Below, one piece after another: positions 1 to 48,768 of a DNA stretch of 48,768 nucleotides. The stretch spans positions 1 to 48,768 of the forward strand of contig VGOE01000008.1 in NCBI GenBank assembly GCA_016876035.1. The letters are read 5' to 3'. The DNA comes from Chloroflexota bacterium. GTDB taxonomy: Bacteria; Chloroflexota; Dehalococcoidia; UBA2247; RBG-13-53-26. Within the stretch, counting starts at the first letter, position 1. Every line of letters starts with the position of its first letter. The position numbers were made by a program, and so were the translations under genes. Under the pieces are notes generated by a model. The model made no database searches. It saw nothing but the letters and a program-made list of their open reading frames with translations, and had not been told where the DNA came from.

Positions 1-12
1 GACCTGTACCAT

Positions 13-75
13 GGGGCGTCCTCCTTTCTAAGATATCTTTCTCTTATCTCTAGAAGGATACGCCCCCCTCTTTTT
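13..75 (+). terminator. Rho-independent terminator of an upstream gene
   Basis: A long imperfect stem pairs 13-35 with 45-66: GGGGCGT at 13-19 matches ACGCCCC at 60-66, and an inner CTTTCTAAGATA-like arm pairs with TATCTCTAGAAGG. The loop is about nine bases and a CTCTTTTT tract follows at 69-75. This is a classic intrinsic terminator on the plus strand. It should end the transcript of a gene left of the window and isolate alaS from it. Confidence 0.8.
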
Positions 76-118
76 ACACACAATATGTTACGCTACCTCA
101 ATGACAGGCTGTACAGTC

Positions 119-147
119 TTGCTCAGGTCTAACTTTTCTAATATACT
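119..147 (+). promoter_or_regulatory. Candidate promoter for alaS
   Basis: A weak -35 (TTGCTC, 119-124) lies 17 bases from a good -10 (TATACT, 142-147), placed between the terminator at 13-75 and alaS. The leader would be about 130 nt. It holds a small TCCTT/AAGGA hairpin near 210-228, but I see no T-box consensus. The rest of 76-283 holds no convincing gene. Confidence 0.4.
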
Positions 148-283
148 TGTGCCAGACGTCGAAGAGATGAAAAAGGCCAAGTGACCTGACACTATGAGGT
201 GGATTCCGTCCTTCCCAAGAAGGATAGGGTTATTATGATAGCACTCCACTAGCAGAAGATTGATCAGCCGTTGAGTGTGACCA

Positions 284-2962
284 GTGACCGGTGACGAAAT
301 CAGGAAGGCTTTTCTCCAGTTCTTTGAAGGCAAGGGGCATACTGTTATCCCTAGCTCATCTCTGGTGCCTCGGGATGACCCTACCCTTTTGCTAACTACT
401 GCGGGGATGGTGCAGATTAAGCCCTACTTTTTGGGTTTAGCCATCCCACCCAACCCCCGCCTGGCCTCCTGTCAGAAGTGCTTTCGCACCAGCGACATCG
501 ACTCGGTGGGGGATAACATCCACCTTACCTTTTTTGAGATGCTGGGGAACTTCAGCGTGGGGGACTACTTCAAAAAGGAGGCCATTGAATGGGCCTGGGA
601 GTTCGTCATCCAGCAGCTCAAGTTGCCACCGGAGTGCTTGTGGATCACCGTCTTTCTGGACGACGACGAGGCTTTCCAGTACTGGCGAGAGATAGGAGTC
701 CCGGTTGGGAAGATTGTGCGGCGGGATGAGAAGGACAACTTCTGGGGACCAGCCGGTGATTCAGGCCCCTGCGGCCCGTGCAGTGAGATTCACTACGATT
801 TTGGGCCGGAATTCGGCTGTGGCAGACCCGACTGTGTGCCGGGATGCGATTGCTCTCGCTTCTCCGAGATATGGAATCTGGTCTTCACGCAGTACAACCA
901 GGATAAAGAAGGGAAACGCACGCTGCTGCCTAAGCCTAATATAGATACTGGCATGGGGCTGGAGCGGACGGCAACAGTAATACAGGGCAAGAGGTCGGTG
1001 TATGAAACCGATCTGTTCGCACCCATAGTTGCCAGAGTAGCCGACGTAGCTGGAAAGAGGTGCGGTGAGGATGAGGCGGCAGACCGGGCCATCAGGATAG
1101 TGGCCGAGCACAGCCGGGCCATAACCTTTCTCATCGCTGACGGGGTTCTTCCGAGCAACGAGGGGAGGGGCTATGTGCTGCGCCGTGTGCTGAGACGAGC
1201 TGCTCTGTTTGGGAGGAAGTTGGGATTGAATGAGCCTTTCCTCAATGGGGTGGCCAACATAGTTGTTGATAAGATGGGGCGTCTCTACCCCGAGTTGGCG
1301 AGAAACAAAGAGCTTATCCTTCAGGTCATCGGTCTGGAAGAGGAGAGATTTGGTCAAACGCTGGATACCGGACTCAACTGGCTAGAGAGGATAATGGAGG
1401 AAGCTGAGACAAAAGGGAAGAAGAGGATAGCCGGGAAAGATATCTTTATGCTGTATGATACCTATGGTTTCCCTGATGGGCTAACTGCAGAGGTAGTGGC
1501 GGAGCGCGGTTTTTCGGTTGACCTGGAGGGATTCGAACAGGAGATGGAGCGTCAGCGGGGGAGAGCACGGGCAGCGCAAAAGATTAGTCCAAAGAGCATA
1601 TTAAGTTCCGAGGTTTTTGGGACACCGAGTATCTTAGTTGGCGCCCCCGGTGGCACGAAGTTTGTCGGCTATGAGAAGCTAAGGCATCGAACCTCTGTTG
1701 TTGGTCTGCGGGTCGACGGCAAGTCGGTGGACATGGTGGCCGAAGGTCAAGACGCAGAGGTGATTCTAGAAGAGACGCCCTTCTACGGTGAGATGGGAGG
1801 GCAGGTAGGAGATAGCGGCGAGATTCGTGGCCCGGCAGGCAAGGTAACTATTAGCTACGCCACAAGACCTGTCCCAGACCTTGTGGCTCATATAGGCAAG
1901 GTGAAAGAGGGCTATCTCTCTGTAGGCGACCTTGTGGATGCCGAGGTTGATTTAACTCGCCGTCTTGATATCGCTCGCAACCATACGGCGACTCATCTGC
2001 TTCAAGCTGCCTTGCGGAAAGTTCTAGGGGAGCATGTCCACCAGACCGGCTCTCTGGTAGCTCCGGACAGATTCCGATTTGATTACACTCAGCTTGTGGG
2101 GATTACCCCGGAGCAATTAGCGGAGATTCAGCACCTGGTCAATGAGAGCGTAAGGGAGAATCTGCCAGTAATAGTGGCGGAGATACCCCACAGCGAAGCT
2201 CAAGCCAGAGGTGCTATCGCCCTCTTTGGGGAGAAGTATGGAGATGTAGTTCGAATGGTACAGGTCGGCGAACCTCCTTGCAGCATTGAGCTGTGTGGTG
2301 GCACCCATGTTCGATCCACCGGTGAGATAGGCCTGTTCCATGTTCTCAGCGAAAGCAGCATTGGGTCAGGGGCGCGGCGTATTGAGGCGGTCACCGGTAG
2401 AGGGGCGGAAAGATTCTTCCAAGAACACATTTCTGTTCTGGAAGCAACGGCACACCAGCTCCAGACCATGCCTGAGCAGGTGGCGGAGAAGGTCTCTGCT
2501 CTTCTCCAGGAGCTGGATCGGGAACGCAAGCGGGCGCTGGACCTGGAACGCAAGCTAGCACGCCGAGAAGCCGATTCACTGCTATCTCAGGTTGAGTCAA
2601 TTGCAGGCATCAACGTTTTGTCAGCGAAAATGTCAGCCGTGAGTCCAGAAGCCATGCGGGAGGCGGGAGACAGATTGAAGGAGCATTTGAAGAGCGGCGT
2701 GATTGTATTGGGCACAGTCCACAACGACAAGCCCAGCTTTGTGGCTATGGTCACCCCTGACCTGGTAGCCAAGGGATTTCATGCTGGAGACCTTGTGAAG
2801 CAGGTGGCGAAGGTGGCGGGAGGTGGGGGAGGGGGGAGGGCTGAGTTAGGGCAGGGCAGTGGCAAAGATGCCAGCAAGCTGGATGAGGCGCTTAGGACCG
2901 TCCCAAAGATCATTGCTGTTCATTATGATAAAGACTCGGGGAAGTGGAAGAGAAGTGGATAA
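284..2962 (+). CDS. alaS: Alanyl-tRNA synthetase
   Basis: Charges tRNA-Ala with alanine in the cytoplasm (class II synthetase). The 892-residue product has the full bacterial domain order. The aminoacylation core begins near residue 1 with RKAFLQFFEGKGH and the TTAGM motif. A Cys-rich segment near residues 165-190 follows. The editing domain carries HTATHLLQ near residue 567 and CGGTH near residue 672, both zinc/editing motifs. A coiled region and a Gly-rich C-Ala domain (VAGGGGGGRAELGQG) close the protein. The start is GTG at 284, because an in-frame stop lies just upstream and the next Met is past the first motif. No strong ribosome binding site is visible. ruvX starts 4 bases after the stop, as is common in bacteria. 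Confidence 0.97.
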   Translation: MTGDEIRKAFLQFFEGKGHTVIPSSSLVPRDDPTLLLTTAGMVQIKPYFLGLAIPPNPRLASCQKCFRTSDIDSVGDNIHLTFFEMLGNFSVGDYFKKEAIEWAWEFVIQQLKLPPECLWITVFLDDDEAFQYWREIGVPVGKIVRRDEKDNFWGPAGDSGPCGPCSEIHYDFGPEFGCGRPDCVPGCDCSRFSEIWNLVFTQYNQDKEGKRTLLPKPNIDTGMGLERTATVIQGKRSVYETDLFAPIVARVADVAGKRCGEDEAADRAIRIVAEHSRAITFLIADGVLPSNEGRGYVLRRVLRRAALFGRKLGLNEPFLNGVANIVVDKMGRLYPELARNKELILQVIGLEEERFGQTLDTGLNWLERIMEEAETKGKKRIAGKDIFMLYDTYGFPDGLTAEVVAERGFSVDLEGFEQEMERQRGRARAAQKISPKSILSSEVFGTPSILVGAPGGTKFVGYEKLRHRTSVVGLRVDGKSVDMVAEGQDAEVILEETPFYGEMGGQVGDSGEIRGPAGKVTISYATRPVPDLVAHIGKVKEGYLSVGDLVDAEVDLTRRLDIARNHTATHLLQAALRKVLGEHVHQTGSLVAPDRFRFDYTQLVGITPEQLAEIQHLVNESVRENLPVIVAEIPHSEAQARGAIALFGEKYGDVVRMVQVGEPPCSIELCGGTHVRSTGEIGLFHVLSESSIGSGARRIEAVTGRGAERFFQEHISVLEATAHQLQTMPEQVAEKVSALLQELDRERKRALDLERKLARREADSLLSQVESIAGINVLSAKMSAVSPEAMREAGDRLKEHLKSGVIVLGTVHNDKPSFVAMVTPDLVAKGFHAGDLVKQVAKVAGGGGGGRAELGQGSGKDASKLDEALRTVPKIIAVHYDKDSGKWKRSG

Positions 2963-2966
2963 TAAC

Positions 2967-3398
2967 ATGGGAGTGGGCCGTGTTCTGGGGCTGGATATCG
3001 GGGAGCGATGGATTGGGGTGGCTCTCAGCGACCCTAGCGGAATCCTGGCCAGCCCTTTGACGCGGGTCGTTGTGACCAGTACAGAAGCTGCGGCGGAGGC
3101 TATCTGCCAGTTGGTCCGTCAGCATGAGGTAGGCCGCATTGTGGCCGGGCTCCCATATTCTATGGACGGCAGTTTGGGACGGCAAGCACAGCGGGTTCAA
3201 GGTTTCTTGCAGACGCTTTCCTTATATCTTGAGATTCCTATAGAAACCTGGGATGAGCGCTTATCCACGGTGGGCGCAGAGCGGCGCATGAGAGAGGCTG
3301 GCGTTGGCAAGGGGGAGAGAAAGGGGAAGATAGACGCAGCGGCGGCAACGCTCATCCTGCAAGGGTATTTGGACAGGGCACGCTCCGGGTGCGAATAG
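2967..3398 (+). CDS. ruvX: RuvX/YqgF-type Holliday junction resolvase
   Basis: RNase H-fold protein of the YqgF family, implicated in 16S rRNA 5'-end maturation and proposed to resolve Holliday junctions. The 143-residue product has the expected length. It begins with the catalytic LGLDIGERWIGVALSDP strand and carries the conserved GLPYSMDGSLG loop, the WDERLST motif and a C-terminal KIDAAAATLILQGYLD segment. I chose ATG 2967, just after the alaS stop, over upstream in-frame codons inside alaS, since the family starts directly at the first beta strand. It is probably translated from the alaS transcript. Confidence 0.93.
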   Translation: MGVGRVLGLDIGERWIGVALSDPSGILASPLTRVVVTSTEAAAEAICQLVRQHEVGRIVAGLPYSMDGSLGRQAQRVQGFLQTLSLYLEIPIETWDERLSTVGAERRMREAGVGKGERKGKIDAAAATLILQGYLDRARSGCE

Positions 3399-3465
3399 TC
3401 CCGTATCCAGTTTTTGGAGGCTATCCCAGAGACTGTGCCCCTCGTGAGAGGTGGTGGTTCCTGTC

Positions 3466-4320
3466 ATGACCAAGCTTGTAGCCCTCATTGGGTATCCATT
3501 ACAACATTCTATTTCGCCGGCCTTCCAGCAAGCGGCCTTCGATTTCTATGGGCTAGACATCCGCTACGAAAAATGGGAAGTAGAGGCATCTCATCTGGAA
3601 GCAACGGTAAACCGTCTTCGTCAGCCTTCAGTCCTGGGGGCGAATGTAACCATACCGCATAAGGAAGTGGTGGTGCCTCTCCTGGACGAGGTAGATGAGG
3701 TTGTGCGGCAGATAGGGGCGGTGAATACCATCGTGCAGAGGGATGGCAGACTGTTGGGCTATAACACAGACGCCCCTGGCTTTGTGAGGGCCTTACGAGG
3801 TGATGGCCAATTCGAGCCACGGGGTAAGTGGGCTGTCCTTCTGGGCGCTGGGGGCGCTGCCAGAGGGGTGGCCTTCGCCCTGGTGACGGAGGGCGTCAGC
3901 CGCCTGACTATCATCAACCGCACCCTGGGGAGGGCGGAGTGTCTGGGAAGTGTGATACGGGAAGGTGCTGGGGCACGGGTAGAAATAATCGTTCTACCCT
4001 GGGAAGAAGCTGAATCGGGCGAAGCGCTGTCTGGTTGCCATCTGCTGGTCAACTGCACTTCTGTGGGGATGAAGCATAGTCCGACAGAGGACAAGAGTCC
4101 TCTGAGGGGGGGGGCGCTGCCGGGGAATGCCCTGGTGTGCGATTTAGTATATAATCCTATAGAGACGCCGCTATTGAGGGAAGCTAAGAAAGCAGGGTCG
4201 AGGGTTCTAGGGGGACTGTCTATGCTGGTCTATCAGGGCGCGGCCTCTTTCGAGATGTGGACAGACAGGAAGGCTCCTGTTGACATCATGTTGAAGCGAG
4301 CCAGGGAATCACTGGATTAG
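3466..4320 (+). CDS. aroE: Shikimate dehydrogenase
   Basis: NADPH-dependent reduction of 3-dehydroshikimate to shikimate. The 284-residue product has the substrate domain first (GYPLQHSISPAFQ) and NVTIPHK ending in the catalytic Lys66. YNTDAPGF supplies Asp102, and a Rossmann glycine loop follows (LGAGGAARG, near residue 127). ATG 3466 is preferred to GTG 3451 because a GAGAGGTGG Shine-Dalgarno sits upstream of it. It opens a run of shikimate genes (aroE, aroC, aroK-aroB) interrupted by a DUF2007 gene and a TIM-barrel gene. A run of nine G within the coding sequence near 4105-4113 is a possible slippage or sequencing hot spot. Confidence 0.95.
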   Translation: MTKLVALIGYPLQHSISPAFQQAAFDFYGLDIRYEKWEVEASHLEATVNRLRQPSVLGANVTIPHKEVVVPLLDEVDEVVRQIGAVNTIVQRDGRLLGYNTDAPGFVRALRGDGQFEPRGKWAVLLGAGGAARGVAFALVTEGVSRLTIINRTLGRAECLGSVIREGAGARVEIIVLPWEEAESGEALSGCHLLVNCTSVGMKHSPTEDKSPLRGGALPGNALVCDLVYNPIETPLLREAKKAGSRVLGGLSMLVYQGAASFEMWTDRKAPVDIMLKRARESLD

Positions 4321-4329
4321 GGGCTGTTC

Positions 4330-4572
4330 TTGCCAGAAGAATCAAAGTTAACTGCCGTTTATGTTGGCGAGCGCATGGTAGCCGAGTTGATCAAGTCGCG
4401 CTTAGTCAGTGAGGGCGTTCCAGCGATTTTGCAGTATGAAAGCGCTGGCCTGGTCTTCGGTATAACAGTTGATGGATTGGGTGAAGCCAGAGTTATGGTA
4501 CCGGAGCATCTGGCGCAGGCGGCGAGGGATGTTATAGGGATGGAAGGAACAGATTCTTTCTCCCTCCCCTGA
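4330..4572 (+). CDS. DUF2007-type small protein
   Basis: An 80-residue protein. VYVGERMVAELIKSRLVSEG and the following VMVPEHLAQAARDVI match the pattern of the DUF2007 'putative signal transducing protein' family, a small ferredoxin-like alpha-beta fold of unknown role. The start is TTG 4330, with AGGGG six bases upstream and aroE ending 9 bases before. It has no membrane segment or signal peptide. Its location between aroE and aroC suggests co-transcription, but nothing in the sequence ties it to the pathway. Confidence 0.75.
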   Translation: MPEESKLTAVYVGERMVAELIKSRLVSEGVPAILQYESAGLVFGITVDGLGEARVMVPEHLAQAARDVIGMEGTDSFSLP

Positions 4573-4589
4573 TTGAAGAGATTAGGTGA

Positions 4590-4692
4590 GAGGGAATTTG
4601 CTCCCTTATTCTCCTCCACAAGGCGAGAGAGGACTGTAGAACAGTAAAGGAAGGATGGAATCAGGAGCTTGAAGGTAGGAGGAAATCCTCCT
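4590..4692 (+). promoter_or_regulatory. Two small hairpins in the aroC leader
   Basis: The 146-base spacer before aroC contains AGGGA/TCCCT around an ATTTGC loop (4591-4606). It also has a perfect AGGAGG-AAAT-CCTCCT hairpin (4677-4692), 26 bases before the aroC ATG. The second hairpin would hide a Shine-Dalgarno-like AGGAGG. Neither is followed by a T tract. A role in controlling aroC translation is only a possibility. Confidence 0.3.
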
Positions 4693-4718
4693 CTTCTGGC
4701 CTAATCGTATGAGGCTGT

Positions 4719-5882
4719 ATGGCTGATTTTCGTTTTCTTACTGCTGGTGAGTCGCATGGCAAGGCGCTCACCGTAATCGTTGAGGGGATGCCGGCTGGCT
4801 TGCCTCTGGACGAGGAGTATATTGCCCGCGACCTGAAAAGGCGCCAGGGTGGATATGGAAGAAGTGCCCGCATGAAGATAGAGGAGGACAAGGCAGAGAT
4901 CCTGTCAGGAGTGCGGTGTGGATTTACCATAGGAAGCCCCATCGGCCTGCTGATTTGGAACAGGGATTGGGAAAACTGGAAAGAAGTTATGAGCACATCC
5001 CCACTCGAAAAGAAAGCAGAGCCATTGACCCGGCCTCGCCCGGGGCACGCTGACCTGGCCGGGGTCACCAAATACGGTCTGAACGATATACGTCCTATCC
5101 TGGAGCGATCCAGTGCGCGGGAGACTGCTGCCAGGGTAGCTGCAGGCGCGGTGGCTCGCCGGTTATTAGAGGAGTTCGGCATAGGCATTCGCAGCCACAC
5201 AATGGCCATCGGAGGCGTCTGGGCCAGACTCCAAGGGCCTATCGACTGGGAGGTGGTGGAGAAATCGGCTCTCCGCTGTGCGGACAAAGAGGCAGAAAAG
5301 GCGATGATGGCGGCCATTGATGACGCTGCCTCTGGGGGGGACACGGTGGGAGGGGTTCTTGAGATTGTGGCCACAAGTGTGCCTGTTGGACTGGGAAGCC
5401 ATGTGCACTGGGAGCGGCGACTGAACAGCAAGATAGCGCAGGCAATAATGAGTATCCCTTCAGTAAAGGGAGTCGAGATCGGGTCCGGCTTCAAAATGGC
5501 CGATATGCGAGGTTCCCAAGCTCATGACGTTATCCGGGTGAAAGAGGGTTCAACCTATGGGTGGCAGAGGGCTACAAACCATGCTGGCGGTATTGAGGGA
5601 GGGATAAGCAACGGCGAACCCATCATAGTAAGGGCCGCTGTGAAGCCTGTGCCTACTCTGAGGAAGCCTCTGCCTACAATAGACCTGTCTACCAGAGAAA
5701 CCGTGGAGGCCCATTTCGAGCGCAGCGACGTGTGCATTGTACCGGCGGCAGGGGTGATAGGGGAAGCGATGCTGGCTATCGTCTTGACCGACGCCTTGCT
5801 GGAGAAATTTGGCGGGGATAACCTGAAGGAAACCAGGCGTAACTATCAGGGCTACCTAAAGTCCATCCAGGAACCAAAATGA
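4719..5882 (+). CDS. aroC: Chorismate synthase
   Basis: Converts 5-enolpyruvylshikimate-3-phosphate to chorismate with reduced FMN. The 387-residue product shows family signatures along its length. These are the N-terminal [46 protein letters not shown] followed by [15 protein letters not shown], and the later [16 protein letters not shown] and [16 protein letters not shown]. Length is normal. The start is ATG 4719; no strong Shine-Dalgarno is visible, though an AGGAGG hairpin lies upstream. The stop overlaps the next gene by 4 bases (ATGA), indicating translational coupling. Confidence 0.97.
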
Positions 5883-6730
5883 ACAGACTTGGCTTCCATT
5901 GCCATGACCTCGGGCAACTGGAGATGGTGATAACTTCCAACGGGTTGCAGCGCGGGGAGTTCTACCATTTTCCACCCCATAGTTTGCCAGAGCTGAAGAA
6001 AGAGGTAGGACGGCATAATCTGGCTGCGAGCATTCACGCACCCCTGGTAAAGGTGCCCTGGTATCCTAGCCCTCCAACTATTTCCTTTCTTTGCGACATC
6101 GACGCAGAGAAAAGGCAGCTCAGCCTGAAAATGGTACAGCAAACGATGGAGATGGCGGAAGATTTTGGGGCTGACTACGTGGTGGTGCATTTCCCGGCAC
6201 CATCTTCCACTGATGGCAGCAGCATGGATTATGTAAAGCAACAGGAAATTGCCTGGCAAAGTGCTCTTGATCTGGCAGAGATCAGTGAGAAACACGGCAT
6301 ACCAATCCACATGGAGGGTTTTGGCCCCAGCCCCTTCTTGAATTCGGATTTCCTTTTAGAGGTCAGTCGCAATTTCCCCGGGCTGCGCTACTGCTTTGAT
6401 ACTGGTCACATGCACATAGCGGCGCAACGAGATGGGTTTGATCTGTACGAATTCGCCGAGCGGCTAGCGCCTTCCGTCGGCTCAATTCACCTGTGGAACA
6501 ACAGGGATATTGACGACTATCTTTACTTTGGCCACATCCCAGTGCACCCTGCTCAGAACCCCGAAGACGGTTGGGTGGACATTCCTCACATTCTGAGAGC
6601 GATAGTGTCAAGTAGTCGCTCTTGCTGTGTGATTCTCGAAAGCGGTTTGCAATATCCCGAAGCGCTGGGAAGGCATGATTTGCGGGAAGGAGTCGAGTGG
6701 GTAAAGCATCTGGTAACCGAATTATCTTGA
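5879..6730 (+). CDS. Xylose isomerase-like TIM-barrel protein in the shikimate operon
   Basis: A 283-residue sugar phosphate isomerase/epimerase-type (AP endonuclease 2 fold) protein. Likely metal ligands appear in order: Glu in HMEGFG, Asp in CFDTGHMH, His in SIHLWNN and Glu in VILESG. An N-terminal LGFHCHD strand and SIHAPL motif also fit. The family covers isomerases, epimerases and 3-dehydroshikimate dehydratases (AsbF/QuiC type), so the true substrate is unknown. It overlaps aroC by 4 bases and aroK-aroB by 34 bases, so it is firmly inside a shikimate operon that shows no aroD here. A role on a shikimate intermediate is inference. Confidence 0.8.
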
Positions 6731-8379
6731 TTGGCTTCTCCACCACGGGGAAGTCCAGGGTGGGGCAGGAAGTGGCCAAGCGCCTCGGCTGGGATCAGGT
6801 AGACACCGATGACGAAACAATGCGGCGAGCTGGTAAGAGCATCGAGCACATCTTCGCCGAAGATGGAGAGGAACATTTCCGAGAGATAGAAAGGAAGGTG
6901 TTGATCTGGTCATGTGGTAAGGAAAGAGTGGTGATCTCTGCCGGTGGCGGAGCCATCATCGACCCCAGAAACCGGGAACTAATGAAAGCGGGTGGTTTTG
7001 TAGTATGCCTGGAAGCTGCGCCAGAGACCATACACCAGCGCTTGCTGACCGATGTGAAAAGCTCCCAGCCCCTTCGGCCCCTCCTGAATGCGCCGGATCA
7101 TCTTCAGCGCATCATTGATCTAAAGGAACAACGTCGGCCATACTATGCTATTGCTGATTGGACAGTGCATACCGACAATCTGACCCTGGAGGAGGTGAGT
7201 CAGGAGGTGCTTCGGGGATGGCACTACTGGAAGCGCGCTCTACCCGGGAGCAACGCCCACGGCGGGACAGATAGCCTGGCTGGCGAAGTTATCACCGGCA
7301 CTGAACACTATCGTGTTCTTGTAGGCTGGGAGTTGCTTTACAAACTGGGTGAGGAAGTGAAGCGGGCGGGACTATCTGGTACGGCCTTCATTATCAGTGA
7401 CGAAACAGTCTTTTTCATCTATGGAGGCAGGGTCACCAAGAGTCTGGAGGACACTGGGTTCACTGTCCATTCCTTCACGGTTCCCCCTGGGGAGACTAAC
7501 AAGAGCCTCGACACCGCCACCAGGATCTATGACTGGCTGGTGGAGCATCGGGCTGAGAGAGGCGATCTCATTATTGCCTTTGGCGGTGGAGTGATTGGTG
7601 ACCTGGCGGGTTTTGTGGCGGCTACCTTTCTGCGTGGCTTGCCTCTGGTGCAGATCCCCACGAGCCTGGTGGCTATGGTGGACGCTTCTATCGGTGGGAA
7701 AACGGGAGTTAACCATCCCCAGGCGAAGAATCTTATTGGTGCCTTTTATCAACCAAAGCTGGTGGTAGGTGATGTTCAGGCGCTAACCACCTTACCCCGC
7801 CGTGAGCTAGTCTCGGGATGGGCGGAGGTAATCAAGCATGGACTAATCCTTGACGCTGATTTCTTTGCCTTTCTGGAGCGTAACGCTGGACGACTCGCAC
7901 GAATGGAGCCAGACATCATGACCAAGGCCATAAGGCACAGCGTAGCTATCAAAGCAAGGATTGTCAGCGAAGACGAAAGAGAAAGAGGAAGACGTACTAT
8001 ACTGAACTACGGCCATACCATCGGCCATGGCTTGGAAGCAGCGACGAACTATCAGCGGTTTCTTCACGGTGAGGCGGTAGCTATCGGCATGGTGGGCGAG
8101 GCTCGACTGAGTCATGACCTGGGTCTGTTGCCATGGGAGGCTGTGGAACGACAGTCTGCGCTGCTGGAAAAGCTTGGCTTGCCCACCTCTTGCCCGGGCG
8201 TGGAATTGGCCGCAATCCAGAGGGCGATGGAGCTCGACAAGAAGGTGAGGGAGAAAGCCATCCGCTGGGTATTGCTGACAGATATTGGCCAGGCGGTGAT
8301 TCGGAATGACGTGCCTCCCGAACAAGTGGCAAGAATACTTGAGGGCCTGCTGAGTCCTTCAGGAGGGAGCCGGCGATAG
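6697..8379 (+). CDS. aroKB: Bifunctional shikimate kinase / 3-dehydroquinate synthase
   Basis: A 560-residue fusion. Residues 1-170 are shikimate kinase: P-loop GFSTTGKS (13-20), VDTDDETMRRAGKSI, ISAGGGAII, and an LRPLL lid. Residues from about 200 to 555 are 3-dehydroquinate synthase: ISDETVF, FTVPPGETNKS, AFGGGVIGDLAGFVAATFLRG, PTSLVAMVDASIGGKTGVNHP, GWAEVIKHG, and the zinc-ligand region NYGHTIGHGLE followed by HGEAVAIGM. The kinase does step 5 and the synthase step 2 of the shikimate pathway, so the order does not follow the pathway. The start is GTG 6697, with GGGAAGGA upstream, inside the preceding gene. Such fusions are known in some bacteria. Confidence 0.94.
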   Translation: MGKASGNRIILIGFSTTGKSRVGQEVAKRLGWDQVDTDDETMRRAGKSIEHIFAEDGEEHFREIERKVLIWSCGKERVVISAGGGAIIDPRNRELMKAGGFVVCLEAAPETIHQRLLTDVKSSQPLRPLLNAPDHLQRIIDLKEQRRPYYAIADWTVHTDNLTLEEVSQEVLRGWHYWKRALPGSNAHGGTDSLAGEVITGTEHYRVLVGWELLYKLGEEVKRAGLSGTAFIISDETVFFIYGGRVTKSLEDTGFTVHSFTVPPGETNKSLDTATRIYDWLVEHRAERGDLIIAFGGGVIGDLAGFVAATFLRGLPLVQIPTSLVAMVDASIGGKTGVNHPQAKNLIGAFYQPKLVVGDVQALTTLPRRELVSGWAEVIKHGLILDADFFAFLERNAGRLARMEPDIMTKAIRHSVAIKARIVSEDERERGRRTILNYGHTIGHGLEAATNYQRFLHGEAVAIGMVGEARLSHDLGLLPWEAVERQSALLEKLGLPTSCPGVELAAIQRAMELDKKVREKAIRWVLLTDIGQAVIRNDVPPEQVARILEGLLSPSGGSRR

Positions 8380-8488
8380 ATAAGTCAAAGCTAACAGTAG
8401 AGCAATACCTGCGGCGTGTGTTACGAGTTTCAGAAGGTGTTGGGAGATTCGTGTGTTGCCGGGAGTCATGGAGGGCAGAGATTCAGTG

Positions 8489-9049
8489 ATGCAAAAGAGC
8501 ATAAGAAGGACAACAGTTCTGGCCGTAAGGAGGGGTGGGCACGTAGCCCTAGCTGGCGATGGGCAGGTCACCACTGGTGATGTCGTCTTAAAACAGGGGG
8601 CCAATAAACTGCGTACCCTATACCACGGCCAGGTAATCGCTGGCTTCGCCGGATCGGTGGCTGATGCCGTCACCCTATTCGAAAGATTTGAGAGTCAACT
8701 GGAGAAACATGGCGGGCAACTGAGACGGGCAGCTATAGAGCTGGCTAAGGAATGGCGGACTGACCGGGTGCTGCGTCGCCTCGAGGCCTGGCTGGTCGTC
8801 GCTGACCGAAAGGACACGCTGCTTCTCTCCGGCGAGGGTGATGTGATAGAACCTGACGGCGACGTGATCGGGATAGGTTCAGGAGGGGGTTATGCCCAGG
8901 CTGCCGCCAAAGCGTTGCTGCGATATTCGGACCTCCCCGCAGCAGAGGTAGCCCGCGTCAGCATGGAAATCGCCGCTGACCTGTGTATTTATACCAACAA
9001 CCAGATATCTCTGATTGGCCTTGGGGAAGGCGAAGCGCAAAACCCCTGA
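8489..9049 (+). CDS. hslV: HslV peptidase subunit (ClpQ), predicted short propeptide
   Basis: Threonine peptidase of the HslUV protease. The core matches HslV well: [47 protein letters not shown], and [17 protein letters not shown]. In most HslV the nucleophile Thr directly follows the initiator Met. Here the TTV segment follows at least MQKSIRR, so Thr8 should be exposed by cutting off a propeptide. The start is ATG 8489 (or GTG 8486), with GGAGGG upstream; even later starts are not available before Thr. No hslU ATPase gene follows; the next gene is an acyl-CoA dehydrogenase. Confidence 0.92.
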
Positions 9050-9114
9050 CTTCTCTGTAGCTCTCAGGCCTAAAGTGTAGCATCATACTATAAGAGGACG
9101 AGGCACGGCCTACT

Positions 9115-10242
9115 ATGGATTTTGACCTCAGCGAACAGGAAAAGATGATTCAAAGGGCAGCCAGGGAATTTGCCCAGCGGGCAGTTCTGCCACAGGCAAT
9201 GGAGATTGATCGCAGTGGTCAGTTCCCGCTGCAACTGGCTCTCGAAATGGGTGGGATGGGCTATTATGGCCTACCCTACCCCTCTGAATATGGGGGCAGC
9301 GGTGCTGGCTATGTAGCCTACTCTCTGGTGGTGGAGCAGCTTTGCCAGGCCTCCATGACGGCTGGGGCCATTGTGGCAGTCAGTGCCCTGTCTGAGGAGA
9401 GTCTCTTCCGGTTCGGCAACGAGCGCCAGAAGCGGGAGTTCCTTGTTCCGTTAACCACCGGACAAGTATTCGGCTGCTTTTGCTTCACGGAGCCAGGCAC
9501 TGGCTCAGACCCGAAAGCGGTGACTACCAGGGCAAAGCCAGTGGGCAATGAATATGTTGTTGAAGGGCAGAAAAATTTCATCGCTGTATCCCCTGTAGCC
9601 TCAGTAGCCACTGTCTTCGCCAAGGATGAGACCGCCAGAATAAGCGCTTTCATTGTTCCGACGGCGGTAACCGGGTTTGTGCTGCGAGAGCCCTGCGAAA
9701 CCTTGGGGCTGAGGGGCCTGGGGACCTCTGTCATTTACCTGGATGGTGTACGGATACCTCAGGACAACATGCTGGGGGCCAAAGGATCGGGCTTCGAGAT
9801 TATGCTGGAAGCTATAAGTGTTGAAAGGATAGGAGTGGCTGCTCAAGGCGTTGGGGTAGCGCAGGCTGCTCTCGATCTTTCCATTGACTATGCTAAACAG
9901 CGCTGCGCTTATTCCAGGCCCATCGCTGAAATGCCAACCATCCAATGGCTCATATCCGAGATGGCTGCCAGGATAGAGGCGGGCAGATGGCTAGCCTATA
10001 GAACGGCTTTCCTCCGGAATAAGGGAGAGAGTGTCAGACATACCTCATCAGTGGCCAAGCTTTTTTGCTCCCAAATGGCCGTAGAGGTAACCCGTATGGC
10101 GATGCAGGTTCACGGCTCGTATGGAACGATGAAGACCATGCCTGTTGAGCGGATGTATCGGGATGCCAAGATGACAGAGCTTTATGTTGGAGTGTCCGAG
10201 ATACAGCGGGCCATCATTGCTAGAGACTTGCTAAGGCAGTGA
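9115..10242 (+). CDS. Acyl-CoA dehydrogenase, possible relocated catalytic base
   Basis: FAD-dependent alpha,beta-dehydrogenation of an acyl-CoA, with electrons normally passed to ETF. The 375-residue product has the family layout. It has an N-terminal helical domain (FDLSEQEKMIQRAAREFA), then FCFTEPGTGSDPKAVTTRA in the beta domain, then the C-terminal bundle with QVHGSYGTMKTMPVERMYRDAK. The usual catalytic Glu in the IYEGTSEIQ motif is Val358 here (LYVGVSEIQ). Glu237 in ISVERIG sits where isovaleryl-CoA and long-chain enzymes carry their base. A GAGGACGAG Shine-Dalgarno precedes ATG 9115. No ETF genes are in the window. Substrate is unknown. Confidence 0.9.
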   Translation: MDFDLSEQEKMIQRAAREFAQRAVLPQAMEIDRSGQFPLQLALEMGGMGYYGLPYPSEYGGSGAGYVAYSLVVEQLCQASMTAGAIVAVSALSEESLFRFGNERQKREFLVPLTTGQVFGCFCFTEPGTGSDPKAVTTRAKPVGNEYVVEGQKNFIAVSPVASVATVFAKDETARISAFIVPTAVTGFVLREPCETLGLRGLGTSVIYLDGVRIPQDNMLGAKGSGFEIMLEAISVERIGVAAQGVGVAQAALDLSIDYAKQRCAYSRPIAEMPTIQWLISEMAARIEAGRWLAYRTAFLRNKGESVRHTSSVAKLFCSQMAVEVTRMAMQVHGSYGTMKTMPVERMYRDAKMTELYVGVSEIQRAIIARDLLRQ

Positions 10243-11432
10243 GCCACAGTTTCACAATACTGAAGTCTTGTCCCGCAACGGAAGCACGAGCGGGGTTGCT
10301 TTCCACGCCACATGGAACAGTGCCCACCCCAGTATTTCTGCCGGTAGGCAGCCAGGGAGCAGTCAAAACGCTCACCCCAGACGACCTTAAGATGATCGGG
10401 GCGACCATCATATTAGGCAATGCTTATCACCTCTATCTCAGACCAGGAACGGAGGTTGTCGAGAAGGTCGGCGGGCTGCACCGCCTCATGTCGTGGGGGG
10501 GGCCTATCCTCACCGATAGCGGCGGCTATCAGATATTTAGCCTGGTGTCGCTACGGCGGGTTACTGATGAGGGTGTCACTTTCAGGTCGCACATTGATGG
10601 CAGTGAACACTTCTTCACTCCCGAGTTGGTGATACAGCTTCAAGAGAAACTGGGGGCCGACATCATTATGCCCCTGGACGAATGCCCTCCCTACAGCAAT
10701 AATCAAAACCTCATTCTTGAAGCCATGCGAAGGACGCACCACTGGGCGGAAAGGTCCCTGAGGAATCATCATCGAGAAGGGCAGGCCCTTTACGGTATTG
10801 TACAAGGCGGCACCCTTGTTGAACTACGACGGGAGTCGGCTTGTTTTCTCACTTCGCTAGGATTTCCCGGTTATAGTATCGGTGGCTTGAGCCTGGGCGA
10901 ACCGAAGGAAGCGATGCTGGCTGTGCTGGAGGAAACGGTAGCTTGCCTTCCCAAGGACAAACCCCGATACCTTATGGGGGTGGGTTCACCGGAGGACATC
11001 TTTGAGGGCGTGGCCAGAGGGGTGGACATGTTTGATAGTGCTCTGCCCACCCGCACCGCTCGCAACGGCAGCCTGTTCACCATGTTGGGCAGGCACAATG
11101 TTCAGAATGTGTGCTACAAGGATATGACCGGCCCTATTGATAACCGGTGTGATTGCTACACCTGCCACAACTTTTCAGCCGCCTATCTACATCACTTGTT
11201 CAAGTCGAGAGAGCTTTTGGCATACAGGCTAGCCACGATTCACAACCTGCATTTCATTATCAGCTTAACAGAACGGATAAGGAAGGCTATCCTAGAGGGC
11301 ACATTCGCCACCATGAAGCAGTCTTTTCTGGGAAGCTATCAGACAACCAACGAGGAGACGAGGATAGCCCAGAAGAAGAAATGGCTGGAGTCACGTGTCG
11401 GGCTTGACAGCCCGACATCGCCTGTACAATGA
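10239..11432 (+). CDS. tgt: tRNA-guanine transglycosylase (queuosine)
   Basis: Exchanges G34 for preQ1 in GUN-anticodon tRNAs. The 397-residue product carries the bacterial Tgt landmarks. These are LTDSGGYQIFSL with the base Asp, LDECPPY, the YGIVQGG strand and GVDMFDSALPTRTARNG with the nucleophile Asp. The zinc site CDCYTC with a downstream LHHLFKSRELL completes the set. It starts with GTG 10239, overlapping the acyl-CoA dehydrogenase stop by 4 bases. A run of eight G occurs near 10495-10502. The 3' end of the gene contains an 8-bp hairpin (11396-11417, TGTCGGGC/GCCCGACA) without a T tract. Confidence 0.97.
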   Translation: MSHSFTILKSCPATEARAGLLSTPHGTVPTPVFLPVGSQGAVKTLTPDDLKMIGATIILGNAYHLYLRPGTEVVEKVGGLHRLMSWGGPILTDSGGYQIFSLVSLRRVTDEGVTFRSHIDGSEHFFTPELVIQLQEKLGADIIMPLDECPPYSNNQNLILEAMRRTHHWAERSLRNHHREGQALYGIVQGGTLVELRRESACFLTSLGFPGYSIGGLSLGEPKEAMLAVLEETVACLPKDKPRYLMGVGSPEDIFEGVARGVDMFDSALPTRTARNGSLFTMLGRHNVQNVCYKDMTGPIDNRCDCYTCHNFSAAYLHHLFKSRELLAYRLATIHNLHFIISLTERIRKAILEGTFATMKQSFLGSYQTTNEETRIAQKKKWLESRVGLDSPTSPVQ

Positions 11433-11520
11433 GTGGCTGCGAGTTTACCCATGCACCGGTGTGTGCAGAAAGGCAGGTCGTATTCATGAGCCAGCTTTAC
11501 ACTGAGGCGCTAACTAGGCG

Positions 11521-11550
11521 TTGACATCAGGGCTCACGTAGTAATACGAT
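11521..11550 (+). promoter_or_regulatory. Promoter for degV
   Basis: A perfect -35 TTGACA (11521-11526) and an 18-base spacer precede TACGAT (11545-11550). The expected start site near 11557 lies 20-odd bases before the degV ATG. This rules out the upstream in-frame GTG at 11553 as the start. The rest of 11433-11579 holds no gene I can see. Confidence 0.6.
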
Positions 11551-11579
11551 TTGTGAGGCGCGAAGGATTCTATGATTCT

Positions 11580-12437
11580 ATGAGCAAGGTGGCGATCATT
11601 GCGGATAGCATAGCTTGCCTGCCGAGAGACATGGTGGAGAGGTACGGAATCTACTTGGTTACGCCTAACATCTATTTCGATGGCCGGGCGTATCGTGACT
11701 GGTTAGACATAAGCCCTGCTGAGGCTTATCAACTGCTGGAGAAGGCACCCGACCGGTTCTCGACTGCCGCCCCACCACCTGAAGATTTTGCGCAGGCTTA
11801 CCGTATGCTGAGCAAGAGTGCCGACAGCATCCTCTGCATCACCCTTTCGGCCAAAATGAGTACGCTGTATAACACTGCCGTCGCTGCTAGAGAGCAAGTA
11901 AAGGGGGAGTTGGCTAGTACTACTATTGAGGTGTTGGATTCTGGGATAGTTACCGGAGCAGAGGGCTTTGTTGTCCTCGCTGCTGCTCGAGCTGCAGCGG
12001 AAGGAAAGGGGCTGGTAGAGGCTATTGAAGCGGCGGAGGAACTGAAGAAAAGAGTGGAGCTGGTGTTTGTTCTGGAAACCATTCGTCATGCCTATCGAAC
12101 GGGACGGATACCGAAAATAGCCACTCAGGTCGGCGCGTGGCTTAGTATTAAGCCAGTGCTAAGCTGGGGAAACGGCGTAGCTCATTTCAACGGCATGACT
12201 AGAAGCAAAGAGAAAGGGGTTGATCTACTGCTGAAGGTAATGCGCAGAAAGGTAGGTACAAAGCCCGTGCACGTGGCGGTTCACCATGCCAACGCACAGG
12301 AGGAGGGCGAAAGGCTTATGGGACGTGTGCGAGCGCAATTTGATTGCATTGAGGCGTGGCTCACCGAGTTTAGTCCCGTAATGGGCTACTGTACCGGGAG
12401 CGGGGTCCTGGGCCTTGCCTTCTATACTGAGAATTAG
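11580..12437 (+). CDS. DegV family fatty acid-binding protein
   Basis: A 285-residue EDD-fold protein that in characterised relatives binds a fatty acid, for example to present it to fatty acid kinase FakA. The sequence shows the DegV pattern: IIADSIACLPRDMVERYGIYLVTPNIYFDGRAYRD at the N terminus, then ILCITLSAKMSTLYNTAVAARE. DSGIVTGAEGFVVLAAARAA and the C-terminal RTGRIPKIATQVGAWLSIKPVL complete the match. ATG 11580 is chosen because of the promoter upstream and a GAAGGA Shine-Dalgarno. It appears monocistronic; no FakA kinase is nearby. Confidence 0.88.
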   Translation: MSKVAIIADSIACLPRDMVERYGIYLVTPNIYFDGRAYRDWLDISPAEAYQLLEKAPDRFSTAAPPPEDFAQAYRMLSKSADSILCITLSAKMSTLYNTAVAAREQVKGELASTTIEVLDSGIVTGAEGFVVLAAARAAAEGKGLVEAIEAAEELKKRVELVFVLETIRHAYRTGRIPKIATQVGAWLSIKPVLSWGNGVAHFNGMTRSKEKGVDLLLKVMRRKVGTKPVHVAVHHANAQEEGERLMGRVRAQFDCIEAWLTEFSPVMGYCTGSGVLGLAFYTEN

Positions 12438-12477
12438 TGTTGTGTCTGGTGGTAATTTCCCAAAAGGGCGATGTATC

Positions 12478-12507
12478 TTGCCTGAAGTGAAGCAGTTGTG
12501 ATATTCT
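12478..12507 (+). promoter_or_regulatory. Candidate promoter for the padR-like gene
   Basis: TTGCCT (12478-12483) and TATTCT (12502-12507) are separated by 18 bases, about 40 bases upstream of the PadR start. Both boxes match consensus only partly. PadR regulators often repress their own promoter, but I see no clear inverted operator here. Confidence 0.35.
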
Positions 12508-12549
12508 GGACGTTGCCAGAGACAGAGACCAGAAAAGAGGGAGAGAAAC

Positions 12550-12885
12550 ATGAGCTATGGACGGGAATTGTTGAAAGGGAACACGGATACCCTGCTTTTG
12601 TCTTTATTGGTAAAGCAGCCGATGTATGGTTACCAAATCATCAAAGAGCTTAAGGAAAGGAGCCAGGGTTACTTCAGATTCAAAGAGGGTACTCTGTATC
12701 CGGCTCTCCACCGCCTGGAGGTAGCTGGGCTGGTCAAAGGTTCCTGGGAGCGATTACCTTCGGGGAAAGAGAGGCGGTACTATTATTTGACTGACAAGGG
12801 TCGAAAGCTGCTGGAGGAAAGGGTGGCTGAGTGGCGAGGCTTCTCTACGGCAGTTAATCTGGTGATGCAGCCGACAACAGGCTAG
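12550..12885 (+). CDS. PadR family transcriptional regulator
   Basis: A 111-residue winged-helix regulator. MYGYQIIKELKERSQGYFRFKEGTLYPALHRLEVAGLVKG is a textbook PadR DNA-binding region, followed by the wing (GKERRYYYLTDKGRKLLEE). It is of the short type, without a long C-terminal dimerisation domain. ATG 12550 follows GAGGGAGAG. The next gene starts 13 bases after its stop. A pair of PadR and a HAAS/DUF1700-type membrane protein is a common bacterial module, often linked to envelope stress or antimicrobial responses. Confidence 0.92.
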   Translation: MSYGRELLKGNTDTLLLSLLVKQPMYGYQIIKELKERSQGYFRFKEGTLYPALHRLEVAGLVKGSWERLPSGKERRYYYLTDKGRKLLEERVAEWRGFSTAVNLVMQPTTG

Positions 12886-12898
12886 GGAGTGACGGCGG

Positions 12899-13864
12899 GT
12901 GTTGACTGAGCCTAAACGCTATTTGAACAGCCTAAGAGCAAGACTGAGACTTGACTCCTCGAAAAGCAGAGAGGTTCTCAGTGAGTTGTACACCCATTTT
13001 GAAGATCAGGTGGAGGAACTGCAAGGGGCAGGGCTTTCAGAGGAGGAGGCGACCAAGATAGCAGCCGAGTCTTTTGGTTCCTTTGCTACGGTGGGCGATG
13101 AGTTGAATGAGGTGCATAATACCAGCAACTGGGTTCAGACTTTAGTAGCTGCCTTGCCCCACATTCTCTTTGCTCTGCTCTTTGCTTTCAACCAGTGGGC
13201 GAACATAGGCTGGCTGATGATCATCGTGATATCCACTGCTGGCATAGCTGTGTACGGGTGGCAGCATAACAAACCTACCTGGTTCTTTACCTGGCTAGGC
13301 TATGCGCTCATGCCCCTGTTGGTAGTTGGGTTGGTTCTATTGCAGAAGGCGTTAGGCTCGAATACTCTCACCTCTTCCTGGTGGGTATGGCTGTTGCTAG
13401 TCATGTATTTCCCTGTTATTCTATGGCTCTTCATTCACATTCTTTTGCAAGTTTTGAAGCGCGACTGGTTACTAGGCACACTGATGGCCTTGCCTCTCCC
13501 GCCTCTGGTTGGCTGGTTTATCACAGCACAGTGGAGGCACGGTTTGTTGGGTGGTGGGGAGAGCGGTCTACGTGGCCTGGAACCGTGGATAGCCTTGAGC
13601 TTGCTGACCCTGGCAGGTATTGTGGTATTGTTCAATAGGTTCAGACAACGTAGTTTGAAGGCCGGAGTGTTGCTCATTTCCGGTCTGGCTGTCTTGATCT
13701 TCATAGCTTGCTCCAGCGCAGGGAGCGTTGGTGTACTGAAGCTGGTATTCCTGGCTTCGATAATGCTGTTTCTGCTTCTGGCACCGGCACTACTGGAACG
13801 CAGGGTGGCTAACCAGGAAGATGACCCCTGGGATTTCCTGTTTGAGCACCGTCCTCGCGTGTAG
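12899..13864 (+). CDS. HAAS/DUF1700-like multi-pass membrane protein paired with PadR
   Basis: A 321-residue protein. The N-terminal 75 residues form a helical, charged cytoplasmic domain (YLNSLRARLRLDSSKSREVLSELYTHFEDQVEEL, then LSEEEATKIAAESFG), the permease-prefix/HAAS pattern. The rest is about eight hydrophobic segments, for example LVAALPHILFALLFAF, WLMIIVISTAGIAVYGW, ALMPLLVVGLVLLQ, and a C-terminal VFLASIMLFLLLAPALL. The start is GTG 12899 or TTG 12902; AGGGAG lies upstream. The function is unknown; partnership with the PadR regulator is inferred from adjacency. Confidence 0.75.
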   Translation: MLTEPKRYLNSLRARLRLDSSKSREVLSELYTHFEDQVEELQGAGLSEEEATKIAAESFGSFATVGDELNEVHNTSNWVQTLVAALPHILFALLFAFNQWANIGWLMIIVISTAGIAVYGWQHNKPTWFFTWLGYALMPLLVVGLVLLQKALGSNTLTSSWWVWLLLVMYFPVILWLFIHILLQVLKRDWLLGTLMALPLPPLVGWFITAQWRHGLLGGGESGLRGLEPWIALSLLTLAGIVVLFNRFRQRSLKAGVLLISGLAVLIFIACSSAGSVGVLKLVFLASIMLFLLLAPALLERRVANQEDDPWDFLFEHRPRV

Positions 13865-13902
13865 TCTAAACGGAGTCTGCAAAGGGTATTTGAGACCATA
13901 GT

Positions 13903-14592
13903 ATGTGGACCGACACACTAGTAGTGCTCGGAGCTTACCTTTTCGGAGCCTTCCCCGTCGTCTACCTTATTGGCAGAATGCGAGGGTATGACCTTTCCAA
14001 AGAAGAGGATATGCATAGCGGTCTATGGCATAAGGTGGGACGCCTGGAGGGATTTACGGGTATTGCTTGGGATGTGGTAAAAGGTGGTATTGCCGTGGTG
14101 ATAGTAGACAAGGTTTCCGATTTTGGCAGGGGCACAGTAGTGGCCGTAGGATTGGCGGTGATAGTTGGACTAATGTGGTCCATTTTCCACGGGTTCCGGG
14201 GCGAGAAAGGCAACAGTACCAGTCTTGGCGTGGCATCGGCGTTAGCCTACAAGGCGATGCCCTTTCTGTTTGTGCCTATATTGGTGGGCCTTCTCCTCAG
14301 AACGTTGCCTCGGGTTCTTGATTCGACGCAATCAAGAGATGAGCGGCTGAAGTTTGGCGGCCCCCCCAGCATGAGCCTTCCTCTGGGGATGCTCGCTGGT
14401 TTCGCCCTGTTCCCCGTTGGATGCTGGTATACCAATCAGCCTTGGGAAACAACAGTGGGTGGCATTGTTATCTTTCTCCTCATAGTAACGAAGCGGCTGA
14501 CTGCCGGCCTATGTGAAGACCTGAAGACGGCAAGAACAAGCAAGAGAAGCATCCTGTTTTGCCGGACGCTTCTTGATCGCAGCTATCTATAG
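13903..14592 (+). CDS. PlsY-like glycerol-3-phosphate acyltransferase family membrane protein
   Basis: A 229-residue integral membrane protein. The N-terminal YLFGAFPVVYLIGRMRGYDL, the central VVKGGIAVVI and the SIFHGFRGEKGNSTSLGVA segment resemble the PlsY (DUF205) signature. In true PlsY the last motif is closer to FxGGKGxAT and the first contains GS.N.GATN. Here these are changed, so the enzyme may be a divergent paralogue with altered activity. The C terminus is a short charged tail. It lies 38 bases after the HAAS-like gene. Membrane lipid synthesis is the family role; I am not sure it holds here. Confidence 0.65.
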   Translation: MWTDTLVVLGAYLFGAFPVVYLIGRMRGYDLSKEEDMHSGLWHKVGRLEGFTGIAWDVVKGGIAVVIVDKVSDFGRGTVVAVGLAVIVGLMWSIFHGFRGEKGNSTSLGVASALAYKAMPFLFVPILVGLLLRTLPRVLDSTQSRDERLKFGGPPSMSLPLGMLAGFALFPVGCWYTNQPWETTVGGIVIFLLIVTKRLTAGLCEDLKTARTSKRSILFCRTLLDRSYL

Positions 14593-14678
14593 TCACCTCC
14601 TGGCATTCTGGGCTGGCTCTTGAGCCGCTTGCTGCAAAATTAACCTCTTTGACCGTTTCAAAAGCTGAAGAAATGCCC

Positions 14679-14684
14679 TATAAT
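14679..14684 (+). promoter_or_regulatory. Perfect -10 box giving a probable leaderless mRNA
   Basis: TATAAT (14679-14684) ends 8 bases before the ATG of the kinase gene, with TTTCAA 17 bases upstream as a weak -35. A start site 7-8 bases past the -10 would fall on or next to the ATG. No Shine-Dalgarno sequence is present. Together these indicate leaderless translation. Confidence 0.6.
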
Positions 14685-14692
14685 GGCCTCAA

Positions 14693-15280
14693 ATGAGACA
14701 AAGCCAGGTAATTGCGGATGTCGAAAAGCTGAGGGAGGCTTTGGGGAAGCTGCCTGAGCCTGTGGCTAAGCCTGCGCTGGTGGTGGTCAGCGGGTTGCCT
14801 GGCACGGGAAAATCTCACTTTTGCCGTCGATTGGCAGAAAGGGTTCCTCTGGTTATTGTGGAAAGCGATAGGTTGCGTAAATTACTCTTTGACCACCCCA
14901 GATACTCCGCCCAGGAAAGCTACAGACTGTTTCAGGCTTGCTACACACTTGTCGAGGACTTGCTGAAAGGCGGAACCAACGTGGCACTAGATGCTACCAA
15001 CCTGGAAGAGCGCCATCGTGAGCGGCTTTATCACATTGCCGATCACGTAGGCGCGACTCTGGTTATTGTCCGGATTGATGCACCTCTAGAGGTGGTGAGC
15101 CAGCGGCTTGAAGGGCGGAAAAGCAAGATTGATCCCGGGGACCAATCCGAGGCGGATTTGATGGTCTACCACAGGTTGAAACCCACAACCGAGAGGATAC
15201 GCCGCAATCATCTTGTGGTCGATACCTCCAAAGACATTGGTGCGGCCTTGGACAGAGTGGTACGCAGGTTGACTCAATAG
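14693..15280 (+). CDS. P-loop kinase/ATPase (zeta-toxin/YjjK-like small-molecule kinase fold)
   Basis: A 195-residue AAA/P-loop protein with Walker A GLPGTGKSHFCRRL near residue 35. IVESDRLRKLLF follows, then NVALDATNLEERHRERLY (a Walker B-like Asp), then RLEGRK and a C-terminal VVDTSKD segment. This is the layout of polynucleotide-kinase/zeta-like enzymes (AAA_33). The substrate, whether nucleic acid end, sugar or other, is not evident. A conserved upstream -10 box suggests leaderless expression. pepA follows after 24 bases and may be co-transcribed. Confidence 0.75.
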   Translation: MRQSQVIADVEKLREALGKLPEPVAKPALVVVSGLPGTGKSHFCRRLAERVPLVIVESDRLRKLLFDHPRYSAQESYRLFQACYTLVEDLLKGGTNVALDATNLEERHRERLYHIADHVGATLVIVRIDAPLEVVSQRLEGRKSKIDPGDQSEADLMVYHRLKPTTERIRRNHLVVDTSKDIGAALDRVVRRLTQ

Positions 15281-15304
15281 TCACCCGAGGGAAAGGGAGA
15301 CAAA

Positions 15305-16807
15305 ATGGAATTGAAGGTCGTGAGTAGCGACATAACCAAGATCGAGGTTGATGGCCTGATAGTGAACTTTTTTGAAGGTGTAAGCCAGCCAGGTGGCGCT
15401 ACGGCGGCGGTAAATAGGGCTCTGGATGGTGCTATCACCCAACTCATTGAGGCTGGTGAGATCAAGGGCAAGCTTGGCGAGTTGACCTTGATCCACACGC
15501 TGGGCAAGATTCCAGCCCGGCGAGTAGTGGTTGCTGGGTTGGGCAAGCAGGCGCAGTTTACCCTGGACAAGGTTCGACGTATTGTAGCGGAGGCATGCCG
15601 TTTACTACGGACGAAGAGGGCAAAGAGGGTGGCCACCGTCGCGCATGGGACGGGGGCGGGTGGCATTGAAACATCAGCCTCGGCTCAAGCTATAGCTGAG
15701 GGCGCCGTACTGGGCTTGTATACCTTTCGCAAGCACATCACCAAGGAATCCGAAAACGGCGAGATTGAAGAGCTCCTTATCATAGAGAGGGATGAGAACA
15801 AGCTTCCGCAACTGGAGAGAGGCTGCAAGATCGGCAAAGTGGTAGCTGAAGCTGCCAATTTTGCCCGAGATATGATTAACGAGCCAGCCAACTTTATGAC
15901 CCCCACAGAGATGGCCGGAGTGGCCACAGGAGTGGCTTCTCAGTACAACCTGAAGTGCACTGTGTTGGAACGTGAGCAGATACAGCAATTGGGGATGGGG
16001 GCTTTGCTGGGTGTGGCACAAGGGAGTCACCAGACGCCGAAGTTCATTGTTCTGGAATACAGCGGGGATTCGTCCTCGGGGGGAACGCTGGGTTTGGTGG
16101 GGAAGGGGATAACCTTTGATTCGGGGGGAATTTCTATTAAGCCCTCAGAGGGTATGGCTGATATGAAGGGGGACATGGCGGGTGGTGCAGCAGTTATCGC
16201 TACCCTGCGTGCCCTGGCTGAACTCAAGCCAAGAATCAATGTCACTGGCCTCATCCCGGCTACGGAGAACCTGCCCGGTGGTGCAGCCCTCAAGCCTGGC
16301 GATATATTGAAAGCCATGAACGGAAAGACAATTGAAATTGTTACCACTGATGCTGAGGGAAGATTGATTCTAGCCGATGCCCTATCCTATGCTCGGGAAC
16401 GCGGCCTTTCGCTGTTGGTCGATGTGGCTACCTTGACAGGGGCCTGCCGGATAGCACTAGGGACAATTTGCACTGGAGCTTTCACCAATAACCAGGAACT
16501 TCTCAACAAGGTCATGAAAGCTGCCGAGGCAGCAGGCGAATGTGTTTGGCAAATGCCAATGTTTCAAGAATACAAAGAGGGCAACAAGAGCGACGTGGCT
16601 GATGTCAAGAACAGTGGTGGAAGATATGGAGGCGCTATAACAGCGGCGCAGTTCCTTAGCGAATTTGTTGAAGACACCCCTTGGGTTCACCTGGACATAG
16701 CTGGCACTTCGATGAGCGACAAAGACAAGGGATACCTTGTCAAGGGTGCTACTGGCGTGGGAGTGCGAACTCTGGTTAATCTTGCTCTGGCCCTGGGCGA
16801 GGAGTAG
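15305..16807 (+). CDS. pepA: Leucyl aminopeptidase (M17)
   Basis: Two-metal cytosolic aminopeptidase, releasing N-terminal residues from peptides. The 500-residue product has the N-terminal macro-like domain and the M17 catalytic domain. GLVGKGITFDSGGISIKPSEGMADMKGDM supplies Lys and Asp ligands, and TTDAEGRLILADAL is the family signature. SDVADVKNSGGRYGGAITAAQFL lies near the C terminus. An AGGGAGA Shine-Dalgarno precedes ATG 15305. Hexamer formation is usual for the family. Some M17 proteins also bind DNA; nothing here indicates that. Confidence 0.95.
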   Translation: MELKVVSSDITKIEVDGLIVNFFEGVSQPGGATAAVNRALDGAITQLIEAGEIKGKLGELTLIHTLGKIPARRVVVAGLGKQAQFTLDKVRRIVAEACRLLRTKRAKRVATVAHGTGAGGIETSASAQAIAEGAVLGLYTFRKHITKESENGEIEELLIIERDENKLPQLERGCKIGKVVAEAANFARDMINEPANFMTPTEMAGVATGVASQYNLKCTVLEREQIQQLGMGALLGVAQGSHQTPKFIVLEYSGDSSSGGTLGLVGKGITFDSGGISIKPSEGMADMKGDMAGGAAVIATLRALAELKPRINVTGLIPATENLPGGAALKPGDILKAMNGKTIEIVTTDAEGRLILADALSYARERGLSLLVDVATLTGACRIALGTICTGAFTNNQELLNKVMKAAEAAGECVWQMPMFQEYKEGNKSDVADVKNSGGRYGGAITAAQFLSEFVEDTPWVHLDIAGTSMSDKDKGYLVKGATGVGVRTLVNLALALGEE

Positions 16808-16849
16808 GGTTAGCGATCCGCGCAAATCACGACGGTACGTTTTCTACCT

Positions 16850-16872
16850 GTCGGCTGGCTCTTGCAGCCGAT
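16850..16872 (+). terminator. Weak terminator-like hairpin after pepA
   Basis: TCGGCTG (16851-16857) pairs with CAGCCGA (16865-16871) around a 7-base loop, plus a G-T closing pair. It is followed by ATTTGGGG rather than a full T tract. A related GGCTGGCTCTTG core occurs at 14611 after the PlsY-like gene. It may be a terminator, or simply part of the spacer. Confidence 0.4.
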
Positions 16873-16937
16873 TTGGGGTGCAGTTCAGGCGTGGGACTTA
16901 TGGTCTTTAGGGATCGCATCGAAGGGAGGCAAAAGAG

Positions 16938-17585
16938 ATGAAAATCAAGTGGTTAGGTCATGCATCGTTCTTGATAACCTCAAAGGAAGGGCTTAAAGTG
17001 ATAACTGACCCCTATTCCGTGGGTGGTGGGATTGAGTATGGGAGGATAGCGGAGGCGGCTGACATCGTTATGGTAAGTCACGATCACGGTGACCATAACA
17101 ATTCAGCTGCGGTAAAGGGAAATCCCGAGGTGGTGAACGCACTGGGTCACAAGAAGGTGAAGGGAATAGACTTCAGGGGCATTGCCAGCTATCATGATGA
17201 AGCCAAAGGAGGACAGAGAGGGACAAACATCATCTTCTGTTTCAGTCTGGATGGGATAAAGGTCTGCCACCTGGGTGATCTGGGCCATCAACTGGGGGCG
17301 GCGCAGATTGCTGAAATTGGCGCGGTGGACGTGTTGTTGGTTCCCGTGGGAGGTTTCTTCACGATCGACGCTAGGGGTGCTGCCACGGTTTGCGACAGCC
17401 TGAATCCCAAGGTGATCATCCCGATGCACTATAAGACGGCCAAATGCGCATATCCCATTGCGGGGGTTGACGCTTTTCTGAAAGGCAGAAAGAATGTCCG
17501 AAAGTCGGAAGCCAGCGAGACTGAACTCGAGAAGGATCAACTGCCTCCTCTCATGGAGACTGTAGTGCTGAGACATGCTTTGTAA
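16938..17585 (+). CDS. Metallo-beta-lactamase-fold hydrolase (UPF0173/UlaG-like)
   Basis: A 215-residue protein. It opens with KIKWLGHASFLITSKEG and carries the metal motif SHDHGDHNN (HxHxDH) near residue 40. Later ligands lie in CHLGDLGH and IPMHYKT. This is the small, single-domain MBL family that includes UlaG and UPF0173 proteins, with no obvious substrate. GGGAGG precedes ATG 16938. It is flanked by spacers on both sides, so it may be transcribed alone. Confidence 0.87.
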   Translation: MKIKWLGHASFLITSKEGLKVITDPYSVGGGIEYGRIAEAADIVMVSHDHGDHNNSAAVKGNPEVVNALGHKKVKGIDFRGIASYHDEAKGGQRGTNIIFCFSLDGIKVCHLGDLGHQLGAAQIAEIGAVDVLLVPVGGFFTIDARGAATVCDSLNPKVIIPMHYKTAKCAYPIAGVDAFLKGRKNVRKSEASETELEKDQLPPLMETVVLRHAL

Positions 17586-17641
17586 GTGGTAGACGAGTGG
17601 CTTCCTATCCTTTGCTTAACCTCCATTGTGGCGAAAGAAAA

Positions 17642-17672
17642 GATGTGTTTTCTATCTATCTTAGTACACATC
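17642..17672 (+). promoter_or_regulatory. Inverted repeat upstream of hisD
   Basis: GATGTGT (17642-17648) and ACACATC (17666-17672) are perfect inverted arms around a 17-base T-rich centre, 30 bases before the hisD start. The wide spacing fits a protein operator better than a terminator. No T tract follows. Confidence 0.3.
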
Positions 17673-17702
17673 CAACAAGAACGATGCTGAGGAGTTCGAA
17701 GA

Positions 17703-19043
17703 TTGAGGATAATTACGGATATTGAGTCTGCCAAGGTTAGCTTACTGAGACGGCTTCCGCTGGAGCTACAAGAGATTCCGGCAGGGTTGAAGCAGAAGAT
17801 CAAGGAAGTGTTCCATGAGGAGCTGACCCCACAGCAAGTAGTGCAGAGAATCGTGGCCGAAGTCCGTGCCAAGGGCGATTCAGCCCTCTTTGATTACAAC
17901 AGGCGGATTGATGGGGTGGAGTCAACTGACTTGCAGGTGAAGAAAGACGAAATTGCTCAAGCCTATTCCAGGGTGAGCCAGGAACTTGTCTCTGCCCTAA
18001 ACTTGGCTGCACAGAGGATCAGGGCGTTTCACAGCAAGTATAAGCGCCAAAGCTGGATGGATTTCGGTGAGGGAGGCCTGGGACAGAGAGTTTACCCCCT
18101 GGAGAGGGTTGGGGTCTATGTTCCCGGGGGGACAGCCTCTTACCCTTCCACAGTGCTGATGGCAGCTATCCCGGCTAAGGTAGCAGGGGTACCGGAAGTC
18201 ATCGTCACTGTCCCGTCGCCGAGAGGGGTGGTGCCCCCAGCTACGCTGGTGGCGGCAGATATTGCTCAAGTTGGCGGTATTTTCAAGGTTGGCGGTGCTC
18301 AAGCCATTGCTGCCCTGGCCTACGGTACCCAATCTATTCCCAAAGTGGACAAAATATGTGGGCCAGGGAACATTTTCGTTCAGCTAGCCAAGAAACTAGT
18401 CTATGGTGTAGTCGATATCGATGGGTTGTATGGACCCACCGAGTTGACTATCATTGCCGATGAGACTGCCAACCCAGCTCTTTGTGCTGCTGATCTCCTG
18501 GCTCAGGCAGAACATGACCTGCTGGCTGCAGCGATCTTGATCACAAACTCACCAGAGCTGGCAACCAAGGTCAGTCAGGAGGTAGAGGATAGGCTAGCTC
18601 GGTTGGAGCGGCGGGTGATCACTAGCTTTTCGTTGGAAAGTCGAGGTGGCATAATAGTAGTCGGCGATATAGAGCAAGCTGCGGAGTTAGTAAACTACTA
18701 TGCCCCGGAGCATCTCTCTTTGGTGATGCGGGATCCCTGGGCCTATCTGGATAGAATCAAAAGCGCTGGAGCTGTGTTCATTGGCGAGGACTCGCCACAA
18801 GTCATAGGTGACTATGTTGCTGGACCAAGCCACGTCTTACCTACAGGCGGCACCGCCCGCTTTGGTTCACCTCTAGGCACAGATGATTTCCTCAAAATCA
18901 CCAGCGTTTTGGCTATAAATAGAGAGACTCTAGAAAAGATAGGCCCGATGGCGGCAACCATAGCCCGTGCAGAAGGATTTGATGGGCACGCCCGTGCTGT
19001 AGAAATCAGGTTGGCTAATGACTCGGAAATGCGTGTAGAATAG
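17703..19043 (+). CDS. hisD: Histidinol dehydrogenase
   Basis: Zinc enzyme making histidine from histidinol with two NAD+. The 446-residue product carries the family landmarks: ERVGVYVPGGTASYPSTVLMAAIPAKVAGV, GGAQAIAALAYGT, and KICGPGNIFVQLAKKLVYG. ADLLAQAEHD and the C-terminal AGPSHVLPTGGTARFGSPLGTDDF also fit, as do the zinc-binding Gln/His segments. The start is TTG 17703, with GAGGAG upstream. No other his gene is in the window, so the pathway is dispersed. The stop overlaps the next gene by 1 base. Confidence 0.96.
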   Translation: MRIITDIESAKVSLLRRLPLELQEIPAGLKQKIKEVFHEELTPQQVVQRIVAEVRAKGDSALFDYNRRIDGVESTDLQVKKDEIAQAYSRVSQELVSALNLAAQRIRAFHSKYKRQSWMDFGEGGLGQRVYPLERVGVYVPGGTASYPSTVLMAAIPAKVAGVPEVIVTVPSPRGVVPPATLVAADIAQVGGIFKVGGAQAIAALAYGTQSIPKVDKICGPGNIFVQLAKKLVYGVVDIDGLYGPTELTIIADETANPALCAADLLAQAEHDLLAAAILITNSPELATKVSQEVEDRLARLERRVITSFSLESRGGIIVVGDIEQAAELVNYYAPEHLSLVMRDPWAYLDRIKSAGAVFIGEDSPQVIGDYVAGPSHVLPTGGTARFGSPLGTDDFLKITSVLAINRETLEKIGPMAATIARAEGFDGHARAVEIRLANDSEMRVE

Positions 19044-19924
19044 TGGATGAGCGAGGTGTCTGTGTGACGGAAGAAAAGCGTGTCGTTGGCGTCCGTTTTA
19101 GACGAGCGGGGAGAGTCTACTACTTCGACCCCGGCGGAATCAAGCTAGAGGTGAATGACCGTGTTGTAGTGGAGACGGAACACGGTCTCAAGATCGGTAA
19201 AGTAGCTATTGCCCCCAAGCAGGTAATAGCAAGCCAGCTGACCGAACCACTGAAACCGGTACTCCGTAAGGGAAGCCCTGAAGACCTACAACGGGAAGAC
19301 CAGGCGAGGCATAGCGAACAAGCAGCTCTTTCTAAGTGCCAGGAGTTGGCTCAGAAGTACCAGCTACCAGTAAAATTGCTTGATGCTGAAAGCAACCTTG
19401 ATAACAGCTACATTACAATCTTCTTCAGCGCCGAAGGAAGGGTTGACTTTCGGCAACTGGTTCGGGAGCTGGCGGCTTCTCTAAAGACCAGGGTAGAACT
19501 TCACCAGGTGGGACCAAGGGATAAGACGAAGCTAATGGGAGGGATTGGCAAATGTGGCTGTCCCTTATGTTGTGCTACCTTCTTGACTGAATTCAATCCC
19601 TTGTCTATCAAGATAGCTAAGGAGCAGAACCTTTCTCTTGAGCCAGCTAAGATCTCTGGCGTCTGCGGCCGCTTGCTTTGCTGCCTTGGCTATGAAAGAG
19701 ACTTGTACCGCGCCATGAAGGAGAAATTGCCTCCCGTGGGCCAGCAGGTAGTTACACCTTTAGGCGAAGGAAATGTGACGGCGACTAATCCACTCAAGGA
19801 AACGGTCACAGTGGCGATGGAGAGCCAAGTGACGGTGGAGTTTCCTGCTGCTGATGTCAGAAGAAAAGAGCCTACTGCTGGAGTCGGGGATAGGAAATCA
19901 GCACCGAAGCCCTCCAAGCACTAG
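19043..19924 (+). CDS. ricT: PSP1/RicT-like protein
   Basis: A 293-residue PSP1-domain protein. In Bacillus the relative RicT (YaaT) joins RicA and RicF in an Fe-S complex that aids RNA processing by RNase Y. Visible features are VVGVRFRRAGRVYYFDPGG, VVVETEHGLKIGKV, the Cys-rich GKCGCPLCCATFLTEFNPLSIKIAKEQ, and SGVCGRLLCCLGYE. The Cys pattern supports Fe-S binding. The C-terminal tail is basic and low in complexity. The start is GTG 19043, overlapping the hisD stop; GTG 19064 is an alternative. The end overlaps the convergent HNH gene by 4 bases. Confidence 0.88.
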   Translation: MDERGVCVTEEKRVVGVRFRRAGRVYYFDPGGIKLEVNDRVVVETEHGLKIGKVAIAPKQVIASQLTEPLKPVLRKGSPEDLQREDQARHSEQAALSKCQELAQKYQLPVKLLDAESNLDNSYITIFFSAEGRVDFRQLVRELAASLKTRVELHQVGPRDKTKLMGGIGKCGCPLCCATFLTEFNPLSIKIAKEQNLSLEPAKISGVCGRLLCCLGYERDLYRAMKEKLPPVGQQVVTPLGEGNVTATNPLKETVTVAMESQVTVEFPAADVRRKEPTAGVGDRKSAPKPSKH

Positions 19925-20436
19925 CCAGCTTCTGGAAGGAACTTACGCCATTCTCTGTAGGTGCGGAGGTACTGGTAAGGGACGCAGAAGCTGGTCGGTG
20001 GCGGAGGTACTGGATTTCGGATGAGTTTCATCCCTGCTTCTGCTGGCGTCCGCCCTGCTTTGCGCCGATTGCAAGAGAAGCAACAACTGACAACATTTTC
20101 CCAGCTATGTTGGCCACCTCGACTGCGCGGGATAACATGGTCCAAAGTCAACTCTTTGGTCTCTCGTCTGCAGTACTGGCAAGTATGTCTGTCCCGATTG
20201 AACACTTCGAAACGAGTTAGCTTCCTCTGAAACCGAGGACGTCTGACCGAGTAAGCAAGGCGGACTACGGAGGGGATGGGAAGAGAACAGCTGATAGCAT
20301 GTATCGTTCCCAAACCATTTTCTACTACCTCAGCCTTGCCTCGAAGCACCAAGACTAGTGCTCTTCGAACCCGGCAGATATTTATTGGCTGGTAGTCTTG
20401 GTTCAGAACGAGAACCGGAATATTTATGGTCTCCAC
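19921..20436 (-). CDS. HNH endonuclease
   Basis: A 171-residue protein. The nuclease core is FNRDRHTCQYC, LTLDHVIPRSRGGQHSWENVVSCCFSCNRRKAGRTP: two CxxC zinc knuckles around the DH..N..N active-site pattern (residues about 86-130). The N-terminal 70 residues (PVLVLNQDYQPINICRVRRALVLVLRGKAEVVE) are the usual leader region of this chromosomal HNH family. The role is unknown. The start is GTG 20436, preceded by GGAG. It is convergent with ricT, so the two mRNAs share only their last four bases. Confidence 0.85.
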   Translation of the reverse strand: METINIPVLVLNQDYQPINICRVRRALVLVLRGKAEVVENGLGTIHAISCSLPIPSVVRLAYSVRRPRFQRKLTRFEVFNRDRHTCQYCRRETKELTLDHVIPRSRGGQHSWENVVSCCFSCNRRKAGRTPAEAGMKLIRNPVPPPPTSFCVPYQYLRTYREWRKFLPEAG

Positions 20437-20824
20437 GGCTCTCCAGATAGGGCTACCGACAGACCTTTTCGGGGCCTGCAGCGAGATATCTCATCATGCC
20501 CTCACTCTAACAGTCCCTTAGACTGCTCCATTTTACTGAAGGGGATTCATAAGTGCAAGTTGATAACGCAGCCCAAAATCAGCGACTGAGGATTTAGTGT
20601 TATGGAAATACCCAGGCAGGCCCATGGTGGCAGTGATTTCTGGGATTCTCTTCGGCGGCGTTACGGTGAAACTCAGCTCCAGCGGCCACGTGGAAGGCTG
20701 TTTTGGCGGCTTCAGTTGCCTTTTGACGAGCCCGCAATCGCACGGCCGACGTAGCTCCGCCTTCCCCTCGCCAGAGCTGTGAGTTCGTTCAGAAACATGT
20801 GAGACATCAGACGACTTCACGGGG
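20437..20824. other. 388-base spacer with no supported gene
   Basis: Between the HNH gene and the glycyl radical enzyme promoter I find no convincing gene. A minus-strand open frame (20533-20964) runs through the promoter and start of the enzyme gene and has no recognisable motif, so I do not call it. The HNH promoter should lie here, but I could not pick it with confidence. Confidence 0.5.
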
Positions 20825-20853
20825 TTGACGTCGCTGTCATTATGGGGCATACT
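20825..20853 (+). promoter_or_regulatory. Promoter for the glycyl radical enzyme gene
   Basis: TTGACG (20825-20830) and CATACT (20848-20853) are spaced by exactly 17 bases. The leader to ATG 20942 would be about 80 nt and contains a small GTTTC-GAGA-GAAAC hairpin near 20900. This supports separate control of the enzyme from the facing minus-strand cluster. Confidence 0.55.
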
Positions 20854-20941
20854 GAGTAAGAACATAATCGCTGAACAATAAGGGGGCTTGCATTGCTGTT
20901 TCGAGAGAAACGCTGCCAATAGCAGCAGAGGAGGTTGGGCT

Positions 20942-23440
20942 ATGGCTACTACAACAGTAGGCACAACAACTTACGGATCGACTTCGCGAACACAACGTTT
21001 GAGGGCAAGAAGGATCTATCCTGGGGTGGCCGCTGAGGCAGTAGAATGCACCAAGGAGGAGCGAACGTCTGGTCAACTGGACTATCTGAGAGGGATCAAG
21101 ACCCACCTGCGCACCTTCTCCAAGATATGCCCTGAGCGGGCACGCTTGTTGACCGAGGGTTACCGGGAGAGTGAAGGCGAGCCAGAGGTCATCCGTCGAG
21201 CCAAGGCCGTGGCCAATATTCTGGACAAGATGACCATCTACATTGAAGATGATGAGTTAATTGTAGGTAACTACGCCTCGTCGCCGGGCGCCCTGCCCAC
21301 ATTCCCAGAGTGGGACTACATCTGGCTGGACGCAGCGATTTCCTCTGGGGGCTTCTATGCCCAGAGGGTGAGCAAGGAAGAAGCCAAGGAACTTCAGAAG
21401 ATTCACACCTATTGGAAGGGAAAATCGTTCCGTGACCGAGTCTTGGCAGGGCTGCCACCTGACTTGGCTGAGTGGATGGGCTTCAGCGGGCCGCTATACA
21501 TAGACACCTTTATAGAGGGTGCTGCTCATGGCCACAAAAGGCTGTTGCAAATTGGCCAGAACGGGATTATCAAGATGTGCCGAGATAAGCTGGCAGAGGT
21601 CAGGCAGCAGGGGGTAAAAGGCAAGACAGCCAGGGAGTACATGGATCAAGTAGCCAACCTGGAGGCAATGATTATTGCCAACGAAGCCTTTGGCCGTTTC
21701 GGCCAGCGCTATGCTAAGCTGGCCAGGAAGATGGCTACGAAGGAGAACAACCCTGCCAGAAGAAAGGAACTGGAGAAGATTGCCGAGGTGTGCGACTGGG
21801 TTCCAGCGAATCCGCCACGCAATTTCTGGGAGGCACTACAGTCCTTCTTCTTCTCGCATATTATCCGATCAGCAATTGAATACTACGGTACTGGGAGCGG
21901 GACGAGGTTTGACGTTGCCATGTATCCTTTCTACAAAAAGGACAGAGAAGAGGGGGGGATTACCCGTGAGGAAGCGTTAGAGTTGCTGGAATGCCTCTGG
22001 GTGAAAATGGAAGGGATCAGTTCCCTGCGTCCTCCAGAGGGCGAGCTGGTTTCGGTTGGCAGCAGTCAATTTCAGACTTTCACCCTGGGTGGGGTAGATG
22101 AAAAAGGCAAGGACGCAACCAATGAGATGTCCTACATGTGCCTGGGTGCCAGCATGAATATACGGACTATCCAGCCGACGCTGGTTATCCGCTATCACCC
22201 CAAAATAGACCCAGGATTCATTGATAGGGCTATAGATTTGCTCCATACCGGCATTGGCTTCCCATCCTTTAACAGTGATTCTCAAGCCATCCCTATGCTG
22301 TTGAGGCGGGGGGTTCCTCCGAATGAGGTCTGGGACTGGACTGTGGGGGGTTGCGTCCAGTGGATCATTCCTGATAAGAACCAGGGGCTGGGTCCTGCCC
22401 TTGTGGGCTTCTTGAGTGTGGCCAAGTGTCTGGATCTAGCCTTGAACGATGGCTACTGCAGGTTCTTGAGTAGGCAGCTAGGGCCGCACACCGGCGACCC
22501 CCGTAAATTCAGGAGCATCGAAGATTTCAAAGAGGCCTACCTCAAGCAGGTCAACTTCTTCGTTGATAAGATGGTGCAGATCCACCACATTGAGGAAGAG
22601 CTAAAGCGTACCTATCTGAAGCGACCTCTCATATCAGCGCATTTGGATGGCTGTATAGAGCAAGGCAAGGATGGCAGGGACTTCGTTCCTTACAATGGGT
22701 GGGCCGTAGAAAACAATATCAAGGTAGCCGGCATGATCAATGTGGCTGACTCCCTCACAGTGATCAAGAAGTTGGTTTTCGAGGACAGGGTGGCGACGAT
22801 CGAGGGTTTGCTGGAAGCGGTACGTAATGACTGGGAAGGAAAAGAGGATTTGAGGCAGGAGTGTCTCAGGATCCCGAAATACGGCAATGACGATGACTAT
22901 GCTGACGAGATGGCCCAGTGGGTACACTATGCCACGCAAGCTGAGGTAAGGAAATTCAAATGTTACTCGGGCACCGAGCTGTGGATAGAGGGCAGCGTTA
23001 TTTCTGCCTACTACGCCTTGGGCCGGTTCTGTCCGGCCACTCCAGACGGACGGAAAGACAGCCAGCCCTTCGCTGACGGTACTGGATCGCCCACGGCTGG
23101 AGCGGATACTCACGGCCCGACGGCGACCTTGTGCTCTTTAGGTAAAATAGATATCCATAGAGCCCACGGCATGCTGTTTAACCAGAAGTTTATGCCCCAC
23201 AGCCTGGAAGGGGAGAACAAGAAATTATTCGCCCACTACCTGAGAACCTGGTATGACTTGGGAATCTATCATGTTCAGTTCAACGTAGTGGATAGGGCGG
23301 TTCTCCTTCATGCCCAGGCACATCCCGAAAAGTACCCGGATCTGGTGGTACGGGTGGCTGGCTACAGCGCTTACTGGGCAGACCTGGGTAAACCGCTACA
23401 GGACGATATTATCAGACGAACAGAGCAGTGCCTCGCCTAG
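20942..23440 (+). CDS. Glycyl radical enzyme of unknown substrate (PFL-like)
   Basis: An 832-residue oxygen-sensitive radical enzyme. The glycyl radical motif is RVAGYSAYW with Gly807; the thiyl cysteine is Cys471 in VGGCVQW. The N-terminal PFL domain shows TEGYRESEGEPEVIRRAKAVANIL and DDELIVGNYASSPGALPTFPEW. Lyases and decarboxylases I recall have Cys-x-Glu at the active cysteine; here it is Cys-Val-Gln (Gln473), so the acid residue is missing. ATG 20942 follows GAGGAGG; upstream in-frame codons lack a Shine-Dalgarno. It is likely a C-C, C-N or C-O lyase, a decarboxylase or an addition enzyme. No radical SAM activase is in the window. Confidence 0.93.
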   Translation: MATTTVGTTTYGSTSRTQRLRARRIYPGVAAEAVECTKEERTSGQLDYLRGIKTHLRTFSKICPERARLLTEGYRESEGEPEVIRRAKAVANILDKMTIYIEDDELIVGNYASSPGALPTFPEWDYIWLDAAISSGGFYAQRVSKEEAKELQKIHTYWKGKSFRDRVLAGLPPDLAEWMGFSGPLYIDTFIEGAAHGHKRLLQIGQNGIIKMCRDKLAEVRQQGVKGKTAREYMDQVANLEAMIIANEAFGRFGQRYAKLARKMATKENNPARRKELEKIAEVCDWVPANPPRNFWEALQSFFFSHIIRSAIEYYGTGSGTRFDVAMYPFYKKDREEGGITREEALELLECLWVKMEGISSLRPPEGELVSVGSSQFQTFTLGGVDEKGKDATNEMSYMCLGASMNIRTIQPTLVIRYHPKIDPGFIDRAIDLLHTGIGFPSFNSDSQAIPMLLRRGVPPNEVWDWTVGGCVQWIIPDKNQGLGPALVGFLSVAKCLDLALNDGYCRFLSRQLGPHTGDPRKFRSIEDFKEAYLKQVNFFVDKMVQIHHIEEELKRTYLKRPLISAHLDGCIEQGKDGRDFVPYNGWAVENNIKVAGMINVADSLTVIKKLVFEDRVATIEGLLEAVRNDWEGKEDLRQECLRIPKYGNDDDYADEMAQWVHYATQAEVRKFKCYSGTELWIEGSVISAYYALGRFCPATPDGRKDSQPFADGTGSPTAGADTHGPTATLCSLGKIDIHRAHGMLFNQKFMPHSLEGENKKLFAHYLRTWYDLGIYHVQFNVVDRAVLLHAQAHPEKYPDLVVRVAGYSAYWADLGKPLQDDIIRRTEQCLA

Positions 23441-23585
23441 CTGCTGCTCTAAGCTCCTGATGCGGTACCATAGTTGGATCTGTGCTTCGTCCGGTGAATG
23501 ACCTGCGCCCGATTCTTGTGCCACCCAGATAGCTGGATTTTGGGCTCAGGTCGTTGGTTGTTCCGGGCACCTGCACGACAGAATG

Positions 23586-24965
23586 CTACTCTGCCGAGCC
23601 GTATCTGGCAATGGCGTCTTCCAGAAGCGACAGCAGCCCATGATCGCCTTCAGTCACAAACCTTCCCGTTGACCATGCCTCAAGGCGATTGAGTTGGCCG
23701 CTCTGAATCGCTTTCCAATCAGCCAGCGCCACCTTAATGGCACAACTTGGATTTTCGACGCAGCCCTGATGCCGAGACACCTTTCCCTTATCCGATAACA
23801 GGTAGCAGTCATATCCGCCGGGCCCGGTGAAGTGGAATTGCACCGTTACGGTAAGCTGGTTGATGTCCACCTTTTCCTCTGCGTACGGGTCGGGCCCAGG
23901 CGAGGGCAATCCCAGAAGTTTGGACAGATGTTGGGTCGAGAAGTTGTTCAGTATCATCTCGTCTGGAATAGGTATCCCTCGACTCCGCATGTTCTTCAAG
24001 CTGGCGATTACTGTCATCCCGTACCGGAAAGTCGTGAAGACTTCATTGTAAAAGAGGTTCTTGGCTCTCCATCCGGTGAGTTCTTCATAGCGACGTACGA
24101 TCTCTTCAGCGGTGGGCGTACCTTCAAGCGGCGGAAGACCATAGCCCTTGCTGAGTGCTTTGTCAATAGTGAAGAACCAGACCAGGTCTGCCTCTGGGTC
24201 GCCTATGAAGGCCATCTCCCAGTCCATGATGGCTAGCACATTGCGATCTGGCCTGCTGTAAAGCGTGTTTCCAATGCGTCCGTCTCCCCAACATAGCGTA
24301 ACACGCTCGGGAACGTAAGAGTTTTTCTTCAGCCAGGCCACGGTAGCTTCCATGGTGGGATGTGTCTCTTCGGGACTGTCCTTGGTCCAGTTCAGATGTC
24401 GTTCCCAGTAGGCGAGTTGCCGATCCACGGGGTCCGTGCCAGGTCCGGGGGCCCCTACGAAGTCCAGCCCCAGTCGCCTCCAATCAAGTTTGTGCACCTT
24501 GCCCATTGCCTCCAGGGAACCCCAGAATATTTTCCTCCTCATCTCAGGTGTGGCATCAAAATACATCCCCGTGCCATGATAGGATGGGTAGTCCTGAGGT
24601 ACATCCCCTTCGAGTTTCTTCATCAGGAAGAATGGCACACCAATGACCGACGGGCCCTCCTGTAGCCACAGCATCTCAGCCACAGGTACATCGGTATTCT
24701 CCTTCAGTATTTTCATAACGTTAAACTGAAGGGCCAGATCATACTCGGGAAACACTCCTCGACTGCGTGGTGCAGCACGGAGAACCACTCCCATAGACTT
24801 CGGTTGTCCGGCGTCTTCCCAGTTCAGATCAAAAAGGTATGTTTCGCTGGACAGCCCCATTCCCGGCTTGCGCAGGTTGGATATGGAGACGTTCCGGGCT
24901 TTGGGCATTTTCGCCTGTATCCAAGTAGTGAGATTGGCCTGCATTTCGGATAGGTCTTGTACCAT
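23586..24965 (-). CDS. APH-type phosphotransferase fused to an SCP2 sterol-carrier domain
   Basis: A 459-residue protein. Residues 1-340 are an aminoglycoside phosphotransferase-like kinase: GMGLSSETYLFDLNW, VVLRAAPRS, LCWGDGRIGNTLY near residue 226, and AIMDWEMAFIGDPEADLVWF. The catalytic-loop His is Trp226 here (WGD instead of HGD). Residues from about 355 to 459 look like an SCP2 lipid-binding domain (VTVQFHFTGPGGYDCYLLSDKGKVSRHQG, then CAIKVALADWKAIQSGQL). ATG 24965 follows AAGGAGGG. The kinase domain resembles the ACAD10/11 group, which phosphorylates hydroxyacyl groups; a hydrophobic hydroxylated substrate is inferred. It is the last gene of the minus cluster. Confidence 0.82.
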   Translation of the reverse strand: MVQDLSEMQANLTTWIQAKMPKARNVSISNLRKPGMGLSSETYLFDLNWEDAGQPKSMGVVLRAAPRSRGVFPEYDLALQFNVMKILKENTDVPVAEMLWLQEGPSVIGVPFFLMKKLEGDVPQDYPSYHGTGMYFDATPEMRRKIFWGSLEAMGKVHKLDWRRLGLDFVGAPGPGTDPVDRQLAYWERHLNWTKDSPEETHPTMEATVAWLKKNSYVPERVTLCWGDGRIGNTLYSRPDRNVLAIMDWEMAFIGDPEADLVWFFTIDKALSKGYGLPPLEGTPTAEEIVRRYEELTGWRAKNLFYNEVFTTFRYGMTVIASLKNMRSRGIPIPDEMILNNFSTQHLSKLLGLPSPGPDPYAEEKVDINQLTVTVQFHFTGPGGYDCYLLSDKGKVSRHQGCVENPSCAIKVALADWKAIQSGQLNRLEAWSTGRFVTEGDHGLLSLLEDAIARYGSAE

Positions 24966-25059
24966 TTTTGCTCCCTCCTTGCCTGATGCCTGACGGCAAC
25001 TAGCTCGGCATCCCACCGTATTTGTCGCCCATCACTCCCACCCACCGTCATTGGAAAGC

Positions 25060-25563
25060 CTAGAAGGCCACGGGCACCCCTTCTATGTGGGCCAGGCCGT
25101 GGTCTAACTGCTGCCTGATAGCAGCCCGTATCTGGCGTCTCAGGGACGAAACAGTCTCCTGGGGTAGAACGTTGCTCAGGGTATCCAGGCCTCTGACGGT
25201 GTCCACTAGAGCGCCTTTCAGCCGCGCGTTCTCTTCACTAAGGCTTGCCCCAGGGGCCCCCGCCCCTTTGAGGGTTACGGCAAGCTTCTCTATCAGTTCA
25301 CTCCTGACCTCGACCTGAGACAGTGTGTCTTTCCTCTGTAGTGCTTCCAGCACTCTGCCCAGAACCTCCCTCATCCCGTTGTTCTCATCAATCAGATCCC
25401 GACCCTTCTCCTCCACCGTATTTGCCAGAATACGCAGTGCTACAGAAGTCAAATATGTTTTCTGGATTAACAAGGGTTCGTTCAGTCCTGGCAACACGGC
25501 CTGTTCCAGGAATTCAGCACACTTCTCCAGAATCGGCTTCACCGGAAAGCAAGGTTCAGACAT
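25060..25563 (-). CDS. Helical hypothetical protein between two kinase genes
   Basis: A 167-residue product that I do not recognise. It looks almost entirely helical. Examples are FLEQAVLPGLNEPLLIQKTYLTSVALRILANTVEEKG, then long charged heptad-like stretches (SEENARLKGALVDTVRGLDTLSNVLP), and a C-terminal RRQIRAAIRQQLDHGLAHIEG. It has no signal peptide or membrane span. A GGAGGAGATC Shine-Dalgarno sits before ATG 25563. It lies 28 bases downstream of the second kinase and upstream of the SCP2 fusion, so a partner or stabilising role for these kinases is plausible but unproven. Confidence 0.75.
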   Translation of the reverse strand: MSEPCFPVKPILEKCAEFLEQAVLPGLNEPLLIQKTYLTSVALRILANTVEEKGRDLIDENNGMREVLGRVLEALQRKDTLSQVEVRSELIEKLAVTLKGAGAPGASLSEENARLKGALVDTVRGLDTLSNVLPQETVSSLRRQIRAAIRQQLDHGLAHIEGVPVAF

Positions 25564-25591
25564 TCGATCTCCTCCAGATCAGACTCCGTGT

Positions 25592-26593
25592 CTAGAATCC
25601 CAGCATCTCAGCCACCGCTTTGAAGATGCGGCGCGATAGCACTAAATGTGTAAATTGGTGCACTTCAAGCTTGTCAGACTCAAGAGCTGTCCTGATGGCG
25701 CCCAATTCGGCCACCGCCAGCTTGATGTAGCCCAATAGTTTCCAGAAAAAGAAACTCTCTTTACTCACTTTCAGCCCAGATGCCTTCTCGTAGGCCCTGA
25801 TGAACTCCTCATCGTCCCAGAAACCCCACCTCATGGTGTCATTCATCATGCAAGCAAACCCGAGGTCGCTGATAGGATCACCCAGGGAAGCCAACTCCCA
25901 GTCGAAGATAGCTACAATGTGGCCGTCGCGGCAGAACATATTAGCCGCAGTGTAGTCACCGTGACAGAGCGATGTCCGTTCAGCCGAAGGTATATTGTTT
26001 TTCAGCCAGACCAAGGCCTCTGTAAGCAGCGGCTGGGGGCCGTACTGGTTTCGCTCCATAGCCCATTGCCATCTTTCGATCTCTCTTTCAGCATGGTGCC
26101 GATCGCTTTGGGGTGGTTGCAGAGATGAAAAGCTGAGAGTTCGCCAGTCCAGGGAGTGGATTTTAGCCAGGTAATCAACATACTCCCGCTTCAACTGGGC
26201 CTGGAACTGGGGTTCACGTGGGTAGACAAACATCATCACCTCCCCGTCAACCTTGTCCATGACAAAGAAATGATGTCCAAGGACGCCACTGTTCATTTCC
26301 AGCCAGTGGATTTGAGGCACAGGAAGACCGCTGCGGTGAGCCGCCGTCATAGCCTCGTACTGGGGCCGAATATCATAGGAGGGAACAGGCCCCATTTCTG
26401 GCAACATTCTGATGACCAGAGTTTCAGAAACCGGCCCCCCTGTCTCTTGCCAGCTTGCGGTGAAGAAATAAGTCATGCTGGAATAGCCTCCCGCGACTCT
26501 ATTGAACTCCGTCACGACAAGCTGCTGCCGCTGTGGAAACTTCGTCCTGAGATATGCTTCTAGCCTTTCCTTGAGATTGGCTATTTCTGTCAC
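25592..26593 (-). CDS. APH family phosphotransferase (ACAD10/11-like kinase domain)
   Basis: A 333-residue stand-alone kinase-fold protein. Visible motifs are RVAGGYSSMTYFFTASW, the Lys-strand region LVIRMLPEMG, SLCHGDYTAANMF with the canonical HGD..N, and AIFDWELASLGDPISDLGF with the metal-binding Asp. It keeps the catalytic His that the neighbouring SCP2-fused kinase replaces with Trp. The start is GTG 26593, with GAGAGG upstream. Relatives act on small hydroxylated molecules or hydroxyacyl-CoA; the substrate here is unknown. Confidence 0.86.
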   Translation of the reverse strand: MTEIANLKERLEAYLRTKFPQRQQLVVTEFNRVAGGYSSMTYFFTASWQETGGPVSETLVIRMLPEMGPVPSYDIRPQYEAMTAAHRSGLPVPQIHWLEMNSGVLGHHFFVMDKVDGEVMMFVYPREPQFQAQLKREYVDYLAKIHSLDWRTLSFSSLQPPQSDRHHAEREIERWQWAMERNQYGPQPLLTEALVWLKNNIPSAERTSLCHGDYTAANMFCRDGHIVAIFDWELASLGDPISDLGFACMMNDTMRWGFWDDEEFIRAYEKASGLKVSKESFFFWKLLGYIKLAVAELGAIRTALESDKLEVHQFTHLVLSRRIFKAVAEMLGF

Positions 26594-26658
26594 GACATAC
26601 CTCTCTTATTACGTGATAAGCGTGCTCATGGGGTACTTACCACCCGAATCATTTCTCG

Positions 26659-27774
26659 CTAGTATCCCTGAAATCCATACTTGGGATATTTCCCAATCAC
26701 CATGACCTCTGTCATACCATATCCAGTTTGGCCATCACACTTAAGTTCGCACACCAGTTCGTCAAGATAAGTGATTTCTCGGATTACTTCAGGGTCAGCG
26801 ATGTTCAATGTAAAGCCGTCCATCCACGACGGCCCCATCCACAATCCATGAATGAATCCACGGTAGCTGGCATAGCTGTACCCTCCTGGCCCAAGGTACA
26901 CCGCACCCAGCGGCCGCAGAGATACCTTCTTACCGGAGCCGTCCACGGCATTCAGAGTAACGCTCCCACCATTCACCTGTCGAATCCCGGTGATATCGGT
27001 ACGAAACGTGAAATCGTGATCCATACTGGCGAGCCTTGTCTCCGGCTTGCCACTCCCATACGGGTAGAAAATACCACCACTGAAGCTGCTGACTGCCCCG
27101 TCCCAGTCTCCTCTAATGTGGTAGACGGTGCTCCAGTCGTCGAATTGCCAGGCTGCTCCGCTGTAGAAGTACCCAATGGGGATTTCGCCAGGTTGCACAC
27201 CAGTCTCCAGGTATTCTACAGCGCCGCGCCTGATGCCCCACGAATGATCCCTCTCCGTCCGCCAGGAACGAGGATCGATCTTATGGGTCTGGCCATCTGC
27301 CTTAATCCAGCCGCCGGGCTTGCCAACCTGCCAGTAGCGGCGGATGTCTTCGACCACCCTGCCCCGGCTGCGGAAGAACTGCGGCGGCTCCTCCTCATGA
27401 GGCGGCATGGTGGCATCGAACAGTATCTCATAACTCAGGCCGTACTCGTTGTCGGCCAGCACGACTCTGACTTTCTTCATGGAATCAAGCACATCCCATG
27501 AAAAAGGGCCAACGCTGACTTCGTCTATGCGAGGGCGAAGTTCACGGGAGGCCCTGACAACATACTGGGTCTTGCCCTCAACCGCCACGCACGTAAAAGC
27601 ATCCATTATATTGCGATTAGGATAATAGCCGAAACCAGCTACCAGTATGAAGTCTCCTTTTGTGTCGTGGGCCATGAACCAGATCCTTTCCGTCCATTCG
27701 CGGGCGCTCGTTCCAGGGTGATCGAAGGTAGAAGCAATTTGGTGACACAGGAATTCGTCGTACTTGGTTAGCAT
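26659..27774 (-). CDS. CrtC/AttH-like lipocalin-fold protein (DUF7064/DUF7065 type)
   Basis: A 371-residue soluble protein. It is rich in beta-strand segments with repeated Trp/Gly patterns: ERIWFMAHDTKGDFILVAGFGYYPNRN, QVGKPGGWI, and RSWRTERDHSWGIRRG. DHDFTFRT, VYLGPGGYSYASYRGFIHGLWMGPS and a C-terminal TGYGMTEVMVIGKYPKYGF also fit. I read this as the carotenoid hydratase/AttH-like two-domain beta fold; the family name is from memory and not certain. Such proteins bind or hydrate hydrophobic substrates. AAAGGAGG precedes ATG 27774. The context with the SCP2 kinase supports a lipophilic substrate. Confidence 0.6.
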   Translation of the reverse strand: MLTKYDEFLCHQIASTFDHPGTSAREWTERIWFMAHDTKGDFILVAGFGYYPNRNIMDAFTCVAVEGKTQYVVRASRELRPRIDEVSVGPFSWDVLDSMKKVRVVLADNEYGLSYEILFDATMPPHEEEPPQFFRSRGRVVEDIRRYWQVGKPGGWIKADGQTHKIDPRSWRTERDHSWGIRRGAVEYLETGVQPGEIPIGYFYSGAAWQFDDWSTVYHIRGDWDGAVSSFSGGIFYPYGSGKPETRLASMDHDFTFRTDITGIRQVNGGSVTLNAVDGSGKKVSLRPLGAVYLGPGGYSYASYRGFIHGLWMGPSWMDGFTLNIADPEVIREITYLDELVCELKCDGQTGYGMTEVMVIGKYPKYGFQGY

Positions 27775-27826
27775 GATTATCCTCCTTTCATTGACTTGCT
27801 ATGATTATCCACTCCTTTGTCAGCCC
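27773..27826 (-). repeat. Tandem duplication of a ribosome-binding region
   Basis: The sequence ATGATTATCC followed by a CTCCTTT-like run occurs twice on the plus strand, at 27773 and again about 28 bases later (near 27800). On the minus strand this places AAAGGAG(G) and GATAATCAT in two copies. Only the one nearest the gene is followed by ATG; the outer copy reads ATA. It looks like a small local duplication. Confidence 0.5.
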
Positions 27827-27871
27827 CGGGTTCACAACAAGGGTAGCTGATCTTTGCTTGGCCTTCCTTTC

Positions 27872-28453
27872 CTAGTCCCGCCTCGGACTCATAGGTGGAC
27901 AATAATGAATCGCTGGCACTGTTGCCAGTTCAGGCCTCAGAACGTAGGCACGCCTTTGGGCACCCATCCGTGACACCTGGCTGTCTGGATCCGCCAGGTT
28001 GCCGAAGAATATGGCCTTGTCTCCACAGCACACGGCGCAGAAGGGTTCAAAGCCCTGATCGATTCGCTCCAGGCACAGGCTACACTTGCGCACGATCGCT
28101 TTCTCGGCATCATACACCAGCGCCTGGTACGGGCAGGCCTCAATGCACTCCTGACAGCCATTGCATTTTCTCTCATCTATAAGAACCAGGCCATCGGAGC
28201 GCTGGTAGATAGCCTCAGCGGGGCAGGCATCGCGGCATGGCGGCTCAGCGCAGTGCATACAGGCTATGGGACGGAAGTGCATGCTTAATTTGGGATATTC
28301 CCCAGCCGGGGTATCCCTGTGATCGCCCCCCACCGTCTCCACCCTAATCCCCGAACCTACCTCGATGCCGTTCTCTACCTTGCATGCCACAGTGCACGCC
28401 TGACACCCAGTGCACCTTTCCAGATCTATCACCAATCCATATCTCTTGGCCAT
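27872..28453 (-). CDS. Four-cluster ferredoxin subunit (DmsB/HycB-like)
   Basis: A 193-residue electron-transfer protein with four 4Fe-4S sites in family order: CTGCQACTVAC, CMHCAEPPCRDAC, CNGCQECIEAC, and CSLCLERI...CAVCC. It has no signal or membrane anchor, so it should be cytoplasmic. ATG 28453 is preferred to GTG 28462 because GAGGAG is better spaced. The gene begins 5 bases after the stop of the Mo enzyme, the same junction as between the other Mo gene and the fused ferredoxin. It probably takes electrons to or from the Mo subunits. It is the free copy of the duplicated module; its central part is almost identical in DNA to the fused copy. Confidence 0.92.
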   Translation of the reverse strand: MAKRYGLVIDLERCTGCQACTVACKVENGIEVGSGIRVETVGGDHRDTPAGEYPKLSMHFRPIACMHCAEPPCRDACPAEAIYQRSDGLVLIDERKCNGCQECIEACPYQALVYDAEKAIVRKCSLCLERIDQGFEPFCAVCCGDKAIFFGNLADPDSQVSRMGAQRRAYVLRPELATVPAIHYCPPMSPRRD

Positions 28454-28458
28454 TTTGT

Positions 28459-31326
28459 TCACATCTCCTCAACCTTCCTGACTTCGACCAGCGTATCGTA
28501 GAAGGCCGCATTCGGCTCAAGAATTAACTGCTGGGCCGGGTTGATAGTGTCGTGGGTCAGCGACTGGTGGCTGCCCTCAACGTAGTCACCCGGGGACCAT
28601 CCCTGGCAGACGCTCACCAGTCCCGGCCTGATTGCCTGATGAACTCTGGCCCTCAGCTTCACGTTGCCCCTATCATTGAAGACTTCGACCAGGTCTCCAT
28701 CCTGGATGCGTCTGGGTTGGGCATCGGTGGTGCTCATCTCTAGCCTCGGCTGTTGATCAAGCTCCCGGGCCCACGCAACGTTAGCGAACATGGAATTGTG
28801 CCGGTACTTGGTGTGCGCTGTGAAGAGGGATAATGGGTACTTCTGAGCCAGTGGCGTCCGCTGGCTCTCCATCGGCTCCAAGTACACCGGCAACTCCTGG
28901 CCAAACTCTTTTAGCTTCTCCCAGTAGAACTCGAGCCTCCCTGACGGTGTGGCGAAATCGGGCACGCTGTGTGGCGCCGGAGGCATAGGGCTATCCTTCA
29001 GCTTCTCCAAAGTTATCCCCTCCACAGAGGGATCACCCGATGCCAGCACAAGCTCGACTGCTTCTTCGGCGCTCTCCTCCAGGTAGCCCTCCATGCCCAT
29101 CGTCCTGGCTAGAACGGCCAGCATTTCAAAGTCTGATTTGGATTCATACAGAGGTTCTATCACTTTCTGCTGCAACTGGAGATAGTTGTGCCCTCCAATG
29201 CCGATAGGTGAAGCCAGATCGGTGTACTCATAGAAGCTACAGGCAGGAAGAACAATGTCGGCATATTCGGCACTCGTGTTCATGAACATGTCAGCGACAA
29301 CTATGAACTCCAGACGCGGCACAAGCCCTCTGGTGATCTTGTTGAAGTTTGGCAACTGGTTCATCAGATTATGCCTGGACAGCCAAAGTGCCTTGATGGG
29401 ATAGGGCTCACCGCTGATGATGGCATCATACAACCCCAACAGGGTCATGAAGTTGGGAGCACCCCGTGTCATGAACGCCCCCATGTTGAGTTGGAAGGGC
29501 TTATGACCTTCAAAGCTAATGTTGCCGGTAATGGCGGCCAGGGTATTTATAGCTCGGATACTGAGGTCACCGTAGAAAGTTCCTCTGGTGCAGCCGGTGG
29601 ACCTGGCGGAAGCAGCTGGCTTCATGGTGGCATATTCAATAGCCAGCCTGGTGATGGTATCCACCGGTATCTCAGTTATCTCGGACGCTCTATGCGGCGG
29701 GTATTTCTGGATCAACTCTACCAGTAACTGGAAGGCCGGCCTGCACTCCAGTCCCTTTACCCTGTAAACTCCGGTCAAAGCTGGTGCGATGCCGGGAGCA
29801 TCATGATTTTTGAGTGTACCTGTTGCGGTGTCCCAGACGATATACTTTTCGGATTCCGCAGCACCGAGATCCTTCTCCTTCAAGAACATGCCGTTGTCAC
29901 TACGTACCAGGAAAGGCCCCACCGTTTGGCTGGTGATGAAAGATCTGTCTTCAAGTCCCTTGTTAAGGATGACGTTCATCATCCCCAGGGCCAGGGCTGC
30001 ATCAGTGCCCGGCCTGATCGGTATATACTCGTCTGCCTTGGATGCCGTGGTCGTAAACCTGGGATCAATGACGACTAACCTGGCTCCCCTCTCTTTGAAG
30101 TTCCTGATCTTACGCCATTTGAAGGGCCCAGTCTCAGCACAATTGTCTCCCCACAATAAACACAAGGCAGGGCGGTCAAAATTAATGGTGTAATCATCCC
30201 CGTAGGGCCAGATAGTGCCGTAGCAAGCCGTGTCAGCGCAGGGGAGGGCTGCATCTCCCATGCCTGAAGGCCAGCAAAAGGTTCCTCCGCAGGCACCCGC
30301 AAAACCGGCAGCGGCGTATGTAGCCAGAGCGGGAAACACTCCTCCCCCTGTCGTCCAGGCCAGAGAACTGCTGCCATACCTGTCGCTGATCTCTTTCAGC
30401 CTGAATGCGATAGTGTGCATAGCCTCATCCCAGGATATGCGCTGCCACTTGCCCTCGCCCCTTTCACCCAGGCGCTTCATAGGGTATCTCAGCCGGTCAG
30501 GATGATACACCAGCTTCACAGCAGTCAGACACCGGTGGCATATGTGGCTAGTGCCTGGAAAATCGCCGGGCTCAACCTTGACCAGCATGCCGTCCTTGAC
30601 GTGTGCCATGATGCCGCAGAATGGGCCACAGCCAAAGGGGCTCGCCGTGCGCACTATCGTTTCACCCGGCTCCACCCTTACCCGCTTCCCAGCTGGTGTG
30701 ACACTTCTCTTAGTGCCTGTTTTGGGAGCCTCAGTCGCAGCGCTCTGGGCCTGTCTCCGACTCTTCGGAGGACAGTAGCAAATCGCCGGCCCTGTGGCTA
30801 ATTCTGGCTTAAGGATGTAGGCGTTTCTTTCTGATATCAGTTTTGAAACCCCGCTCTCGGGGTCCGACAGGTCTCCAAAGTATATAGCTTCTTCTCCACA
30901 GCATGAAGCACAGAAAGGCTGAAAGCCCTGGTCGATTCGCTCCAGGCACAGGTTACACTTGCGCACGATCGCTTTCTGGGCGTCATAGACCAGCGCCTGG
31001 TACGGGCAGGCCTCAATGCACTCCTGACAGCCGTTGCATTTCTGCTCATCTATAAGAACCAGGCCATCGGAGCGCTGGTAGATAGCCTCAGCGGGGCAGG
31101 CATCGCGGCATGGCGGCTCGGCGCAATGCATGCAGGCTATGGGTAGATAATGCATGTCCAGCTCAGGGTACTTGCCTGCTGGCACATCCTGACGACCTCC
31201 CCCAACCGTCTCCACCCTTATTCCCGACCCAGCCTCCATCTTGTTCTCCGCCTTGCAGGCTATAGTGCAGGTGTGACAGCCGGTGCACCTTTCGAGATCG
31301 ATAACCAACCCATATCTCTTGGCCAT
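28459..31326 (-). CDS. Ferredoxin-molybdopterin oxidoreductase fusion
   Basis: A 955-residue fusion. Residues 1-190 are a four-cluster ferredoxin (CTGCHTCTIAC, CMHCAEPPCRDAC, CNGCQECIEAC, CNLCLERI...CASCC). A linker (190-225) rich in Ala, Thr and Lys leads into a DMSO-reductase-family Mo subunit (about 225-955). The first Cys of the Mo subunit's Fe-S motif is Ser229 (SPFGCGPFC). The Mo domain has WDEAMHTIAFRL, LLWGDNCAETGPF, GARLVVIDPRFTTTASKADEYIPIRPGTDAAL, and a C-terminal ADIVLPACSFYEYTDLA. No Tat signal is visible. It starts 4 bases after the previous Mo gene, with AAGGA before the ATG. Substrate is unknown. Confidence 0.9.
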   Translation of the reverse strand: MAKRYGLVIDLERCTGCHTCTIACKAENKMEAGSGIRVETVGGGRQDVPAGKYPELDMHYLPIACMHCAEPPCRDACPAEAIYQRSDGLVLIDEQKCNGCQECIEACPYQALVYDAQKAIVRKCNLCLERIDQGFQPFCASCCGEEAIYFGDLSDPESGVSKLISERNAYILKPELATGPAICYCPPKSRRQAQSAATEAPKTGTKRSVTPAGKRVRVEPGETIVRTASPFGCGPFCGIMAHVKDGMLVKVEPGDFPGTSHICHRCLTAVKLVYHPDRLRYPMKRLGERGEGKWQRISWDEAMHTIAFRLKEISDRYGSSSLAWTTGGGVFPALATYAAAGFAGACGGTFCWPSGMGDAALPCADTACYGTIWPYGDDYTINFDRPALCLLWGDNCAETGPFKWRKIRNFKERGARLVVIDPRFTTTASKADEYIPIRPGTDAALALGMMNVILNKGLEDRSFITSQTVGPFLVRSDNGMFLKEKDLGAAESEKYIVWDTATGTLKNHDAPGIAPALTGVYRVKGLECRPAFQLLVELIQKYPPHRASEITEIPVDTITRLAIEYATMKPAASARSTGCTRGTFYGDLSIRAINTLAAITGNISFEGHKPFQLNMGAFMTRGAPNFMTLLGLYDAIISGEPYPIKALWLSRHNLMNQLPNFNKITRGLVPRLEFIVVADMFMNTSAEYADIVLPACSFYEYTDLASPIGIGGHNYLQLQQKVIEPLYESKSDFEMLAVLARTMGMEGYLEESAEEAVELVLASGDPSVEGITLEKLKDSPMPPAPHSVPDFATPSGRLEFYWEKLKEFGQELPVYLEPMESQRTPLAQKYPLSLFTAHTKYRHNSMFANVAWARELDQQPRLEMSTTDAQPRRIQDGDLVEVFNDRGNVKLRARVHQAIRPGLVSVCQGWSPGDYVEGSHQSLTHDTINPAQQLILEPNAAFYDTLVEVRKVEEM

Positions 31327-31330
31327 CTTG

Positions 31331-33565
31331 TTATTCCTTCTTCACCAGCTCAACCTGAACCAGCGTGTCGTAGAAAGCCGCATTGGGTTCATAGATGGCT
31401 GCCTGAGCTGGGTTTAGGGTGTGGTGGGTCAGTGCCTGGTGGGTGCCCTCCACATAATCGCCGGGAGACCAACCCTGGCAGACGTTGACTGTGCCTGGCC
31501 TGATACCCTGATGTACTCTTGTCCTCACTTTGACCTGTCCCCTGTCATTGAAGACGCGAACCAGATCTCCGTCCTTGACGCCTCTCGGCCCGGCATCGAC
31601 CGGGTTCATATCCAGCGCCGGCTCAGGGTCTAGCTCCCGGAGCCAGGAGATATTAGTGAACATGGAGTGTAGCCGGTACTTGGGGTGGGTAGTGGAGAGA
31701 GAAAGAGGATACTTCTGGGCCAGCGGCTGGCGCGGGCTTTCCTGTGGCTCCAAGAAAACCGGAAGCTCCTGGCCAAACTCCTTCAGCTTCTCGGAGTAGA
31801 ACTCCATTCTCCCTGATGGGGTGGTGAAGGCTGGCGTCTCGTGTGGCGCGGGAAGCATAGGGCTTTCCTTAAGCTTTTCCAGGGTTATCCCTTCCATCGA
31901 AGGGTGGCCCGAGGCCAACATCATCTCAATGTATTCCTCAGCAGTCTTATCCAGGAAATCGTCCATGCCCATCTTCTTGGCCAGAGCAGCGTAGATATCC
32001 ATGTCTGACTTGGACTCGTGCAGAGGCTCTGTGGCCTTTTGCTGCAACTGGAGGTAGTTATGTGAGCCATTGCCAATGGGAGCAATGAGATCAGTCGCCT
32101 CGTAGGAGCTACAGGCGGGGAGAACGATATCAGCGTATTGGGCACTGGTGCTCATGAACATATCAACGGCAACCACCAACTCCAGACGAGAGAGGAGACC
32201 TCTGCTCACCAGGTTGAAGTTGGGGTCCTGGTTGATCAGATTGTGCCTGGTCATCCACAGCGCCTTTATGGGGTAGGGCTGGTCTGTGAGGACAGTCTGA
32301 TACATCTGAAGAAGCGTGAGAAAGCTGGGAATGCCACTGCTAAAGAAAACTGCCGGATTGGTCTGGTGGTAGGTGATGCCCCGGAGGCTGAGGTTGCCTG
32401 TCACCGCTGCCAGGGTGTTTATCGCCCGGTAGCTCAGATCTCCGTAAAGGGAGCCTCTGGTGCAGCCCATGCCTCTGGAGGAAGCAACGGGTTTCCTGGT
32501 AGCATACTCCACAGCCAACCTGGTGATGATATCTGCTGGCACCTCGGTTATCTCTGCGGCCATGTCCGGCGGGTACTGCTGTACAAGTTCCGTCAGGAGT
32601 TGAAAGGCAGGCTTGCATTCAACGCCCTTCACCTTGCAGGTGCCGGTTAAAGCTGGCGCTACCTGTGGCGCGTCATAAGCCGAAGGTGCGTTGGTTTGGG
32701 CATCCCACACCATATACTTCTGCGACTCACCCGAAGACACGTCTTCCTCTTTCAAGTACATGCCGTCAGCGGTGCGCACCAGGAAAGGGGCGACAGTATG
32801 TTGGCTCAAGAAGGCGTCATCCTGTAACTGGCGCTCAACGATAACGTGCATCATTCCTAGTGCCAGAGCGGCATCAGTGCCTGGCCTGATACGGATATAC
32901 TCGTCTGCCTTGGAGGCGGTGGTGGTGAACAGGGGATCGATTACCACTAGCCTGGCGCCACTCTCCTTGGCTTCTCTGAGGCGCTGCCATTTGAAGGGTT
33001 CTGTCACTGCTGCGTTATTTCCCCACATTACACAAAGGGCGGGCTTGTCAAAACGATTGGTATAGTCCTCCCCAAACCACATGTAGGCCCCGTAGCAGGC
33101 TAGGTCAGCACAGGGAGCGGCGGAGTCTCCGAGGCCCGCTGGCAAGATGAAGGTACCCTGGCAGGCACCGGCGAAGCCCACGGTGATGAGGTTCGCAAAG
33201 GACCCCACCCCTGTGGATACAAAGGCCAAGGAATTCGAGCCGTACTTGGCAGCGATCTCACTAAACTTGCCCTTGATGGTGTCCATGGCCTCATCCCAGG
33301 AGATGCGCTGCCATTTCCCTTCACCTCTGGCCCCCTGACGCTTGAGGGGATACTTCAGCCGTTCAGGGTGATACACCAACTTGGTGGCCGACAATCCTCG
33401 GACGCAGATGTGGCTGGTGCCTGGGTGATCACTGGGCTCGACCTTGACCAGGATGCCATCCTTCACATGGGCCAAGACGCCGCAGCCGATGCCGCAGCCG
33501 AAGGGACAGACAGTGCGGATTACCTTTACACTAGGGTTCGTCTTCACCGGCCTCCCAAGTGACAT
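31331..33565 (-). CDS. Molybdopterin oxidoreductase catalytic subunit
   Basis: A 744-residue DMSO-reductase-family protein. The N-terminal 4Fe-4S motif is CPFGCGIGC (Cys20, Cys24, Cys28) with HICVRG further on. Next come WDEAMDTIKGKF, CVMWGNNAAVTEPFKW and the GARLVVIDPLFTTTASKADEYIRIRPGTDAA pterin region. ADIVLPACSSYEATDL and a C-terminal VKVRTRVHQGIRPGTVNVCQGWSPGDYVEG beta domain complete it. A Cys in PCADLACYG is a candidate Mo ligand. The start at ATG 33565 has AGGAAGGAG eight bases upstream; an upstream in-frame start lacks this. It has no Tat signal. It is the unfused paralogue of the fusion enzyme. Confidence 0.92.
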   Translation of the reverse strand: MSLGRPVKTNPSVKVIRTVCPFGCGIGCGVLAHVKDGILVKVEPSDHPGTSHICVRGLSATKLVYHPERLKYPLKRQGARGEGKWQRISWDEAMDTIKGKFSEIAAKYGSNSLAFVSTGVGSFANLITVGFAGACQGTFILPAGLGDSAAPCADLACYGAYMWFGEDYTNRFDKPALCVMWGNNAAVTEPFKWQRLREAKESGARLVVIDPLFTTTASKADEYIRIRPGTDAALALGMMHVIVERQLQDDAFLSQHTVAPFLVRTADGMYLKEEDVSSGESQKYMVWDAQTNAPSAYDAPQVAPALTGTCKVKGVECKPAFQLLTELVQQYPPDMAAEITEVPADIITRLAVEYATRKPVASSRGMGCTRGSLYGDLSYRAINTLAAVTGNLSLRGITYHQTNPAVFFSSGIPSFLTLLQMYQTVLTDQPYPIKALWMTRHNLINQDPNFNLVSRGLLSRLELVVAVDMFMSTSAQYADIVLPACSSYEATDLIAPIGNGSHNYLQLQQKATEPLHESKSDMDIYAALAKKMGMDDFLDKTAEEYIEMMLASGHPSMEGITLEKLKESPMLPAPHETPAFTTPSGRMEFYSEKLKEFGQELPVFLEPQESPRQPLAQKYPLSLSTTHPKYRLHSMFTNISWLRELDPEPALDMNPVDAGPRGVKDGDLVRVFNDRGQVKVRTRVHQGIRPGTVNVCQGWSPGDYVEGTHQALTHHTLNPAQAAIYEPNAAFYDTLVQVELVKKE

Positions 33566-33765
33566 ATACTCTCTCCTTCCTGCGGCGGTTCTGAAAGGCT
33601 GCATCTCAAGCCACTTCAGTATTCCTCAGGTTCTTTCCGGGGAAGTCCACCAAATATTTTCCAAGATCTGTTTGCTTCCTTAGCCTCGGTTATCATTCCG
33701 GGCTGAGTTGACTTAACCATGGGCATTCTTGGTATATGAAGTTGCCCGCGTATATGTCATATCGC

Positions 33766-34377
33766 CTAGCTGACTGTTCGGCAGCCTGGTGCGACTTCAA
33801 TCCTTTGAACAGCAAGGCCTTTGGCGTCTTTCTTGGGTTTGAACACAATAGAGGGGATCATCTTTTCGGAATAGGCGAAGCCCTCAGCCTGCATACTATC
33901 CCCGTACTTTGCTTTCAGTGCCTTGATGGGGCCGGCGTCCAACGCCCGCATGGGACAGGCATCCACGCATATTGGCTTCTTATGCTCAGCCCACCTTTCC
34001 AGACAGAGGTCGCACTTCTGCATCTTCGCATTCTCCTCAGCGCCGAACTGCGGGGCCTCGTAGGGGCAAGCCTCCAGGCATAACTGACATCTGTCTCTCC
34101 CCAGGCATGCCTCCCTGTCCACAACCACAATGCCGTCCTTTCTCCGTTTGGTGATAGCATTGACCGGACAGGCATCGACGCAGGCCGGTTCAAGACAGTG
34201 ATAACAGGGAGTAGCCAGAAAGGCGACGAATACATCTGGGTATTTCCCCTTCTCTATGGTGGTCACTCTCATCCAACTGGCTGGCCCAGCGGGAACATCA
34301 TGCCAGTCCTTGCAGGCGACTACACAGGTGAAACAGCCAGTACATCTGGTCTGGTCGAAGTAGAATCCTGTCTGCAT
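33766..34377 (-). CDS. Four-cluster ferredoxin subunit, divergent from the duplicated pair
   Basis: A 203-residue DmsB/PsrB-like protein with four 4Fe-4S motifs: CTGCFTCVVACKDW, CYHCLEPACVDAC, CLGRDRCQLCLEAC, and CDLCLERWAEHKKPICVDAC. The third has a longer C-x5-C gap. The extra C-terminal 50 residues (ALKAKYGDSMQAEG...) are typical of DmsB-type subunits. AGGAGGTAGAGG precedes ATG 34377. It is the first gene of the minus cluster, 200 bases before the unfused Mo subunit, so it could serve that enzyme. No membrane anchor subunit is present. Confidence 0.92.
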   Translation of the reverse strand: MQTGFYFDQTRCTGCFTCVVACKDWHDVPAGPASWMRVTTIEKGKYPDVFVAFLATPCYHCLEPACVDACPVNAITKRRKDGIVVVDREACLGRDRCQLCLEACPYEAPQFGAEENAKMQKCDLCLERWAEHKKPICVDACPMRALDAGPIKALKAKYGDSMQAEGFAYSEKMIPSIVFKPKKDAKGLAVQRIEVAPGCRTVS

Positions 34378-34840
34378 ATTTTACCTCTACCTCCTATATC
34401 TTTCCCGACACTACTCTCGCCGTAAATTTCAGTCCCTCAGGCGGTCTTCTTCCTCACTGGCCGAGGTTTCCATTTGCGCAAGTCTATCACGTTGCTTGGC
34501 ACGGCTGCAAGAATAACCCTTCTTGTAGCATATACCATACTCTGGCAGAAGCATTTCAAGATACCGAGCCTCCCATTAGCTTCTACTATACTGATATACT
34601 GACGAGGAGGCGCATGCCAAGACGGTCAAACCCGGGTCGATCCCCAAAGACGCAGCCGAAAAGCCTAAAATTGCTTAGTCTTGACAGTCTCCAGGCAGGA
34701 CTTGAGAGGCAAAACCGGATGGAAAGGAGGTCTTCAGCTATGAGTTTGTGCCAGCAATGGTCGAGCTAAAGCTGGCGGAGGCCAGAAAACGACCTCGCTC
34801 AGGCACGACACTTGGATTGCTCACACAGGCTCCTAGATCT
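34378..34840. other. 463-base spacer between the ferredoxin and flavodoxin-like genes
   Basis: This stretch lies upstream of the first gene of the minus cluster. It has no intact gene; the only coding-like stretch is the plus-strand fragment annotated at 34706-34876. A cluster promoter on the minus strand is expected here, but I could not choose one with confidence. Confidence 0.5.
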
Positions 34841-34876
34841 CTATACCTGCTTCAGTGCTTCCCGTCCCGCCTTTAG
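34706..34876 (+). pseudogene. Decayed gene fragment, related to the one at 37.3 kb
   Basis: An open stretch of about 55 codons without a start codon reads like a protein C terminus (KEVFSYEFVPAMVELKLAE, then KRPRSGTTLGLLTQAPRSL). It overlaps the end of the flavodoxin-like gene on the other strand. The pattern VExKLA...KR..SG.T...L.QAP recurs in the minus-strand fragment at 37325-37522, and the DNA is also alike by eye. I do not recognise the parent family. Coincidence is possible at this length. Confidence 0.35.
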
Positions 34877-35509
34877 TTTGCGGCTGATCTCCACCGTGCG
34901 TTTGGCCAGACGTCGAGCTGATTTCAATCCCAGCTCGTCTTTCAGTACCCCAAGCTTGTCTTTCGGGTCAAACTTGCCTGTCCCCTGGTCGCTGGACAGA
35001 CCGACAGCACCGAACTGGCAAGCGCCCTCGCCTGGTGTGACCACTATCATACTCCACATCAGAAAAGAGGAGATGACGCTGAGCAAGGTGGTTTCCACCC
35101 CTGCGTTTCTCATCCAGGCAACCGTGAGTGCTCCACCTACCTTTTCCGTCAACAACCCCCGATAGTATTTACCCAGAACAAGCGCCCTAAATCTATCTAG
35201 GAAGATGGCCAAGTAACCGGATAAGCGAGCAGCGTATGCAGGGGTAGCCAGCAGCAGCACATCTGCCTCTAGAATTTTGGGGTATATCTCCAGCATGTCG
35301 TCCTTTATGGCGCAGAACTTGCCCTCTTCTTGCTTGGCGATACACCAGTTACAGTGGCGACAATCTTCAATTCGCTTGCCTGACAGATGTATCATCTCTA
35401 TACTCACACTGCCCAGACCTTCGGCGGTTTTGAGCGCCTCAGTGAGAAAAGCCTCGGTGTTACCACCGCGAATGGGGCTACCGCATACTCCCAGGACTCT
35501 GATCTCCAT
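34841..35509 (-). CDS. Flavodoxin-like NADPH-dependent FMN reductase family protein
   Basis: A 222-residue protein. The N-terminal EIRVLGVCGSPIRGGNTEAFLTEAL is the flavodoxin-fold phosphate loop. HCNWCIAKQEEGKFCAIKDDM is a Cys-bearing insert seen in iron-sulfur flavoprotein-like relatives. ADVLLLATPAYAARLSGYLAIFLDR completes the FMN site. The C terminus is basic and coiled-coil-like. ATG 35509 follows GCGAGGAGGAGAG. A redox role linked to the neighbouring Fe-S island is inference from position only; the gene is separated from it by 463 bases. Confidence 0.85.
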   Translation of the reverse strand: MEIRVLGVCGSPIRGGNTEAFLTEALKTAEGLGSVSIEMIHLSGKRIEDCRHCNWCIAKQEEGKFCAIKDDMLEIYPKILEADVLLLATPAYAARLSGYLAIFLDRFRALVLGKYYRGLLTEKVGGALTVAWMRNAGVETTLLSVISSFLMWSMIVVTPGEGACQFGAVGLSSDQGTGKFDPKDKLGVLKDELGLKSARRLAKRTVEISRKLKAGREALKQV

Positions 35510-35537
35510 CTCTCCTCCTCGCACCTTAGTCAGTGCA

Positions 35538-35566
35538 ATGATACCCGCCTGGACTCATTCCCGCAA
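35538..35566 (-). promoter_or_regulatory. Candidate promoter for the flavodoxin-like gene
   Basis: On the minus strand TTGCGG (35561-35566) and TATCAT (35538-35543) are spaced by 17 bases, about 30 bases before ATG 35509. The -10 matches five of six consensus bases; the -35 is weak. Confidence 0.4.
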
Positions 35567-35835
35567 TTGGCACCGGCTGTGTGCCTCATTCATGAGAAGG
35601 AAAGGGACCGACGTTGTCCACAGCTCACATTCTCTGGCTGGAAAGCGTTCTGCCAATTATGACTTTGCAGGCTATTCCCAAGAGGAAGGACGGGTAGCTC
35701 TATTATTGGGTCTTTTCAGACACACTACAATGGTCGACTTCTTGTTCATTTCTGGGCAGTGTAGAGGTTTTGATATCATCGTTCGGCCTGATTTTTCGTG
35801 ACTGGATTTGCGCGCACGCTCGCTCAGGAGTGAAC

Positions 35836-35892
35836 ATGGGACTAACTCGTGACAAGTACTGCAATTGTGGGAATGTCTGCACACCGGGTTAA
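35836..35892 (+). CDS. Possible 18-aa Cys-rich peptide
   Basis: ATG 35836 with AGGAG five bases upstream opens an 18-codon frame, MGLTRDKYCNCGNVCTPG, with a CxCxxxC pattern. It lies in a 584-base spacer (35525-36108) that otherwise holds only the flavodoxin-gene promoter. A metal-binding microprotein is possible; a chance frame is at least as likely. Confidence 0.2.
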   Translation: MGLTRDKYCNCGNVCTPG

Positions 35893-36108
35893 TTCCAGTT
35901 GGACTCAGCCGTGCTGTCACACGCACGCAGGTTTTCGTACTTCAGCCCCGCTATGATGGAGTGAAATGCTCATGTGTGGTCAAGGTTTCGGTGGTCCCAC
36001 TGGGAGCGGGACTTGCCAAGGGGAGCTAATAGGATTAGGATATGGTCAGGAATTTCCAGCAGGTTTGGGACACTAACTTGCGAATCGGTTCGGAACAAGC
36101 GGTTTCTG

Positions 36109-37218
36109 ATGGTGGCTATGGCTAGATGGTCGAAGGATGATGCTGTCTCCATAATAATCCGTACCTGTAACCAGAGGGATAATATTATCCCTCTGGTTCA
36201 GGAATTACATGATAGTTTGGCCGGCTACAAGTACAAAATTGTTCTCGTTGGCGGTGATAGTAGTGTAGGCACTGCTGAGCTTGTTGCGACATTACCTAAG
36301 AAATACGCTGCCAACGTGGTTGCTCGCAAAAACAAGCGAGGACTGGTGTCGGCTATTGTTGACTGGTTGAAACAGGTGAAATGGGAGGCGGCGGTGATAA
36401 TGGATGCTGATTCACAACACCCTCCCGAAGTCGTGCCTAATATACTTCAAGCCTTGGAGAGTCACGACTTCGTAGTAGCGTCCAGCGATTGCAAAGACAA
36501 AAGCCTCAGCAACGGAACACTAACGACAAGACTCGCATCTCGGCTTGGTAACCTGCTGGCACTACCCCTGGCACCAGGAATAAAGGATCGAATGAGTGGC
36601 TTCTTTGGATTTAGACGCACAGCCGTGGATCTAGCATCGCTGAACACTCACGTTTCCAATATGGGGCTTGAAGTCTTGGTGCGGGGTTGCTGCAAGTCAG
36701 TGGCAGAGATCTCGTACACATTCGCCCCGCGTACTTCCAACCCCTTAGAATTATCAAAGCGCACCGTTTGGCAATACCTTCAACAGCTCGCGCAGCTCTA
36801 CCTGCACAAGTTCCGAATCCTGAACTTTATGCTTGTTGGCGGAATCGGTTACGCCATAAACATGTTGACATACTGGCTGCTTACTCCAGTCTTTGAGACC
36901 GAAGTAAGATTCCTGGGGCAGCATTTCTACCTTCCACCCTTTGTTATCTCCTCTCTGCTGGCCATAGTAAGCAACTATGAACTGAACAAGGTCTGGACAT
37001 TCAAGGGTTGGAAGGAGCGACGGCTGGGCTTTGTGAGGTATATGTCTATGGCTCTGGTTACCTTATGCCTCGACATCATGTTTCTGTATGCTCTGGTAGA
37101 CTACTGCAAGCTACCACCAGTGCCTGCCGCAGCAATGGCAATACTTATTGTGTTTATTATCAGATACGCCATAGCCAAGAGGTGGGTGTGGTCAAGGGCC
37201 TTGTCGCCGCAGCAGTGA
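36109..37218 (+). CDS. GT2 glycosyltransferase fused to a GtrA domain
   Basis: A 369-residue membrane protein. The N-terminal half is a family-2 glycosyltransferase of the polyprenyl-phosphate type: DAVSIIIRTCNQRDNIIPLVQEL, VVARKNKRGLVSAIVDWL, AAVIMDADSQHPPEV with the DxD, and KDRMSGFFGFRR. From about residue 235 a GtrA domain with four membrane spans follows: LNFMLVGGIGYAINMLTYWLL, YLPPFVISSLLAIVSNYELNKVWTF, YMSMALVTLCLDIMFLYALV, and AAMAILIVFIIRYAIAKRW. It probably makes or flips a lipid-linked sugar. The start is ATG 36109 or 36118; no clear Shine-Dalgarno is present. A perfect 30-bp palindrome lies in codons about 21-30. Confidence 0.87.
   Translation: MVAMARWSKDDAVSIIIRTCNQRDNIIPLVQELHDSLAGYKYKIVLVGGDSSVGTAELVATLPKKYAANVVARKNKRGLVSAIVDWLKQVKWEAAVIMDADSQHPPEVVPNILQALESHDFVVASSDCKDKSLSNGTLTTRLASRLGNLLALPLAPGIKDRMSGFFGFRRTAVDLASLNTHVSNMGLEVLVRGCCKSVAEISYTFAPRTSNPLELSKRTVWQYLQQLAQLYLHKFRILNFMLVGGIGYAINMLTYWLLTPVFETEVRFLGQHFYLPPFVISSLLAIVSNYELNKVWTFKGWKERRLGFVRYMSMALVTLCLDIMFLYALVDYCKLPPVPAAAMAILIVFIIRYAIAKRWVWSRALSPQQ
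36169..36198. repeat. Perfect 30-bp palindrome within the glycosyltransferase gene
   Basis: The half-site AACCAGAGGGATAAT (36169-36183) is followed immediately by its exact reverse complement (36184-36198). It encodes Asn-Gln-Arg-Asp-Asn-Ile-Ile-Pro-Leu-Val. The symmetry is complete over 15 bases per arm with no loop. Confidence 0.9.
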
Positions 37219-37564
37219 ATACATGTCTGCAGCGTCCTACCGGTGCTTCGTAAAATGAGACCCTTCGCTATGTTCAGCGTGGTAGCATCCATATGTGGAA
37301 TCTCCGTTATTGCGCGGGATCAGCCTATACAGCTTGTATGCTAGGCGCCTGCGGGAGACCTTCAAATGTCGCGCCTGAGCCAGATCGCTTCGCAGTGCCC
37401 GCCAGCTTTGCCTCCACCACTACTTGCACACACTCCTAGACGAAGTTGGAGCATCTGTCCCAACCTACCCATGGTTTGCGGACAGCTTCTAACATGAAGA
37501 CAAAGCATCCCCACTTGCTCTTGCGATAGCAACCACTGCAATCAACCGCGTGCCCAGAGGCAGC
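37219..37564. other. 346-base spacer after the GT2-GtrA gene
   Basis: The spacer lies between convergent genes, the GT2-GtrA gene (+) and serS (-). It has no intact gene. The minus-strand fragment at 37325-37522 occupies most of it. A small imperfect hairpin (CCTATACA/TGTATGCTAGG, near 37325-37347) is present without a T tract. Confidence 0.5.
37325..37522 (-). pseudogene. Decayed minus-strand gene fragment with an in-frame stop
   Basis: The frame reads KSKWGCFVFMLEAVRKPW, then VGWDRCSNFV, a TAG stop, then ECVQVVVEAKLAGTAKRSG and SGATFEGLPQAPSIQAV before the final stop. It looks protein-like on both sides of the stop. The second half matches the fragment at 34706-34876 in pattern and by eye in DNA. 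I do not recognise the family. It could be a remnant of a mobile or paralogous gene. Confidence 0.35.
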
Positions 37565-38860
37565 CTATTCGGCCTTCTTGATGGCCTCTATCCCTCTCAT
37601 ATAGGGGAGCAGTGCCTGGGGCACCCGTATTGTGCCGTCAGGCTGCTGGTAGTTTTCCAGCACAGCAATGAAAATGCGGGGAAGAGCCACCCCTGAACCA
37701 TTGAGGGTGTGAACAAACTGGGGCTTTGCGCCAGGCTCCGGCCGGTAGCGGATATTGGCTCTCCGCGCCTGGAAATCGGTGCAGTTGCTGCAACTGCTAA
37801 CCTCCAGCCATTCCTGGCAGCCTGAGGCCCATATTTCGATGTCATAAGACTTAGCTGAGGCAAAACCCAGATCAGCAGTGCATAGCTGCACCACACGGTA
37901 GGGAAGGCCTAGCCTGCGGCAGACGTCCTCGGCGTCCGCCACCATCTTCTCCAGCTCTTCCATAGAACGATCTGGCTCGGTGAACTTGTAGAGCTCGACT
38001 TTGTCGAACTGATGTCCCCGCTTGATACCACGGACATCCTTGCCAGCCGCCATCTTCTCACGGCGGAAGCAGGCGGTGTAGGCCACATAATAAAGGGGCA
38101 AGGTATCCGGGTCAAGGATCTCTTCACGGTAGATATTGGTCAGGGGTACCTCGGCTGTGGGAACGAACCAGAAATCATCCTCCTGATCGTGATAGAGGTT
38201 ATCGGCAAACTTCGGCAGATTGGACGAGCCTATCATGCATTCGCGCCTAACCATATAAGGAGGATAGATCTCGGTATACTTATGCTCTTTGACATGAAGG
38301 TCCAGCATGAAAGTGATCAGCGCCCGCTGTAGCAGCGCGCCGGCTCCCTTGAGCAGGTAAAAGCGGGAGCCGCTCAGCTTCACCCCTCGGGCAAAATCAA
38401 TAATATCCAGTGCCTCCCCTAACTCCCAGTGAGGCCGCGGTTTGAAATCGAAGCGCGGAATCTCTCCCCACGTCCGCAACACAACATTGTCGCTTTCATC
38501 CTTTCCCACGGGAACACTGGGGTCAGGGATGTTCGGCAGGCGTAGTAGAAGATCCTGTAGACTTTGCTCCGCCTTCTCAGCCTCAGCCTCCAGAGACTTG
38601 CCCCTCTCCCTCATGTCACCCAGGGTCTGGGCGAGTCTATCCAGTTCTGCGGTCTCTCCCTCAGAGGCTGCCGCTTTCAAGCGGGCGTACTTCTTGCTCT
38701 CCTGCTTCTGCTGGGCACGCAGCGTTTCCGCTTCGGTTATCAACCTGCGGCGCTGCTCATCCAGAGCCAGTATCTCACCGAGTGGCGCGCTATCGCGCCG
38801 CTTCTCCAGCGCCTCTCGAACCAGGTCAGGGTTCTGTCGAATGGATTGAATACTTAACAT
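37565..38860 (-). CDS. serS: Seryl-tRNA synthetase
   Basis: Class II synthetase charging tRNA-Ser and tRNA-Sec. The 431-residue product begins with the long coiled-coil tRNA-binding arm (residues about 1-105, for example AETLRAQQKQESKKYARLKAAAS). The catalytic core follows: FARGVKLSGSRFYLLKGAGALLQRAL, YTEIYPPYMVRREC, FVPTAEVPLTNIY, and ACFRREKMAAGKDVRGIKRGHQFDKVELYKF. Motif 3 is NGSGVALPRIFIAVLENYQ. Length is normal. It lies 16 bases after lysS on the same strand, so the two probably form an operon. Confidence 0.97.
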   Translation of the reverse strand: MLSIQSIRQNPDLVREALEKRRDSAPLGEILALDEQRRRLITEAETLRAQQKQESKKYARLKAAASEGETAELDRLAQTLGDMRERGKSLEAEAEKAEQSLQDLLLRLPNIPDPSVPVGKDESDNVVLRTWGEIPRFDFKPRPHWELGEALDIIDFARGVKLSGSRFYLLKGAGALLQRALITFMLDLHVKEHKYTEIYPPYMVRRECMIGSSNLPKFADNLYHDQEDDFWFVPTAEVPLTNIYREEILDPDTLPLYYVAYTACFRREKMAAGKDVRGIKRGHQFDKVELYKFTEPDRSMEELEKMVADAEDVCRRLGLPYRVVQLCTADLGFASAKSYDIEIWASGCQEWLEVSSCSNCTDFQARRANIRYRPEPGAKPQFVHTLNGSGVALPRIFIAVLENYQQPDGTIRVPQALLPYMRGIEAIKKAE

Positions 38861-38876
38861 CTCTTTGGGAAACGGC

Positions 38877-40358
38877 TTATTGTTTTGTCTTCAACTGTGG
38901 AAAGAGGATTACCTCTCTGATAGACTGCTGATTAGTGAGAAGCATCACCAATCGGTCAATGCCCACCCCCAACCCCCCGGTCGGCGGCATCCCGTATCTC
39001 ATGGCCAGAATGAAATCTTCCTGGTACTGTTCCGCTTCCTGATCTCCAAACTTTACCCGCCACTCCTCCTGGGCAGCAAATCGGGCGGCCTGCTCTATCG
39101 GGTCGTTAAGCTCGGTAAAGGCGTTGCCGATCTCCATCCCAGCGACGAAGATTTCAAACCGCTCCACGAGCATTTCGTTTCCTGGTTTTCTTTTGGCCAG
39201 CGGCGTGGTATCCACGGGATAGTCCATCAAGAATGTAGGTTGAACAAGTTTAGGTTCAACATAGGTAGAAAGCAGCTTATCAATGAGGTAGGCGGGACTC
39301 AGCGTCTCCTCCAGTCCCATGCCAATCGCCTGCATCGCATCACGCAGGCCTTGGGCCCCGCCTTGCAGGCACTTCACAATGTCGATGTCGCAGGCTTGAA
39401 GAACAGCATCTCGTAGGGTGATACGCTGCCAGGGAGGAGCAAAGTCGATGGTGTTCTCCCCGAAGCTTGTCTTCATAGTACCCACAACCTCCTGAGCTAC
39501 CTGGGAAACCATTTCCTCAGCCATTTTCATGACATCATTGTAGTCCGCATAGGCTTCGTAGCTTTCCAGCGTAGTGAACTCAGGATTATGCCTGGTAGAG
39601 ATGCCCTCGTTGCGGAAGATACGGCCAATCTCGTAGACCTTATCAAAGCCGCCAACGATGAGCCTTTTGAGGTGAAGCTCGGTAGCAATGCGCAGGTACA
39701 AATCCTCATCCAGGGCTTGATGATGCGTAACGAAAGGGCGGGCCCTGGCCCCGCCGGGTGTGGCATGAAGCATGGGCGTCTCCACCTCGATGAAGCCACG
39801 GCTATCCAGAAAGCGCCGCATAGCAGCGACGACCCGGCTGCGTACCAGGAAGGTGTCCCTGGCCGATTCGTTAGAGATGAGGTCGAGGTAACGCTGCCGG
39901 TAACGCTTCTCTACATCAACCAGTCCGTGCCATTTCTCGGGCAGAGGCTCCAGTGATTTGGCCAGCACTGTGAAATCGGACACCCGCACGGTGACCTCAC
40001 CGCTTCTTGTCCTGAATAGCGCTCCGCTGACCCCAATGAAGTCGCCAAGATCCAAATCCTGCACTATGGCGTACTTTTCCTCTCCGAGATCATCCCTGCG
40101 GAAGTAGGTTTGAATCTTCCCCGTACCGTCGCGGATATCAGCGAAGGCCGCCTTTCCCATGTCTCGCTGAGCGACGATGCGACCAGCAAGGCTCAGCACC
40201 TCATCGGCAGCGATCTTGCCCTGCTCAAACAGGTCTTTCGCCTGCTGCACAGCGTGGGTGCGGTGGTAGCGATTAGGATAGGGATTGACGCCACGCTCAA
40301 GAAGAGCGTGGAGCTTATCCAAACGCTGTTGCGTGATGCTTTCTAATCTTTTGCTCAT
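38877..40358 (-). CDS. lysS: Lysyl-tRNA synthetase (class II)
   Basis: Charges tRNA-Lys. The 493-residue product has an N-terminal OB-fold anticodon domain (VLSLAGRIVAQRDMGKAAFADIRDGTGKIQTYF, residues about 52-130). The class II core follows: ESARDTFLVRSRVVAAMRRFLDSRGFIEVETPML, LRIATELHLKRLIVGGFDKVYEIGRIFRNEGISTRHNPEFT, and the final GLGVGIDRLVMLLTNQ. ATG 40358 is chosen because a TATAAT box at 40381-40386 lies upstream and would overlap any earlier in-frame start. No strong Shine-Dalgarno is present. serS follows after 16 bases. Confidence 0.97.
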   Translation of the reverse strand: MSKRLESITQQRLDKLHALLERGVNPYPNRYHRTHAVQQAKDLFEQGKIAADEVLSLAGRIVAQRDMGKAAFADIRDGTGKIQTYFRRDDLGEEKYAIVQDLDLGDFIGVSGALFRTRSGEVTVRVSDFTVLAKSLEPLPEKWHGLVDVEKRYRQRYLDLISNESARDTFLVRSRVVAAMRRFLDSRGFIEVETPMLHATPGGARARPFVTHHQALDEDLYLRIATELHLKRLIVGGFDKVYEIGRIFRNEGISTRHNPEFTTLESYEAYADYNDVMKMAEEMVSQVAQEVVGTMKTSFGENTIDFAPPWQRITLRDAVLQACDIDIVKCLQGGAQGLRDAMQAIGMGLEETLSPAYLIDKLLSTYVEPKLVQPTFLMDYPVDTTPLAKRKPGNEMLVERFEIFVAGMEIGNAFTELNDPIEQAARFAAQEEWRVKFGDQEAEQYQEDFILAMRYGMPPTGGLGVGIDRLVMLLTNQQSIREVILFPQLKTKQ

Positions 40359-40380
40359 TTCGCGGCTACCTGGTAGCGAC

Positions 40381-40410
40381 ATTATAAGGTATCTCATTCG
40401 TGGGTTGCAA
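40381..40410 (-). promoter_or_regulatory. Promoter for lysS-serS
   Basis: Minus strand: TTGCAA (40405-40410), an 18-base spacer, then a perfect TATAAT (40381-40386). The start site should fall near 40374, giving a leader of about 16 nt to ATG 40358. Confidence 0.65.
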
Positions 40411-40659
40411 AGGGGTTCAAAGCAGGACTCAGCAAGACCTGGCGGCCACTAGCTTCCTGTCCCAAGGATTAGCACCCCATCTGCTGGAGCAGGGACTTCG
40501 ACTTACCCGCTGACACCCTTGGCATCCCAGGACACACCTATGGCCAGTCGGACCGAAAGCCGTTAAAATAAGGGGAAAGGTAGAAAGTACCAATCAAGCA
40601 CTCTAGGCAGCGTCTTTCCTGCTGTCAGGCGACTGCATGCTTGAGGGGGCAAAACACTG
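40411..40659. other. Spacer between divergent lysS and the ATP synthase operon
   Basis: About 250 bases with no gene I can support. The atp operon promoter should be here, but I find no clear -35/-10 pair; a TTAAAAT-like box near 40562 lacks a well-spaced -35. A plus-strand frame near 40435-40500 vaguely recalls a recombinase motif, but it is broken by a stop and I do not call it. Confidence 0.5.
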
Positions 40660-40890
40660 ATGGACAAGTGGGTGGTAGCCGCCAGGCTACTGGGCATTGG
40701 ATGGTACATCGGTATATCCATTGCGGGTGGCATATTTCTGGGGATTTGGCTTGACAAGAAGTTTGACACTTCTATATTATTTACGCTGGTCGGGCTATTC
40801 CTCGGCCTAGGGGTGGCAGCCCTTGGTAGTTATCGCATGATATCTCCATTGTTGAAAGAGCAGTCAAGCAAGCGCAAGGAGGACGATTAG
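40660..40890 (+). CDS. atpI: AtpI/AtpZ-like F0 accessory protein
   Basis: A 76-residue membrane protein with two spans (LLGIGWYIGISIAGGIFLGIWLD and ILFTLVGLFLGLGVAALGSY) and a charged cytoplasmic tail (KEQSSKRKEDD). It is in the position and size of AtpI/AtpZ, which in other bacteria help assemble the c-ring or move Mg2+/Ca2+. The stop TAG overlaps the GTG start of atpB by 1 base. It opens the ATP synthase operon, which continues without interruption to atpC. Confidence 0.8.
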   Translation: MDKWVVAARLLGIGWYIGISIAGGIFLGIWLDKKFDTSILFTLVGLFLGLGVAALGSYRMISPLLKEQSSKRKEDD

Positions 40891-42041
40891 TGTCCCAGCT
40901 CGGCTGCTCTACCAGGTTACTGGTTGTAATCCTGCTGGCTGTCGCTGTCCTTTTCATTGTTGGGCTGATTGGTGGAGCCATCGGTCGCGCTCTTGAGATA
41001 GACTCGCCAGGCTTCCTCCACGTGCCCATGCTTGAGGTCCACAACTTCTTCCGAGGCGATGCGCTTTTTGGATCCGGAAACTTCACCATCTCCAACACCA
41101 TGATTGCCTCTTGGCTTACGGTCATTTTGGTTGTAGCTATTGCCTTTGTGGCTACCCGCAAGATGAAAGTTATCCCTGGCCGCCTGCAAGGTATGGTAGA
41201 GGTAGCAGCAGAGGCTCTGTTAGGCTTTGTGGAAAGTGTGGCTGGTAAGAAAGACGGCCGAAGATTCTTCCCTGTGGTGGCTACTATATTCATCTTCGTT
41301 ATATTCAATGCCTACCTCGCTCTGATGCCTATTTTTGGCCCTGGTATTCATGTCACTGAGCAAGAGGCGGTACATGCGGCCAGCACTGGTACTGTCACCG
41401 AAGTCCTGGTTACAGGTCAGGAGAAGGTCAAGAAAGGCGATATAATCCTGCGTCTGGACACCGGGGAGGAAATCGAAGCTCCTATGAGTGGCCACATACA
41501 TCTCGATATAGGGGAAGGCGATGCCGTTTCTGCCAATGCTTCAGTGGCCTCAATCAAGAACAAGCCACCACTTTTTCGGTCTGCTAACACAGATATCAAT
41601 ATGACCCTGGCCCTGGCTCTTGTGGCTGTCTTGTCCATCGAATTATGGGGATTGAGATCAAGGGGGCGGCGTCATTACCTGAGTGAGTATCTCAATTTCG
41701 GGGAGCTAACCAGGGGCATCAAGATGTTGTTCCAAGGGAAGATAGCTGCAGCCCCAATGGCGATTGTCACCGGGGTGATCAATGTATTCATGGGTGTCAT
41801 AGAAGTAATAAGCCACGCTACACGCATGATCAGTTTCGCCTTCCGTCTCTTTGGCAACATGACTGCGGGGGAAATACTGCTCCTGTCAGCCACGTTTCTC
41901 ATCCCATGGATGATGGCCATCCCGTTTTACGGACTTGAGCTTCTCATCGGGTTTATTCAAGCACTTATTTTCGCAGGATTGACTCTGGTATGGGCCACTA
42001 TGGCTGTGGCTGAAACCAGCGAAGAGCATCAAACAACTTAG
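40890..42041 (+). CDS. atpB: ATP synthase F0 subunit a with an inserted barrel-sandwich domain
   Basis: Proton-channel subunit, 383 residues. TM segments in order are LLVVILLAVAVLFIVGLIGG, WLTVILVVAIAFVATRKM, FFPVVATIFIFVIFNAYLALMPIF, TDINMTLALALVAVLSIELWGL, and later helices with the essential Arg in FAFRLFGNMTAGE. Between MPIFGP and the PLFRSANTDINMTL segment lies an extra ~80 residues (about 153-232). It has two lipoyl/biotinyl-like halves: GTVTEVLVTGQEKVKKGD...LR, and EIEAPMSGHIHLDIGEGDAV...I. No MKM or DKA lysine is present, so it is not modified like a carrier. Topology puts this loop outside the membrane. GTG 40890 follows AAGGAGG. Confidence 0.93.
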   Translation: MSQLGCSTRLLVVILLAVAVLFIVGLIGGAIGRALEIDSPGFLHVPMLEVHNFFRGDALFGSGNFTISNTMIASWLTVILVVAIAFVATRKMKVIPGRLQGMVEVAAEALLGFVESVAGKKDGRRFFPVVATIFIFVIFNAYLALMPIFGPGIHVTEQEAVHAASTGTVTEVLVTGQEKVKKGDIILRLDTGEEIEAPMSGHIHLDIGEGDAVSANASVASIKNKPPLFRSANTDINMTLALALVAVLSIELWGLRSRGRRHYLSEYLNFGELTRGIKMLFQGKIAAAPMAIVTGVINVFMGVIEVISHATRMISFAFRLFGNMTAGEILLLSATFLIPWMMAIPFYGLELLIGFIQALIFAGLTLVWATMAVAETSEEHQTT

Positions 42042-42067
42042 GTTAGGTAAGGAAGGAGGTTAAATAA

Positions 42068-42298
<231 letters not shown>

Positions 42299-42326
42299 TG
42301 GTGGCAAATGGAGAAAGGAGGAAGCC

Positions 42327-42455
42327 ATGGGAAATGATGGTTTGCCAATTTCCATAGCGATTATCATCGCCGTGGTGATTCTAGGAGCGCTCGGATTCGT
42401 GGGATGGGTCGTATCGTCAATTATTACCCATGCAGTGGCAACGCCGACCGGATAG
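42327..42455 (+). CDS. 42-aa single-span membrane protein between atpE and atpF
   Basis: A microprotein not seen in the standard F0 operon. ATG 42327 is preceded by a strong GGAGGAAG Shine-Dalgarno and encodes MGNDGLPISIAIIIAVVI at the N terminus. The membrane stretch continues with LGALGFVGWVVSSIITHAV and ends in ATPTG. It is one hydrophobic helix of about 25 residues with few charges. It starts 28 bases after atpE and ends 27 bases before atpF, so it is almost surely co-transcribed. I do not recognise a family. A structural or assembly role in F0 is inferred only from its place. Confidence 0.75.
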   Translation: MGNDGLPISIAIIIAVVILGALGFVGWVVSSIITHAVATPTG

Positions 42456-42482
42456 TCTGCGAATCTCCTAAAGGGAGCCGAA

Positions 42483-42986
42483 ATGCTGGATAAACTTGGC
42501 ATTGATGCACCAAGCCTGATCGCCTTCTTGATCAACTTCTTTATTCTGCTGGGGCTGCTAACACTGGTCCTGTACAGGCCGGTCACCAGGATGCTTGACC
42601 AGCGTTCCGCCAAAATAAAGGAAAGTCTGGAACAGGCCGAGCGCATAAAGCAGGAATCAGTCCGCGCTGAGGAAACGGTGAAAGCAGAGATAGAGGCCGG
42701 ACGCAGGGAGGGTCAAGCGCTGATAAATCAGGCGGCACAAACCGCTGAGAAGCTCAAGGAAGAGGCCAGAGCTGAGGCGAGACAGGAAGCAGAAGCCCTT
42801 ATTGCCAAAGCCCGCGTTGAAATCGACAGAGAAAGAGAAGAGAGCGTTAACCAGTTACGTCAGGAATTTGCCGATCTGGCTGTCCTGGCAGCGGAGAAGG
42901 TGATTGGCCAAGCCCTGGACAAGAAAGCGCACCAGCAGCTAATTGAGAAGGTTCTAGAGGAAGGCCTGACTGCCAGGAAAGAGTAA
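42483..42986 (+). CDS. atpF: ATP synthase F0 subunit b
   Basis: Peripheral stalk subunit, 167 residues. A single N-terminal membrane span (SLIAFLINFFILLGLLTLVLYRPVTRML) is followed by a long charged coiled coil (for example LEQAERIKQESVRAEETVKAEIEAGRREG) that reaches F1. The C terminus (LAVLAAEKVIGQALDKKAHQQLIEKVL) contacts delta. Length is usual. An AGGGAG motif precedes ATG 42483. Only one b gene is present, so a b2 homodimer is expected. Confidence 0.95.
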   Translation: MLDKLGIDAPSLIAFLINFFILLGLLTLVLYRPVTRMLDQRSAKIKESLEQAERIKQESVRAEETVKAEIEAGRREGQALINQAAQTAEKLKEEARAEARQEAEALIAKARVEIDREREESVNQLRQEFADLAVLAAEKVIGQALDKKAHQQLIEKVLEEGLTARKE

Positions 42987-42999
42987 GCCACAAGAGACG

Positions 43000-43533
43000 A
43001 TGCCGAAGGGTATTTCTGCGAAAAGGCATGCTCAAGCAGTGTTCCAAATCGCTCTGGAAGGCAAACAACTGGAGCGATGGCAGAGTGATTTGGAGACGAT
43101 AGCGGGCACACTCAAGAGTCCCGAGATTACTGCCATGCTGGAAAGTCCTAAGCTCAGGCTCGAGGAAAAGAGGAGGGTTCTGGAAGCTATTTTGCCAGGC
43201 ATAACACCTGCAGCAATGAATCTAGCTTACTTCCTGGTGGCCAAGAACCGCCTCCGTATCTTGCCAGACCTGCTGGCTGAATTTAGGCGCTTGCTAAATG
43301 CCTACCATGGGAGAGAAGTAGCCGAGGTGGTTACTGCAGTTCCCATCAGCGATGAAGACAGGGACAGGATCAAGAAAAGACTGGCCGCCCTCGTGGGTAA
43401 GGAGTTGGTGCTTACGCTTAAGGTCAATCCTGAAATCGAGGGTGGTCTGGTGGCCAGGGTCGGAGACAAGTTGGTTGACGGTAGCATACGCACCAGGCTT
43501 CAGGATTTAAGAAGGAGCCTGGCCCAGACCTGA
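43000..43533 (+). CDS. atpH: ATP synthase F1 subunit delta
   Basis: Links the b stalk to the alpha/beta head. The 177-residue product shows the OSCP/delta pattern. It has an N-terminal helical domain (SAKRHAQAVFQIALEGKQLERWQSDLETIAG) and the C-terminal signature (EVVTAVPISDEDRDRIKKRLAALVGKELVLTLKVNPEIEGGLVARVGDKLVDGSIRTRLQDL). ATG 43000 lies 13 bases after atpF. It is followed by an unusually long 198-base gap before atpA. Confidence 0.94.
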   Translation: MPKGISAKRHAQAVFQIALEGKQLERWQSDLETIAGTLKSPEITAMLESPKLRLEEKRRVLEAILPGITPAAMNLAYFLVAKNRLRILPDLLAEFRRLLNAYHGREVAEVVTAVPISDEDRDRIKKRLAALVGKELVLTLKVNPEIEGGLVARVGDKLVDGSIRTRLQDLRRSLAQT

Positions 43534-43579
43534 CAAAGTTGGCCACAGCTTGTTGGACAGAAATATCTTGAGATACTTG

Positions 43580-43632
43580 AGATACGTGAAGGCAACACCT
43601 CTACTTTCAGGAGAGGTAGATACGTGAAAGGG
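43580..43632 (+). repeat. Direct repeats flanking a hairpin in the atpH-atpA gap
   Basis: The 11-mer AGATACGTGAA occurs at 43580-43590 and 43618-43628, with a related GAGATAC nearby. Between them ACCTCT (near 43597) pairs with AGAGGT (near 43612) as a 6-bp hairpin. The gap also holds a run of eight C near 43686-43693. The whole arrangement looks regulatory rather than random. Confidence 0.5.
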
Positions 43633-43731
43633 TCTTTACAACTTATTGTGATGCTGGGTTTCCGAGGACGCCTTAGCCTGGTGGGCCCCCCCCTTGACGA
43701 AACGAAAGCGTGGTCAGAGGAGGTAAGATAG
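43624..43731 (+). CDS. Possible 35-aa leader peptide ending at the atpA start
   Basis: GTG 43624 with AGGAGAGGT upstream opens a 35-codon frame starting MKGSLQLIVMLGFRGRLSLV. Its TAG stop (43729-43731) directly abuts the atpA ATG (TAGATG). Such a junction allows translational coupling. The sequence is not recognised, and the run of C inside it could cause slippage. A strong AGAGGAGG for atpA lies within its last codons. It may be only a spacer that happens to be open. Confidence 0.35.
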   Translation: MKGSLQLIVMLGFRGRLSLVGPPLDETKAWSEEVR

Positions 43732-45243
43732 ATGGTAACCCGCGGTGAAGATATTGTATCTATCATCAAGCAGCAAATCGAGCAGTTCGGCACACAAGTA
43801 GCTATGGTGGACGTAGGCACGGTGGTGGAGGTAGCTGACGGTTTGGCGCATATCCACGGGCTTTCCGGTGTCAGATATAACGAGCTACTGGAGTTTCCCA
43901 AAGGCATCATAGGGATAGCATTGAACCTGGAGGAAGACAGCGTCGGAGCGGTAGTTCTCGGCGATTGTTCAGAGATTAAGGAGGGTGATGAGGTACGCTG
44001 TACAGGACGTATCCTGGAGGTGCCCGTAGGCGAGGGACTCATCGGACGGGTGATTGATCCCTTGGGACGGCCGCTTGATGGCAAAGGCACTATCAGGTAT
44101 CAGAAGACACGCCCCTTGGAAAGGGTGGCCCCGAACGTAGTTTTACGTGCTCCGGTTAGCGTCCCCGTACAAACGGGAATTAAGGCTATAGACAGCATGA
44201 TACCCATCGGGCGGGGACAGCGTGAGTTGATAATCGGCGACCGCTTCACTGGCAAATCAGCCATCTGTGTGGACACCATCATCAACCAGAAGGGTGGAGA
44301 CCTCATCTGCATCTACGCAGCCATTGGGCAGAAGACTTCAAAAGTAGCCCAGGTGGTGGCTACACTGGAGCCCTATGGTGCCATGCAACACACCATAGTG
44401 GTTTCGGCTAATGCCTCAGACCCGGCCCCTCTACAGTACCTTTGCCCTTATGCTGCCTGCGCTGTAGGGGAGGAGTTTATGGAGCTGGGCAAGGACGCGC
44501 TAGTGATCTATGACGACCTCTCGAAGCATGCCTGGTCCTACCGCCAGATCTCCTTGTTGTTGCGCCGCCCCCCTGGTCGAGAGGCTTACCCTGGTGACAT
44601 CTTCTATCTTCATAGCCGTCTCCTGGAGAGGGCAGCCAAGCTTTCCTCAGAACATGGAGGTGGTTCACTCACCGCTTTGCCTATTATTGAGACCCAGTTG
44701 GGTGATCTATCAGCCTATATCCCCACTAACGTCATTTCTATTACTGATGGCCAGATATACCTGGAAACGGATCTGTTCAATTCCGGGATTCGCCCTGCCA
44801 TGAACGTGGGGCTATCTGTATCAAGAGTAGGTGGATCAGCACAGACCAAGGCCATGAGAAAGGTAGCCGGAAGGGTGAGACTAGAACTAGCCCAGTACCG
44901 CGAGTTGGCTGCTTTTGCTCAGTTTGGCACTGCCGATCTTGACAAAGCAACCAGGGCACAGCTAGAACGCGGGCAAAGGATCACCGAGGTCCTAAAGCAG
45001 CCCCAATACAGCCCCATGTCCCTGGAGAAGGAAGTAACCATCCTGTATGCCGTCACCAATGGCTATCTGGACGATGTGCCCCTGGACAAGATAGCGTCTT
45101 TCGAGAATAGCTTACACCGGTTTATGGAAACCAACCACCCTGAAATAGGTAAAGATATCGCCAAGACCAAGGATCTCAGGCCGGAAACAGAAGAAGCGCT
45201 GAAAAAATCGATCCTCGAGTTCAAGCAAAGTAGCGTCTATTAG
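43732..45243 (+). CDS. atpA: ATP synthase F1 subunit alpha
   Basis: Non-catalytic nucleotide-binding head subunit, 503 residues. The N-terminal beta barrel ([33 protein letters not shown]) leads to the P-loop [11 protein letters not shown]. Alpha subunits usually have GDRQTGKTA, so Phe and Ser are variants here. Further motifs are [48 protein letters not shown] and [30 protein letters not shown] precedes ATG 43732. All expected domains and the C-terminal helical bundle are present. Confidence 0.97.
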
Positions 45244-45347
45244 GAAGAAGAATAAGATAGAGCAAGGCTTTTCTAACCACGGCATTGTGCCCGGGGAAAG
45301 AACACCGAGCTATGAAGAAGGGCTAAACTGGGAACAGGTAGAGAGTA

Positions 45348-46199
45348 GTGGCTAATATCCGTTTGCTTCGCCGGCGCATCCGTAGCATCCAATCCACAGC
45401 CAAGATTACCAAAGCTATGGAAACGATAGCTGCCTCCAAGATGAGGCGAGCTCAAGAGGCCGATTTGGCTGGTAGACCTTATGCTGAAAAGATACAACAG
45501 GTGCTGGCGGACCTGGCTGCACAGCCAAGAGGTGTCGCTCATCCCTTACTGGAGCGCCGAGAAACGAAGAGGATCGAGATAATTCACATCACCGCTGACC
45601 GTGGTCTGTGCGGTGGCCTCAACATCAACATGAACCGAAGCACAGCTAACTTCATCCTGCAACATGTTGACCCTTCTGTGCTTATAACGGTGGGCCGCAA
45701 AGGGAGAGACTACATGATGCGTTACAGGCGCGAGGTTCGGGCTGAGTTTACCGGAATCAGCGATCGCCCGTCCCTGGCGGATACTCTCCCTATATCTAGA
45801 ATTGTCATCGATGACTACAGCAACGGCTTCGTCGATCTGGTCTATCTAGCATACACTGAGTTTGTCACCACGATGACCCAGCGACCCGTGCTCCGCCAGT
45901 TGCTCCCCGTGGAGCCCGCGAAGGTAACGCATCGTGGTGAGATAGAGTACATTTACGAGCCCAGCAGTAAGATGGTTCTAGCGGAACTCCTGCCCCGCTT
46001 TGTGGAGATGGAGGTGTACCACGCTCTGCTAGAATCCATTGCCAGCGAGCAATCAGCCAGAATGGTAGCCATGCGCAATGCTACCGATAATGCCAATGAG
46101 TTGGTGCGGGACTTGACCGTGATGTACAACAAGGCGCGGCAAGAAATGATCACCACTGAACTTCTTGATATCACCGGAGGAGCAGAGGCGCTAGCTTAG
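45348..46199 (+). CDS. atpG: ATP synthase F1 subunit gamma
   Basis: Central rotor shaft, 283 residues. The N-terminal helix (LLRRRIRSIQSTAKITKAMETIAASKMRRAQ) and C-terminal helix (SARMVAMRNATDNANELVRDLTVMYNKARQEMITTELLDITGGAEAL) that form the coiled coil are clear. The middle has ITADRGLCGGLNINM. The start is GTG 45348, with AGGTAGAG upstream. The 104-base gap after atpA holds no gene. Confidence 0.96.
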   Translation: MANIRLLRRRIRSIQSTAKITKAMETIAASKMRRAQEADLAGRPYAEKIQQVLADLAAQPRGVAHPLLERRETKRIEIIHITADRGLCGGLNINMNRSTANFILQHVDPSVLITVGRKGRDYMMRYRREVRAEFTGISDRPSLADTLPISRIVIDDYSNGFVDLVYLAYTEFVTTMTQRPVLRQLLPVEPAKVTHRGEIEYIYEPSSKMVLAELLPRFVEMEVYHALLESIASEQSARMVAMRNATDNANELVRDLTVMYNKARQEMITTELLDITGGAEALA

Positions 46200-47600
<1,401 letters not shown>

Positions 47601-47602
47601 CC

Positions 47603-48028
47603 GTGGCTACCTTGAAACTAGAAATAGTTACAGCAGAGCGAATGACCTACTCTGGCGAAGTGGATATAGTCATCGCGCCCGGCGCTGCCGGACAATTGGC
47701 CATCTTGCCCCACCACGCCCCCCTGATGACCATGCTGGAACCAGGGGAGCTGTGCATCAGGAAAGGTGGTGAGGAAAGCTTCATCGCTATTACCGGGGGA
47801 TTTCTTGAGGTGCTCGACAACAGGGTGGTCATCCTGGCTGACGCGGCAGAGAGGGCTGAGGATATTGACTTGGCCCGCGCTACAGCAGCCAAAGAACGCG
47901 CCCAGGAAAGGCTTAAGGCCGGTGTGACTGATGCCGATCATGCCCGTGCCGAAGCAGCTCTACGCCGCTCTCTGGCGCGTCTGAAAGTTGCTGAACGGAG
48001 AAGAAGGAGGGAAAAGAGAATACCTTAG
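47603..48028 (+). CDS. atpC: ATP synthase F1 subunit epsilon
   Basis: Regulatory rotor subunit, 141 residues. The beta-sandwich is clear: [42 protein letters not shown], then [30 protein letters not shown]-terminal two-helix arm follows ([37 protein letters not shown]). The tail is strongly basic (RRRREKR). The start is GTG 47603. It ends the operon and converges with khpA. Confidence 0.95.
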
Positions 48029-48038
48029 TGGTATCCTA

Positions 48039-48059
48039 CAGCTAGACTATCTCTAGCTG
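48039..48059. terminator. Hairpin between atpC and khpA ends
   Basis: CAGCTAGA (48039-48046) and TCTAGCTG (48052-48059) form a perfect 8-bp stem with a 5-base loop. It covers the khpA stop codon and lies 10 bases after the atpC stop. No T tract follows on either strand, so any terminator activity would be weak. Confidence 0.45.
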
Positions 48060-48269
48060 GACTCGAACACCTTCTCTTATCGCCGCTATCCTTAGCAGAG
48101 TGCGCATTGCCTGAGCAACCTTACCCTGCTTGCCGATGACCCTACCTCTATCCTCAGGAGCAACTTGTAGCTTAAGAATAGTGCCATCTGAGTTGGTTTC
48201 CTCACTAACCACAACCGCATCAGGCATGGTTACAATCGACTTGGCGATAAACTCCACAAGCTCTTTCAT
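48042..48269 (-). CDS. khpA: KH-domain RNA-binding protein (KhpA)
   Basis: A 75-residue single KH domain with the signature VAPEDRGRVIGKQGKVAQAMRTLLRIAA, where the GKQG loop contacts RNA. KhpA usually partners KhpB/Jag and is linked to cell division and small RNA biology. It lies 1 base after rpsP on the same strand, the classic rpsP-khpA pair found in many bacteria. Its length is typical. Confidence 0.93.
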   Translation of the reverse strand: MKELVEFIAKSIVTMPDAVVVSEETNSDGTILKLQVAPEDRGRVIGKQGKVAQAMRTLLRIAAIREGVRVQLEIV

Positions 48270-48270
48270 G

Positions 48271-48552
48271 TTACCCCCGATCTGTGGCTACTTCTTTTTC
48301 AGCCTTGAACTTCTCTGTAATTCCTAGCTTCGAAAGCAATCTAGCCACTGCCTCCGTCGGCTGAGCGCCGTCACGAAGCCACTTGAGAGCCTTCTCCTCC
48401 TCAATAACCACGGTCTCCGGCTCAGTCAAAGGATTGTAAAGCCCGATTTTCTCAATGTAGGCACCATCCCGAGGGGCACGAGAGTCTGTCACCACTACCC
48501 GGTAACTTGGCCTATTCTTCGCCCCTACCCGTCGTAATCTTATCTTTACCAT
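48271..48552 (-). CDS. rpsP: Ribosomal protein bS16
   Basis: Small-subunit protein, 93 residues. The N-terminal signature [41 protein letters not shown] is unmistakable, followed by [30 protein letters not shown] 48552 has a short AGGTG upstream. A strong promoter lies at 48572-48600, so the gene opens an operon with khpA. Confidence 0.97.
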
Positions 48553-48571
48553 CGTTACACCTGTTTAGGTT

Positions 48572-48600
48572 ATTATCAGTCGTAATTGGTAAATTGTCAA
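48572..48600 (-). promoter_or_regulatory. Strong promoter for rpsP-khpA
   Basis: Minus strand: a perfect TTGACA (48595-48600), 17-base spacer, then GATAAT (48572-48577), five of six consensus bases. The start site near 48565 gives a leader of about 12 nt before ATG 48552. Confidence 0.75.
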
Positions 48601-48740
48601 CCGCCCTCATGGGGCCATAATCCGTGAGTGGTACAGGTCGGGGGGGGTGCGAGAGCAGTTTTGCCACCTCTCGTGCCGCTCTTTGTGTCCAGAGCAAGCC
48701 ACAGACGACCCGCCGCGGGGTTTTCATGTGGCTTACATAG

Positions 48741-48767
48741 AGGGGAACCCGACTTTTCCCCTTTTTT
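48741..48767 (+). terminator. Plus-strand intrinsic terminator with no obvious plus-strand gene
   Basis: AGGGGAA (48741-48747) pairs perfectly with TTCCCCT (48756-48762) around an 8-base loop, followed by a T run to 48767. It would end a plus-strand transcript. The region 48601-48740 has no recognisable gene. It does hold a CGAGAG/CTCTCG hairpin (near 48650-48684) and a run of eight G. A small RNA or a long atp read-through transcript are the two candidates. Confidence 0.6.
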
Positions 48768-48768
48768 C

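Follow-up and report, generated by a model that had tools for sequence, protein, structure and literature searches.

Few parts of the F-type ATP synthase, a universal machine, are as constrained as its subunit a (AtpB). Helices 3 and 4 of AtpB are joined by an extramembrane loop that is close to the periplasmic half-channel and differs from species to species (Guo et al. 2019, PMC6377231). This loop contacts subunit b and was proposed to stand in for the mitochondrial subunit f, and it was considered unlikely to serve in proton transfer (PMC6377231).

An atpB gene with an enlarged helix 3-4 loop was found in a 48768 bp window, the whole stretch of DNA analysed, from a Dehalococcoidia genome (contig VGOE01000008.1 of assembly GCA_016876035.1), where the gene order atpI-B-E-(small ORF)-F-H-A-G-D-C is that of a standard F-type operon (Table 1). 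The gene begins with a GTG codon that overlaps the atpI stop by one base. Its product was identified as a member of the subunit a family, as it passed the PF00119 cut-off (128.5 bits against 33.9; 4.4e-37; aa 71-368 covered), is encoded within the atp operon and includes the arginine motif, with Arg319 invariant across the 45 subunit a sequences aligned. In the subunit c of the window, Na+ ligands were not apparent in the sequence, as judged by the general Na+ motif. The AlphaFold model of AtpB also includes an extra N-terminal helix upstream of the usual first core helix, and this helix is common to the relatives in the alignment.

Table 1. Coordinates of atp operon features in the window
Feature	Position	Strand	Basis or remark
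atpI-like (ATPase_gene1)	40660..40890	+	PF09527, 1.1e-13
atpB, F-ATP synthase subunit a, 383 aa	40890..42041	+	PF00119
Extra N-terminal helix of AtpB, aa 8-34	40911..40991	+	AlphaFold model
Inserted barrel-sandwich (biotinyl/lipoyl-like) domain, aa 156-226, without modifiable lysine	41355..41567	+	PF00364, profile A4, empty site
Hairpin LRLDTGEEIE (aa 187-196), replacing the carrier turn E-S/A-M-K-M-E-x	41448..41477	+	alignments
Codon of Arg319, FRLFGN motif, the essential subunit a arginine	41844..41846	+	alignment
atpE, subunit c	42068..42298	+	PF00137, 1.9e-15
42-aa single-helix ORF between atpE and atpF	42327..42455	+	conserved in class
atpF, subunit b	42483..42986	+	N-terminus no longer than in insert-free relatives
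atpH, atpA, atpG, atpD, atpC, rest of normal F-type operon	43000..48028	+	ORFs

The insert lengthens the helix 3-4 loop of the core by about 68 residues, and the stretch from P147 to R230 spans ~85 residues in the window AtpB compared with ~14 in a chloroplast subunit a in alignments. An initial annotation of this DNA had placed the insert at 41345-41590. The insert itself was upheld, but its extent was reduced to that in Table 1 by the empty site in a same-order genome (L014 = L098; PFFGPGIHV-GEA-PLFRCANTD), which sets the insertion point between V155 and P227 of AtpB. From the topology of solved homologues (PMC6377231) and the order of helices in the model, it follows that the loop carrying the insert probably faces the outside of the membrane, in agreement with the outward position near the proton entry half-channel that the annotation had proposed.

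Alignment of AtpB from related genomes revealed the insert at the same site in eight further genomes of the Dehalococcoidia family to which the window belongs, hence in 9 of 9 family genomes that have atpB, representing six genera; atpB was not found in one further family genome, which is 68% complete. The recovery of the insert from these independent genomes rules out an assembly or frame error as its source, and its family-specific distribution rules out an ordinary loop of the phylum. Two genomes (L008 and L009) carry the unit as a tandem duplicate, 163 aa in all. When 393 genomes of the class were searched with the insert profile, the family inserts scored 78-112 bits and all others 42 bits or less; the matches outside the family were carriers, as far as inspected, and at E ≤ 1e-4 no match was recognised as an AtpB from beyond the family. 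Similarly, no additional AtpB with the insert was found in a phylum-wide sample of 400 genomes.

The nearest outgroup AtpB sequences have an empty loop of 15-22 aa. In a tree of the AtpB core, the insert-bearing sequences (11, with two genomes represented twice) formed one clade with a support of 1.0, adjoining sequences with loops of 18-22 aa, and the simplest reading is that the insert was gained a single time, in the ancestor of the family. Two other genomes of the same order, G011 (90% complete) and G013 (98% complete), gave no AtpB match, and the F-type enzyme may be missing from them or very divergent.

The initial annotation had assigned the insert to the biotinyl/lipoyl, or barrel-sandwich, type, and homology searches bore this out beyond chance. 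The insert searched alone matched PF00364 (Biotin_lipoyl) with 24.4 bits, above the cut-off of 22.1, and this cut-off is passed with the isolated insert only, the score within full-length AtpB being 18.1 bits. Weaker Pfam matches of the isolated insert were to the HlyD, RnfC and Biotin_lipoyl_2 models, and in NCBIfam TIGR01730, a family of RND adaptors, ranked first (1.5e-7), ahead of carboxylase and E2 proteins. Searched singly, 9 of the 11 insert units matched PF00364 at E ≤ 0.01. In the PDB, a profile built from the 11 insert units of the family (A4) had 43 distinct matches at E ≤ 0.1 (best 3e-6), essentially all of them biotinyl/lipoyl proteins, with a few whose names suggest biotin-acceptor tags on unrelated proteins. 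The G-x-V, V-x-x-G-D, A-P-x-x-G and G-D-x-V positions are retained in the insert when it is aligned with canonical Dehalococcoidia carriers, and two glycines are the only invariant positions in profile A4. Derivation by recent copying of a carrier domain encoded elsewhere in the genome was rejected, as the only other matches there reach 18.5 and 14.6 bits.

The two similar halves that had been noted within the insert were not significant in the window sequence (P = 0.63 on shuffling) and were marginal in relatives (P 0.02-0.08), and the internal repeat was therefore dropped as proof of the fold. AlphaFold modelled full-length AtpB as a helical core, with Chloroflexus aurantiacus subunit a chains as the closest solved relatives; pLDDT over the insert was about 36-55, from an alignment that held only three insert-bearing sequences, and a model of the isolated insert with three insert sequences reached a mean pLDDT of 39.6. 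With no significant repeat in the window sequence and low AlphaFold confidence over the insert, the fold assignment rests on family homology, by which the insert is a divergent barrel-sandwich domain.

As the annotation had also stated, the domain lacks a modifiable lysine. In alignments with canonical Dehalococcoidia carriers, and with pyruvate carboxylase, L-D-T-G-E stands at the hairpin where the carriers have E-S-M-K-M, and the lysine and its motif are absent from all 11 insert units. As the hairpin lysine is missing, the insert cannot undergo the usual biotinylation or lipoylation. It is very probably a clade-specific barrel-sandwich insertion, gained once and with the hairpin lost, in an otherwise normal proton-type subunit a.

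Between most genera, insert sequences share 27-52% identity, compared with 65-78% for the AtpB core. In the least saturated pairs, dN/dS was 0.12-0.14 for the insert and 0.05-0.06 for the core; insert values of up to 0.45 came from pairs whose dS is unreliable. The insert is therefore a maintained protein domain under purifying selection, with a constraint weaker than that on the core, and its faster evolution fits a peripheral element that makes few fixed contacts. The inserts are acidic, with net charges of -6 to -28 across the family, the window copy (-6) being the least so.

Elsewhere in Dehalococcoidia the helix 3-4 loop is 14-41 aa long or enlarged to 43-238 aa, and the enlarged loops are not recognisably related in sequence to the family insert, which was thus rejected as an example of an ordinary long Dehalococcoidia loop. 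Unrelated AtpB loop inserts of 100-240 aa were seen in L090, L046 (238 aa), L036, L048, L050, L076, L103 and L106; those of L103 and L106 are His-rich, and some include paired cysteines. Eight long loops were searched and the sole match was DUF5666-like (L090; 0.0036, under the cut-off). Nearly all long loops are acidic. Loop length class changed about 6 times on the tree, compared with 44 times when labels were shuffled. The helix 3-4 loop is so a recurrent place for outward additions, of which the barrel-sandwich domain is the version found in this family, and its repeated enlargement in other lineages suggests that additions on the outer side are tolerated or favoured there.

The small ORF between atpE and atpF, which encodes a membrane protein, was also examined. 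It has 26 aligned relatives of 33-45 aa, found at this position in Dehalococcoidia and in a small number of other MAGs, which share an N-terminal M-x-x-x-G-[ILV]-P. A GGAGG ribosome site precedes it, the relatives have good ribosome sites, and purifying selection was evident (pN 0.012 vs pS 0.475 in one pair), while searches of Pfam, NCBIfam and PDB gave no match. As the ORF is also present in relatives without the AtpB insert, it was ruled out as a family-specific partner of the insert, and no other such partner gene was found over the part of the operon that was compared. It is a candidate for an undescribed F0 subunit that is independent of the insert.

In solved bacterial enzymes, according to the literature, loop 3-4 packs on the helices of subunit b at their outer ends. 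A compact acidic beta domain in this loop, beside the entry of the periplasmic half-channel, would form an external brace and rim: the brace would strengthen the a-b stator contact, and the rim would shape or shield the proton entrance, with the domain itself neither transferring protons nor carrying a cofactor. This role is proposed tentatively, from the position of the loop (PMC6377231). The initial annotation had suggested that the insert could gate protons, bind an envelope partner or stabilise the complex, and what is published on the loop favours a structural role over one in core proton transfer. Against the brace stand the low AlphaFold confidence over the insert, its faster evolution than that of the core and the comparison of atpF with that of insert-free relatives, which revealed no matching change in subunit b of the insert-bearing family. 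The identity of the insert taken together with a role as brace and rim is the best explanation overall, with a probability of roughly 0.45.

The domain could instead be a tolerated decoration, a unit predicted to fold alone and to have no function beyond not disturbing the enzyme. That the same loop takes many unrelated inserts (L090, L103/L106, L046), that the insert evolves faster than the core and that the loop has been considered unlikely to serve in proton transfer (PMC6377231) would all fit. However, the insert has not been lost from any of the nine genomes in six genera, it is under purifying selection, and the doubled unit has been retained in two genomes, so that decoration appears somewhat unlikely. 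It is rather unlikely that the domain is a putative functional outer stator module, for example an acidic cap that gathers protons or a place for an envelope partner to dock, with the loop a general site where Dehalococcoidia would have added various domains time and again to tune the enzyme.

Taken by itself, a docking domain that would bind an envelope or respiratory partner, or link neighbouring ATP synthases, is improbable. Barrel-sandwich domains do serve as protein-protein modules elsewhere, in HlyD/RND adaptors and RnfC, and the doubling in two genomes fits a role in avidity, but no family-specific gene turned up over the part of the atp operon that was compared, insert-free relatives also having the small ORF that follows atpE, and no conserved surface patch was found. 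Marginally less probable is a putative acidic surface at the entry half-channel that would gather protons or adjust access at low proton-motive force. The strongly negative charge of the family inserts (-6 to -28), shared by the inserts of most other lineages with long loops, the position of the loop adjoining the half-channel (PMC6377231) and a subunit c without apparent Na+ ligands are consistent with this. However, acidity is usual in outward soluble domains, the window copy has the weakest negative charge among the family inserts (-6), and profile A4 includes no conserved carboxylate or histidine, just the two invariant glycines. A working biotin or lipoate carrier is suggested by family homology but was rejected as extremely improbable, as all 11 units lack the lysine and its motif, and the known biotin and lipoate ligases are on the opposite side of the membrane from this loop.

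If the domain does brace the a-b contact and shape the entry rim, or has any other role, it would show how the proton entry side of the F-ATP synthase can be regulated or reinforced from outside the cell. For tagging or engineering of the stator, the loop is also a natural place to insert sequence. To our knowledge, no domain of this kind has been described as an insertion in subunit a, and a search of largely open-access literature found no paper on such an insertion in AtpB.

The nearest solved system is the C. aurantiacus subunit a (PDB 9itj series), which is alike in its core helices, essential arginine, operon and loop position. Its loop 3-4 is longer than that of a chloroplast subunit a, yet not recognisably a barrel-sandwich. 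For each complex, the entries of this series list two a chains, four b chains and three alpha chains, which suggests that this nearest solved enzyme has a double stator.

Biotinyl/lipoyl carriers, such as the 1.3S transcarboxylase subunit (1dcz), a carboxylase carrier (8hz4) and pyruvate carboxylase (4qsh), share their length and signature positions with the insert, whereas the insert has no lysine hairpin and sits in the outward loop of a membrane subunit. On the missing lysine, it is judged to be homologous to the carrier domains but not a functional member. RND_mfp (TIGR01730), HlyD and RnfC/NqrA proteins include domains of the same fold class that are cofactor-free protein-protein modules. 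Unlike the RND/HlyD adaptors, however, the insert is accompanied by no further adaptor domains and matches them over ~35 residues, far under the cut-offs, and at most it would work like the cofactor-free barrel-sandwich modules of such adaptors.

A further parallel was found in an OadB-type Na+ decarboxylase subunit (L153/L175), encoded in the same-order genome G011 (contig 9; coordinates 2821-4131). Among the relatives inspected, the OadB insert occurs in this one genome, and the other OadB sequences have no such insert. It is likewise a lysine-less barrel-sandwich, with 39% identity over 64 residues, and although the host protein differs from AtpB, it lies in the loop after the second helix of an ion-translocating membrane subunit.
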